A DNA stretch of 41,406 nucleotides from Omnitrophica bacterium GWA2_41_15. Lineage in GTDB: Bacteria > Omnitrophota > Gorgyraeia > Gygaellales > UBA12090. A program made the translations under genes and the position numbers. The DNA is taken from the NCBI GenBank assembly GCA_919901925.1, contig CAKKQA010000067.1, positions 1,212-42,617 of the forward strand. Reading direction: 5' to 3'. Below are positions 1 to 41,406 of the stretch, piece after piece (the stretch's first letter is position 1; each line of letters opens with the position of its first letter). The notes beneath the pieces were generated by a model that saw nothing but the letters and a program-made list of their open reading frames with translations, made no database searches and was not told where the DNA came from.

Positions 1-797
1 TGTTCTTTTGCTTGTTCTTGAAGCGCTGCTGTATTAGAGATATTTTTAAGCTGTTCGAGAGAATATTTCGATAGCTTTTGCCTTAAATCCTTGATAACCT
101 CTTTCATCCCTTCCTGCATAAGGTCGGTATAACTATTTAGATCTGTGCCCCAGTTATAATATAAACCTTGGATAACGGTCTTCTCTTTATCAAATGCGTA
201 CGACCAGATCAAATCGCCGCTTTTGTTGTTTTTAAGGTATAGGTTAATATCGAGTTTGTTATAAGATGAACCCGCTGGCAGGCCAAAACACCACAAAGCC
301 GGCCCCAGAAAAGATATGCCATAAGAATATGTCTTGCCTTCGTAAAGAGTAGAAACAATATCACCGCTGAGCACAAAATCCGCGTTTGCATTCTGCTGGC
401 CGCTGATCAATACAACATTATCAAAAATCTTGGCATCCTGAAGCTCTTTGAAGAAAACTTCTGAAAGGCCTTTGGCAAGGTCAAACTTATAGGCGTTTAC
501 CGTATTAAACATCTTCGCGTCTTCAGGGCGCTCATACTGGATAGTGCCATAAGGCATCAAAGGAATCAAATACCTATAGACGCTTCCGTAGTTATTGTAA
601 TTACCCCGCTTCTCGTTGAAAGGAAACACAGCGACTGTTATCGGGTAATTTTTCTGCTGGACAGCGGCCTGAAAGGCTTTCTCGCGCTCGGTGTTAACAA
701 ATGGCACATGCTTGCTTACAGTCGCGCAACCGGAAAATAAAAATACCGCGGCCGCAATCACAGACGATGCTAAAAATGTTATATTACTTTTGTTCAT
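1..797 (-). CDS. Putative lipoprotein of unknown function (3' end missing)
   Basis: An open frame of 265 codons runs from an ATG at 797 off the left edge of the window without a stop. The N-terminus is a bacterial lipoprotein signal: Lys at residue 4, a hydrophobic stretch at about 7-21, then a lipobox LFSGC with the acylated Cys at residue 24. The mature part begins with a segment containing ITVAVFPFNEKRG, a beta-strand style seen in outer-membrane-associated lipoproteins of the LpoB/GNA1162 kind. I cannot assign it to a family. The visible C-terminal part is rich in Lys, Gln and Leu and looks helical. It probably acts in the periplasm, anchored to a membrane. No clear Shine-Dalgarno precedes the ATG. 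It is the last gene of the minus-strand run seen here. Confidence 0.8.
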   Translation of the reverse strand, partial: MNKSNITFLASSVIAAAVFLFSGCATVSKHVPFVNTEREKAFQAAVQQKNYPITVAVFPFNEKRGNYNNYGSVYRYLIPLMPYGTIQYERPEDAKMFNTVNAYKFDLAKGLSEVFFKELQDAKIFDNVVLISGQQNANADFVLSGDIVSTLYEGKTYSYGISFLGPALWCFGLPAGSSYNKLDINLYLKNNKSGDLIWSYAFDKEKTVIQGLYYNWGTDLNSYTDLMQEGMKEVIKDLRQKLSKYSLEQLKNISNTAALQEQAKE

Positions 798-845
798 ATA
801 TTTATTCGCTTCTGCCACAAGCTAACCTCTGTAAAAGCTGCTTTT

Positions 846-902
846 GCAGGGGCTTGATTTATTAAGCCCGTTCTCGTCGGGCGCCATAAATGGCGCCCCT
901 AC
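846..902. repeat. GTAGGGG/CCCCTAC-type hairpin repeat
   Basis: This is a palindromic intergenic element. The core at 879-898 is an inverted repeat of GGGCGCC around ATAAAT, and the end is CCCCTAC. The left part (GCAGGGGCTTGATTTATTAA) is a second hairpin. The same core and ends recur at 10269-10292 and 10331-10375, so this is a dispersed repeat family rather than a gene-specific terminator. Confidence 0.85.
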
Positions 903-907
903 AATTA

Positions 908-1138
908 TTATTCAATTTCCGCCAGGGCTTCGCCCACCTTAACTGACTGGCCTTCTAAAAAGAATATCTTCTTTAATTTACCGGATGCCGGCGACGGAAG
1001 GTTAAAAGCCGCCTTATCTGTAGTAAGCTCAACAAGGTCATCCTTTTCTTTAACTTCCTGTCCGGCTTGAAAATACCAATAAGAAACTGTTGCCTTGGTA
1101 ATGCCTTCGCCTAGTTCTGGTAATATTACTTTTGCCAT
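908..1138 (-). CDS. Free-standing lipoyl domain (E2-type biotin/lipoyl attachment protein)
   Basis: This 76-residue protein is a single lipoyl domain of the 2-oxoacid dehydrogenase E2 type. It opens with the signature PELGEGI and carries the lipoylation motif TTDKA with the target lysine at residue 42. Lipoylated E2 domains are the swinging arms of 2-oxoacid dehydrogenase complexes. Here there is no peripheral-subunit-binding domain and no acyltransferase domain. The start has a good ribosome binding site (AGAGG). It lies 11 bp after lipB and two genes after lpd, so it is plausibly modified by LipB and reoxidised by Lpd. It ends exactly at the domain boundary, directly beside a dispersed repeat. 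It may therefore be a genuine stand-alone carrier or the remnant of a truncated E2 gene. Confidence 0.85.
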   Translation of the reverse strand: MAKVILPELGEGITKATVSYWYFQAGQEVKEKDDLVELTTDKAAFNLPSPASGKLKKIFFLEGQSVKVGEALAEIE

Positions 1139-1149
1139 CTTAAACCTCT

Positions 1150-1785
1150 TTAAGCCTTAAAAACCTCGCGAAACTTATGGATTAATACACCCTTCACTTT
1201 TTCTATATTCACGTTGTTTGGGCCCAAAATTTCAGTCATCGACGTCATCATTATATCCTGTCCGCATGGCCTTATCAAGGAAAATAAATCGAGATTGCCT
1301 CCTACATTAAGGCTTAAGCCGTGGCTGGTTACCCAGCGGCTCACAGAAATTCCTATTGAAGCAATTTTTTTATCTCCAACCCACACACCGGTGTTGTTTT
1401 CTTTCCTTATGCCCTTAATATGATACCCTCTTAACAAAAGCAGGATTGCCTCCTCCATCGCCCGAAGGAATTTGTGTAAATCGCGTTTCCATTGCCGCAA
1501 GGAAAAAATCGGATACACCACCAATTGGCCGGGGATATGCATTGTTACATCTCCCCCGCGGTGGACATTATAGGTGCTAATCCCCATTTTCATAAGAGCG
1601 TCTTGAGGCTTTAGGATGTTTTTTTCGTTTGCCTGCCTTCCTAAAGTAATAACCGGATTATGCTCGCATAAAATCAACGTGCTAATTTTTACCCCGGAAG
1701 ACACTTCGCAAACAAGCCTATTCTGTATAGCAAGCGCTTCGGAATAATCAACTAAACCTAAATCCAAAATATCGAAACTAAACAT
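1150..1785 (-). CDS. lipB: Octanoyl-[acyl-carrier-protein]:protein N-octanoyltransferase LipB
   Basis: LipB moves octanoate from acyl-ACP to lipoyl domains, the first step of lipoate synthesis. The family motifs are present: RGGDVTMHIPGQLVVYP at about residues 76-92 (usually VTYHGPGQ, so Tyr and Gly are replaced by Met and Ile), the KIASIGI segment with catalytic Lys141, HGLSLNV, and RPCG with the acyl-accepting Cys174. I place the start at ATG 1785, which gives 211 aa. A longer frame from a GTG at 1866 would begin inside an inverted repeat and encode Pro/Trp-rich residues unlike LipB. No Shine-Dalgarno is visible at 1785 because the repeat sits directly upstream. No lipA is seen in the window. 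Confidence 0.92.
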   Translation of the reverse strand: MFSFDILDLGLVDYSEALAIQNRLVCEVSSGVKISTLILCEHNPVITLGRQANEKNILKPQDALMKMGISTYNVHRGGDVTMHIPGQLVVYPIFSLRQWKRDLHKFLRAMEEAILLLLRGYHIKGIRKENNTGVWVGDKKIASIGISVSRWVTSHGLSLNVGGNLDLFSLIRPCGQDIMMTSMTEILGPNNVNIEKVKGVLIHKFREVFKA

Positions 1786-1790
1786 GATTA

Positions 1791-1895
1791 TGGGGTCAGG
1801 TCCAAAACAACCGTGGGACCAGGTCCAAAACACGGTTGGAAAGTGTCCCCGCCTAGGTGGGGACACTTTCGCCGGTTAATTTGGACCTGACCCCA
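1791..1895. repeat. Nested inverted repeat with TGGGGTCAGGTCC ends
   Basis: Perfect 16-bp outer arms lie at 1791-1806 and 1880-1895 (TGGGGTCAGGTCCAAA and its complement). Perfect 11-bp inner arms lie at 1840-1850 and 1859-1869 (AAAGTGTCCCC and its complement). The element fills the gap between the lpd stop and the lipB start. Ends of this sequence resemble REP-like elements mobilised in trans by RAYT (TnpA_REP) transposases. That link is from memory of similar repeats and no transposase is present here. Confidence 0.8.
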
Positions 1896-1898
1896 CGG

Positions 1899-3200
1899 TT
1901 AAATTGTACCTGTCCCTGATAGAAGAGTTTCTAAAATTCCCTCTGAAACAGTAGGGTGAGCGAAAATCGTGTCTTTTAGCTGACTTGTTTTTAATGAATT
2001 TTTGATAGCGACGGTTAAAACGTGGATGATCTCTGTTGCCCGCGGGCCGATTATGACACTGCCGACGATAAAATCATTCTTGTCTGAAATAATTTTAATA
2101 AAACCTTCGCTTTCATCCAAAACATGCGCCATTCCCAGAGAAAGAAAATCCAGCCTTTTGACGGTTATTTCGCCGTAATTCTTTCTCGCTTCTTCTTCGC
2201 TTAAGCCAACAGCCGCGATTTCCGGATTAGAATATATTCCGCTTGGGGCCGCCCTGTAATCAGCCTTTTCTGTATTAGCGTTTAATATATTTTTGACTGC
2301 CAGCCTGCCTTCGTAACTTGCGACATGCGCCAAAAGATAACCGCCGATACAATCTCCTGCCGCGTAAATATTCGGGATATTCGTCTGTAAATATTCATTA
2401 ACTAATATTTTAGAGCGCTCTTTTTTAATTTCCATATCCCCGAGGCAATCGCAAACAGGCGCCCTGCCAACACAAAGCAAAACCTTTTCATAATTCTCAA
2501 AATTAACTTTTGTGGCGTCGGTACTCAAAGATATTTTTACGCCTTTTTTCTTTAATATGGTTTCTAGTTTCCTGGCCGCTTCTTTATCCGTTCCCGGAAG
2601 CAGGTTCGCGGTAAGTTCACATATTTCTACCGACGAACCCAGAGTAGAAAATATCTCGGCAAACTCACAGCCTATTACTCCTCCGCCGATAATAAGGATA
2701 CTTTTCGGCACGGCAACAATCTGTAAAGCTTCTCGGCTAGAAATAATTTTTTGCCCGTCAAATTTAATTGTCGGAAGCTCTATCGGCTTTGAACCGGTGG
2801 CTATTAAAATATATTTCGTGCCTAATAATTGCCCCGCCACTTCTATTCTTTGCGGGTTGGAAATTTTCGCGCTGCCGCGGATAAGATCGATTTTATTGGC
2901 CTTAATCAAAAACTCAAGGCCGTTTTTGAGTTTATTAACAACTTCTTCTTTTCTTTTGATAAGCTGTGGCAAATCTACCAAAGCGCCGGTAGTATTTATG
3001 GCAAATTTCTGGGATTTTTTAATCTGTGAAAATAATTTTGTGGTGTTAAGGATTGTTTTGGTAGGGATACAACCGTAATTAAGGCAAGTTCCGCCTAAAG
3101 CGTCGTTCTCGATAAGGGCGGTCTTTAGGCCGTGCTTAGCCGCGTATTCCGCCGCGCTAAACCCCGCCCATCCCGCGCCGATAACAATTAGGTCGTACAT
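1899..3200 (-). CDS. lpd: Dihydrolipoyl dehydrogenase (E3)
   Basis: E3 is an FAD- and NAD-dependent disulfide oxidoreductase that reoxidises dihydrolipoyl groups. An N-terminal FAD-binding GAGWAG motif (residues 8-13) is followed by the redox disulfide GGTCLNYGC with Cys39 and Cys44. An NAD-binding GGGVIG motif is in the middle, a second FAD motif (AAGDC) follows, and the C-terminal catalytic dyad is HPTVSE with His415 and Glu420. At 433 aa it is shorter than the usual 460-475. It lies with lipB and a lipoyl domain, which supports a lipoyl substrate over glutathione or mercury. No Shine-Dalgarno is evident, and a 23-bp hairpin sits just upstream. Confidence 0.93.
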   Translation of the reverse strand: MYDLIVIGAGWAGFSAAEYAAKHGLKTALIENDALGGTCLNYGCIPTKTILNTTKLFSQIKKSQKFAINTTGALVDLPQLIKRKEEVVNKLKNGLEFLIKANKIDLIRGSAKISNPQRIEVAGQLLGTKYILIATGSKPIELPTIKFDGQKIISSREALQIVAVPKSILIIGGGVIGCEFAEIFSTLGSSVEICELTANLLPGTDKEAARKLETILKKKGVKISLSTDATKVNFENYEKVLLCVGRAPVCDCLGDMEIKKERSKILVNEYLQTNIPNIYAAGDCIGGYLLAHVASYEGRLAVKNILNANTEKADYRAAPSGIYSNPEIAAVGLSEEEARKNYGEITVKRLDFLSLGMAHVLDESEGFIKIISDKNDFIVGSVIIGPRATEIIHVLTVAIKNSLKTSQLKDTIFAHPTVSEGILETLLSGTGTI

Positions 3201-3212
3201 AGGAGCGCCGCA

Positions 3213-3260
3213 AAACTGAACTCGGAGGTCCGCAAGATTGCGGACCTCCGAGTTCAGTTT
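3213..3260. repeat. Perfect 23-bp stem hairpin between mdh and lpd
   Basis: The arms at 3213-3235 and 3238-3260 are perfectly complementary with a 2-nt centre. It starts a few bases after the mdh stop and ends about 12 bp before the lpd ATG. On the transcribed strand it is followed by only four T residues, so an intrinsic terminator is weakly supported. A dispersed palindromic repeat or an RNA-processing site is equally possible. Confidence 0.85.
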
Positions 3261-3264
3261 ATGG

Positions 3265-4182
3265 TTATGATAAAACTTTGAGTTGAGCGCGGATGGTTTC
3301 TGCGGACTGCGCGAAAGCTTCTTTTTCCTGCGCGTTTAGCTCCAATTCGATTATCTTTTCCACTCCGGATTTCCCGATACAAGCAGGCACGCCGAGATAA
3401 AGCCCTTGGACGCCGTACTCACCGTCTAAATAAGCGCAAACACCGATAACGCGTTTTTCATCTTTAGCAATCGCGCTTATGATTTCCACAGTCGCCATTG
3501 CCGGAGCAAAATAGGCGCTTCCTGAACCCAAAGCCGCGACAATCGACGCGCCCCTATCCACTGTTTCCTGCTTTAGCCGCGCCGCGTCTAGAGGCGAAAC
3601 CAAAGCATCCAGGCTTTTACCGGAAACTTTTGTCAGGCGGCCTAACGGCAACATCGCCTGTCCGTGGCTGGCAACAACTACCGGCTCTATGTTTTTTACA
3701 GAAGCATTCAACGCCTGATGTATCAAATTCGCGAATCGTCCCGCGTCAAGGCTTACTCCCATCCCGAAAACCCGTTTTTTATCAAATCCGGTAAACTTGT
3801 AAACCAGAGAAACCATAAGATCGACGGGATTAGTGATAGTAATAACAATAGGATTATTAGTGAACTCCTTTATTTTCAAAGAAACGTCGCGAATAATTCC
3901 GGAGTTTATCTTTAAAAGGTCATCACGGGTCATCCCGGGTTTACGGGCGAGGCCCGCGGTAATCACAACTATGTCGGAATTCTTTAAAAGAGAAAAATCA
4001 TCGCTTCCCTCTATCAGGCAATCTTGTTTACAAAGAGAAGCGAAATCCTGTAAATCCAAAGCCTTGCCTTTTGCTAAGCCCTTGGCGACGTCTAATAATA
4101 AACAATCGCCGATGCCTTCTTTTACAAGAAGCATGGCGATTTGTCCGCCGACGTTACCCGCGCCGATTATTGTGACTTTCAT
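3265..4182 (-). CDS. mdh: Malate dehydrogenase (LDH-like)
   Basis: This enzyme interconverts malate and oxaloacetate with NAD. The N-terminal Rossmann motif is GAGNVGG (residues 7-13), with Asp31 after beta-2 favouring NAD. The substrate loop GLARKPGMTR has Arg80 in the position that distinguishes malate from lactate dehydrogenase, plus Arg86. The catalytic pair is Asp146 with Arg149 (SLDAGR) and His173. The His motif reads SHGQAM rather than the usual GHGD. The length of 305 aa is typical of the MDH-3 group. It follows the isocitrate dehydrogenase gene after an octamer array, and a hairpin follows its stop. Confidence 0.92.
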   Translation of the reverse strand: MKVTIIGAGNVGGQIAMLLVKEGIGDCLLLDVAKGLAKGKALDLQDFASLCKQDCLIEGSDDFSLLKNSDIVVITAGLARKPGMTRDDLLKINSGIIRDVSLKIKEFTNNPIVITITNPVDLMVSLVYKFTGFDKKRVFGMGVSLDAGRFANLIHQALNASVKNIEPVVVASHGQAMLPLGRLTKVSGKSLDALVSPLDAARLKQETVDRGASIVAALGSGSAYFAPAMATVEIISAIAKDEKRVIGVCAYLDGEYGVQGLYLGVPACIGKSGVEKIIELELNAQEKEAFAQSAETIRAQLKVLS

Positions 4183-4193
4183 CGCTATTGTTT

Positions 4194-4268
4194 GTTTACC
4201 GGTTTGCCGGTTGGCCAGTTAGCCGGTTTAAAAACAGACAAACTGGTAAACTGGCAAACAGGCTAACT
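4194..4268. repeat. Octamer inverted array 1 (idh/mdh gap)
   Basis: The left arm consists of 8-bp units of the form GTTTACCG, GTTTGCCG, GTTGGCCA, GTTAGCCG. A short A-rich core follows, then the right arm of complementary units (AACTGGTA, AACTGGCA, AACAGGCT, AACTA). It is the first of eight such arrays in the window. The right arm supplies the TAG stop codon of the isocitrate dehydrogenase gene, and the left arm ends about 12 bp before the mdh start. Confidence 0.9.
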
Positions 4269-5355
4269 AACCCCTCTTAAGCCTATCGATTATCGCCTCT
4301 GCCATTTGCTGCGTCCCGACTGCTGTCGGGTCATTACGGTCCGCTTTCAAATCATAAGTCACATACTTACCTTCCCGAATAACATCCGATACGGCCATTT
4401 CCAGGGCGTTTGCCGCTTTCGTTTCTCCGATATGCCTTAATAACAACACCCCGGACAAAATTGTCGCTGTGGGATTGACTTTGTTTAAACCTGCATATTT
4501 CGGCGCCGCTCCGTGCACCGGCTCAAAAAGGGCGATGTTCTTTCCAATGTTTGCTCCCGGAGCCAGCCCCAATCCGCCGATAAGCCCTGCGCCTAAATCC
4601 GAAATAATATCGCCGTAAAGATTTGGCAGGACAAGGACGTCAAAGTTCCTGGGATTCTTAACCAACTGCATAGAAAGATTATCCACTATCGCGTCTTCAA
4701 AAGCTATTTTTCCGGCATATTTCTTTGCCACCTTTCGCGCCGTTTCAAGAAATAACCCGTCAGTGAATTTCATTATATTCGCTTTATGCACGGCTGTTAC
4801 TTTTTTACGGTCATTCTTGACGGCGTATTCAAAAGCAAATTCAACGATCCTCTTTGAGCACTTAGGAGAAATCGGCTTTATCGAAATTGCCGAATCATGG
4901 TCAATCTTTTTCGGCTGAAGCTTTTCAATTAAACTAATAAGTTTTTTAGCCGCGGGCTTTTTACTTTCAAACTCTATCCCCGCGTATAAATCTTCCGTAT
5001 TTTCCCTGACAATCACAAAATCTACATTTTGATATCGCGAGACTACGCCGGGAATAGATTTTATCGGCCGAAGGCAGGCAAATAAATCCAATTCCTGGCG
5101 AAGCGCTACATTTACCGAACGAAAGCCGGTGCCAACAGGCGTGATTATCGGGCCTTTAATCGCCAGCTTATTTTTACGGATAGATTTTAAAACATAATCC
5201 GGCAAGGGCGTGTTATATTGCTCCAAAGCGGCAGAACCAGCGATAACTTCTTCCCATTGGAATTTTACCCCTGTTGCCTCAAGGCATTTCTTGGCGGCTA
5301 AAGCGACTTCAGGGCCAATACCATCTCCGGGAATCAATGTGACTTTATATGACAT
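4267..5355 (-). CDS. icd: Isocitrate dehydrogenase, probably NADP-dependent
   Basis: A member of the isocitrate/isopropylmalate dehydrogenase family, 362 aa, oxidatively decarboxylating isocitrate to 2-oxoglutarate. The substrate region has FRSVNVALRQELDLFACLRP, giving Ser80, Asn82, Arg86 and Arg96 as in isocitrate rather than isopropylmalate or homoisocitrate enzymes. Arg117 and Tyr124 (VRENTEDLYAG) are also present. Metal-binding Asp residues lie in NLYGDIISDLGAG. The cofactor loop HGAAPKYAGLNKVNP keeps the Lys-Tyr...Val set of E. coli NADP-ICDH, although the residue matching its Arg395 is Ala, so cofactor preference is an inference. The start has a good ribosome binding site (GGAAGG). The stop lies in the octamer array shared with the mdh gap. 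Confidence 0.88.
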   Translation of the reverse strand: MSYKVTLIPGDGIGPEVALAAKKCLEATGVKFQWEEVIAGSAALEQYNTPLPDYVLKSIRKNKLAIKGPIITPVGTGFRSVNVALRQELDLFACLRPIKSIPGVVSRYQNVDFVIVRENTEDLYAGIEFESKKPAAKKLISLIEKLQPKKIDHDSAISIKPISPKCSKRIVEFAFEYAVKNDRKKVTAVHKANIMKFTDGLFLETARKVAKKYAGKIAFEDAIVDNLSMQLVKNPRNFDVLVLPNLYGDIISDLGAGLIGGLGLAPGANIGKNIALFEPVHGAAPKYAGLNKVNPTATILSGVLLLRHIGETKAANALEMAVSDVIREGKYVTYDLKADRNDPTAVGTQQMAEAIIDRLKRG

Positions 5356-5365
5356 GTTTTCCTTC

Positions 5366-5472
5366 CGTCATTGCGAGGAGCTTTTATTTGGTTACGGCGA
5401 CGAAGCAATCTCGTTTTAAAAACAGGATTGCTTCGTCACAGATATGCCAAGTGAGGGTTCCTCGCAATGACG
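5366..5472. repeat. GTCATTGCGAGG palindromic element, copy A
   Basis: A roughly 106-bp near-palindrome. The outer ends are CGTCATTGCGAGGAGC and its counterpart GGTTCCTCGCAATGACG. The inner arms are GACGAAGCAATCTCG and AGGATTGCTTCGTC. The same structure recurs at 6004-6110 (inverted orientation) and 13271-13376, with a half copy at 17992-18038. It is a MITE-like dispersed repeat in the gap between the LeuD-type gene and icd. Confidence 0.9.
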
Positions 5473-5483
5473 CTGTATAAACT

Positions 5484-5987
5484 TTACAACTCTATCTTTC
5501 CGTTATGCTTCTTAATATGATTCACTATTCCGCCGTCAGAAAGCAAAACCCGCATTATATTTGACAGCGGCTCTATTTTAATCTTCAGGTTTTGCGTTGA
5601 ATCCATAATACAAGACTCCTCCACATCAATCAATAACTTATCGTTTTCCTTAATGCCAGAGGTGTCCGCGGTAATCAAGGGCAATCCGATGTTAAATCCA
5701 TTACGGTAAAAAATCCTGGCGAATGATTTTGCCACCACGCAGGCTATTCCTGCCGCTTTAATGACTAACGGCGCCTGCTCGCGCGAAGAGCCCATGCCGA
5801 AGTTTTCTCCGGCGACAATAATCGATTCTCCGGCTTTTAGCTTCTTAGGAAAATCCGGGTCAATATCTTCCATTATATGCTTAGAAAGCTCTTTCATATC
5901 GGAAATAGCAAATTTATACCGCCCGGAAATTATAAAATCGGTATTGATATTGTCCGGCAATAAAACCGCGCTGCCTTCTATTTTCAT
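5484..5987 (-). CDS. leuD: 3-isopropylmalate dehydratase/aconitase-family small subunit (LeuD-type)
   Basis: A 167-aa swivel-domain subunit of a two-subunit hydro-lyase. The diagnostic GMGSSREQAP segment (residues about 64-73) and the AKSFARIFYRNGFN region match the archaeal-type LeuD2/HacB group. The substrate-selecting loop near residue 22 reads GRYKFA rather than the YLRT or YLVY patterns described for homoaconitase and isopropylmalate isomerase, so substrate cannot be read from it directly. No leuA or leuB homologue is nearby. The adjacent gene is an isocitrate dehydrogenase, which favours an aconitase role. The catalytic large subunit lies two genes upstream across pilT. Confidence 0.82.
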   Translation of the reverse strand: MKIEGSAVLLPDNINTDFIISGRYKFAISDMKELSKHIMEDIDPDFPKKLKAGESIIVAGENFGMGSSREQAPLVIKAAGIACVVAKSFARIFYRNGFNIGLPLITADTSGIKENDKLLIDVEESCIMDSTQNLKIKIEPLSNIMRVLLSDGGIVNHIKKHNGKIEL

Positions 5988-6003
5988 ATATTTTTAACCA
6001 CCT

Positions 6004-6110
6004 CGTCATTGCGAGGAACCCTCATTTGACATATCAGTGACGAAGCAATCTCGTTTTTAGAAACGGGATTGCTTCGTCGCTACAACCAAACGATAGCTCC
6101 TCGCAATGAC
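6004..6110. repeat. GTCATTGCGAGG palindromic element, copy B (inverted)
   Basis: Same element as 5366-5472 but in the opposite orientation: the GAGGAACCCTC side is on the left here and GAGCTCC side on the right. The inner arms GACGAAGCAATCTCG and GGGATTGCTTCGTC are conserved. It fills the pilT to leuD gap, so copies A and B flank the LeuD-type gene. Confidence 0.9.
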
Positions 6111-6126
6111 AAATTTTAATCTTTCT

Positions 6127-7182
6127 CTACTTCCTCATCATGTTTCTTAATTCTTCCGGATTCTTGGCCTTCTCCATAGCCGCTTCCATAGTTATAAACC
6201 CGGTTTCGTACAAATCCTTTAGCGACTTATCCATAGTATGCATACCGAATTGCCCGCCGGTTTGCATCATTGTGGGTATCTGCTCAATCTCTTGCTCCCT
6301 TATCAAATTGCGGATACCGGGGGTAGCAATCATAATCTCTGATGCCATAACCCTGGCTTTGCCATCTACCCGCGGAAGCAGCAACTGCGAAAGTACGCCC
6401 TGAAGGCAATCTGATAACTGCAGCTTGATCTGCCTCTGCTGATCCGACGGGAACACGTCGATAATCCTCTGGATAGTCTGAGGAGCATCGGGTGTATGCA
6501 ATGTCGCCAAAACCAAGTGGCCTGTTTCGGCTGCTGTCAAGGTTATCGCTATAGTCTCTAAATCGCGCATTTCACCGACGACAATGACATTGGGGTCCTG
6601 GCGCAGGGCATGGCGTAAGGCCGCGGCAAAAGACTTTGTGTCGCCGTAAACCTCGCGCTGTTTAATCACGCTTTTTTTATTGTGATGAACAAACTCTATC
6701 GGGTCCTCGATACAAAGTATCAACGATTCTCTTTCGCTGTTAATAAGGTCAACCATTGCCGCTAAAGTCGTAGTCTTACCGGCGCCAGTGGGCCCGGTAA
6801 CTAAAACCAATCCATTAGGCTTACGCGCTAAGGCCTCCGCTACCGGCGGAAGCATTAATTCCTGTATGGTAGGAATAGTCAAAGGCACTCTTCGAAATGC
6901 CGCTTCAACACAGCCCTTCTGAACATGCACATTAACCCTAAAGCGGTCTAACCCCGGAAGAGCAAGAGAAATGTCTAACTCTAATTCGCGTTCGAATTCT
7001 GTTTTCTGGTTATCGCTTAATAATGTATATATTAAACGTTTTAATTCGTCTTTATTTAACGGTTTTTGTTCGATGCGGGTCAGCCGGCCGTTAATCCTTA
7101 ATATTGGAGGTTCATTCTCTGTCAGATGCAGGTCTGACGCGGCTTTCTCAACTGTCAATGCTAACAGCTCCTTGATTTCCAT
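6127..7182 (-). CDS. pilT: Type IV pilus retraction ATPase PilT
   Basis: A hexameric secretion ATPase that powers type IV pilus retraction and twitching. The 351-aa protein has an N-terminal PAS-like domain, a Walker A GPTGAGKTTT at about residues 130-139, an Asp box (CIEDPIEF), a Walker B VIVVGEMRD, a His box (ATLHTPD), and the PilT-specific GIRNLIRE motif near the C-terminus. That last motif separates PilT from PilB and GspE. A strong ribosome binding site (GGGAGG) precedes the ATG. It sits 15 bp after the LeuC-type gene and before the LeuD-type gene, an unusual position inside a metabolic cluster. No other pilus genes are in the window. Confidence 0.95.
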   Translation of the reverse strand: MEIKELLALTVEKAASDLHLTENEPPILRINGRLTRIEQKPLNKDELKRLIYTLLSDNQKTEFERELELDISLALPGLDRFRVNVHVQKGCVEAAFRRVPLTIPTIQELMLPPVAEALARKPNGLVLVTGPTGAGKTTTLAAMVDLINSERESLILCIEDPIEFVHHNKKSVIKQREVYGDTKSFAAALRHALRQDPNVIVVGEMRDLETIAITLTAAETGHLVLATLHTPDAPQTIQRIIDVFPSDQQRQIKLQLSDCLQGVLSQLLLPRVDGKARVMASEIMIATPGIRNLIREQEIEQIPTMMQTGGQFGMHTMDKSLKDLYETGFITMEAAMEKAKNPEELRNMMRK

Positions 7183-7197
7183 ATTTCATCCTCCCTA

Positions 7198-8454
7198 TTA
7201 TTTTAAATACTTACGCGGGTCCGCGATTTTACCTTCTATCGCCGAAGCGGCAGCAGTTGCCGGCGAGCTAAGATAAATGAATGCTTTGGGATTGCCCATC
7301 CTGCCGGTAAAATTACGGTTTGCCGTCGAGACAACCACTTCTCCATCCGCAGGCACGCCCTGATGCGTGCCGACGCAAGGGCCGCAACCGGGATTTAAAA
7401 CCACTGCCCCGGAGTCAATAAACGCGGCCACTAAACCTTCTTTTAAGGCTTGACGGTAAATCGACATAGACGCGGGCACAATAATTAATTTTATCCCGGA
7501 TTTTACCTGCCTACCCTTTAATATCGCCGCCGCGGCTTTTAAATCTTCCAGCCTTCCGTTTGTGCAAGTGCCGATAAAGGCTTCATTTATCGGAGTGCCT
7601 TTCAATTCCTCGACTGTAGCATAATTATCCACTGTGTGCGGCTTAGCAAGCGAAGGAATAATTTTTGACACATCATATTCTTTAATATCTTCATATTCTG
7701 CCGCTTTGTCCGCTTGGTGGACAGTATATTTCTTCTTAACCCTTTGAGCCAGCCAATTTTTTGTTTTGACATCAACCGGCATAAACGCGCATTTAGCTCC
7801 AAGTTCTACAACCATATTGCACATTGTAAACCTTCCGGACATATCCAACGCGTCAACTGCTTCTCCGTAAAACTCAATTGCTTTGTAGGCCGCGCCGTTT
7901 GCCGTAAGCTTTCCCGCGAGAAATAAAATTATATCTTTGGCATATACGCCTTTTTTCAATTCTCCTTTTAGGATTATTTTAATAGCCTGCGGCACCTTAA
8001 ACCAATTCTTGCCGGTTGCCAAAGCAACAGCCAAATCAGTAGAGCCGACTCCCGTCGATAAAGCCCCTAAAGCGCCGTAGGTGCAGGTATGCGAATCCGC
8101 GCCCAAAACCAGATAACCCGGTAAAACATGCCCGAATTCCGGGACAATCTGATGGCATACTCCGCAATTCACATCGTAAAGTTTAACATCATATTCTTCG
8201 GCAAACCCGCGCATCTTTTTCTGTACAGCCGCCGCGCCGAGATTAGGCGCCGGCGCGTTATGGTCGATCACCATGCAGAATTTCTTATTATCGAAAACTT
8301 TTTTTACGCCTATTTCTTTAATCCGGTCGATTATAATACCGCTGGTGCCATCCTGCCCAAAGCAGAAATCGATATCGCAGACAGCGAAATCTCCGGCTTT
8401 TAAAGATTTTTTAGCGTGCGCGCTTAAGATTTTTTCGGCAACTGTTTGAGCCAT
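7198..8454 (-). CDS. leuC: 3-isopropylmalate dehydratase/aconitase-family large subunit (LeuC-type)
   Basis: The iron-sulfur subunit of a two-subunit hydro-lyase, 418 aa. It carries the ADSHTCTYG motif (about 119-127) and the three [4Fe-4S] ligands Cys297 (GTCTNGR), Cys357 and Cys360 (NPGCGPC). A 418-residue length fits the archaeal-type LeuC2/HacA/AksD group rather than the 460-470-residue E. coli LeuC. It overlaps the preceding aminotransferase gene by 31 bp in another frame, a tight translational link. With isocitrate dehydrogenase and malate dehydrogenase nearby and no leucine genes, I infer a split aconitase. Isopropylmalate or homoaconitate activity remains possible. Confidence 0.85.
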   Translation of the reverse strand: MAQTVAEKILSAHAKKSLKAGDFAVCDIDFCFGQDGTSGIIIDRIKEIGVKKVFDNKKFCMVIDHNAPAPNLGAAAVQKKMRGFAEEYDVKLYDVNCGVCHQIVPEFGHVLPGYLVLGADSHTCTYGALGALSTGVGSTDLAVALATGKNWFKVPQAIKIILKGELKKGVYAKDIILFLAGKLTANGAAYKAIEFYGEAVDALDMSGRFTMCNMVVELGAKCAFMPVDVKTKNWLAQRVKKKYTVHQADKAAEYEDIKEYDVSKIIPSLAKPHTVDNYATVEELKGTPINEAFIGTCTNGRLEDLKAAAAILKGRQVKSGIKLIIVPASMSIYRQALKEGLVAAFIDSGAVVLNPGCGPCVGTHQGVPADGEVVVSTANRNFTGRMGNPKAFIYLSSPATAAASAIEGKIADPRKYLK

Positions 8455-9599
8455 AACTCTAACCTGTCTATTCCCTTGCTTATTGTTTCTGTCTTCATCG
8501 CGAAGCTAAGGCGAATATAATCCTCGCATCCAAATCCCGCCCCCGGAATCACCGCGACGCCTGCTTCTTTTAACAAGGCAATCGCGAAGTCAGAAGAGTT
8601 TAGCCCTGTTTTAGAAATATCGCAAAATAAATAAAACGCGCCGTTTGGCTTGATATATTTCAAAGCGGGTATCTTATCGATGCGGCCGCAAAGATAATCT
8701 TTTCTTTTTTCAAACTCTAACCGCATTTTCTCTGTCCAATCGCCTTCTGTGGTTAAAGCGCAAAGCGCGGCCTTCTGGGCGATTGAACAAGGGTTTGATG
8801 TTGAATGATCCTGAAGGTTCTTTATTGCCTCCACTGCTTCAAGCGGGCCGGCAAAATAGCCAATACGCCAACCGGTCATAGAATAAGCTTTTGAGACGCC
8901 GTTAACCGTAAAAGTAAGGTCAAAGACTTTTTCATTAAACGACGCTATCGATACGTGAGAAAGCCCGCCGTATATCAGCTTTTCATAAATTTCGTCGGAC
9001 AAAATATATATATTATGCCTGACGCAAACATCTGCCAGGCCCTGAAGCTCTTTTTTCTCATAAACGGCACCGGCAGGATTTGACGGGCTGTTAAGAATAA
9101 AAAGTTTTGTCTTTTTTGTGATTGCTTTTTCTAACTTCTCGGGCGTGATTTTAAAACTATTCGCGGATTCTGTATAGACGAATTTAGAAACCCCTCGCGC
9201 CACAGTAACCATTTCGGGATAACTAACCCAGTAAGGAGCCGGTATAATAACCTCATCGCCTTCTTCTACCACCGCTAAAATTATATTGAAAATACAGTGC
9301 TTCGCTCCGGAAGAAACAACGGCCTGTTCCGGCGTGTAGATAAGGTTATTTTCTTTCTTGAATTTTTCGCAGATTGCTTTTTTTAATTCTATAATTCCTG
9401 TGGATGGAGTATATTTGGTAAAGCCGGCGCGGATTGCGTTTATAGCGAATTCTTTTATGTAATCAGGAGTATCAAAATCCGGCTCGCCGGCGCCAAAGCT
9501 GACAATATCTTGGCCTTCTTGTGATAATTTCTTGGCAAGCGCGGTAATTTGAAGTGTGGATGACGGATTGAGGGCTTTTACTCGTTTAGCAAGGTACAT
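8424..9599 (-). CDS. Class I/II aminotransferase, probably aspartate aminotransferase
   Basis: A PLP-dependent fold-type I aminotransferase of 391 aa, resembling the subgroup I-beta aspartate aminotransferases. Visible residues are GEPDFDTP near 39-46, Asn174 (SPSNPAG), Asp202 and Tyr205 (SDEIYE), the PLP-binding Lys237 in VSKAYSMTGWRIGY, and the carboxylate-binding Arg in IRLSFA. It would link glutamate/2-oxoglutarate to aspartate/oxaloacetate, fitting the downstream isocitrate and malate dehydrogenases. Other amino acid substrates cannot be excluded. The start has no obvious Shine-Dalgarno; a small hairpin repeat sits between it and rplQ. Its 3' end overlaps the LeuC-type gene. Confidence 0.85.
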   Translation of the reverse strand: MYLAKRVKALNPSSTLQITALAKKLSQEGQDIVSFGAGEPDFDTPDYIKEFAINAIRAGFTKYTPSTGIIELKKAICEKFKKENNLIYTPEQAVVSSGAKHCIFNIILAVVEEGDEVIIPAPYWVSYPEMVTVARGVSKFVYTESANSFKITPEKLEKAITKKTKLFILNSPSNPAGAVYEKKELQGLADVCVRHNIYILSDEIYEKLIYGGLSHVSIASFNEKVFDLTFTVNGVSKAYSMTGWRIGYFAGPLEAVEAIKNLQDHSTSNPCSIAQKAALCALTTEGDWTEKMRLEFEKRKDYLCGRIDKIPALKYIKPNGAFYLFCDISKTGLNSSDFAIALLKEAGVAVIPGAGFGCEDYIRLSFAMKTETISKGIDRLELWLKQLPKKS

Positions 9600-9611
9600 G
9601 TATTAAAAGGC

Positions 9612-9635
9612 AGGGGACGGCAGCAACCGTCCCCT
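9612..9635. repeat. GGGGACGG/CCGTCCCC hairpin after rplQ
   Basis: Arms AGGGGACGG (9612-9620) and CCGTCCCCT (9627-9635) enclose a 6-nt loop. On the transcribed strand the hairpin is followed by GCCTTTT, so it could end ribosomal-operon transcripts weakly. Similar GGGGACGG elements occur at 19101-19128 and, degenerate, at 23185-23214, which argues for a repeat family. Confidence 0.7.
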
Positions 9636-9639
9636 ACGC

Positions 9640-10233
9640 TTATAATGAATCTCTTTCTTTTTTAAAGAGCTTACGTAAATTGCCTAAAAACTTCTTTGGG
9701 GCTTGAGCTTTTTTATCAACAACTTTTGATTTTTCTTCTTTTGAGGCATGCGGTTTTTCTTCATCCGCACGCAGCTTTTCTTCTGTTTCTTTATCATGCT
9801 CATGATCGTGTTCATGCTCAAGATGGCCGTGTTCATCCGCGGCCTTTGCCTTCTTTGGCTTCTTTTCTTTAACCGCGCTTTTTTCGGTAAGTTCTAAAAT
9901 AGCCATCTGCGCGTCATCGCCGCGGCGCTTGCCTAATTTTATGACTCTTGTATATCCGCTTGAGCGATTTTCAAACAACCCGACTATCTCGCTGAATAAC
10001 CTGCTTACCAGTTTATGATCCTGAAGCACGCTAAATGCTTTCCTCTTAGATGATAAACTACCCTCTTTGGCCAGTGTAATCAACTGCTCGACAAGAGGGC
10101 TTGAAGCCTTTGCCCTTGCGTGGGTAGTCCTTATCGACTGATTGATTAAAAGCGCCCGGGCAAGAGAAATTATCGTAGCTTTTCTTAAAGAACTGAACCT
10201 GTCTAAACGATTAGTTTTTACGCTGTGTCTCAT
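9640..10233 (-). CDS. rplQ: 50S ribosomal protein L17 with His-rich C-terminal extension
   Basis: Residues 1-118 are a normal L17, starting MRHSVKTNRLDR and with the usual segment KLGKRRGDDAQMA. L17 surrounds the peptide exit tunnel on the large subunit. About 79 extra residues follow. First comes a Lys/Ala linker, then a cluster of six histidines alternating with acidic residues (133-147, His 135, 137, 140, 142, 144, 146). Next is a Glu/Lys-rich stretch, and finally a basic amphipathic tail (APKKFLGNLRKLFKK). The extension has no homology I recognise. A ribosome binding site (CAGGTG) precedes the ATG. It closes the alpha operon after rpoA. Confidence 0.95.
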   Translation of the reverse strand: MRHSVKTNRLDRFSSLRKATIISLARALLINQSIRTTHARAKASSPLVEQLITLAKEGSLSSKRKAFSVLQDHKLVSRLFSEIVGLFENRSSGYTRVIKLGKRRGDDAQMAILELTEKSAVKEKKPKKAKAADEHGHLEHEHDHEHDKETEEKLRADEEKPHASKEEKSKVVDKKAQAPKKFLGNLRKLFKKERDSL

Positions 10234-10268
10234 TAATCACCTGAATCTTTAACTTATATGTTTTTGGC

Positions 10269-10292
10269 GGGCGCCATAAATGGCGCCCCTAC
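10269..10292. repeat. GGGCGCC hairpin repeat
   Basis: GGGCGCC-ATAAAT-GGCGCCC followed by CTAC, identical to the core at 879-902. First of two related hairpins in the 156-bp rpoA to rplQ gap. Confidence 0.85.
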
Positions 10293-10330
10293 AGACGCGT
10301 TATCAATCGACCACATTGCCGCCATGCATT

Positions 10331-10375
10331 GTAGGGGCCGGATTTATCCGACCCGTTGGCCAATGGCGCCCCTAC
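10331..10375. repeat. GTAGGGG/CCCCTAC hairpin repeat
   Basis: Bounded by GTAGGGGCC and GGCGCCCCTAC, with an internal hairpin around CGGATTTATCCG. Same family as 846-902. It ends 14 bp before the rpoA stop. Confidence 0.85.
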
Positions 10376-10389
10376 ATTACAAACGGTGT

Positions 10390-11382
10390 TTATTTGACCT
10401 TCAGCTTCTTTGAATCAATCGTAATCCCTAAATTTAACCCCATCGAAGCAAGCAGTTCTTTAATCTCGGTTAATGATTTCTTGCCGAAATTCCGGAAAGA
10501 CAACATCTCTTCTTCGGCAAGCTTCACTAAGTCCGCGATAATTTTAATGTTAGCTTCCCGCAAACAATTAGACGACCTGACTGATAACTCAAGCTCTGAA
10601 ATCGGCAAACGTAATTTCTCGTAGAGCGCGATTTCTTCGGGCTGCATCAACGGTTCCTCTTCCAGATTTTCTTCCGGCAGCTGCCCGAAATTCACAAAAA
10701 CATCCAAATGCCTCTGTAAAATATTTGAGGCGTATAAAAGCGCGTCTTTCGGTGACATTGCCCCGTTAGTCCAAATCTCCATGATAAGCCTGTCATAGTC
10801 TGTCTTTTGTCCGACGCGCGCGTTTTCCGTCGAGTAAGCAACCTTCGCTACAGGGCTGAAAATAGAATCTATAGCGATGACCCCGATAGGATGGTCTTCC
10901 CTTTTATTCTGTTCAGAACTAACGTATCCCCTGCCTCTGGATACTTCCAGCTCAAGCGAAAACTTCGCGTTACGGCTTAAAGTCGCTATGTGTAATTTAG
11001 GATTCACTACTTCTATGGTTTCATCAGTTTCTATATCGGCTGCTGTAACCTCGCCCTTTTCAGTCTTTTTTATAGTAATGACCTTGGGGCTTTTTGAAGT
11101 CGAACGCAATACCAGGTTTTTGATATTCAATACTATCTCTGTTACATCTTCGACCACACCGGGAATCGTGCTGAATTCATGCTGTACGCCGTCAATTTTT
11201 ATTGATGTTACCGCGGCGCCCTCTATAGAAGATAAAAGAACCCGTCTTAAAGGATTACCCAGAGTTACCCCATATCCCCTTTCAAAAGGTTCAGCGATAA
11301 ATTTGCCGTAAGTGTCCGTGTAGCTGGCTTCATCACAATCCAGCCTGCGCGGCATCTGAAAATCTCTCCATTTAATCCCCAT
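10390..11382 (-). CDS. rpoA: DNA-directed RNA polymerase alpha subunit
   Basis: The alpha subunit nucleates polymerase assembly and contacts upstream promoter DNA. Its N-terminal domain contains the assembly motif EPFERGYGVTLGNPLRRVLLSSIEG (about residues 31-55, quoted here in part as GVTLGNPLRRVLLSS). An acidic linker (LPEENLEEEPLMQPEE) follows, then the C-terminal domain with LELSVRSSNCL and FGKKSLTEIKELL. The length of 330 aa is standard. A strong ribosome binding site (AAGGAG) precedes the ATG. Gene order rpsD-rpoA-rplQ is the conserved alpha operon. The 153-bp gap before it holds a perfect hairpin. Confidence 0.98.
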   Translation of the reverse strand: MGIKWRDFQMPRRLDCDEASYTDTYGKFIAEPFERGYGVTLGNPLRRVLLSSIEGAAVTSIKIDGVQHEFSTIPGVVEDVTEIVLNIKNLVLRSTSKSPKVITIKKTEKGEVTAADIETDETIEVVNPKLHIATLSRNAKFSLELEVSRGRGYVSSEQNKREDHPIGVIAIDSIFSPVAKVAYSTENARVGQKTDYDRLIMEIWTNGAMSPKDALLYASNILQRHLDVFVNFGQLPEENLEEEPLMQPEEIALYEKLRLPISELELSVRSSNCLREANIKIIADLVKLAEEEMLSFRNFGKKSLTEIKELLASMGLNLGITIDSKKLKVK

Positions 11383-11402
11383 GTCTTCTCCTTAATGAGC
11401 GC

Positions 11403-11443
11403 TAGACTTACGTCATCCGCCGAAAGCGGATGACGTAAGTCTA
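11403..11443. repeat. Perfect 18-bp stem hairpin between rpsD and rpoA
   Basis: Arms TAGACTTACGTCATCCGC (11403-11420) and its exact complement (11426-11443) enclose a 5-nt loop. The following stretch to 11535 contains a smaller GGCGC-GAA-GCGCC hairpin. No T-run follows on the transcribed strand, so it is more like a repeat or processing element than a terminator. Confidence 0.8.
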
Positions 11444-11535
11444 TGCGCGAATTAATCCCGAAGCCAGCGCAGTCGATTTTTGGCGCGAAGCGCCAGAAAT
11501 TGACAAGCGTTTTGGCGAGGGATAATACTATTCGA

Positions 11536-12171
11536 CTACTTCGAATACAACTCGACGATCAACTGCTCTTCAATGGGCATCGAGATGTCTTCCTTTAACG
11601 GCAGCCTCAAGACTTTAAAGCTTAATTTCTCTGTGTCTATATCAAGCCAGCGAGCCTTGCCGCGGTCAGCGGTCAATTTTATATTCTGCCTGATTTGTTC
11701 CATACACTTAAGTGTGCCTTTTAATTCAATGGCTTCATCAGCGCTGACTGAATATGACGGAATATTCACCCTTACCTGATTAACATAAACATGGCCGTGG
11801 CGGACAATCTGGCGCGCGTGATCCCTTGATGTCGCGAAACCGGCGTTGTATACCACATTATCAAGGCGCCTTTCCAAAAGCTGTAAGAGGATTTTTCCTG
11901 TAACGCCCTTGCTTTTTGAAGCAATATCAAAATATCTCCTGAACTGTTTTTCCAGAACGCCATAAGTTCTTTTTACCTTCTGCTTTTCCCTCAACTGCAT
12001 GCCATAATTAGATAAGTTCTGCCTTCTTTTTCCGCCTTGGCCGTGCTGGCCGGGAGCATACGCCCTTTTGGCGAGGCCGCATTTCGCGGTATTGCATCTA
12101 GTCCCTTTTAAAAATAATTTCAGGCCTTCTCTGCGGCATAAACGGCAGTCAGCCCCTGTGTACCTTGCCAT
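11536..12171 (-). CDS. rpsD: 30S ribosomal protein S4 (zinc form)
   Basis: S4 is a primary 16S rRNA binder that starts small-subunit assembly. The 211-aa protein keeps a C+ zinc site near the N-terminus: Cys9, Cys12, Cys26 and Cys31. It also has the APGQHGQ motif and the S4 RNA-binding domain around LERRLDNVVYNAGFA. A ribosome binding site (GGAGAA) is present. S4 is often the autorepressor of the alpha operon, but no leader structure could be assigned here. Confidence 0.98.
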   Translation of the reverse strand: MARYTGADCRLCRREGLKLFLKGTRCNTAKCGLAKRAYAPGQHGQGGKRRQNLSNYGMQLREKQKVKRTYGVLEKQFRRYFDIASKSKGVTGKILLQLLERRLDNVVYNAGFATSRDHARQIVRHGHVYVNQVRVNIPSYSVSADEAIELKGTLKCMEQIRQNIKLTADRGKARWLDIDTEKLSFKVLRLPLKEDISMPIEEQLIVELYSK

Positions 12172-12211
12172 ATATTTATTCTCCTATATAAATGCTAATT
12201 TCTACCCGCTT

Positions 12212-12601
12212 CTACACTCTTCGTTTCTTAGACGGCCTGCAGCCATTATGAGGTATGGGAGTAACATCTTTTATTAATGTAACATTCAAACCCCCTGCCT
12301 GCAATGCCCTTATCGCCGATTCTCTTCCCGAACCCGGGCCGTTAACATATACTTCGATATCTTTTAAACCGATTTCCTTGGCTTTTTTAGCCGCATCCGC
12401 GGCTGCTACCTGTGCCGCAAACGGAGTTGCCTTTTTAGAACCGCTAAAACCGACAATTCCCGGCGTCGACCAGACAAGGACATTGCCTTGCTTATCGGTA
12501 ATGCTTACAATAGTATTATTAAAACTCGCAAGTACATGTGCTATGCCTTGAGTAACGCCCCTTGCTAATTTTTTTTTCTTTGCTTTATCTTTCGTCGACA
12601 T
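12212..12601 (-). CDS. rpsK: 30S ribosomal protein S11
   Basis: A 129-aa platform protein of the small subunit. The basic N-terminus leads into [18 protein letters not shown] and the family-conserved [18 protein letters not shown]-terminus. It lies 15 bp after rpsM and 40 bp before rpsD. Confidence 0.98.
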
Positions 12602-12616
12602 ATTTAATTCCTCTTT

Positions 12617-13042
12617 TTATGGCTTTGGTTTCGCTGCTGGCGCGGGTTTCGCGGAAGCCCCTGTTTCTTTTTTCTTTCCGATAATTAACCCGCCTTTACG
12701 CGGGCCTTTGCGCGTGTGCGCGTTGGTCCTTGTGCGCTGGCCCCTTACCGGCAGGCCTTTTTTGTGGCGCATTCCGCGGTAAGAGCCTATATCCATAAGG
12801 CGCTTAATATTAGCGGAGATTTCCCTGCGCAGGTCGCCTTCAACTTTATAATTATTTTTCTGAATCCATATGGTAATCTTCTGAATTTCTTCTTCGCTTA
12901 AATCCTTCGCCCTCTTTGAAGGGTCAATATCTACTTCCTTTAATATCTTCGCGGATAAAGGCCTGCCTATGCCGTATAAATAACTCAACGCGATATCTAT
13001 ACGTTTTTCCTTCGGTAAATCTACGCCGACAATCCTAGCCAC
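12617..13042 (-). CDS. rpsM: 30S ribosomal protein S13
   Basis: S13 is at the small-subunit head and contacts the large subunit and P-site tRNA. The start codon is GTG at 13042 (encoding [10 protein letters not shown]), preceded by AAAGGGG. Conserved segments are [29 protein letters not shown] and [10 protein letters not shown] Lys/Ala/Pro tail of about 15 residues extends beyond the usual end. The length is 141 aa against the common 118-125. It follows rpmJ in the standard order. Confidence 0.97.
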
Positions 13043-13094
13043 TTTTCAACCCCTTTCAATAACCAGAAGAAAATAATTAATATATATTTAAAAT

Positions 13095-13127
13095 CCTTAC
13101 CGCTTAACCCTTTACCCTTAACCCTAC
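13095..13127. repeat. Heptamer-type half array (rpmJ/rpsM gap)
   Basis: A run of CTTACCG, CTTAACC, CTTTACC, CTTAACC units, matching the right arms of the arrays at 25832-25982 and 34972-35121. No complementary left arm is seen, so this is a half array. It lies between rpmJ and the GTG of rpsM. Confidence 0.75.
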
Positions 13128-13143
13128 CTCTGTTTTATTCGTA

Positions 13144-13257
13144 TTATCCCTGCCGTTGCTTATGCTTCGGATTCTTGCAGATAACCCTTACGACTCTGCG
13201 CCTTTTGACTATTTTACAGCTATCACAAATCCTTTTGACTGAAGATTTTACTTTCAT
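13144..13257 (-). CDS. rpmJ: 50S ribosomal protein L36 (zinc form)
   Basis: A 37-codon gene. The product begins [20 protein letters not shown] and ends [10 protein letters not shown]. The zinc ligands Cys11, Cys14, Cys27 and His32 fit the C+ L36 ribbon. It binds 23S rRNA on the large subunit. It sits in the conserved place between infA and rpsM, with a palindromic repeat (13271-13376) immediately upstream and AGAAATG as the only start context. Confidence 0.96.
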
Positions 13258-13270
13258 TTCTCTTTCTATT

Positions 13271-13376
13271 GTCATTGCGAGGAGCTTTCGTTAGCCTGAT
13301 GCGACGAAGCAATCTCGTCTTTAAGAACGAGATTGCTTCGTCACCTATATACCAATCGAGGGTTCCTCGCAATGAC
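13271..13376. repeat. GTCATTGCGAGG palindromic element, copy C
   Basis: Same orientation as copy A: GTCATTGCGAGGAGC on the left, inner arms GACGAAGCAATCTCG and GAGATTGCTTCGTC, right end GGTTCCTCGCAATGAC. It fills the gap between infA and rpmJ. Confidence 0.9.
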
Positions 13377-13388
13377 GATTTTAAGCCC

Positions 13389-13607
13389 TCACTTAACTCT
13401 AAACGTTATTCTCCCCTTAGTTAAATCATATGGAGATAATTCCATCTTTACTCTGTCGCCCGGCAATATCCGGATGAAATTCATCCTCATCTTGCCTGAT
13501 ATATGCGCCAGTACCACGTGGCCGTTATCCAATTCAACCCGAAACATCGCGTTCGGCAGCGAGTCTTTTACTGTCCCTTCGATTTCAATCGCTTCTTCTT
13601 TAGGCAT
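13389..13607 (-). CDS. infA: Translation initiation factor IF-1
   Basis: IF-1 is a 72-aa OB-fold protein that occupies the ribosomal A site during initiation. The sequence has the family pattern [31 protein letters not shown], and [17 protein letters not shown]. It starts with ATG directly after an octamer array (AACTAAAAAATG) and lacks a Shine-Dalgarno. Confidence 0.98.
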
Positions 13608-13613
13608 TTTTTA

Positions 13614-13694
13614 GTTAGCCAGTTTACCAGTTATCCAGTTTGCCAGTTTTTTTCCTTCAACCGGCTAACGGGCTAACCGGTAAACAGGCTAACA
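13614..13694. repeat. Octamer inverted array 2 (map/infA gap)
   Basis: Left arm GTTAGCCA, GTTTACCA, GTTATCCA, GTTTGCCA; T-rich core; right arm GGCTAACG, GGCTAACC, GGTAAACA, GGCTAACA. In the transcript it forms a long imperfect hairpin that ends six bases before the infA ATG. Confidence 0.9.
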
Positions 13695-13705
13695 GAAATT
13701 ATTTT

Positions 13706-14449
13706 TTATCTCGTCAACACTTCCGGGCCATTGCCGGTGATTGCGACGGTATGTTCGAAGTGCGCCGAGTTAAGCCTGTCTTTAGTTAGAGCTGTCCAAC
13801 CATTTTCGCTGATATCGACTTCCCACGTACCCGCGTTTACCATCGGCTCAATCGCCAGGCACATTCCTTCTTTCAAAACCACGCCCTTATGCGGCAGGCC
13901 GTAGTTCATTATCTCCGGCGGCTCGTGCATTTGCCTGCCTATTCCGTGGCCCACAAATTCCCTGACAACCGAAAATCCCTGCGCCTCCACATGACTTTGT
14001 ATTGCCCAGGACACATCAGATAAATGGTTGCCGGCTCTCGCCTGAGCAATCCCTAAATCAAGCGCTTTTTTTGTCGCGTCTATCAATCGTTTTGACCGGC
14101 CGTCTATTTTGCCTAAGCCGACCGTAAAAGCGCTATCTGAGAAAAAACCGTCAAGCTCTATGCCTATATCAACTTTCAAAAGGTCGCCTTCTTTTAAAAT
14201 CCTATTAGAAGGAATACCGTGGACAACTTCTTCATTCACCGAAGCGCAGATATTCGCCGGAAACCCCCGGTAGCCTTTAAACGCCGCTCTTACCGCGTTT
14301 TCCCGCATGATCTCTAAGGCCTGCGCGTCTAATTCTTGAGTGGCCATCCCTACTATAACCCTTGGCCTGAGTTCGTCTATTATCTTTCGCAATACTGCTG
14401 ATACCCGCCGCATCGCATCCAGTTCGGCAGGGGACTTTATGGGGACCAT
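13706..14449 (-). CDS. map: Methionine aminopeptidase, type I
   Basis: This enzyme removes the initiator methionine from nascent proteins. The 247-aa protein has the dinuclear metal ligands in order: Asp in DIGIELDGFFSD (two Asp), His in GHGIGRQMHEPP, Glu in AIEPMV, and Glu in FEHTVAIT. There is no N-terminal zinc-finger extension, so it is the short bacterial form. A ribosome binding site (AAGGAGAA) precedes the ATG and is supplied by the tandem repeat upstream. It follows adk as in the standard spc operon end. Confidence 0.97.
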   Translation of the reverse strand: MVPIKSPAELDAMRRVSAVLRKIIDELRPRVIVGMATQELDAQALEIMRENAVRAAFKGYRGFPANICASVNEEVVHGIPSNRILKEGDLLKVDIGIELDGFFSDSAFTVGLGKIDGRSKRLIDATKKALDLGIAQARAGNHLSDVSWAIQSHVEAQGFSVVREFVGHGIGRQMHEPPEIMNYGLPHKGVVLKEGMCLAIEPMVNAGTWEVDISENGWTALTKDRLNSAHFEHTVAITGNGPEVLTR

Positions 14450-14450
14450 C

Positions 14451-14682
14451 TATTCTCCTTCGCAAAACCAATATAAAACTATGGTATTGCTTCGGAGCAA
14501 TTATTTCATCTGTGAATATTCCTACGAAGCAATACCATAGTATTCTCTTATTTTTGCGTAGCAGAATATTCTCCTTCGCAAAACTAATAAAAAATCTGGT
14601 ATTGCTTCGGAGCAATTATTGCATCAGTGAATATTTCTGCGAAGCAATACCATAGTATTCTCTTATTTTTGCGTAGCAGAAT
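14451..14682. repeat. 115-bp tandem duplication overlapping the adk 3' end
   Basis: Two copies begin at 14451 and 14567, with a 1-bp length difference. Each carries an inverted repeat with arms of TGGTATTGCTTCG and CGAAGCAATACCA; in the first copy the pairing extends to CTATGGTATTGCTTCG. The second copy runs into adk and encodes its last codons and stop (ATTCTGCTACGCAAAAATAA on the coding strand). The first copy repeats that gene tail in the gap and ends at the map ribosome binding site. Confidence 0.9.
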
Positions 14683-15319
14683 ATTTCTTCAGTATCTTCA
14701 AGATTTCGCTGATTACTATTTCCGGTTCTTTATCTGAATCTACCCGTATCAATTTCTTGCGGGCTGTATAATATTCTATCAAAGGCGAAGTTTGTTCTCT
14801 GTAAACCAAAAGCCTGTTCTTTATTGTCTCCTCGCGGTCATCCGGGCGCTGGACAAGCGCGCCACCGCAGGAATCGCAGGTGCCTTCTTTCTTTGGCGGC
14901 ATATTTTGCGTATGAAAAACCGCCTGGCACTTTTGGCAAATCCTTCTTCCGCTTAAACGCTGGATAAGGATATTTTCGCTTGAATCAAGATATATGACTG
15001 TCAAATCCGCTTGAATTTTTAAAAAGCTGTCTAAAGATTGCGCCTGCTGGATATTGCGTGGAAAGCCATCTAATATAAAACCGTCTTCTACGTCAGATTG
15101 AGAAATCCTCTCGGCAACCATTTTGGTTACCAGCGCGTCAGGGACAAGCCCGCCTGATTCCACGAATCTTTTTGCCTCTATTCCAAGCGGGGTATTATTT
15201 TTTATTGCCGCGCGCAATATATCGCCGGTTGAAATATGTTTTAAATTCAGCTTCCCGGATAGCGTCTTAGCCTGAGTCCCTTTGCCTGCTCCGGGCGGGC
15301 CTAATAATATGATCTTCAT
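14663..15319 (-). CDS. adk: Adenylate kinase (zinc-lid form)
   Basis: It catalyses ATP + AMP to 2 ADP. The P-loop GPPGAGKGTQ is at residues 7-16, the AMP-binding region includes STGDILR and DGFPR (84-88), and the LID holds four cysteines (Cys128, Cys131, Cys148, Cys151) as in zinc-binding adenylate kinases. The length is 218 aa. Its start overlaps the secY stop as ATGA. The last codons lie inside a tandem duplication that is repeated in the downstream gap. Confidence 0.98.
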   Translation of the reverse strand: MKIILLGPPGAGKGTQAKTLSGKLNLKHISTGDILRAAIKNNTPLGIEAKRFVESGGLVPDALVTKMVAERISQSDVEDGFILDGFPRNIQQAQSLDSFLKIQADLTVIYLDSSENILIQRLSGRRICQKCQAVFHTQNMPPKKEGTCDSCGGALVQRPDDREETIKNRLLVYREQTSPLIEYYTARKKLIRVDSDKEPEIVISEILKILKKYSATQK

Positions 15320-16656
15320 CGCCTGCCCTGGATACGCCCGCTCTTTAAGAAACCCTCATAGTGGCGCATTAAAAGTTGTGATTCTATCTGTTTTATTGTA
15401 TCGAGCATGACCCCGACAATGATCAGGATGCCTGTGCCGCCAAAGAACGAAGCGATTAAATACGGTATTTTCATCGCGGACATTATAAAATCCGGGAATA
15501 TAGCGATAAAAGCGATAAACAACGCGCCTGCCAGAGTAATCCTTGTCATTACAAAATCTAAAAATTCCGCGGTCGGCGCCCCCGGCCTTATCCCGGGGAC
15601 AAACCCGCCGTATTTCTTCATATTCTCTGATATTTCCTGCGGGTTAAAAACAATGGCTGTATAAAAATAACAGAAAAATATTATCAACAACGCGTAGGTC
15701 AACATATACATCCAGTGGCCTCGAGCTAAAGCATTAGCAAACTGCTGAAATCCCGGGTTTGGGATAAAAGAGGCTATTGTCGCCGGGAATAAAATTATTG
15801 ACTGGGCAAAAATAATCGCGATTACCCCGGCGGTATCGACTTTCAAAGGAATATACGTCGACTGGCCGCCGTAGATTTTTCTTCCTACTACCCTGCGGGC
15901 ATACTGCACGGGAATTTTTCTCTGCCCTTGCGTAACAAAGGTAACCGATAAGATAACACCCACCAATAAAACCGCCATAACGATCAATACCGCCGGATGC
16001 AGTTGGCGTGTTTTAGGAGAGATAATGACTATTAACTGATGGATAGCCGTCGGCATACGTGAAACGATGCCGGCTGTAATAATAAGCGATATGCCATTAC
16101 CTATGCCTCTTTCCTGTATCTGCTCGCCCAACCACATTATAAATATCGTGCCTGTGGTCAATGTCAGCACTGTAACAAACCTGAAACTCAAACCCGGGTC
16201 AATAACAATGCTTAATCCGTCAAGCAGCCTTCCCGGATGCTCAAGCCATAAAGCGACAAAATATGATTGTATCAAAGCTAAGCCGACTGTCGCGCATCTG
16301 GTATATTGATTAATCTTTTGATGGCCGGCCTTGCCTTCTTTGGATAATTTTTCTAATGACGGAATAACCGCGGTCAAAAGCTGCATGATAATCGAGCTTG
16401 AAATATACGGCATTATCCCTAAAGCAAAAATTGTCAGCTTCTCAAGCGAACCTCCCGAGAACATATTCATAATACCAAGGATCGTGCCTCCCTGGCTTTT
16501 TGCTATACGGTCAAAGAACGTTGCCAGCGCCTGCGAATCTATGCCGGGCGTGGGGATAAAACAACCTATCCTATATACTGCTATAAGCGCCAATGTAAAT
16601 AAAACCTTGCGCCTTAAATCAGGAATTTTAAAAATATTGAGCAGCGATCTTAGCAT
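15316..16656 (-). CDS. secY: Preprotein translocase subunit SecY
   Basis: SecY is the channel subunit of the Sec translocon, 446 aa with about ten membrane helices. The family's plug and TM2 region is recognisable as TPGIDSQAL and FSGGSLEKLTIFALGIMPYI, quoted partly. The cytoplasmic loops include GQRKIPVQYARR and IRPGAPTAEFL. It lies after rplO in the spc operon and overlaps adk by 4 bp. A short octamer array replaces a normal leader, and no Shine-Dalgarno is visible. The partner SecE is encoded at the other end of the superoperon. Confidence 0.98.
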   Translation of the reverse strand: MLRSLLNIFKIPDLRRKVLFTLALIAVYRIGCFIPTPGIDSQALATFFDRIAKSQGGTILGIMNMFSGGSLEKLTIFALGIMPYISSSIIMQLLTAVIPSLEKLSKEGKAGHQKINQYTRCATVGLALIQSYFVALWLEHPGRLLDGLSIVIDPGLSFRFVTVLTLTTGTIFIMWLGEQIQERGIGNGISLIITAGIVSRMPTAIHQLIVIISPKTRQLHPAVLIVMAVLLVGVILSVTFVTQGQRKIPVQYARRVVGRKIYGGQSTYIPLKVDTAGVIAIIFAQSIILFPATIASFIPNPGFQQFANALARGHWMYMLTYALLIIFFCYFYTAIVFNPQEISENMKKYGGFVPGIRPGAPTAEFLDFVMTRITLAGALFIAFIAIFPDFIMSAMKIPYLIASFFGGTGILIIVGVMLDTIKQIESQLLMRHYEGFLKSGRIQGRR

Positions 16657-16668
16657 ACAGTTTTTATT

Positions 16669-16706
16669 TAACCGGTAAACTGGCTAACCGGTTAACCGGT
16701 TAACTA
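16669..16706. repeat. Short octamer array 3 (rplO/secY gap)
   Basis: Units TTAACCGG, TAAACTGG, CTAACCGG, TTAACCGG, TTAACTA. It is a shortened array in which TTAACCGG units are themselves nearly palindromic. It supplies the TAG stop of rplO and reaches to 13 bp before the secY ATG. Confidence 0.85.
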
Positions 16707-17150
16707 TTTAACTACTTCCGCAACCCCGCCTGCTTTTTCTATTAACTTAACCGCGCCCTCGGAAAAATTAGCCGCTTTTATTGTCAACTTTTTCTTTAGC
16801 TCACCTGTGCCTAATATCTTTACCGGCTTTTCAGCTTGCTTAATCAAACCTTTTTCTTCCAATACTTTAGAATCAACCACCGCGTCATTTTCAAAGCCAT
16901 TTAAACTGCGGATATTTACCAGCTGATATTCTATTTTAGAAGTATGATTAAACCCTCTTTTGGGCATCCTGCGGATTAAAGGAGACTGGCCGCCTTCAAA
17001 ACCAAGGTAAAAATCCCTTCCCGAGCGTGATTTCTGGCCGTTAGAGCCTCTGGTCGAAGTTTTACCGTGTCCGGAACCTGAGCCGCGGCCTACAAGTTTT
17101 TTTCTTTTGCGGGAAGCTATTGGATTAGATTTTAAATTATTCAGTGGCAT
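16704..17150 (-). CDS. rplO: 50S ribosomal protein L15
   Basis: L15 is a late-assembling large-subunit protein of 148 aa. Its basic glycine-rich N-terminal arm contains [20 protein letters not shown], and [17 protein letters not shown] follows. It overlaps the end of rpsE by 14 bp in a different frame. That direct junction leaves no room for rpmD (L30), which normally lies between them. The stop codon is inside an octamer array. Confidence 0.97.
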
Positions 17151-17607
17151 TTAAAATATCTTTTCTTAACTGGCTTAAACCTTCCATGGTTGCTTTTATA
17201 ACATTAATGGAATTATTTGATTTCAAGCATTTTGTAAGTATATCTTTTATACCGGCAGCTTCACATACCGCCCTGACCGCGGCTGCCGCGATAACACCCG
17301 TACCTTCAGAAGCGGGTTTAAGCAAAACTTTTGCCGCGCCAAAATGGCCCAAAACTTCATGGGGAATTGTAGTGCCTGAAAGAGTTACTTTAACGCAATT
17401 TTTTTTCGCGTTGGCCAGCCCTTTACGTATGGCATCAGCGACTTCATTAGCCTTGCCTAACGCGTAGCCTACTTCACCCTTGCCATTTCCATAAACTATT
17501 AACGCGCTAAAGGACATCTTTTTGCCGCCCTTGGTGACTTTACTGACCCGGTTTATGCTGACTACTTTTTCTATACACCCTGATAAATCTTTCTTATAAT
17601 CGCCCAT
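17137..17607 (-). CDS. rpsE: 30S ribosomal protein S5
   Basis: S5 shapes the mRNA entry channel and affects decoding accuracy. The 156-aa sequence has the double-stranded RNA-binding-like segment [20 protein letters not shown] and the C-terminal domain with [18 protein letters not shown]. It begins three bases after the rplR stop and overlaps rplO by 14 bp. Confidence 0.98.
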
Positions 17608-17610
17608 AAT

Positions 17611-17973
17611 TTAAAATTCCAATCCGCCTTTACGCAGGCTCTCCGCGAACACTTTCACCCTGCCATGATAAGGGTAGCCGCCGCGGTCAAAGACAATCTT
17701 CTTTATTCCTTTTTCAACAGCTTTCTTCGCTAATATTTCCGCCAATAACTGCGCGGATTTAATATTACCGCCCTTGTCTAATTTAGTTTTAAATTCCTTT
17801 GAAGATGTCGACAAAAAAAGCAGGGTTTTAGCTTCTGTATCGTCGATAATCTGGGCATGCATATTATTTAAGCTTTTATGCACGCTCAACCGCGGCCTTT
17901 CCTGTGTGCCTATGATCCTCAAGCGCAGCCTACTATGCCTTGCGACTCTTTTTTCTTCGTTTGTTTTTTTCAT
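17611..17973 (-). CDS. rplR: 50S ribosomal protein L18
   Basis: L18 binds 5S rRNA together with L5 and L25. It has 120 aa, with the basic N-terminus RHSRLRLRI, the RPRLSVHKSLNNMHAQIIDD segment, and the C-terminal FDRGGYPYHGRVKVFAESLR, which is the family signature. It is separated from rplF by a half copy of the GTCATTGCGAGG element. Confidence 0.98.
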   Translation of the reverse strand: MKKTNEEKRVARHSRLRLRIIGTQERPRLSVHKSLNNMHAQIIDDTEAKTLLFLSTSSKEFKTKLDKGGNIKSAQLLAEILAKKAVEKGIKKIVFDRGGYPYHGRVKVFAESLRKGGLEF

Positions 17974-17991
17974 GATTTTATTCGTTCTTTT

Positions 17992-18038
17992 GAGATTGCT
18001 TCGTCGCCTTATTTAAACGCAGGCTCCTCGCAATGACG
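17992..18038. repeat. GTCATTGCGAGG element, half copy D
   Basis: Only the right half of the palindrome remains: GAGATTGCTTCGTCGCC at one end and CTCCTCGCAATGAC at the other. It fills most of the rplF to rplR gap and abuts a small hairpin at the rplF stop. Confidence 0.85.
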
Positions 18039-18060
18039 GCTGTAAAATACACAGCCGTCA
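18034..18060. repeat. 10-bp stem hairpin containing the rplF stop codon
   Basis: Arms TGACGGCTGT (18034-18043) and ACAGCCGTCA (18051-18060) are perfectly complementary around a 7-nt loop. The TGA stop of rplF is the outer end of the stem. No T-run follows. Confidence 0.7.
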
Positions 18061-18597
18061 TTTCGTCGCGGCCTTTCCCAATTTCCTACGCACCTGTTCG
18101 CCAACGTAACGAATACCCTTACCTTTATACGGTTCCGGCGGGAAAATCCTGCGTATCTGGGAAGCGACTTCTCCGACTCTTTGTTTATCAATTCCTCTTA
18201 TTACTATACTAGTCGGCTTTGGCGTCTCGATTTTAATATCCGCCGGTATCGGAAAGTTAACAGGGTGAGAAAAACCCAGGATCAAAGTCAGATTATTTCC
18301 GTTAACAGCGGCGCGAAAACCAACGCCTTGAATTTCCATCTCTTTGGAAAAACCTTCAGAAACACCCTTAATCATATTATTAATAAGGCTGCGTGTCAAC
18401 CCGTGCAAGGATCTATCAACCCTTGACCGCAAAGGAGATTTGACAACGATTTGATTGTCACTTGACTCAACATTAACCCTGCCCGGGCATTCAAAAAATA
18501 ACTTCCCTTTTGATCCTTCTACGGTAATCGCGCTATCTTTAATATTAACTTTCACGCCCGAAGGGACTGTGATTATTTTTTTACCTATTCTAGACAT
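18058..18597 (-). CDS. rplF: 50S ribosomal protein L6
   Basis: L6 lies near the factor-binding site of the large subunit. The 179-aa protein has the two repeated L6 domains, with SRIGKKIITVPSGVKV at the start, GVSEGFSKEMEIQGVGFRA in the middle and the C-terminal signature PEPYKGKGIRYVGE. It is in the conserved spc order between rpsH and rplR. Confidence 0.98.
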   Translation of the reverse strand: MSRIGKKIITVPSGVKVNIKDSAITVEGSKGKLFFECPGRVNVESSDNQIVVKSPLRSRVDRSLHGLTRSLINNMIKGVSEGFSKEMEIQGVGFRAAVNGNNLTLILGFSHPVNFPIPADIKIETPKPTSIVIRGIDKQRVGEVASQIRRIFPPEPYKGKGIRYVGEQVRRKLGKAATK

Positions 18598-18629
18598 TTT
18601 TTATATTTTATATTATGCTTTGAATGCGT

Positions 18630-19031
18630 TTACCAGATGTAACAAATAACTTCTCCGCCTATTTTCTGTTCTCTTGCCTGTCTATCTGTCATCAGGCCCT
18701 TAGAAGTTGTAATAATCGAAATGCCGTAACCTTTCAACACATAAGGCACTTTATCTTTTTTAGCATAAAGCCTTAAACCCGAGCGGGAAGCCCTGCGTAA
18801 ACCCTTAATAACCGCGGTACCATCCGTATCATACTTCGGATAAACTTTTATAGTCTTACGGCCTGTTTGCGCGTCTTGTTCCCTGTAATTTTCCAAATAA
18901 CCTCTATCCTTCATGATTTCTATAATCGCTTTATTAGTTTTAGAAGCAGTAACTACCACAGAGTCCTTATTAACCATAATAGCGTTCCTGATCATTGTCA
19001 GCATTTCTGCTATAGAATCTGTCCGTGCCAT
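18630..19031 (-). CDS. rpsH: 30S ribosomal protein S8
   Basis: S8 binds helix 21 of 16S rRNA and in many bacteria represses the spc operon. The 133-aa sequence starts with TDSIAEMLTMIRNA and contains the conserved ISIITTSKGLMTDRQAREQKIGGEVICYIW end. The start is ATG at 19031 with AGGAGA upstream. Confidence 0.98.
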   Translation of the reverse strand: MARTDSIAEMLTMIRNAIMVNKDSVVVTASKTNKAIIEIMKDRGYLENYREQDAQTGRKTIKVYPKYDTDGTAVIKGLRRASRSGLRLYAKKDKVPYVLKGYGISIITTSKGLMTDRQAREQKIGGEVICYIW

Positions 19032-19100
19032 TGTTCTCCTGATTTACAAGTTAATTATAAGTTAAATCTTTAAAATGTTTTCTATCGCTCATCGCAAACT

Positions 19101-19128
19101 GTAGGTGACGGTCGCGGCCGTCCCCTAC
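19101..19128. repeat. GTAGGGGACGG-type hairpin (rpsN/rpsH gap)
   Basis: Arms GTAGGTGACGG and CCGTCCCCTAC with one mismatch around a short GC-rich centre. It resembles the hairpin at 9612-9635. A fragment of the GTCATTGCGAGG element (AAGCAATCTCG, 19141-19151) lies just beside it. Confidence 0.75.
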
Positions 19129-19166
19129 GTTTGGGCGGCTAAGCAATCTCGTTTTTATACTTAAGA

Positions 19167-19352
19167 CTACCAGCTCGCCTTTTTAACGCCGGGAATCAAC
19201 CCCTGCCAGACTAACTCTCTAAAACAGATACGGCAAAGTTTAAACCTGCGGTAAAAACCTCCCGAACGGCCGCATATGGCGCAGCGATTATATTTGCGGC
19301 TTGAAAATTTAGGCACTCTTTTCCAGCGAGCTAACTGTGATTGTTTAGCCAT
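19167..19352 (-). CDS. rpsN: 30S ribosomal protein S14, zinc type (S14Z)
   Basis: The 61-aa form carries two CxxC motifs (CAICGRSG and CRICF) that bind zinc. The C-terminus [10 protein letters not shown] is invariant for this type. S14 is needed for assembly of the small-subunit head. It follows rplE by nine bases. Confidence 0.98.
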
Positions 19353-19361
19353 ATAATTTTA

Positions 19362-19916
19362 CTACTCTCTTTCCCTGTTTTGAAACGGCATACCGCATAA
19401 CCTTAATAACTCTTTAACCTCTTCGATACTTTTTGAGTTAGTTACAATTGTAATATCCATACCCTGTACCCGTGAAATCCTGTCCACATCAAGTTCAGGG
19501 AATATAGACTGGTCTTTTATCCCCAGGCTGTAATTACCGCCCTTATCAAATGAATCATCCGGCACGCCGCGGAAATCGCGCACGCGCGGCAGGGCGACGT
19601 TTATCAGCCGGTCAAGAAATTCATACATAATCTTACGCCTCAATGTAACCTTACATCCTATAGGCAGATTTTCCCTTATCTTAAAATTAGCGATGGCTTT
19701 TTTCGACCTGCGCATAAGCGGCCTTTGGCCTGTTATAGAGGCGAGTTCTTCCATTGCCCTATCCAATATTTTTACATCGGCGATGGCTTCTCCGACTCCC
19801 ATATTAACAACTACCTTACGGAAGGAAGGAACCTGCATGGGGCTTTTGTAATTAAACTTCTCCCGCATCGCGGGGACTATCTCTTTACGGTATTTTTCTA
19901 ATAAACGCGGTGTCAT
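19362..19916 (-). CDS. rplE: 50S ribosomal protein L5
   Basis: L5 binds 5S rRNA and the P-site tRNA elbow. I place the start at ATG 19916, which overlaps the rplX stop as ATGA and yields [17 protein letters not shown], 184 aa. A start eight codons earlier would lie inside rplX. Family segments are [39 protein letters not shown], and the C-terminal [11 protein letters not shown]. Confidence 0.97.
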
Positions 19917-20224
19917 ATTGTTTGATTGCACCTTTTGCAAATCCTGATTTTTGTTTTATCCGCCGAAACGCTATATCCAACCCTTACCGGCTTTTCGCAA
20001 GCCTTACAATAAGGCATTACATTTGAAATCGAAAACGGCCTTTCTATACTGACAATCCCGCCCTGTTGATTATCACGGGTAGCGCGCATATGTTTTTTAA
20101 GCATATTAACCCCTTCAACCAGGACTCTGTTCTTTTCTTTAAAGACAGTGAGCACCTTTCCGGTCTTTCCCTTATCTTTACCCGAAGTTACCTTTACTAT
20201 ATCGTTTTTCTTTATTCTATTCAT
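19913..20224 (-). CDS. rplX: 50S ribosomal protein L24 with zinc-ribbon-like C-terminus
   Basis: L24 initiates large-subunit assembly. The KOW motif is clear ([19 protein letters not shown]) and the middle has [14 protein letters not shown]. The C-terminal part carries two CxxC pairs (CKAC near residue 73 and CKRC near residue 97), suggesting a bound zinc ion. Many L24 proteins lack these. The ATG comes directly after an octamer array (AACTAAAAATG) with no Shine-Dalgarno. Confidence 0.97.
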
Positions 20225-20229
20225 TTTTA

Positions 20230-20320
20230 GTTAGCCAGTTAGCCAGTTGACCAGTTGACCAGTTAGCGGTTAATTTTGTCTTTTAACCGGCAAACTGGTG
20301 AACAGGTTAACCGGAAAACC
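20230..20320. repeat. Octamer inverted array 4 (rplN/rplX gap)
   Basis: Left arm GTTAGCCA twice, GTTGACCA twice; core GCGGTTAATTTTGTC; right arm GGCAAACT, GGTGAACA, GGTTAACC. The core forms the apical stem-loop CGGTTAA/TTAACCG-like. The core is nearly the same as in arrays 5 and 6. Confidence 0.92.
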
Positions 20321-20334
20321 AAAAGATTTATAAA

Positions 20335-20703
20335 CTAAATAACTTCCGGCGCCAATGATACTATTTTCATGAAATTCTTATCCCGCAATTCTCTTGCCAC
20401 CGGGCCAAATACGCGTGTTCCCCTGGGATTACCTTGCACGTCGATAAGCACAATCGCGTTATTGTCAAACCTTAAATATGAGCCGTCCGGCCTTTTAATC
20501 GCTTTTTTAGTCCGCACAATCACAGCCCTTGCCTTCTCGCCTTTTTTTACCGCGGCATCAGGAACTGATTCTCTGACAGCCACATTAATAACTTCAGCGA
20601 TATTAGCGTACTTACAATTCTTCTTGCCCAAAACGCCTATATAATAAGCCTTTTTGGCCCCTGTATTATCTGCCACGTCTAAAAGTGTCTTTAAGAATAT
20701 CAT
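20335..20703 (-). CDS. rplN: 50S ribosomal protein L14
   Basis: L14 is at the subunit interface, contacting 16S rRNA. The 122-aa sequence has the family signature with [18 protein letters not shown] followed by [15 protein letters not shown], and the [13 protein letters not shown] segment. The start ATG directly follows array 5 (TAACTAACATG) with no Shine-Dalgarno. Confidence 0.98.
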
Positions 20704-20805
20704 GTTAGTTACCCGGTTACCCGGTTACCCAGTTACCCTGTTACCCTGTTGGCGGTTATTTTTATCTTTTAACCGGCAAACTGGCAAACAGGTTAACTGG
20801 CTAAC
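20704..20805. repeat. Octamer inverted array 5 (rpsQ/rplN gap)
   Basis: Left arm GTTACCCG twice, GTTACCCA, GTTACCCT twice; core GGCGGTTATTTTTATC; right arm GGCAAACT, GGCAAACA, GGTTAACT, GGCTAACT. The unit sequence of the left arm has drifted (TTACCC) while the right arm and core match arrays 4 and 6. The right arm provides the TAG stop of rpsQ. Confidence 0.92.
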
Positions 20806-21058
20806 TTGCATTATTTTTTTTGACAATTTCTAACAAACGCCAGCATTTTTCTTTTGACAACGGTTTTGTCTCAATAATCTTTACTCCATCGCCGATTTTC
20901 GCGCTATTCTCTTCGTCGTGCGCTTTATACTTCTTGAATTTCTTGATGGTTTTGCCGTAATTTGGATCCTTGGTCAGCCTTTCCACGCGGACCACAATCG
21001 TCTTTTTCATCTTATCGCTTACTACAATCCCTGCCCTGATCTTTTTGTTGCTTCTCAT
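20801..21058 (-). CDS. rpsQ: 30S ribosomal protein S17
   Basis: S17 is a primary small-subunit assembly protein, here 85 aa. The family motif is in [20 protein letters not shown] and [16 protein letters not shown], with [17 protein letters not shown] near the end. The final residues (NNAS) and the TAG stop run into octamer array 5. The start follows array 6 (AACTAAAAACAAATG) without a Shine-Dalgarno. Confidence 0.98.
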
Positions 21059-21067
21059 TTGTTTTTA

Positions 21068-21162
21068 GTTAGCCAGTTAACCAGTTAGCCAGTTAGCCAG
21101 TTAGCGGTTAATTTTATCTTTTAACCGGTAAACTGGCAAACAGGCTAACTAGCTAACTAACT
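21068..21162. repeat. Octamer inverted array 6 (rpmC/rpsQ gap)
   Basis: Left arm GTTAGCCA, GTTAACCA, GTTAGCCA twice; core with CGGTTAA-TTTTATCTT-TTAACCG as a 7-bp stem and 9-nt loop; right arm GGTAAACT, GGCAAACA, GGCTAACT, AGCTAACT. It is one of three consecutive arrays at 20230-21162 that share the same core. Confidence 0.92.
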
Positions 21163-21170
21163 TTTATAAT

Positions 21171-21362
21171 TTACTTGTTTTTTATCTTGTTCAAAACTGT
21201 TTTAATACGGGCGACGTCTTTTCTTAGCAGCGTAAACATATGCGGCTTCTCAACTCTGCCGCTATAACGCTGGTAATTAAAGTTATAAAGCTGTTCCTTG
21301 AGCTTTTTTTCTTTTTCCAGCAATTCCGCTTCGCTTAAGCCTTCTATCTCTTTGTATTTCAT
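21171..21362 (-). CDS. rpmC: 50S ribosomal protein L29
   Basis: L29 lies at the exit-tunnel rim near the SRP and trigger factor docking site. The 63-aa helical hairpin protein has MKYKEIEGLSEAELLEKEKK and a C-terminal region LLRKDVARIKTVLNKIK typical of the family. It starts one base after the rplP stop. Confidence 0.96.
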   Translation of the reverse strand: MKYKEIEGLSEAELLEKEKKLKEQLYNFNYQRYSGRVEKPHMFTLLRKDVARIKTVLNKIKNK

Positions 21363-21363
21363 T

Positions 21364-21777
21364 TTAACGCTGCCTTGTTACGAATTTTGTCCTAAATGGA
21401 AGTTTAAAAGCGCACAAACGAAACGCGTTCTGCGCGATTATCTCGGGCACACCACCAATTTCCAATAACACCCTGCCTTTTTTGACTACACTTACCCAAT
21501 GGTCAAGGTCGCCCTTGCCCTTTCCTTGACGGGTTTCCGCGGGCTTCTTAGTAACTGACTTGTCAGGGAAAACCTTAATCCATAGCTTTCCGCCGCCATG
21601 AAGCTGACGGGCAACTATAACCCTCATAGCCTCAAGCTGTGTATTCTTAAGCCAGGCATTCTCCAATGACTTCAACCCGAACTCGCCGAACTTTACTTCT
21701 GAGCCTCTGGTTGAAACACCCCCGCGCTTTCCTCTCTGGCTCTTGCGGTATTTTACTCTTTTCGGCATTAATGGCAT
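21364..21777 (-). CDS. rplP: 50S ribosomal protein L16
   Basis: L16 helps position A-site tRNA. It has 137 aa with MPKRVKYRKSQRGKR at the N-terminus, IVARQLHGGGKLWIKVFPDK in the middle, and AFRLCAFKLPFRTKFV at the end. The first ATG (MPLMPK) has GGAG about 10 bases upstream; a start at the second Met is also possible. Confidence 0.98.
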   Translation of the reverse strand: MPLMPKRVKYRKSQRGKRGGVSTRGSEVKFGEFGLKSLENAWLKNTQLEAMRVIVARQLHGGGKLWIKVFPDKSVTKKPAETRQGKGKGDLDHWVSVVKKGRVLLEIGGVPEIIAQNAFRLCAFKLPFRTKFVTRQR

Positions 21778-21793
21778 TTTATTTTACTCCAGC

Positions 21794-22474
21794 TTATGCT
21801 ATTGGCGTTCCTTGAGATACAACAGGCTTCTTTTGCTGTTTAGGAGTAAAGAAAATATCTCCTTTATATACCCAAGCCTTTACTCCTATAAGGCCGTAAG
21901 TGGTCATGGCCTCTGTAAAACCGTAATCTATGTCAGCCCTTAAAGTAGATAAAGGAATTTTGCCTTGTTTGTATGTTTCCGTGCGTGACATCTCCGCGCC
22001 GCCTAACCTTCCGGCCGCGGAAATCTTAATCCCTTTTGCCCCAGACTGCATAGCCTGTTCTATCGCCCTCTTCATAGCCCTGCGAAAAGCGATTCTTTTT
22101 TCCAGCTGTAAAGCGACATTTTCCGCGATCAATTGAGCTTCAACGGATGGCTCCTTGACTTCGATTATGTCTACAGCCAATTCCTGTTTTAATAATCCGT
22201 TAAGATCCTCGCGCAGCTTTTCAATATCCGCGCCATGGCGGCCGATTATAAGCCCGGGCCTGGCGGAATGTATCTTAATTCTGATTTTATCCGTCATCCT
22301 TTCAATAATTATCCGGGCTATTGCCGCCTGCTTAAATCTCTTCTTTATAAGACGGCGCACCTTATAATCTTGTTCTATGAATTTAGCGTAATCCTGCCTT
22401 TTGGAATACCAGACACTCAGCCAATTTTTTGTATATCCTATTCTTTGTAATAACGGACTAACTTTTTGTCCCAT
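21794..22474 (-). CDS. rpsC: 30S ribosomal protein S3
   Basis: S3 forms part of the mRNA entry helicase. The 226-aa sequence has MGQKVSPLLQRIGY, a KH domain with RPGLIIGRHGADIEKL, and the C-terminal GRLGGAEMSRTETYKQGKIPL. A ribosome binding site (TTGGAG) precedes the ATG. Confidence 0.98.
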   Translation of the reverse strand: MGQKVSPLLQRIGYTKNWLSVWYSKRQDYAKFIEQDYKVRRLIKKRFKQAAIARIIIERMTDKIRIKIHSARPGLIIGRHGADIEKLREDLNGLLKQELAVDIIEVKEPSVEAQLIAENVALQLEKRIAFRRAMKRAIEQAMQSGAKGIKISAAGRLGGAEMSRTETYKQGKIPLSTLRADIDYGFTEAMTTYGLIGVKAWVYKGDIFFTPKQQKKPVVSQGTPIA

Positions 22475-22494
22475 ATTTACTCCAATAATATTAT

Positions 22495-22551
22495 GTTAGG
22501 TTAAAGGTGAAAGGTTTTAGGTGAAAGGAAATAAAACACCTTTAACCTTTT
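22495..22551. repeat. Heptamer-like inverted array (rplV/rpsC gap)
   Basis: Left arm GGTTAAAGGTGAAAGG and TTTTAGGTGAAAGG, an A-rich loop, then CACCTTTAACCTTT. It is a variant of the low-complexity inverted arrays based on GGTTAAAGGTGAA units. The right arm supplies the last Lys-Gly codons and the TAA stop of rplV. Confidence 0.8.
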
Positions 22552-22874
22552 AAATCTAATTCCACCGTAATATGCGCTGTCCTTCTTCTTATTTTTGCCG
22601 CTCTTCCGAATGCGGCAGCTTTAAACCTTTTCCACATCGGCCCGACGTCCGCGGATATCTTTGAAATATAAAGCTGTTCAGGTTTAAAACCTTTGACTTG
22701 CGCGTTACTTACTGCTGATTTCAAGGTCTTACGAATGTGGCGCACCGCGCCTTTATTAATATTTAATAATAAGCCATCCGCGGTGAGGACATCCTTACCT
22801 CTAACCACATTGATTACTTCTCTCACTTTTGAAGGTGATATCTTAATATGTTTGGCTATTGCCCTAACTATCAT
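22542..22874 (-). CDS. rplV: 50S ribosomal protein L22
   Basis: L22 lines the exit tunnel through its beta hairpin. I choose ATG 22874, one base after the rpsS stop, which gives 110 aa beginning MIVRAIAKHIKISPSKVREV. A longer frame reaching 22943 would lie in rpsS and encode nothing L22-like. Conserved segments are LKSAVSNAQ and GRAAKIRRRTAHITVEL. The stop lies in a repeat array. Confidence 0.97.
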   Translation of the reverse strand: MIVRAIAKHIKISPSKVREVINVVRGKDVLTADGLLLNINKGAVRHIRKTLKSAVSNAQVKGFKPEQLYISKISADVGPMWKRFKAAAFGRAAKIRRRTAHITVELDLKG

Positions 22875-22875
22875 T

Positions 22876-23163
22876 TTATGTCTTTTCCGCGGCTTTCTTT
22901 GCCTTGATGCCGCCGTGCTTCCTGAACACTCTCGTCGGAGCAAATTCCCCTAATTTATGGCCGACCATATTTTCGGTAATAAAAATCGGTATATGCCTTC
23001 TGCCATCATATACGGCAATGGTTAAACCCACAAAATCAGGGCTGATGGTGGAACGCCTATACCAAGTCTTTATAGGAGTACGTGTGCCTGCCCTTTTTGC
23101 TCGTTCTACTTTTTCCTGCAACTTTACGTCTATATAAGGCCCTTTTTTAAGTGAACGTGGCAT
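22876..23163 (-). CDS. rpsS: 30S ribosomal protein S19
   Basis: S19 forms the small-subunit head with S13. The 95-aa sequence starts [15 protein letters not shown], with [20 protein letters not shown] and the family signature [20 protein letters not shown] ribosome binding site (GCGAGGAA) precedes the ATG. Confidence 0.98.
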
Positions 23164-23184
23164 TTTTCCTCGCTTAGTTCAAAT

Positions 23185-23214
23185 GTAGGAAACGATTCCA
23201 GAACCGTCCTCTAC
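23185..23214. repeat. Degenerate GTAGG...CTAC hairpin repeat (rplB/rpsS gap)
   Basis: GTAGGAAACG and CCGTCCTCTAC ends keep the outline of the GTAGGGGACGG hairpins elsewhere, with several mismatches. It occupies most of the 53-bp gap. Confidence 0.55.
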
Positions 23215-23216
23215 AC

Positions 23217-24050
23217 TTATTTCCTTCTCTTAACAATAAACTTATTAGAATACCTGTTATGTTTGCGCGTTTTATAACCTTTAGTCGGTTGGCCCCATGG
23301 AGAAACAGGATGAGGATTACCTTGACCGGATTTACCTTCACCGCCGCCGTGCGGATGGTCGACAGGATTCATCGCTAAACCTCTGACTGTCGGCCTGATA
23401 CCAAGCCATCTGCTTCTGCCGGCTTTCCCTATTGTAATCGAACCATGGTCAATATTAGAAACCTGTCCGATTGTCGCCCGGCAATCAAGATGAGCTAACC
23501 TTACTTCCCCGGAAGGTAATTTCACATGAGCGAAATCGCCTTCTTTCGCGGTTACATTTGCCAAGGCGCCCGCGCTTCGAACAATCTGCCCGCCTTGGCC
23601 TTTAACTAATTCTATATTATGAACCGGCGTGCCTAAAGGAATAAATCTTAAAGGAAGGCAATTTCCCGGTTTAATTTCTGTTTCAGGATTACGCGTACTG
23701 ATTATTGTGTCTCCGACTTTTAAATCGTATGGCGCCAGGCAATATCTTTTTTCATGATCCTCGTATTCGACTAACGCGATTCTGGCAGACCTGTTGGGAT
23801 CATACTCTATAGTTAATACCTTCGCGGGCATATCCAATTTATCGCGTTTAAAATCAATAAGCCGGTACATCTTTTTATGGCCGCCGCCCTGATGCCTGAC
23901 GGTAATCCTGCCGTAGCAATTTCTTCCCCCGGTCCTCTTATGCACACGCAAAAGCGGCTTATATGGCTTATCAGTGGTCAACTCTTCGAAAGTCGAAACA
24001 CTCATCCATCTTTGACCAGGCGTTGTTGGTTTTAATTTATTTATACCCAT
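23217..24050 (-). CDS. rplB: 50S ribosomal protein L2
   Basis: L2 is essential for subunit joining and peptidyl transfer. The 277-aa protein has [21 protein letters not shown], the middle YDLKVGDTI region and the signature [14 protein letters not shown] containing the conserved His near the peptidyl transferase centre. There is only a weak ribosome binding site (AAAGAAG). Confidence 0.98.
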
Positions 24051-24088
24051 CTTCTTTTATGATTGATTCCTTAAGCTAAACCCTAAAT

Positions 24089-24373
24089 TTAAGTTACGTC
24101 TATCTTATGGCCTTCTTTTAAAGTAACATAAGCCTTTTTGCGGTCGGCTTCATATCCTGCCTGATAGCGCACCTTGCGTAATTTTCCGCCGGATATTTTT
24201 GTGTTCACCGACTGCACCTTGACTTTATAAATTTCTTCGACAGCGTTTTTAATCTGAATTTTGTTTGCCCTGTCGCTGACAAGGAACAAATATTTGCGCT
24301 GGGATTCTAAAAGTGTCGCTTTTTCGCTGCGCAGTAAAGTTTTAAGTATATCATACGAAGTCATGTTTGTCAT
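24089..24373 (-). CDS. rplW: 50S ribosomal protein L23
   Basis: L23 is the exit-site docking protein for SRP and trigger factor. The 94-aa sequence has SYDILKTLLRSEKATLLES and KIQIKNAVEEIYKVKVQSVNT. Start choice is uncertain: ATG 24373 (used here) or ATG 24364, which would begin MTSYDIL. No clear Shine-Dalgarno distinguishes them. Confidence 0.95.
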   Translation of the reverse strand: MTNMTSYDILKTLLRSEKATLLESQRKYLFLVSDRANKIQIKNAVEEIYKVKVQSVNTKISGGKLRKVRYQAGYEADRKKAYVTLKEGHKIDVT

Positions 24374-24383
24374 CTTTTTTTAT

Positions 24384-25055
24384 TTATATTTGTACTCTGT
24401 GTTTTAAGATACTAAGCGCGTCTTTTAATATAATCACCTTCGAGCTTTTCATAACATCCAGCGCGTTTAAACATCCTGCCTCCTGAATAACCAAACCCGG
24501 AATATTTCTTGAGGCGCGCCTTATCGCGTTATCCTTACTTTTTAAAACGATCAAAGCCTTACTGCCGCTTTTAAGGAAATTCAATATTTTTTGAATATCT
24601 TTTGTCTTGGCAATTTTATCGCTGGGAATCTCTTCCAACACAACCACTTTATGTTCGCTCTTTTCAATCAACGCCGACAGAAGAGCAAGCTTCTTTATTT
24701 TTGGAGATAACGTGTAGCTAAAATCTCTCGGATGCGGCCCAAAAACCACGCCACCGTGGCGCCACAAAGGAGAACGTATAGACCCGGCCCTTGCCCTGCC
24801 TGTGCCTTTTTGCTTCCAAGGCTTTTTTCCGCCGCCTGAGACTTCACCAATTGTTTTAGTCGAGGCAAGCCCTTTGCGTTGATTGGCAAGGTACATTTTA
24901 ATAGTTTCGGTCAATACAGGATGATTTACCTTGCCGCCAAAAGGCGACTTTATTTCTTCGATCTTTTGGCCAGAAACATTATAGATAACTAAAGTATTTT
25001 CTTTCTCCGGCATTTTCTCTTTTGTTTGCTTTGCTTTGAGTTCTTTTATTGGCAT
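24384..25055 (-). CDS. rplD: 50S ribosomal protein L4
   Basis: L4 has a globular domain and a loop reaching into the exit tunnel. The 223-aa sequence includes VSGGGKKPWKQKGTGRARAG and SPLWRHGGVVFGPHPRDFSY, the tunnel-loop signature. A roughly 14-residue Lys/Glu-rich N-terminal leader precedes the usual start. In E. coli L4 represses the S10 operon; no equivalent leader was identified here. Confidence 0.98.
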   Translation of the reverse strand: MPIKELKAKQTKEKMPEKENTLVIYNVSGQKIEEIKSPFGGKVNHPVLTETIKMYLANQRKGLASTKTIGEVSGGGKKPWKQKGTGRARAGSIRSPLWRHGGVVFGPHPRDFSYTLSPKIKKLALLSALIEKSEHKVVVLEEIPSDKIAKTKDIQKILNFLKSGSKALIVLKSKDNAIRRASRNIPGLVIQEAGCLNALDVMKSSKVIILKDALSILKHRVQI

Positions 25056-25072
25056 TGTTGTCCTATTCCCCG

Positions 25073-25774
25073 TTATTTTTTCACAGAGGCGCTTTGCTTC
25101 TTGGCATCTTTCTTCCCGGCTTCAGCTTTTTGTTCGGCTATTATCGGCCGGATAACCTGGCGTGTATGTTTTGTAGTTTTACGCACAATCAAATAACTAT
25201 TCTTATGCCCAGGGACAGCACCTTTGACTATCAGAAGATTATTCTCCGGATCAACTTTTATTACCCGTAGGCCGCTGACCGTCACCGCTATGTTACCCAT
25301 ATGCCCGGGCATGTGATGCCCTTTAATAGTCCTGCCGGGAGTGGTGCTTGAGCCGATTGAACCTGCACGGCGATGGCTTGTTGAACCGTGAGTTTTCGGG
25401 CCGCCATCCCAATGCCAGCGCTTCATGCCGCCCTGAAAGCCTTTACCTATGGAAATCCCCGAACAATCAACTTTTTCATTAGGCGTGAACACATCAACTT
25501 TTATTTCCTGGCCAACCTGATATTGTTGATCTTTTACTTTAGGGACTTCTTTCAAAAACTTTCTGGGCTTGACATTGGCCTTCTTAAACAAACCCATCCG
25601 GGGTTTCGAAACTGCTTTTTCTTTGACGTCGCCAAAACCAAGCAACACACTCTTCTCTTTAACCGCGATAACCAAACAAGGCCCTGCTTCAATAACAGTC
25701 ACAGGGACTATCCTGCCTGAATCGTCGAATATTTGAGTCATTCCTATTTTCTTGCCTAATAATCTTATAGTCAT
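25073..25774 (-). CDS. rplC: 50S ribosomal protein L3
   Basis: L3 is an early assembly protein near the peptidyl transferase centre. It has 233 aa, with GKKIGMTQIFDDSGRIVPVT, and the conserved GKGFQGGMKRWHWDGGPKTH plus GRTIKGHHMPGHMG. A Lys/Ala-rich tail of about 20 residues follows the usual end. The start is preceded by A-rich sequence without a Shine-Dalgarno. Confidence 0.98.
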   Translation of the reverse strand: MTIRLLGKKIGMTQIFDDSGRIVPVTVIEAGPCLVIAVKEKSVLLGFGDVKEKAVSKPRMGLFKKANVKPRKFLKEVPKVKDQQYQVGQEIKVDVFTPNEKVDCSGISIGKGFQGGMKRWHWDGGPKTHGSTSHRRAGSIGSSTTPGRTIKGHHMPGHMGNIAVTVSGLRVIKVDPENNLLIVKGAVPGHKNSYLIVRKTTKHTRQVIRPIIAEQKAEAGKKDAKKQSASVKK

Positions 25775-25831
25775 TTTTTTAATATATACTCGTTGTATAT
25801 CAAAAATTAATGCCCAGTTAAGGTTATGTCG

Positions 25832-25982
25832 AGGGTTAAGTGATAAGGGTAAAGGGTTACATAGGGTTAAGGGGTCAGGGTTAAGTGATAAGGAAAAGAA
25901 CAGAATATTAAAAAATACCCTATTTCTCCTTTTTTGTTTTTTATTTTTTCCTTACCGCTTAACCCTTACCGCTTACCCCTAC
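25832..25982. repeat. Heptamer inverted array (rpsJ/rplC gap)
   Basis: Left arm GGGTTAA, GTGATAA, GGGTAAA, GGGTTAC, then ATAGGGTTAAGGGG and GGGTTAAGTGATAAGG. An AT-rich core of about 60 bp follows. The right arm is CTTACCG, CTTAACC, CTTACCG, CTTACCC, CTAC. It fills the 204-bp gap and gives rpsJ its TAG stop. The left-arm end GGGTTAAGTGATAAGGAAAA also occurs at 34975-35004. Confidence 0.9.
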
Positions 25983-26278
25983 TTTATCTCCGCGTCAACA
26001 CCCGCCGGCAGATTAAGTTTGCGCAAGGCATCGATTGTCTTTGACGTAGGTTCCCTTAATTCCAAAAGCCGCTTATGCGTAATAAGGTAGAACTGTTCAC
26101 GCGACTTTTTATCAATTACCGGGGAACGGTTTACAGTGTAAATCTCCCGTTTAACCGGTAAAGGTATAGGGCCCGAAACTACTGCTCCGCTTTTTTTGGC
26201 GGTCTCGACAATTTCCTCCACTGCCTGATCTAACAAGCGGTGGTCATATGCCTTTAGTTTTATTCTTATTTTTTGCAT
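25979..26278 (-). CDS. rpsJ: 30S ribosomal protein S10 (NusE)
   Basis: S10 is both a small-subunit head protein and the NusE antitermination and coupling factor that contacts NusG. The 99-aa sequence has [40 protein letters not shown] and [15 protein letters not shown]. It heads the S10 cluster directly after tuf. The start context is weak (CGAGAATACATG) and a GTAGGGG hairpin is directly upstream. Confidence 0.98.
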
Positions 26279-26290
26279 GTATTCTCGATT

Positions 26291-26317
26291 GTAGGGGCAC
26301 GGCTGCCGTGCCCCTAC
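26291..26317. repeat. GTAGGGGCACGGC perfect palindrome (tuf/rpsJ gap)
   Basis: Arms GTAGGGGCACGGC (26291-26303) and GCCGTGCCCCTAC (26305-26317) around one base. Same GTAGGGG/CCCCTAC family as at 846-902 and 29693-29747. Confidence 0.9.
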
Positions 26318-26324
26318 GGCGTAT

Positions 26325-27527
26325 TTACGCTATTATCTCCGAAACAACTCCCGCACCGACGGTATGCCCGCCTTCACGGATAGCAAAACGTGATTCTTTT
26401 TCCATAGCAATAGGCATAATCAGCTCAATTTCCAAATTGACGTTATCACCGGGCATAACCATTTCAACTCCTTCAGGAAGTTTCGCGCTTCCGGTAACAT
26501 CTGTGGTACGGAAATAAAACTGCGGGCGGTAACCGTTAAAAAACGGCGTGTGCCTTCCGCCTTCTTCCTTGGTCAAAATGTAAATCTGGGCCTTGAATTT
26601 GGTATGCGGCGTGATGGAACCGGGCGCTGCCAAAACCATGCCTCTTTCAAGAGTACTCTTATCAACGCCTCTTAAAAGCAAGCCGACATTATCGCCGGCT
26701 AACCCTTCATCAAGAAGCTTACGGAACATTTCAATGCCCGTAACAACCGTCTTGGTAACTTCAGGCTTCATACCGACGATATCAACGTTTTCATTAATCT
26801 TGACCTTACCGCGTTCAATCCTTCCGGTACCGACTGTCCCGCGGCCTTCGATTGAGAAAACATCTTCGATTGCCATCAAGAACGGCTTTTCAAGGTCTCT
26901 TTTCGGCAAAGGTATGAAGTCATCAACCGCTTTCATCAAATCGATTATTGGCTTGCAACTGGGGCAATCATCTTTTCCACAGGCGCAATTCATCGCGTTT
27001 AACGCCGAACCTTTGATAATAGGCGTTTTATCGCCGGGGAAATTATATTTTGTCAAAAGGTCCCTGACTTCCATCTCGACAAGGTCAATAAGCTCTTTGT
27101 CTTCGACCATATCAACCTTATTCATAAATACAACCATTGACGGAACGTTAACCTGACGGGCAAGTAGTATATGCTCTCTTGTCTGAGGCATCGGGCCGTC
27201 CGCCGCTGACACGACTAATATTGCCCCGTCCATCTGGGCCGCGCCGGTAATCATATTCTTGATGTAGTCGGCGTGTCCCGGGCAGTCGATGTGCGCGTAA
27301 TGCCGGGCCACTGTCTGATATTCAACGTGAGAAATATTTATCGTAACGCCGCGCTCTCTTTCTTCGGGAGCGTTATCGATTGAATCGTATGCCCTTGCTT
27401 CTGCCAGCCCTCTTTTGCTTAATACCATCGTTATCGCCGATGTGAGGGTTGTTTTACCATGATCAACGTGGCCGATGGTTCCGATATTAACATGTGGTTT
27501 TGACCTAACAAATTTTTCTTTAGCCAT
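26325..27527 (-). CDS. tuf: Elongation factor Tu with Cys-rich insertion
   Basis: EF-Tu delivers aminoacyl-tRNA to the ribosome. The 400-aa protein has G1 GHVDHGKTT (19-27), the Thr of switch I (RGVTIN), G3 DCPGH (81-85), G4 NKVD (136-139) and G5 SAL. After SAL the G domain carries [12 protein letters not shown] (Cys181, Cys183, Cys188, Cys191), about five residues longer than E. coli EF-Tu there and able in principle to bind a metal. Domains II and III look normal. A strong ribosome binding site (AGGAGGTGG) precedes the ATG. It lies between fusA and rpsJ, as in the str operon. Confidence 0.98.
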
Positions 27528-27567
27528 TATCCACCTCCTATTAAGTTATTGTTTAAAACCCTTGGTT

Positions 27568-29673
27568 TCATTTAGCGCCAAATCTCTGAGTACTTGCCCC
27601 GGAACTACGCTCTATAATTTTCTGCGCGATATGTGAAGGCACCTCTTGATAGAACGAGGGCTCCATTGTATAAGTAGCTCTGCCTTGAGTCAAAGACCTG
27701 ATCACCGTCGCGTAATTAAAGATTTCAGACAACGGGACATTACAACGTATAAGCCTTGTATTTAAACGCTGGCCGAGTGAAATTATTTTGGCCCGCCGAG
27801 AATTCAAATCGCCGATAATCGCGCCCATATACTCTTCCGGGACGATTACCTCCATATCCATAATAGGCTCTAATATCTTACAAGATGCCTTTCTTAAGCC
27901 GTCAGTAAAAGCAATTGAAGCGGCCATCTGAAAAGCAAGCTCCGATGAATCGACGTCGTGAAATGACCCGTCAATCAAAGTTACCGCCACGTCAACAACA
28001 GGATATCCGGCCAAGATCCCGCTTTTCGCGCTTATCATTACGCCGTTTCTGATTGACGGCACAAATTCTCTTGGAATAGCCCCGCCTTTTAATTTGTCCT
28101 CAAAGGTAATGCCGGCGCCGGGAGTTTCCTGCGGCTGCATTTCAAAAACAACATGGCCATATTGCCCGCGGCCGCCCGATTGTTGAATAAACTTTCCCGT
28201 GGAAATTAATTTCTTAGTCAGAGTCTCTTTATAAGCGACCTGCGGCTGGCCGACACTGCAATCGACGCTAAATTCCCTCAATAACCTATCAACAAGTATA
28301 TCCAAATGCAACTGGCCCATTCCGGAAATTATGGTCTGTCCCGTATCGTGATTATAAGTAACCCGAAACGACGGATCCTCGTCGGTAAGTTTCTTTAATG
28401 CCATACCCATTTTTTCCTGGTCAGACTTGCTCTTCGGCTCTATCGCCTGAGAAATAACCGGCTCGGGGAAATGCATTGCCTCAAGTATTATCGGGTCTTT
28501 TTCGGTACACAATGTGTCGCCGGTCTTGGTTTCTTTTAAACCGACAACCGCGCAAATATCGCCGGTTGCCACTTCATCGATAATCTCTTGCCTGTTAGCG
28601 TGCATAAGCACAATCTTGGTAACTCTCTCTTTTTCCCTCTTTGCCGCATTGTAAATGTATGTGCCTGAAGAAAGCACTCCTGAATAAACCCTCACATAAT
28701 TAAGCCTTCCGACATATGGGTCAGTGGCAACCTTAAAACATAAACCGCAAAACGGCGCTTCATCGTTTACATTGCGTTCGATGTATTCATCGGTTTTAGG
28801 ATTAGTGCCCTTTACAGTTCCAACGTCCCCAGGCGCCGGCAAATACCAGCAAACCGCATCGAGTACATGCTGTACGCCTTTATTCTTAAAAGCCGAGCCG
28901 CAAAAAACAGGGACGAACGCGTTTTTCAAAACTGCCCTGCGCACTGCTTTCTTTATTATCTCTTTTTCCGGATATTTACCCTCAACGAAAAAGCTCATTA
29001 CCTCTTCATCAGCTTCAGCCAAATGCTCAAAAAGCTTGTCCTTCGCTTCTTTAACTTTACCATTCATCTCTTCGGGCACCTCCACCCAATTAAATTCTTT
29101 TCCGGTGGGGTCATCATACAGGCAAAGCTTATCCTCTATTAAATCTATCGTCCCTTTAAAATCATCTTCAGTCCCATAAGGAAGCTGTACTGCCGCGGCA
29201 TTAGCTCCCAGGCGCTCATGTATCTGCTTTAACGTCTCGGCAAAATCAGCTGCCGGACGGTCCATCTTATTAACAAAACATATGCGCGGGACATTATACC
29301 TATCGGCCTGGCGCCAGACTGTCTCTGACTGCGGTTCTACGCCGTTTACCGCGTCAAAAAGCACTATCGCGCCGTCTAATACTTTCAATGAACGCTCTAC
29401 CTCGATTGTAAAATCAACGTGCCCGGGAGTATCAATTATATTTATACGGCAATCCTGCCAAAAGCAGGTTGTACAGGCTGAAGTAATCGTGATTCCGCGC
29501 TCCTGTTCCTGAACCATCCAATCCATTACAGCAGTGCCTTCATGGACCTCACCGATTTTATAGGTTTTGCCCGTATAAAAAAGTATTCGTTCGGTAGTTG
29601 TCGTCTTGCCCGCGTCTATGTGAGCGACGATACCTATGTTTCTAATTTTATCTATTGGATATTGACGTTTCAT
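27568..29673 (-). CDS. fusA: Elongation factor G
   Basis: EF-G is the translocation GTPase. The 701-aa protein has G1 [12 protein letters not shown] (17-28), switch I with RGITITSA, G3 DTPGHVDF, G4 NKMD and domains II to V with the conserved [14 protein letters not shown] stretch (domain IV) and [10 protein letters not shown] (domain V). The residues after G4 read MDRPAADF where MDRTGADF is common. Upstream lies a GTAGGGG repeat and no Shine-Dalgarno. Confidence 0.98.
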
Positions 29674-29692
29674 TATATTCTGGTAGGGGCAG

Positions 29693-29747
29693 GCCTATGT
29701 GTCTGCCCTTTATCCATATTAGGGCGAACACATAGGTTCGCCCCTAC
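29693..29747. repeat. GTAGGGG/CCCCTAC long hairpin (rpsG/fusA gap)
   Basis: The outer ends are GTAGGGGCAGGCC and TTCGCCCCTAC. Internal complementary parts ACCTATGTG-like and CACATAGG form a long imperfect stem. It is the longest member of the GTAGGGG family in the window. Confidence 0.85.
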
Positions 29748-29764
29748 AATTATTTCTTCTACCG

Positions 29765-30235
29765 TTACCATCTTAAATGCGCGAACGCCTTGTTGCTTTC
29801 TGCCATCTTATGCATATCATCGCGCTTCTTTATTGCCGAACCTTCGCCTTTATAACTAAACATTAATTCTTCCGCTAGCTTTTCAACCATCGCCTTGCCT
29901 TTTTTCCCGCGGGCAAAATCACGCATCCAGCGCATCGCGATCGAATTGCCTCTTTCCTGCTTAACCTCAACGGGAACCTGATAGGTGGCTCCGCCGACAC
30001 GGCGCGGCTTAACTTCCAAACGCGGCCTGACATTATCAATTGCCTTGTGAAAGATCTTCAAAGCATCCGGCTCGTTAAGCTTTTGTTTGACAATATCAAA
30101 CGCTCCATAGACAATTGTCTCTGCCGTAGACTTTTTTCCTCTCTCCATAACCATATTGATAAACTTGGCCACGGTCTTACTGTTATATTTCGGATCCGCC
30201 AATATTTCTCTTTTTCCAACTCTTCTTCGTCTCAT
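29765..30235 (-). CDS. rpsG: 30S ribosomal protein S7
   Basis: S7 nucleates the small-subunit head. The 156-aa sequence has MRRRRVGKREILADPKYNS, the PRLEVKPRRVGGATYQVP signature and the ending KMAESNKAFAHLRW. The start follows array 7 as TTAACTAAAAAGATG with no Shine-Dalgarno. Gene order rpsL-rpsG-fusA-tuf is the standard str operon. Confidence 0.98.
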   Translation of the reverse strand: MRRRRVGKREILADPKYNSKTVAKFINMVMERGKKSTAETIVYGAFDIVKQKLNEPDALKIFHKAIDNVRPRLEVKPRRVGGATYQVPVEVKQERGNSIAMRWMRDFARGKKGKAMVEKLAEELMFSYKGEGSAIKKRDDMHKMAESNKAFAHLRW

Positions 30236-30242
30236 CTTTTTA

Positions 30243-30377
30243 GTTAACCAGTTAGCCTGTTTACCAGTTTGCCAGTTTACTTGGTAAACTACTAATAGCT
30301 TTTATTTTTTCCTGTTATTTTTTTTAAAATTTAACCTGGCCAACCGGCTAACTGGCCAACCGGCTAACCGGCCAACT
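30243..30377. repeat. Octamer inverted array 7 (rpsL/rpsG gap)
   Basis: Left arm GTTAACCA, GTTAGCCT, GTTTACCA, GTTTGCCA, GTTTACTT. The long AT-rich core begins GGTAAACTACTAATAGC. The right arm is GGCCAACC, GGCTAACT, GGCCAACC, GGCTAACC, GGCCAACT. The core is related to array 8 but not to arrays 4-6. The right arm provides the TAG stop of rpsL. Confidence 0.92.
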
Positions 30378-30747
30378 ACTTAGGCCTTTTAGCCCCATAC
30401 TTAGAACGCGATTTCTTTCTATTCGCGACTCCGGCTGTATCCAAAGTACCGCGGACAATATGATACCTTACTCCGGGCAAATCCTTAACCCTGCCGCCTC
30501 TTACCAAAACTATTGAATGTTCCTGTAAATTATGGCCTTCACCGGGTATATAACAGGTTGCCTCAATGCCTGTTGTAAGCCTGACCCTGGCTATTTTACG
30601 CAGGGCCGAGTTTGGCTTCTTAGGCGTCATCGTCTTAACCTGCAGGCAAACGCCTCTTCTTTGCGGGCATGCTTTTAACGCCGGCGACTTTGATTTTTTC
30701 TTCTTTAAAACTCTTCCCTTCCTGATTAATTGAGAGATCGTAGGCAT
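30376..30747 (-). CDS. rpsL: 30S ribosomal protein S12
   Basis: S12 controls decoding accuracy and is the streptomycin-resistance site. The 123-aa sequence has [25 protein letters not shown] in part ([11 protein letters not shown] retains the wild-type Lys) and [20 protein letters not shown]. The start follows array 8 as AACTAAAAAAAATG with no Shine-Dalgarno. Confidence 0.98.
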
Positions 30748-30755
30748 TTTTTTTA

Positions 30756-30914
30756 GTTTACCGGTTAGCCAGTTTACCAGTTAGCCAGTTAATTTGGTAA
30801 GCTGCTAATAGATTTTAATTTTTTTGTTGTTTATTTTTAAACTTTAACCGGCCAACCGGCTAACCGGCCAACCGGCTAACTGGCCAACCGGCTAACTGGC
30901 CAACCGGCTAACTA
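30756..30914. repeat. Octamer inverted array 8, expanded right arm (rpoC/rpsL gap)
   Basis: Left arm GTTTACCG, GTTAGCCA, GTTTACCA, GTTAGCCA. The AT-rich core begins GGTAAGCTGCTAATAG. The right arm has nine or more octamers, alternating GGCCAACC and GGCTAACC/T, so it reads as a 16-bp tandem repeat. The arms are unequal in length. It is the longest array of the family. Confidence 0.93.
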
Positions 30915-30915
30915 T

Positions 30916-33900
30916 TTAAGATTCAGCCTTCTCCTGCTTATCTTTCGCTTTTGCTCTTGCTTCTTTTGCCGCTACCGCGTCATTGTGCGTTTTTAGCCCT
31001 GTGCCCGCGGGAATCAAATGTCCGACGATAACATTCTCTTTCAAACCGTAAAGGTCGTCTTTCTTGCCCGCGGCCGCGGCTTCAGTTAAAACGCGCGTTG
31101 TTTCCTGGAAACTTGCCGCTGAAATGAAACTGTCGGTTGTTAACGACGCCTTGGTAATACCTAATAAAACAGGCGCGGCTGAAGCGGGTTTTCCGCTCTT
31201 TTTCATAACCCTGGCATTTTCCGCGTGGAACTTCCACTTATCAACGTGTTCGCCGGATAAAAAGTCTGTGGCGCCGGAATCTTCAATACGCACCTTTTTT
31301 AACATCTGCCTGATTATAAGCTCGATGTGCTTATCGTTTATATTAACGCCCTGCAGGCGATAGACTTCCTGTACTTCGTTAACCAGATATTCCTGCAGGA
31401 CTTTATCGCCGCATACGCGTAAGATATCCTGTAAGACTACCGGCCCGTCGGTAAGCTGCTGGCCCGCGGTAACCCGGTCGCCTTTGTAAACGTTAGGATG
31501 CTTACCATGAGGTATTCCGTATTCGCGCCTCATTCCTGTCGGGCTTCTGACCACAATTACTCTCTGGCCTTTTTTTGTTTCGCTAAATTCGATAAACCCG
31601 TCTATTTCGCTGATGATTGCCGGATCTTTAGGCCTGCGCGCCTCAAACAATTCCGCGACCCTTGGCAAGCCGCCTGTGATATCGCGGGTTTTGCCGGAAA
31701 CGCGGGGTATCTTTGCCAGGAGGGCGCCGGCATTAATATGCTGGCCGTCTTTAACCATTATATGCGCGCCTATTGGCAAAGGATAAATACCAGACACTTC
31801 TTTTTGCGGGTCTAATACGACGATCTGAGGATGAAAATCTGTTTTATGGTCAATTACGACGCGCTCTCTGACTCCGGTTACAGAATTTAACTCTTCCCTG
31901 ATGGTTACATTTTCCTTCAAGTCTTCCAGCTTTATCTCGCCTTTTACTTCGACGAGAATCGGAGTTGTATAGGGATCCCAACGAATAAACACAACGCCTT
32001 TATTCACTTCGTGCGAATCAGCAATATTAATGAAAGAACCCTGTGGAACGGTATAACGCTCAAGCTCTCTTCCTTGCTCGTCGTTAATGCTGATCGCGCC
32101 ATTTCTATTTAAGACTACATACTCTTTGTCTTTTTCAACAGTGCGAAGGTTATGATATTTGAGGACACCTTTATTCTTTGACTTAATGGAAGACTGCTCG
32201 ACAATACGCGAGGCAGTGCCTCCGATATGGAACGTCCTCATTGTCAACTGCGTGCCCGGCTCTCCGATACTCTGCGCCGCGATAATCCCTACTGCTTCGC
32301 CTGACGCGACAAGCTTACCGCTGGCAAGGTTCCTGCCATAGCATTTAGAGCAGACACCCCGCGGCGACTCACAAGTCAAAACGCTGCGTATACGGATTTT
32401 CTCAATACCGAGGCGCTCTATCATATCAGCTTTTTCTTCTATAATTTCAGTGCCTGCCTCAACGACAATTTCATCGGTTATAATATCAACCACGTTATCA
32501 AGGGCAACCCTGCCGACGATCCTGTCTTTAAGAGAAACAACGACCTCGTCGCCTTCGATAATCGCCGCGATAGTGATCCCGTTTAACGTGCCGCAATCAG
32601 GCTCGTTAACGATAACTTCTTGAGCTATATCAACAAGCCTGCGGGTAAGGTAACCCGCGTCGGCTGTCTTTAAAGCCGTATCTGCCAAACCTTTTCTGGC
32701 GCCGTGGGTTGAAATAAAATATTCCAAAACCGTTAACCCTTCGCGGAAATTCGCGGTAATCGGGTTTTCAATGATCTCGCCTGAAGGCTTGGCCATAAGG
32801 CCGCGCATACCGGCAAGCTGCCTTATCTGAAGGCGCGAGCCTCTAGCGCCTGAATCTGCCATCATAAATATAGGATTGAACGAATCCATCTGCTTAAAAA
32901 GCGAATCCGACACCCTATCTGTTGTATGCGTCCAGATGTCGATGACTTTATTGTATCTTTCGCCGTTGGTTATAATACCTTTACGGTATTGATCCTCTAC
33001 CTTCGATACTTCCTGCATAGACTCTTTTAAAATATCCTGTTTATCTTTCGGTATCTTCAAATCGTCGATAGCAATAGACATCCCGCTATAAGTGGCATAC
33101 TCAAAGCCCAAAGACTTAAGCCTGTCTAAGAGCCTAATAGTTTCCGCGTGGCCAAACCTTTTATAACAATTAGCAACCACCGAGCCGATTCTCGATTTAT
33201 TCATTTCGTAATTTACAAAACCAAAACCTTTGGGCAGACTATCGTTAAAAATAGCCCTGCCTGCCGAGGTTTCAATAATCTGTTTGGTTTCGACTAACTG
33301 CGCCTGCTCAAGGTCAAACACTGACTCTACCCTTAGTTTGATTTTTGCGTGCAGTTCAATCGCCTTGTCGTTATAAGCCGTAATAACTTCCGTGGGATCT
33401 GAAAAAATCTTGCCTTCGCCTTTAGCGTGAAGTTTTTCTTTGGTCAGAAAATAACAGCCTAAAACTATATCTTGCGTAGGCGTGACTATCGGCCTGCCGT
33501 CTGCCGGAGAAAAAACATTATTTGTTGAAAGTATCAGCTCTCTGGTTTCCTTCTGAGCTTCCAAAGACAATGGCACATGGACTGCCATCTGGTCGCCGTC
33601 AAAGTCGGCGTTAAACGCTGTACAGACTAAAGGATGTATTTTAATAGCTTTCCCTTCGATAAGAATCGGCTGAAATGCCTGAATACTCAAGCGGTGCAAA
33701 GTCGGAGCGCGGTTAAGCATTACCGGATGATCTTTAATAACTTCATCCAATATATCCCATACCTCAATCTTTGACCTCTCAACCATTCTCTTGGCGCCGC
33801 GGATGGTATGGACAAAGCCTTTCTCGCGCAGTTTCTTGATAATAAACGGCTCAAAAAGTTCCAGGGCCATCTGCTTGGGAAGGCCGCACTGATCCATCTT

Positions 33901-34956
33901 TAAATCCGGGCCGACGACAATAACCGAACGGCCGGAATAATCAACGCGCTTTCCTAAAAGGTTCTGGCGGAAACGGCCTTGCTTGCCCTTTAACATATCC
34001 GACAAAGACTTTAAGGGCCTATTGTTCGCTCCCATTACCGGCCTGCCGTGCCTGCCGTTATCCAATAGCGCGTCTACCGCTTCCTGAAGCATCCTTTTTT
34101 CATTACGGATAATTATTTCAGGAGCGCTCAATTCCATTAATTTTCTTAAACGGTTGTTACGGTTAATTACCCTTCTGTATAAGTCGTTTAAATCCGAAGT
34201 GGCAAACCTCCCGCCGTCAAGAGGGACCAACGGCCTTAAATCCGGAGGAATAACCGGCACTACCTCCAATATCATCCATTCAGGACGGTTACCGGAATTC
34301 TTTATATCATCAACCAACTTTAAAATCTTCAGATTTTTGCGGGCGGTAGGGGTTTCCTTGTCGCCTTCCAAATCTTTACGCATTCTTTTGCAAAGCGCGC
34401 CTAAATCCAATTCTTTCAAAAGATCCCTAATCGCCTCGGCCCCAATTTTAGCTTTGAAGTTCGAACCGTATTTCTCTAGGCATTCCTGATATTTATCTTC
34501 GCTAAGAAGCTCTTTTTTCTTCAAAGGCGTACCCATGGGATCAAGGACAATATATTCTTCGTAATAAATAATCTTCTCTAATTCCCTGATACCCAAGTCA
34601 AGCATCGCTGAAAGGCGGCTAGGCACAGTCTTAAAGAACCATATGTGAGTTACCGGTGCGGCTAACTCAATATGGCCCATACGCTCACGCCGGACCGATG
34701 ACCTGTCAATAGTAACCCCGCAGCGGTCGCATGTTACTCCCTTAAATTTGATGCCTTTGTACTTTCCGCAGTTGCATTCCCAATCTTTTACAGGGCCGAA
34801 TATCTTTTCGCAGAATAGCCCGCCCTTTTCCGGTTTCAGCGTCCGGTAATTAATGGTCTCCGCCTTTTTAACTTCTCCCTTTGACCAGGAATGGATTATC
34901 TGCGGCGAGGCAATCTTTATGACTATTGAATCAAAACTAACTGTTTCATCTGTCAT
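30916..34956 (-). CDS. rpoC: DNA-directed RNA polymerase beta' subunit
   Basis: Catalytic subunit of RNA polymerase, 1346 aa from ATG 34956 ([10 protein letters not shown]). A start ten codons earlier lies in a repeat array and would encode array sequence (TLNPHDGEH), while the chosen start has GGGG six bases upstream. The first zinc site uses Cys61, Cys63, Cys76 and Cys79. The active-site motif NADFDGDQM is at about 449-457, and a second zinc site has [11 protein letters not shown]. The C-terminal region ([16 protein letters not shown]) is normal. Confidence 0.97.
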
Positions 34957-34971
34957 ATGTTCCCCATCATG

Positions 34972-35121
34972 AGGGTTAAGGGTCAAGGGTTAAGTGATAA
35001 GGAAAAACAAAAAAAGTAAAATGTTTTTAAATTGTTTTTTTAGCTTCTTATCTTTTGCTTTTACTTACCACTTAACCCTTACCGCTTAACCCTACTTTTA
35101 ACCCCTTTACCCTTAACCCTT
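34972..35121. repeat. Heptamer inverted array (rpoB/rpoC gap)
   Basis: Left arm GGGTTAA, GGGTCAA, GGGTTAA, GTGATAA, GGAAAAA. After an AT-rich core the right arm has CTTACCA, CTTAACC, CTTACCG, CTTAACC, CTACTTTTAACCCC, TTTACCC, TTAACCC. It occupies the whole rpoB to rpoC spacer, which is normally short. It shares the GGGTTAAGTGATAAGGAAAA block with 25832-25982. Confidence 0.9.
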
Positions 35122-38100
35122 CTATTTGTCTACTTGGGTCCTAATGTCAAGGCACAAGCCTTGAAGTTCTTTCAACAAAACATTAAACGACTCCGGAATG
35201 CCGGCCTGAAGCCTTTGCTCGCCTTTTACTATAGCTTCATATATGCGGGTGCGGCCGACCACGTCGTCGGATTTTACGGTCAACATTTCCTGCAAAGTAT
35301 ACACGGCGCCATATGCCTCAAGCGCCCAGACTTCCATTTCTCCGAACCTCTGGCCGCCGAATTGGGCCTTGCCGCCTAATGGCTGCTGGGTTACCAAAGA
35401 ATACGGGCCAATCGAACGGGCGTGAATCTTTTCATCAACCATGTGGCTTAATTTCATAACATAGATGAAACCAACCGTTGTCTCTTGTTCGAAAGGATCT
35501 CCGGTATATCCATCATACAACTGGATTTTACCTTCAAGCGGAAGCCCTGCTTCTTTTAGCATTTCTTTCACTTCATGCTCGCTAGCCCCATCAAAAACCG
35601 GCGATGAAATATTCAATCCTAAGGCCTTTGCCGCCCAGCCAAGGTGTGTTTCCAAAATCTGGCCGACGTTCATACGCGAAGGCACACCCAAAGGATTAAG
35701 CACAATATCCACTGGCGTGCCGTCTGCTAAATAGGGCATATCTTCGGCGGGAAGTATCCTGGCGATAACGCCTTTGTTTCCATGGCGGCCGGCTAACTTA
35801 TCGCCCACCGCGATTTTTCTTTTAGTGGCGACATAAACCACGACCCGTTTTAAAACTCCGGGCTGAAGCTCATCTCCGCGCCTGATTTTTTCGATTTCCT
35901 GTTCCTGCTCGGATAAAAGCGCCTTGATCTGCTCTTCGTAAGATTCAGACAAGCTTCTCGCCTCTTCATTGGAACCGATATCCGAACGCTCTAATTTATT
36001 CTTGTCAATACCGAGCAGTTTACCTAAACGGATTATTTTCTCTTCTTCGATAAATTCTACTTCTTGTTTATAATAAGCTTTAATTTCGCGTACTTTGGCC
36101 AACTCCAGGTTTTTTTCTTCTTTGGATTTACGGCCTCTGTCTTTACGCTGGAATATATGCACGTCAATGACTACGCCATCGACTCCGGGAGAAGCGACTA
36201 AAGACGTATCGCGCACATCACCTGCTTTTTCTCCGAATATCGCCCGCAAAAGGCGCTCCTCCGGAGAAAGCTCTGATTCGGTTTTCGGGGTTACTTTACC
36301 GACTAAAATATCGCCGGGGTGGACCTCCGCTCCGATACGGACTATACCATCCTGGTCTAGGTCCTTCAATGCCTCTTCGGAAACATTTGGGATATCGCGG
36401 GTGATTTCCTCATTGCCTAATCTTGTCTCTGTTGCCTCGATATGAAACTCTTCGACATGTATTGACGTAAAAGTATCTTCTTTCACAGCCTTTTCAGACA
36501 TAAGAATAGCGTCTTCAAAATTATATCCGCGCCAAGGCATAAACGCGCACAAAAGATTTTTTCCTAATGCTAAATCGCCGTCTTTGGTAGCCATACCGTC
36601 GGCAATCACATCTCCGGCTTCAACCTTATCCCCTAATTTTACTAAAGGCCTTTGATTAACGCAGGTATCCGCGTTTGAACGGACAAATTTCTTAATCTTA
36701 TAAATATTCTTGCCGATGGTAACGCTTGAAGCATCGACAGCGTTTACCTTGCCGGATTCTTTAGCAACGATAACAGCGCCCGAGTCTCTGGCAACTTTAG
36801 CTTCTATTTCTGTCCCTACTAACGGCGCTTCGGTAATCATAAGCGGCACTGCCTGCCTCTGCATGTTTGAACCCATCAGGGCGCGGTTCGCGTCGTCATG
36901 TTCAAGGAAAGGTATCAGGGCGGCCGCGACCGAAACCAACTGCTTCGGCGAAACATCCATATATTCGACTTTTTTCGGCGGGACTCTCGGAAAATCTCCT
37001 TTAAACCTGCAGAGGACTTCTTTTTCTTTGAATGTGCCATCATCTTCAAGCGTAGCGTTTGCCTGGGCGATGATTTTATTTTCATCCACGTCGGCAGTCA
37101 GGTATTCAACCTTACGCGTAACTTTGCCGTCTTCAACTTTTCTATACGGAGTTTCCAAAAGCCCTAATTCATTAACCCTGGCATAAGTGCTTAACGAAGC
37201 AATCAAACCGATATTCGGGCCTTCAGGAGTTTCTATGGGGCAGACCCTGCCGTAATGTGAATTATGGATATCGCGCACTTCAAACCCGGCTCTTTCGCGG
37301 GATAAACCGCCCGGGCCTAAAGCGGAAAGGCGGCGTTTGTGGGTCATTTCCGCTAACGGGTTGACTTGATCCATAAATTGTGATAACTGCGAACGGGCAA
37401 AGAAATCTTTGATCTGGCTGGAGAGAAGTTTTGAATTGATCAGATGGTGCAGGCTTAAGGTGCTAAATTCAGACATTACAGATAAACGCTCCCTAATCGA
37501 ACGCTCCACCCTTGCCAAGCCGATGCGCACCTGATTCTGGACTAGTTCGCCTACGGTTTTAACACGGCGGTTGCCTAAATGGTCAATGTCGTCAATCTGG
37601 CCTATGCCTTCTTTTAATTTAATTAAATATTCCATTGACTTAATAACCGTCTGGACATCAAGTATCCTTTTATCTAAAGGAATATTCAATCCTAATTTGC
37701 GGTTTAGAATAAACCTTCCGACTTGCGCGAGGTCATACCTGCGCGGGTCAAAAAACAATCTATAAAATAATGTTTCCGCCGCTTCAGGGACAACCGGTTC
37801 GGTTGGCCGCATCCTGCGGTAGAAATCTGACAAGGCTTCTTCTTTTGTTTTAGTGGGGTCTTTCTTTAAGGTATTGATAATTTGCTGCGGCTGGCCTTCA
37901 AAAGCGTTGAGTATATCTTCATCTGAAACATATCCCATAATCCTTAATATCTGGGTCGCCGGGAAATTGCGTTTGCGGTCTACATAGGCAAGGATAACTT
38001 CAGAAACATCATATTTAAACTCAAGCCACGCCCCGCGGTATGGGATTATACGGGCGTAAAACATCTTCTTGCCGGTATGATGCAGCTCTTCTTCAAAAGA

Positions 38101-38526
38101 AATACCCGGGGAACGCTGTAACTGGCTGACCACAACCCTTTCATCGCCGTTAATAATAAAAGTTCCGGTTTCGGTCATCAACGGAATTTCGCCGAAATAT
38201 GCTTCCTGCTCTTTAGTCTCATTAGGGCTTACTAACCTAAACCTGACCTTTAATGGCGAAGCATAACTCATTGAGCGCCTGATACATTCAGGGACATCAT
38301 ATTTTGGCTTACCCAGAGAATAGCTTAAGAAATCCAACCGTACCTGCCGGTCAAAACTCTCAATCGGAAACATCTCTGTGAATGTTTCTTGAAGGCCAAG
38401 ATTTTTGCGCTCGTCAGATGTCATATCCACCTGTAAGAATTCTTCGTAGGATAATCTCTGAATATCCAAAAGATCAGGCATCTTGTAGACTTCTTTAAGC
38501 TTGGAAAAACTTTTACGTTTTAACAT
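35122..38526 (-). CDS. rpoB: DNA-directed RNA polymerase beta subunit
   Basis: The beta subunit forms half of the polymerase cleft and the rifampicin pocket. At 1134 aa it is a short form without the large lineage insertions of E. coli RpoB (1342 aa). The rifampicin cluster reads [23 protein letters not shown] at 379-401, quoted here in outline. Asp386, His396 and Ser401 match wild-type Asp516, His526 and Ser531, so target-based resistance is not indicated. The C-terminal [21 protein letters not shown] is conserved. A ribosome binding site (AGGAAGG) precedes the ATG. Confidence 0.98.
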
Positions 38527-38550
38527 ACGCCTTCCTATATATATTATACT

Positions 38551-38919
38551 TTATTTCAATTCTACGGTGGCTCCGGCCGCTACGAGCTTTTTCTTTATCT
38601 CTTCAGCTTCTTCTTTTGGAACGTTTTCTTTTATCGGCTTAGGCGCGCCATCAACCAAGTCCTTCGCTTCTTTTAGGCCAAGGTTAGTTATCGTGCGGAC
38701 TTCCTTGATAACCGAGATTTTATTCGCTCCGGCTGAAGTTAAAACTACCGTAAACACAGTTTTTTCTTCTGCCGGCGCGGCAGCGCCCGCGGCTGGTGCA
38801 GCCGCTACAGCAACCTGTCCGGAAACTCCGAACTTGTCCTGAAGCTCTTTCACCAAATCTGCCAATTCCAACACTGTCATGCCTTCTATCGCTTTAATTA
38901 CATCTTCTTTTACCGCCAT
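38551..38919 (-). CDS. rplL: 50S ribosomal protein L7/L12
   Basis: The stalk protein that recruits translation GTPases, 122 aa. It has an N-terminal dimerisation helix region ([15 protein letters not shown]), an Ala/Pro-rich hinge (about 39-52), and a C-terminal domain with [12 protein letters not shown] and [21 protein letters not shown] strong ribosome binding site (AAGGAGG) fits the high expression L7/L12 needs. Confidence 0.98.
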
Positions 38920-38931
38920 GTTATTTCCTCC

Positions 38932-39474
38932 TTAACTTTTTTTATCTTTTATCTGATTTAACACGATCACTAATTTATTCAAAGCCCCTTGCAGAGTAAA
39001 TACCAAGCCGGCAAGGGGAGATTTTATCGACATAACTACCTGCGCGCGCAATTCATCTTTAGAAGGAAGGGCAGCGATAGACTCGATATCTTTTTTCTCT
39101 AAAATGCGATTGCCGAAAAACGCGCCATTCAGGGAAAGGGCGGGATTTTCTTTAGCGAATTTAACCAGGGATTTAGAAATCGCGCTGATATCTTCGCAAG
39201 AAAATATAACTGCCGTCGGGCCTTTAACAAACTGGCTTACGCCTTCGATGTTGGATGATTTTAACGCCCTGTTTATAAGCGTATTTTTAGTAACAAAAAC
39301 CCTGCTTTTAACCAGCCTTAAGCTATTCCTTAAAGAAGTCATCTGGACGCTGGATAAGCCGGAATACTGGGCCATAAAAATGATATCCGAAGATTTCATA
39401 TCCTGCTTTAATTTCTCTTCTGTCGTGGCGCGAAAGAACCTTCCAATGTTATCTTGAGACTTTTCTTTTTTCAT
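38932..39474 (-). CDS. rplJ: 50S ribosomal protein L10
   Basis: L10 anchors L7/L12 dimers to the large subunit. I place the start at ATG 39474, which overlaps the rplA TGA stop as ATGA and gives 180 aa (MKKEKSQDNIG). A start five codons earlier would lie within rplA. Family features are FMAQYSGLSSVQMTSLRNSL and the C-terminal helix that binds L12. rplL follows 12 bp later. Confidence 0.95.
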   Translation of the reverse strand: MKKEKSQDNIGRFFRATTEEKLKQDMKSSDIIFMAQYSGLSSVQMTSLRNSLRLVKSRVFVTKNTLINRALKSSNIEGVSQFVKGPTAVIFSCEDISAISKSLVKFAKENPALSLNGAFFGNRILEKKDIESIAALPSKDELRAQVVMSIKSPLAGLVFTLQGALNKLVIVLNQIKDKKS

Positions 39475-40157
39475 AGCTCTAATGTGCATCCCGGGCTCAT
39501 AGATGCCGATATTGATATTGATTTTATGAAATCGCCTTTTACAGTCGTGGGCCTGGAAGCCTTAATAGCTTCTAATATCTTAGAAGCGTTATCGATTATC
39601 TCGGCCTCGGTAAAGTTTATCTTGCCCACCGGAACTTGTATGCCTCCCTGTTTATCAACTTTAAATTCAATCTTACCGCCTCTGATATCTTTTACTGCTT
39701 GAGCCACGTTATTGGTTACTGTGCCTGTCTTAGGGCTGGGCATAAGCCCGCGCGGCCCTAAAATTTTGCCTAAGCGGCTTAAATCTTTCATCATTTCCGG
39801 AGTAGCTACAGCCGAATCAAAATCCATGAATCCGCCTGCCACTTTCTCAATTAACTCTACTCCTCCTATATAATCCGCGCCTGCCGCTTGGGCTTCCTTC
39901 TCGTGTTCACCTTTACAGAACACCGCGACCCGCACGGTTTTTCCTGTCCCATGAGGCAAAGTAACTGTGCCGCGGACCAACTGGTCTGTTTTCTTAGTAT
40001 CGATATTTAAATGGAAGATTAAATCTACCGTTTGGTTAAACTTTGTAGCCGGCATCTTTTTTAACAGGGCTACTGCTTCTATTAAAGAGTATGCCTTATT
40101 TTTGTCTACGAGTTTTTCAGCTTCCTGAAATCTTTTACCGGCTTGTTTCTTGCGCAT
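39471..40157 (-). CDS. rplA: 50S ribosomal protein L1
   Basis: L1 forms the L1 stalk and releases E-site tRNA; it often represses its own operon. The 228-aa sequence has VRGTVTLPHGTGKTVRVAVF, KLGKILGPRGLMPSPKTGT-like LGKILGPRGLMPSPKTGTV, and the conserved KGDFIKSISISASMSPG end. It lies 3 bp from rplK and overlaps rplJ. Confidence 0.98.
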   Translation of the reverse strand: MRKKQAGKRFQEAEKLVDKNKAYSLIEAVALLKKMPATKFNQTVDLIFHLNIDTKKTDQLVRGTVTLPHGTGKTVRVAVFCKGEHEKEAQAAGADYIGGVELIEKVAGGFMDFDSAVATPEMMKDLSRLGKILGPRGLMPSPKTGTVTNNVAQAVKDIRGGKIEFKVDKQGGIQVPVGKINFTEAEIIDNASKILEAIKASRPTTVKGDFIKSISISASMSPGCTLEL

Positions 40158-40160
40158 TGT

Positions 40161-40589
40161 CTATCCCTCTATCGCGATGCCCATACTGCGGGCTGTACCT
40201 TCGACCATCTTGGCCGCTTTCTGCATGTCTTCGCTGTTTAAATCTTTTAGTTTAAGTTTTACAATCTCCTCAATCTGCTTACGGTTCACCGTGCCTATTT
40301 TCTCCTTACCTGCCTGGCCGGAAGCTTTGGCTAAGTTTGCCGCGCGTTTTAATAATACGGATGTCGGAGGGCTTTTTATAATAAAATCAAATGATTTATC
40401 TTCATAAACGTTTATTACGACAGGGACTATCAATCCTTCCCTGCCTTTAGTCTGTTCGTTAAACTGCTTGCAGAACTGCATGATGTTTACGCCATGCTGG
40501 CCCAATGCCGGGCCTACCGGCGGCGCGGGATTCGCGGCTCCCGCGGAAACATGCAGTTTAATCTGAGCTGTAATTTTCTTCTTTGCCAT
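40161..40589 (-). CDS. rplK: 50S ribosomal protein L11
   Basis: L11 is at the GTPase-associated centre and is needed for stringent-response sensing. The 142-aa sequence has [20 protein letters not shown], the proline-rich hinge, and the C-terminal [14 protein letters not shown] ribosome binding site (GGTGGAG) lies at the end of nusG. Confidence 0.98.
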
Positions 40590-40590
40590 T

Positions 40591-41121
40591 TTAAGTCTTC
40601 TCCACCTGCCAATACTCTAATTCTACCGGTGTCATGCGGCCAAAAATAGAAACGTTTACTTTTAGCTTGCCTTTTTCCGGCCTGATCTCTTCGATCGTGC
40701 CGTTAAAATTCAAAAACGGCCCTTCGATAACCCTTACCTGTTCGCCTTTTTCAAAAATTGTTTTTGGGCTCGGGCGGGATTGGGTTTCTTCTGTCTTTTT
40801 TAAAATATTCTCGACATCTATATCCGGCAGTGACGACGGCTGCCTTCCCAAACCGATAAAACCTGTTACCCCGGGCGTGGTTTTGACTAAAAGATACGTG
40901 CGTTCGTTTAATTCCATTTCCAGAAGCAGGTATCCCGGGAAAAACTTTCTCTGTGTAACCCTTTTTTTTCCGCTGCGCACTTCGGATACCTGTTCAGTAG
41001 GTATCATTATCTTGCCCATCGAATCTTTTACAACGCTGGCAGCAATGCGCTTTTCTAAGTTTATTTTAACTTTGTCTTCCAACCCTGTCTGGGTATGTAC
41101 TACGTACCACTTTTTTGTCAT
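40591..41121 (-). CDS. nusG: Transcription termination/antitermination factor NusG
   Basis: NusG binds RNA polymerase and couples it to Rho or to S10 on the ribosome. The 176-aa protein has the NGN domain ([17 protein letters not shown] at the start, [27 protein letters not shown]) and a C-terminal KOW domain ([21 protein letters not shown]). Its start overlaps secE as ATGA. Confidence 0.98.
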
Positions 41122-41303
41122 TTTATTAGAAAGGTCAAGAACTTGGAAAGGCTGAAATCAACAACTCCTATGTAAACTGCCAGTATTGTGGTGATTACAA
41201 TAACCACAAGGGTGGCGCCCATAAGTTCTTGGCGTGTTGACCAGGAAACCTTGCCTAATTCCACTTTTACTTCGGTAAAAAAGCCTTTTATTTTACTAAC
41301 CAT
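41118..41303 (-). CDS. secE: Preprotein translocase subunit SecE
   Basis: SecE clamps SecY in the Sec translocon. From ATG 41303 the protein has 61 aa: the amphipathic helix KIKGFFTEVKVELGKVSWST followed by one membrane helix (about residues 31-50). The frame stays open upstream to a TTG at 41348, nine bases from the tRNA gene, so a start up to 15 codons earlier is possible. The ATG form matches the usual bacterial length. Confidence 0.9.
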   Translation of the reverse strand: MVSKIKGFFTEVKVELGKVSWSTRQELMGATLVVIVITTILAVYIGVVDFSLSKFLTFLIK

Positions 41304-41356
41304 TTTTCTTGCTTTACCCGGGAGAAAACCCACACCCCCTTGATTCAAGTTTCAAG

Positions 41357-41406
41357 CAGGGGCGGAGGGACTTGAACCCCCAGGACGGGATTTGGAGTCT
41401 CGCCGT
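41357..41406 (-). tRNA. trnW: tRNA-Trp (CCA anticodon), 5' part outside the window
   Basis: The last 50 bases on the minus strand form the 3' part of a tRNA. The anticodon loop is CTCCAAA (anticodon CCA), the T arm is GGGGG-TTCAAGT-CCCTC, and the 3' acceptor strand is CGCCCCT with discriminator G, the Trp identity base. The tail continues CTTG, so CCA is not encoded. The anticodon stem CGAGA/TCCCG has one A-C mismatch. Trp tRNA upstream of secE is a common bacterial arrangement. The D arm lies beyond the window. Confidence 0.85.

Follow-up and report, generated by a model that had tools for sequence, protein, structure and literature searches.

A conserved amphipathic tip ends the C-terminal extension of ribosomal protein L17 in Omnitrophota and may act as a docking peptide

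The ribosomal protein L17 (bL17) encoded in the window, by which we mean the whole stretch of 41,406 nucleotides of Omnitrophota DNA analysed here, carries a long C-terminal extension that ends in a short, basic amphipathic tip. Judging from sequence comparison, it is this tip, and not a run of histidines nearer the core, that selection keeps in the extension. Ribosomal protein tails are easily dismissed as low-complexity sequence; here the tip is kept across the phylum and, in the window's order, at a level above that of the core. As such, it would mark a site for docking on the ribosome that is specific to this lineage. The features concerned are the following.

9640-10233, minus strand: rplQ, encoding ribosomal protein bL17 of 197 residues, directly after rpoA; matched by Pfam PF01196 and TIGR00059.
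9880-10233, minus strand: L17 core, residues 1-118; Pfam match at 23-115 and AlphaFold pLDDT.
9691-9879, minus strand: variable tether rich in Lys, Glu, Ala and Pro, residues 119-181; predicted disordered, with pLDDT of 38-48 in blocks covering residues 121-180.
9796-9831, minus strand: His/acid stretch HGHLEHEHDHEH, residues 135-146; sporadic, with no conservation.
9643-9690, minus strand: amphipathic tip FLGNLRKLFKKERDSL, residues 182-197; conserved by profile and by identity.
9610-9637, minus strand: terminator-like hairpin of 12 pairs followed by CTTTT, just after rplQ; consensus match.

With respect to the gene itself, Pfam PF01196 matches residues 23-115 of the product with an E value of 4.6e-30 (104.8 bits, cut-off 27), TIGR00059 gives 114.3 bits (cut-off 70.05), and rplQ is the single L17 match in its own genome, which is 90.5% complete. 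It occupies the alpha-operon position, with rpoA (10390-11382) directly upstream on the same strand, and the frame 9640-10233 contains no internal stop, which bears out the absence of a frameshift claimed in the initial annotation. Also confirmed are the 79-residue extension described there (9640-9879, minus strand, residues 119-197 plus the stop codon) and its order of parts, running from a linker through a His/acid stretch with six His in twelve residues and a Glu/Lys segment to a basic amphipathic tail. The remark that base use in the extension resembles that of the rest of the gene holds for the linker (G+C 0.43 versus 0.44 in the core) and fails for the AT-rich tip (0.25). AlphaFold assigns the core a pLDDT of at least 90 across residues 21-110 (means over 10-residue blocks). 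Two MAGs of Candidatus Omnitrophota (L031 and L032) are the named records that match over the full 197 residues, with 47% identity in the best segment. As for the surroundings of rplQ, two terminator-like hairpins were found against 1.5 expected in shuffles, and the one at 9610-9637 lies ahead of a same-strand aminotransferase gene. Farther along, there is a direct overlap between the genes for S5 and L15 (16704-17607, minus strand); rpmD (uL30) usually lies between these two genes, and the overlap implies that it is absent at this place.

The extension proved to be nearly phylum-wide. Of 58 relatives, 55 yielded an L17 match, as did 142 of 145 genomes spread across the phylum; the two sets overlap and amount to 169 genomes. 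The protein was readable in 168 of these, a fragment in G011 being left out. Four further sequences that run off contig ends (G003, G018, G140 and G148) were excluded, which gave 164 L17s with intact 3' ends, some of them (G006, G046 and G068) lacking the 5' end. With length counted from residue 116 and at least 40 residues taken as extended, 159 of the 164 are extended, and the named relatives among them are Candidatus Omnitrophota. The median length is 75 residues over all 164, with a range of 44-104 among the 159 extended and a value of 82 for the window L17. The remaining five, with 0-2 residues, are all five L17s of family f35 (labels f1-f44 denote kinship groups of the sampled genomes).

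After a variable Lys/Glu linker, these extensions share a tip with the approximate consensus GFLxxLRx(F/I)(F/L)KK, which starts 13-25 residues before the C-terminus. Family-weighted frequencies along it are Gly 60%, Phe 71%, Leu 52%, two unassigned positions, Leu 63% or Ile 26%, Arg 62% or Lys 25%, one unassigned position, Phe 38% or Ile 27%, Phe 66% or Leu 27%, Lys 53% or Arg 24%, and Lys 44%. Recognition relied on a 13-position profile, seeded from a consensus written after inspecting the sequences, with the tested family left out of training and p values taken from 200 shuffles of the same extension; it superseded a regular expression that missed variant tips. By this leave-one-family-out procedure, the tip is detected in 145 of 159 extensions at p<=0.01 and in 150 at p<=0.05; the stricter threshold is reached by one or more members in 38 of 41 families. 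Shuffled extensions put through the same procedure gave 1 of 159 and 9 of 159 at the two thresholds. Short forms of the tip give weak scores (GIFKRFRRKS in f17, for example), and in five extended L17s (G112, G135, G154, G156 and G165) no tip can be made out by eye; one of the profile matches at p<=0.05, that in G112, looks spurious on inspection. The tip-less lineages are f35, part of f25 and G112. Taken together, the family without an extension, the five extended L17s without a recognisable tip and the weak variants indicate that the arm or its tip is dispensable in places.

In terms of the histidines, the initial annotation had described a metal-binding-like His/acid stretch and suggested that the extension could bind metal. 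The densest His window of the window L17 is indeed HGHLEHEHDHEH, with six His in 12 residues, and the linkers of L088 (G088, f15) and L105 (G151, f30) contain comparable runs, with six and seven His per 12 residues. Across the 159 extensions, the maximum number of His per 12 residues is 0 in 83, 1 in 44, 2 in 22, 3 in 4, 4 in 3, 6 in 2 and 7 in 1, so that at least six His in 12 occur in only three extended L17s, one each in families f1, f15 and f30. Within f1, the window's own family, the best 12-residue windows of the seven members hold 6, 4, 4, 4, 2, 2 and 2 His, at positions that shift. Because His counts are low or nil in most of the phylum sample, we regard the run as a sporadic linker feature; on this sequence evidence, it is local drift of the linker, incidental to the arm. 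A metal-binding segment defined by conserved His positions was rejected, as the positions are not conserved among the 159 extensions. Metal binding by the His/acid stretch as the function of the extension, confined to this lineage, gains something from the similar runs in G088 and G151 but is very improbable, given the 83 extensions free of His and the thinning to 2-4 His elsewhere in the window's own family.

Conservation within the window's order places the constraint at the other end of the extension. The comparison covered the 48 order members, out of 52, whose sequences finish with DSL or DAL; G009, G016, G046 and G057 were left out. Mean pair identity is 0.74 over the tip (the last 16 residues) versus 0.60 over the aligned core (115 columns), and all 100 core windows, each 16 columns wide, fall short of the tip, the best reaching 0.70. 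With all 52 order members included and their ends unaligned, the corresponding values are 0.68 and 0.60. For the 16 residues preceding the tip, mean pair identity in the order is 0.42. Ratios of pN/pS follow the same ranking (0.19 for the tip, 0.49 for the 16 codons upstream of it and 0.36 for the aligned core), and, with synonymous sites near saturation, these values are rough and only their ranking is meaningful. The DNA sequences of the 48 tips are all different and encode 33 distinct peptides. Phe is present at positions -16 and -8 in all 48 and Gly at -13 in 47, while Asp at -3 and Leu at -1 show no variation because the set was picked by its DSL or DAL ending. It had been proposed that variable tails in close relatives would point to a neutral low-complexity extension. 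Such variability is what we found in the linker, including its histidines, and not in the tip. A functionless neutral tail would fit the linker, and low-complexity Lys/Ala/Glu tails do occur on L17s of other phyla; set against a tip that exceeds the core in conservation in the window's order and is present in 38 of 41 families, this explanation for the extension as a whole is scarcely credible.

The tip is also amphipathic as judged by its helical moment. The best 12-residue moment within the last 30 residues exceeds that of shuffles at p<0.05 in 131 of 159 extensions and at p<0.01 in 46, versus 4 of 125 linker stretches at p<0.05, and the family median member passes at p<0.05 in 28 of 41 families. 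Aromatic residues (Phe, Tyr and Trp) occur at 0.073 per residue in the tails and 0.002 in the linkers. Medians over the 145 tips are 0.74 for moment, 0.48 for hydrophobicity and +3 for charge, with a moment of 0.81 for the window's own tip. A moment of at least 0.65 combined with a charge of at least +3 is seen in 125 of the 145 tips and in none of the 1120 windows elsewhere in FtsA (0/390), RNase E (0/490) and MinD (0/240). The AlphaFold model of the free window L17 shows no helix in the tip (pLDDT 50-55), which speaks against the reading proposed below, though the alignment behind that model comprised 13 sequences, three of them with the tip (only two besides the window's own).

Building from these observations, we propose that the L17 extension is a tethered docking peptide for which the membrane is the likeliest target, a reading that we favour tentatively and place a little short of an even chance. 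A flexible linker of tens of residues, variable, of low complexity and predicted to be disordered, would carry the tip near the C-terminus; on meeting its target, the tip would fold into a one-sided amphipathic helix, with the Phe/Leu/Ile face inserting into or packing on the target and the Arg/Lys face contacting acidic groups. Since L17 is located on the solvent side of the large subunit, close to the tunnel exit, the cytoplasmic membrane could lie within reach of the arm. FtsA and MinD are held at the membrane by C-terminal amphipathic helices, and in a similar manner the arm might keep translating ribosomes near the membrane surface and its insertion machinery. The basic amphipathic character of the tip favours a membrane surface, and the idea of the initial annotation that the tail might bind the membrane or a factor fits both this character and the finding of a conserved end on a nearly phylum-wide extension. 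Carried further, the proposal would give Omnitrophota ribosomes a built-in membrane anchor throughout the phylum, in which an amphipathic helix on the L17 arm acts with no need of a signal sequence or SRP; this bolder version is rather doubtful. If true, it would offer a built-in substitute for the targeting of individual nascent chains, and we know of no other bacteria with such a phylum-wide placement of ribosomes. With regard to the surroundings of L17, the excerpt of one study lists E. coli L17 among the exit-region proteins tested and reports that it was not cross-linked to the nascent chain in question (PMC8556260), and the excerpt of another names only uL22, uL23, uL24 and uL29 around the exit (PMC5071890).

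The sequence of the tip also holds hints of a more specific target. Arg outnumbers Lys at position 7 by 115 to 22 among the 145 tips, while the linkers of the 159 extensions contain 1911 Lys versus 124 Arg; together with the invariant Phe residues, this fixed Arg suggests a specific protein or rRNA pocket over generic lipid binding. The tip may thus be a protein-docking motif that recruits one soluble or membrane-bound partner to the tunnel exit, for example the SRP receptor, SecA, trigger factor, a nuclease or a hibernation factor. The position-specific invariance of Phe -16, Phe -8 and Gly -13 in the order, the preference for Arg amid Lys-rich linkers and the lack of another clear tip bearer among 67 genomes would all suit such a partner. 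The ending D(S/A)L, however, is not phylum-wide, and a trigger factor match occurs in 137 of 141 genomes, whether or not they bear the tip, so that the presence of this candidate alone does not explain the tip. On balance, we consider protein docking possible, if on the unlikely side.

These 137 matches also led us to reject the idea that the tip makes up for an absent trigger factor. The window's own genome encodes trigger factor outside the window (G000:C74:9916-10314). Among the matches listed, the protein is short in the window's order and in several other families, mostly about 290-350 residues with some of up to 437, and the short forms match positions of roughly 1-140 and 232 onward of a 410-position profile; other families show a full-length match. 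The part of the profile left unmatched is the place of the PPIase domain, which thus appears to be missing. A truncated trigger factor is described for plant chloroplasts in the excerpt of PMC11731035.

A further alternative is that the tip folds back and clamps rRNA or another ribosomal protein of the same ribosome. Many ribosomal protein tails clamp the ribosome itself, and RNA is also bound by basic amphipathic peptides; the net positive charge of the tip and its fixed Arg are in keeping with such a role, as is the fact that a ribosomal protein carries it. A clamp would have no need of a long extension of variable length with a poorly conserved linker, and the aromatic/aliphatic face would seem to exceed what simple RNA binding requires. 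We therefore judge a clamp unlikely, and less probable than a docking partner.

Whichever target is envisaged, the tip appears to be peculiar to L17. Searched in 40 relatives, a first tip profile (A1) matched 37, always best in L17 and at E<=6.8e-4, with no place outside L17 below E 0.027. A second (A2), searched in 27 f32 genomes, matched 26 at E<=1.5e-5, in 25 cases at the L17 locus, with no other place below E 0.012; the match in G148 lies on a different contig from its cut-off L17. Both profiles were built partly from the same genomes in which they were searched. With these two profiles, we saw no sign of the tip as a general tag of several proteins, and no other clear bearer emerged in the 67 genomes. 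For comparison, we sampled four other phyla, taking the best 20-30 loci per search (matching genomes 57/59, 50/51, 58/59 and 54/58); of the 110 loci, 109 L17s were read and 56 tails were long enough for the test. At least 40 residues follow the core in 25 of the 109, and none of the 56 tested tails from these best-scoring loci bears the tip near its C-terminus, one sequence (L336, misread as part of rpoA) being included in both counts. One control tail, L265, reached a profile p of 0.005, yet the match lacks the pattern and lies 95 residues from the C-terminus. Long L17 tails are thus common and the tip is not, as far as sampled. In two other L17s from these phyla, L268 and L311, we observed short basic ends containing Phe (KKKGFFGRGKKK and RRGLFGRRK), which score weakly against the tip profile.

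With respect to known systems, the bacteria of the tip-bearing phylum are known mainly from metagenomes, and the titles and opening lines of abstracts on bL17 tails and on Omnitrophota, with few subscription papers among them, contain no description of such an L17 tip. The extended bL17 proteins of solved structures (160-199 residues; 5o60, 5v7q, 8crx and 7jil, presumably from Actinobacteria and Bacteroidota) likewise combine a core with a C-terminal low-complexity extension. Searches of solved structures gave no PDB match at E<=1 for profile A1 and one, at E 0.57, for A2. The L17 sunset domain variant of NCBIfam, NF051448, is likewise an L17 with an added C-terminal part; membership of the window L17 was rejected at 126.6 bits against a cut-off of 280, the match covering residues 5-181 and leaving the tip outside.

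Closer parallels to the tip are found among membrane-binding segments and docking tips. FtsA, MinD and RNase E each have an amphipathic segment with a membrane function, and a short basic amphipathic stretch is what they have in common with the tip, which alone sits on a ribosomal protein and carries a fixed Arg. The membrane helix of E. coli FtsA (moment 0.84, hydrophobicity 0.46, charge +4) lies near the tip medians. The internal helix of RNase E (0.65, 0.66 and +2) falls below the charge threshold and is unlike the tips, as is the C-terminal helix of MinD (0.48, 0.16 and +2), which is below the combined moment-and-charge threshold; E. coli MinD, used as a positive yardstick, also fails the helical-moment shuffle test (p 0.36). 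In terms of overall architecture, SSB and FtsZ bear conserved C-terminal docking tips on disordered linkers of their own, and the L17 arm resembles them in its layout of core, variable linker and short tip, while differing in tip sequence and partner.
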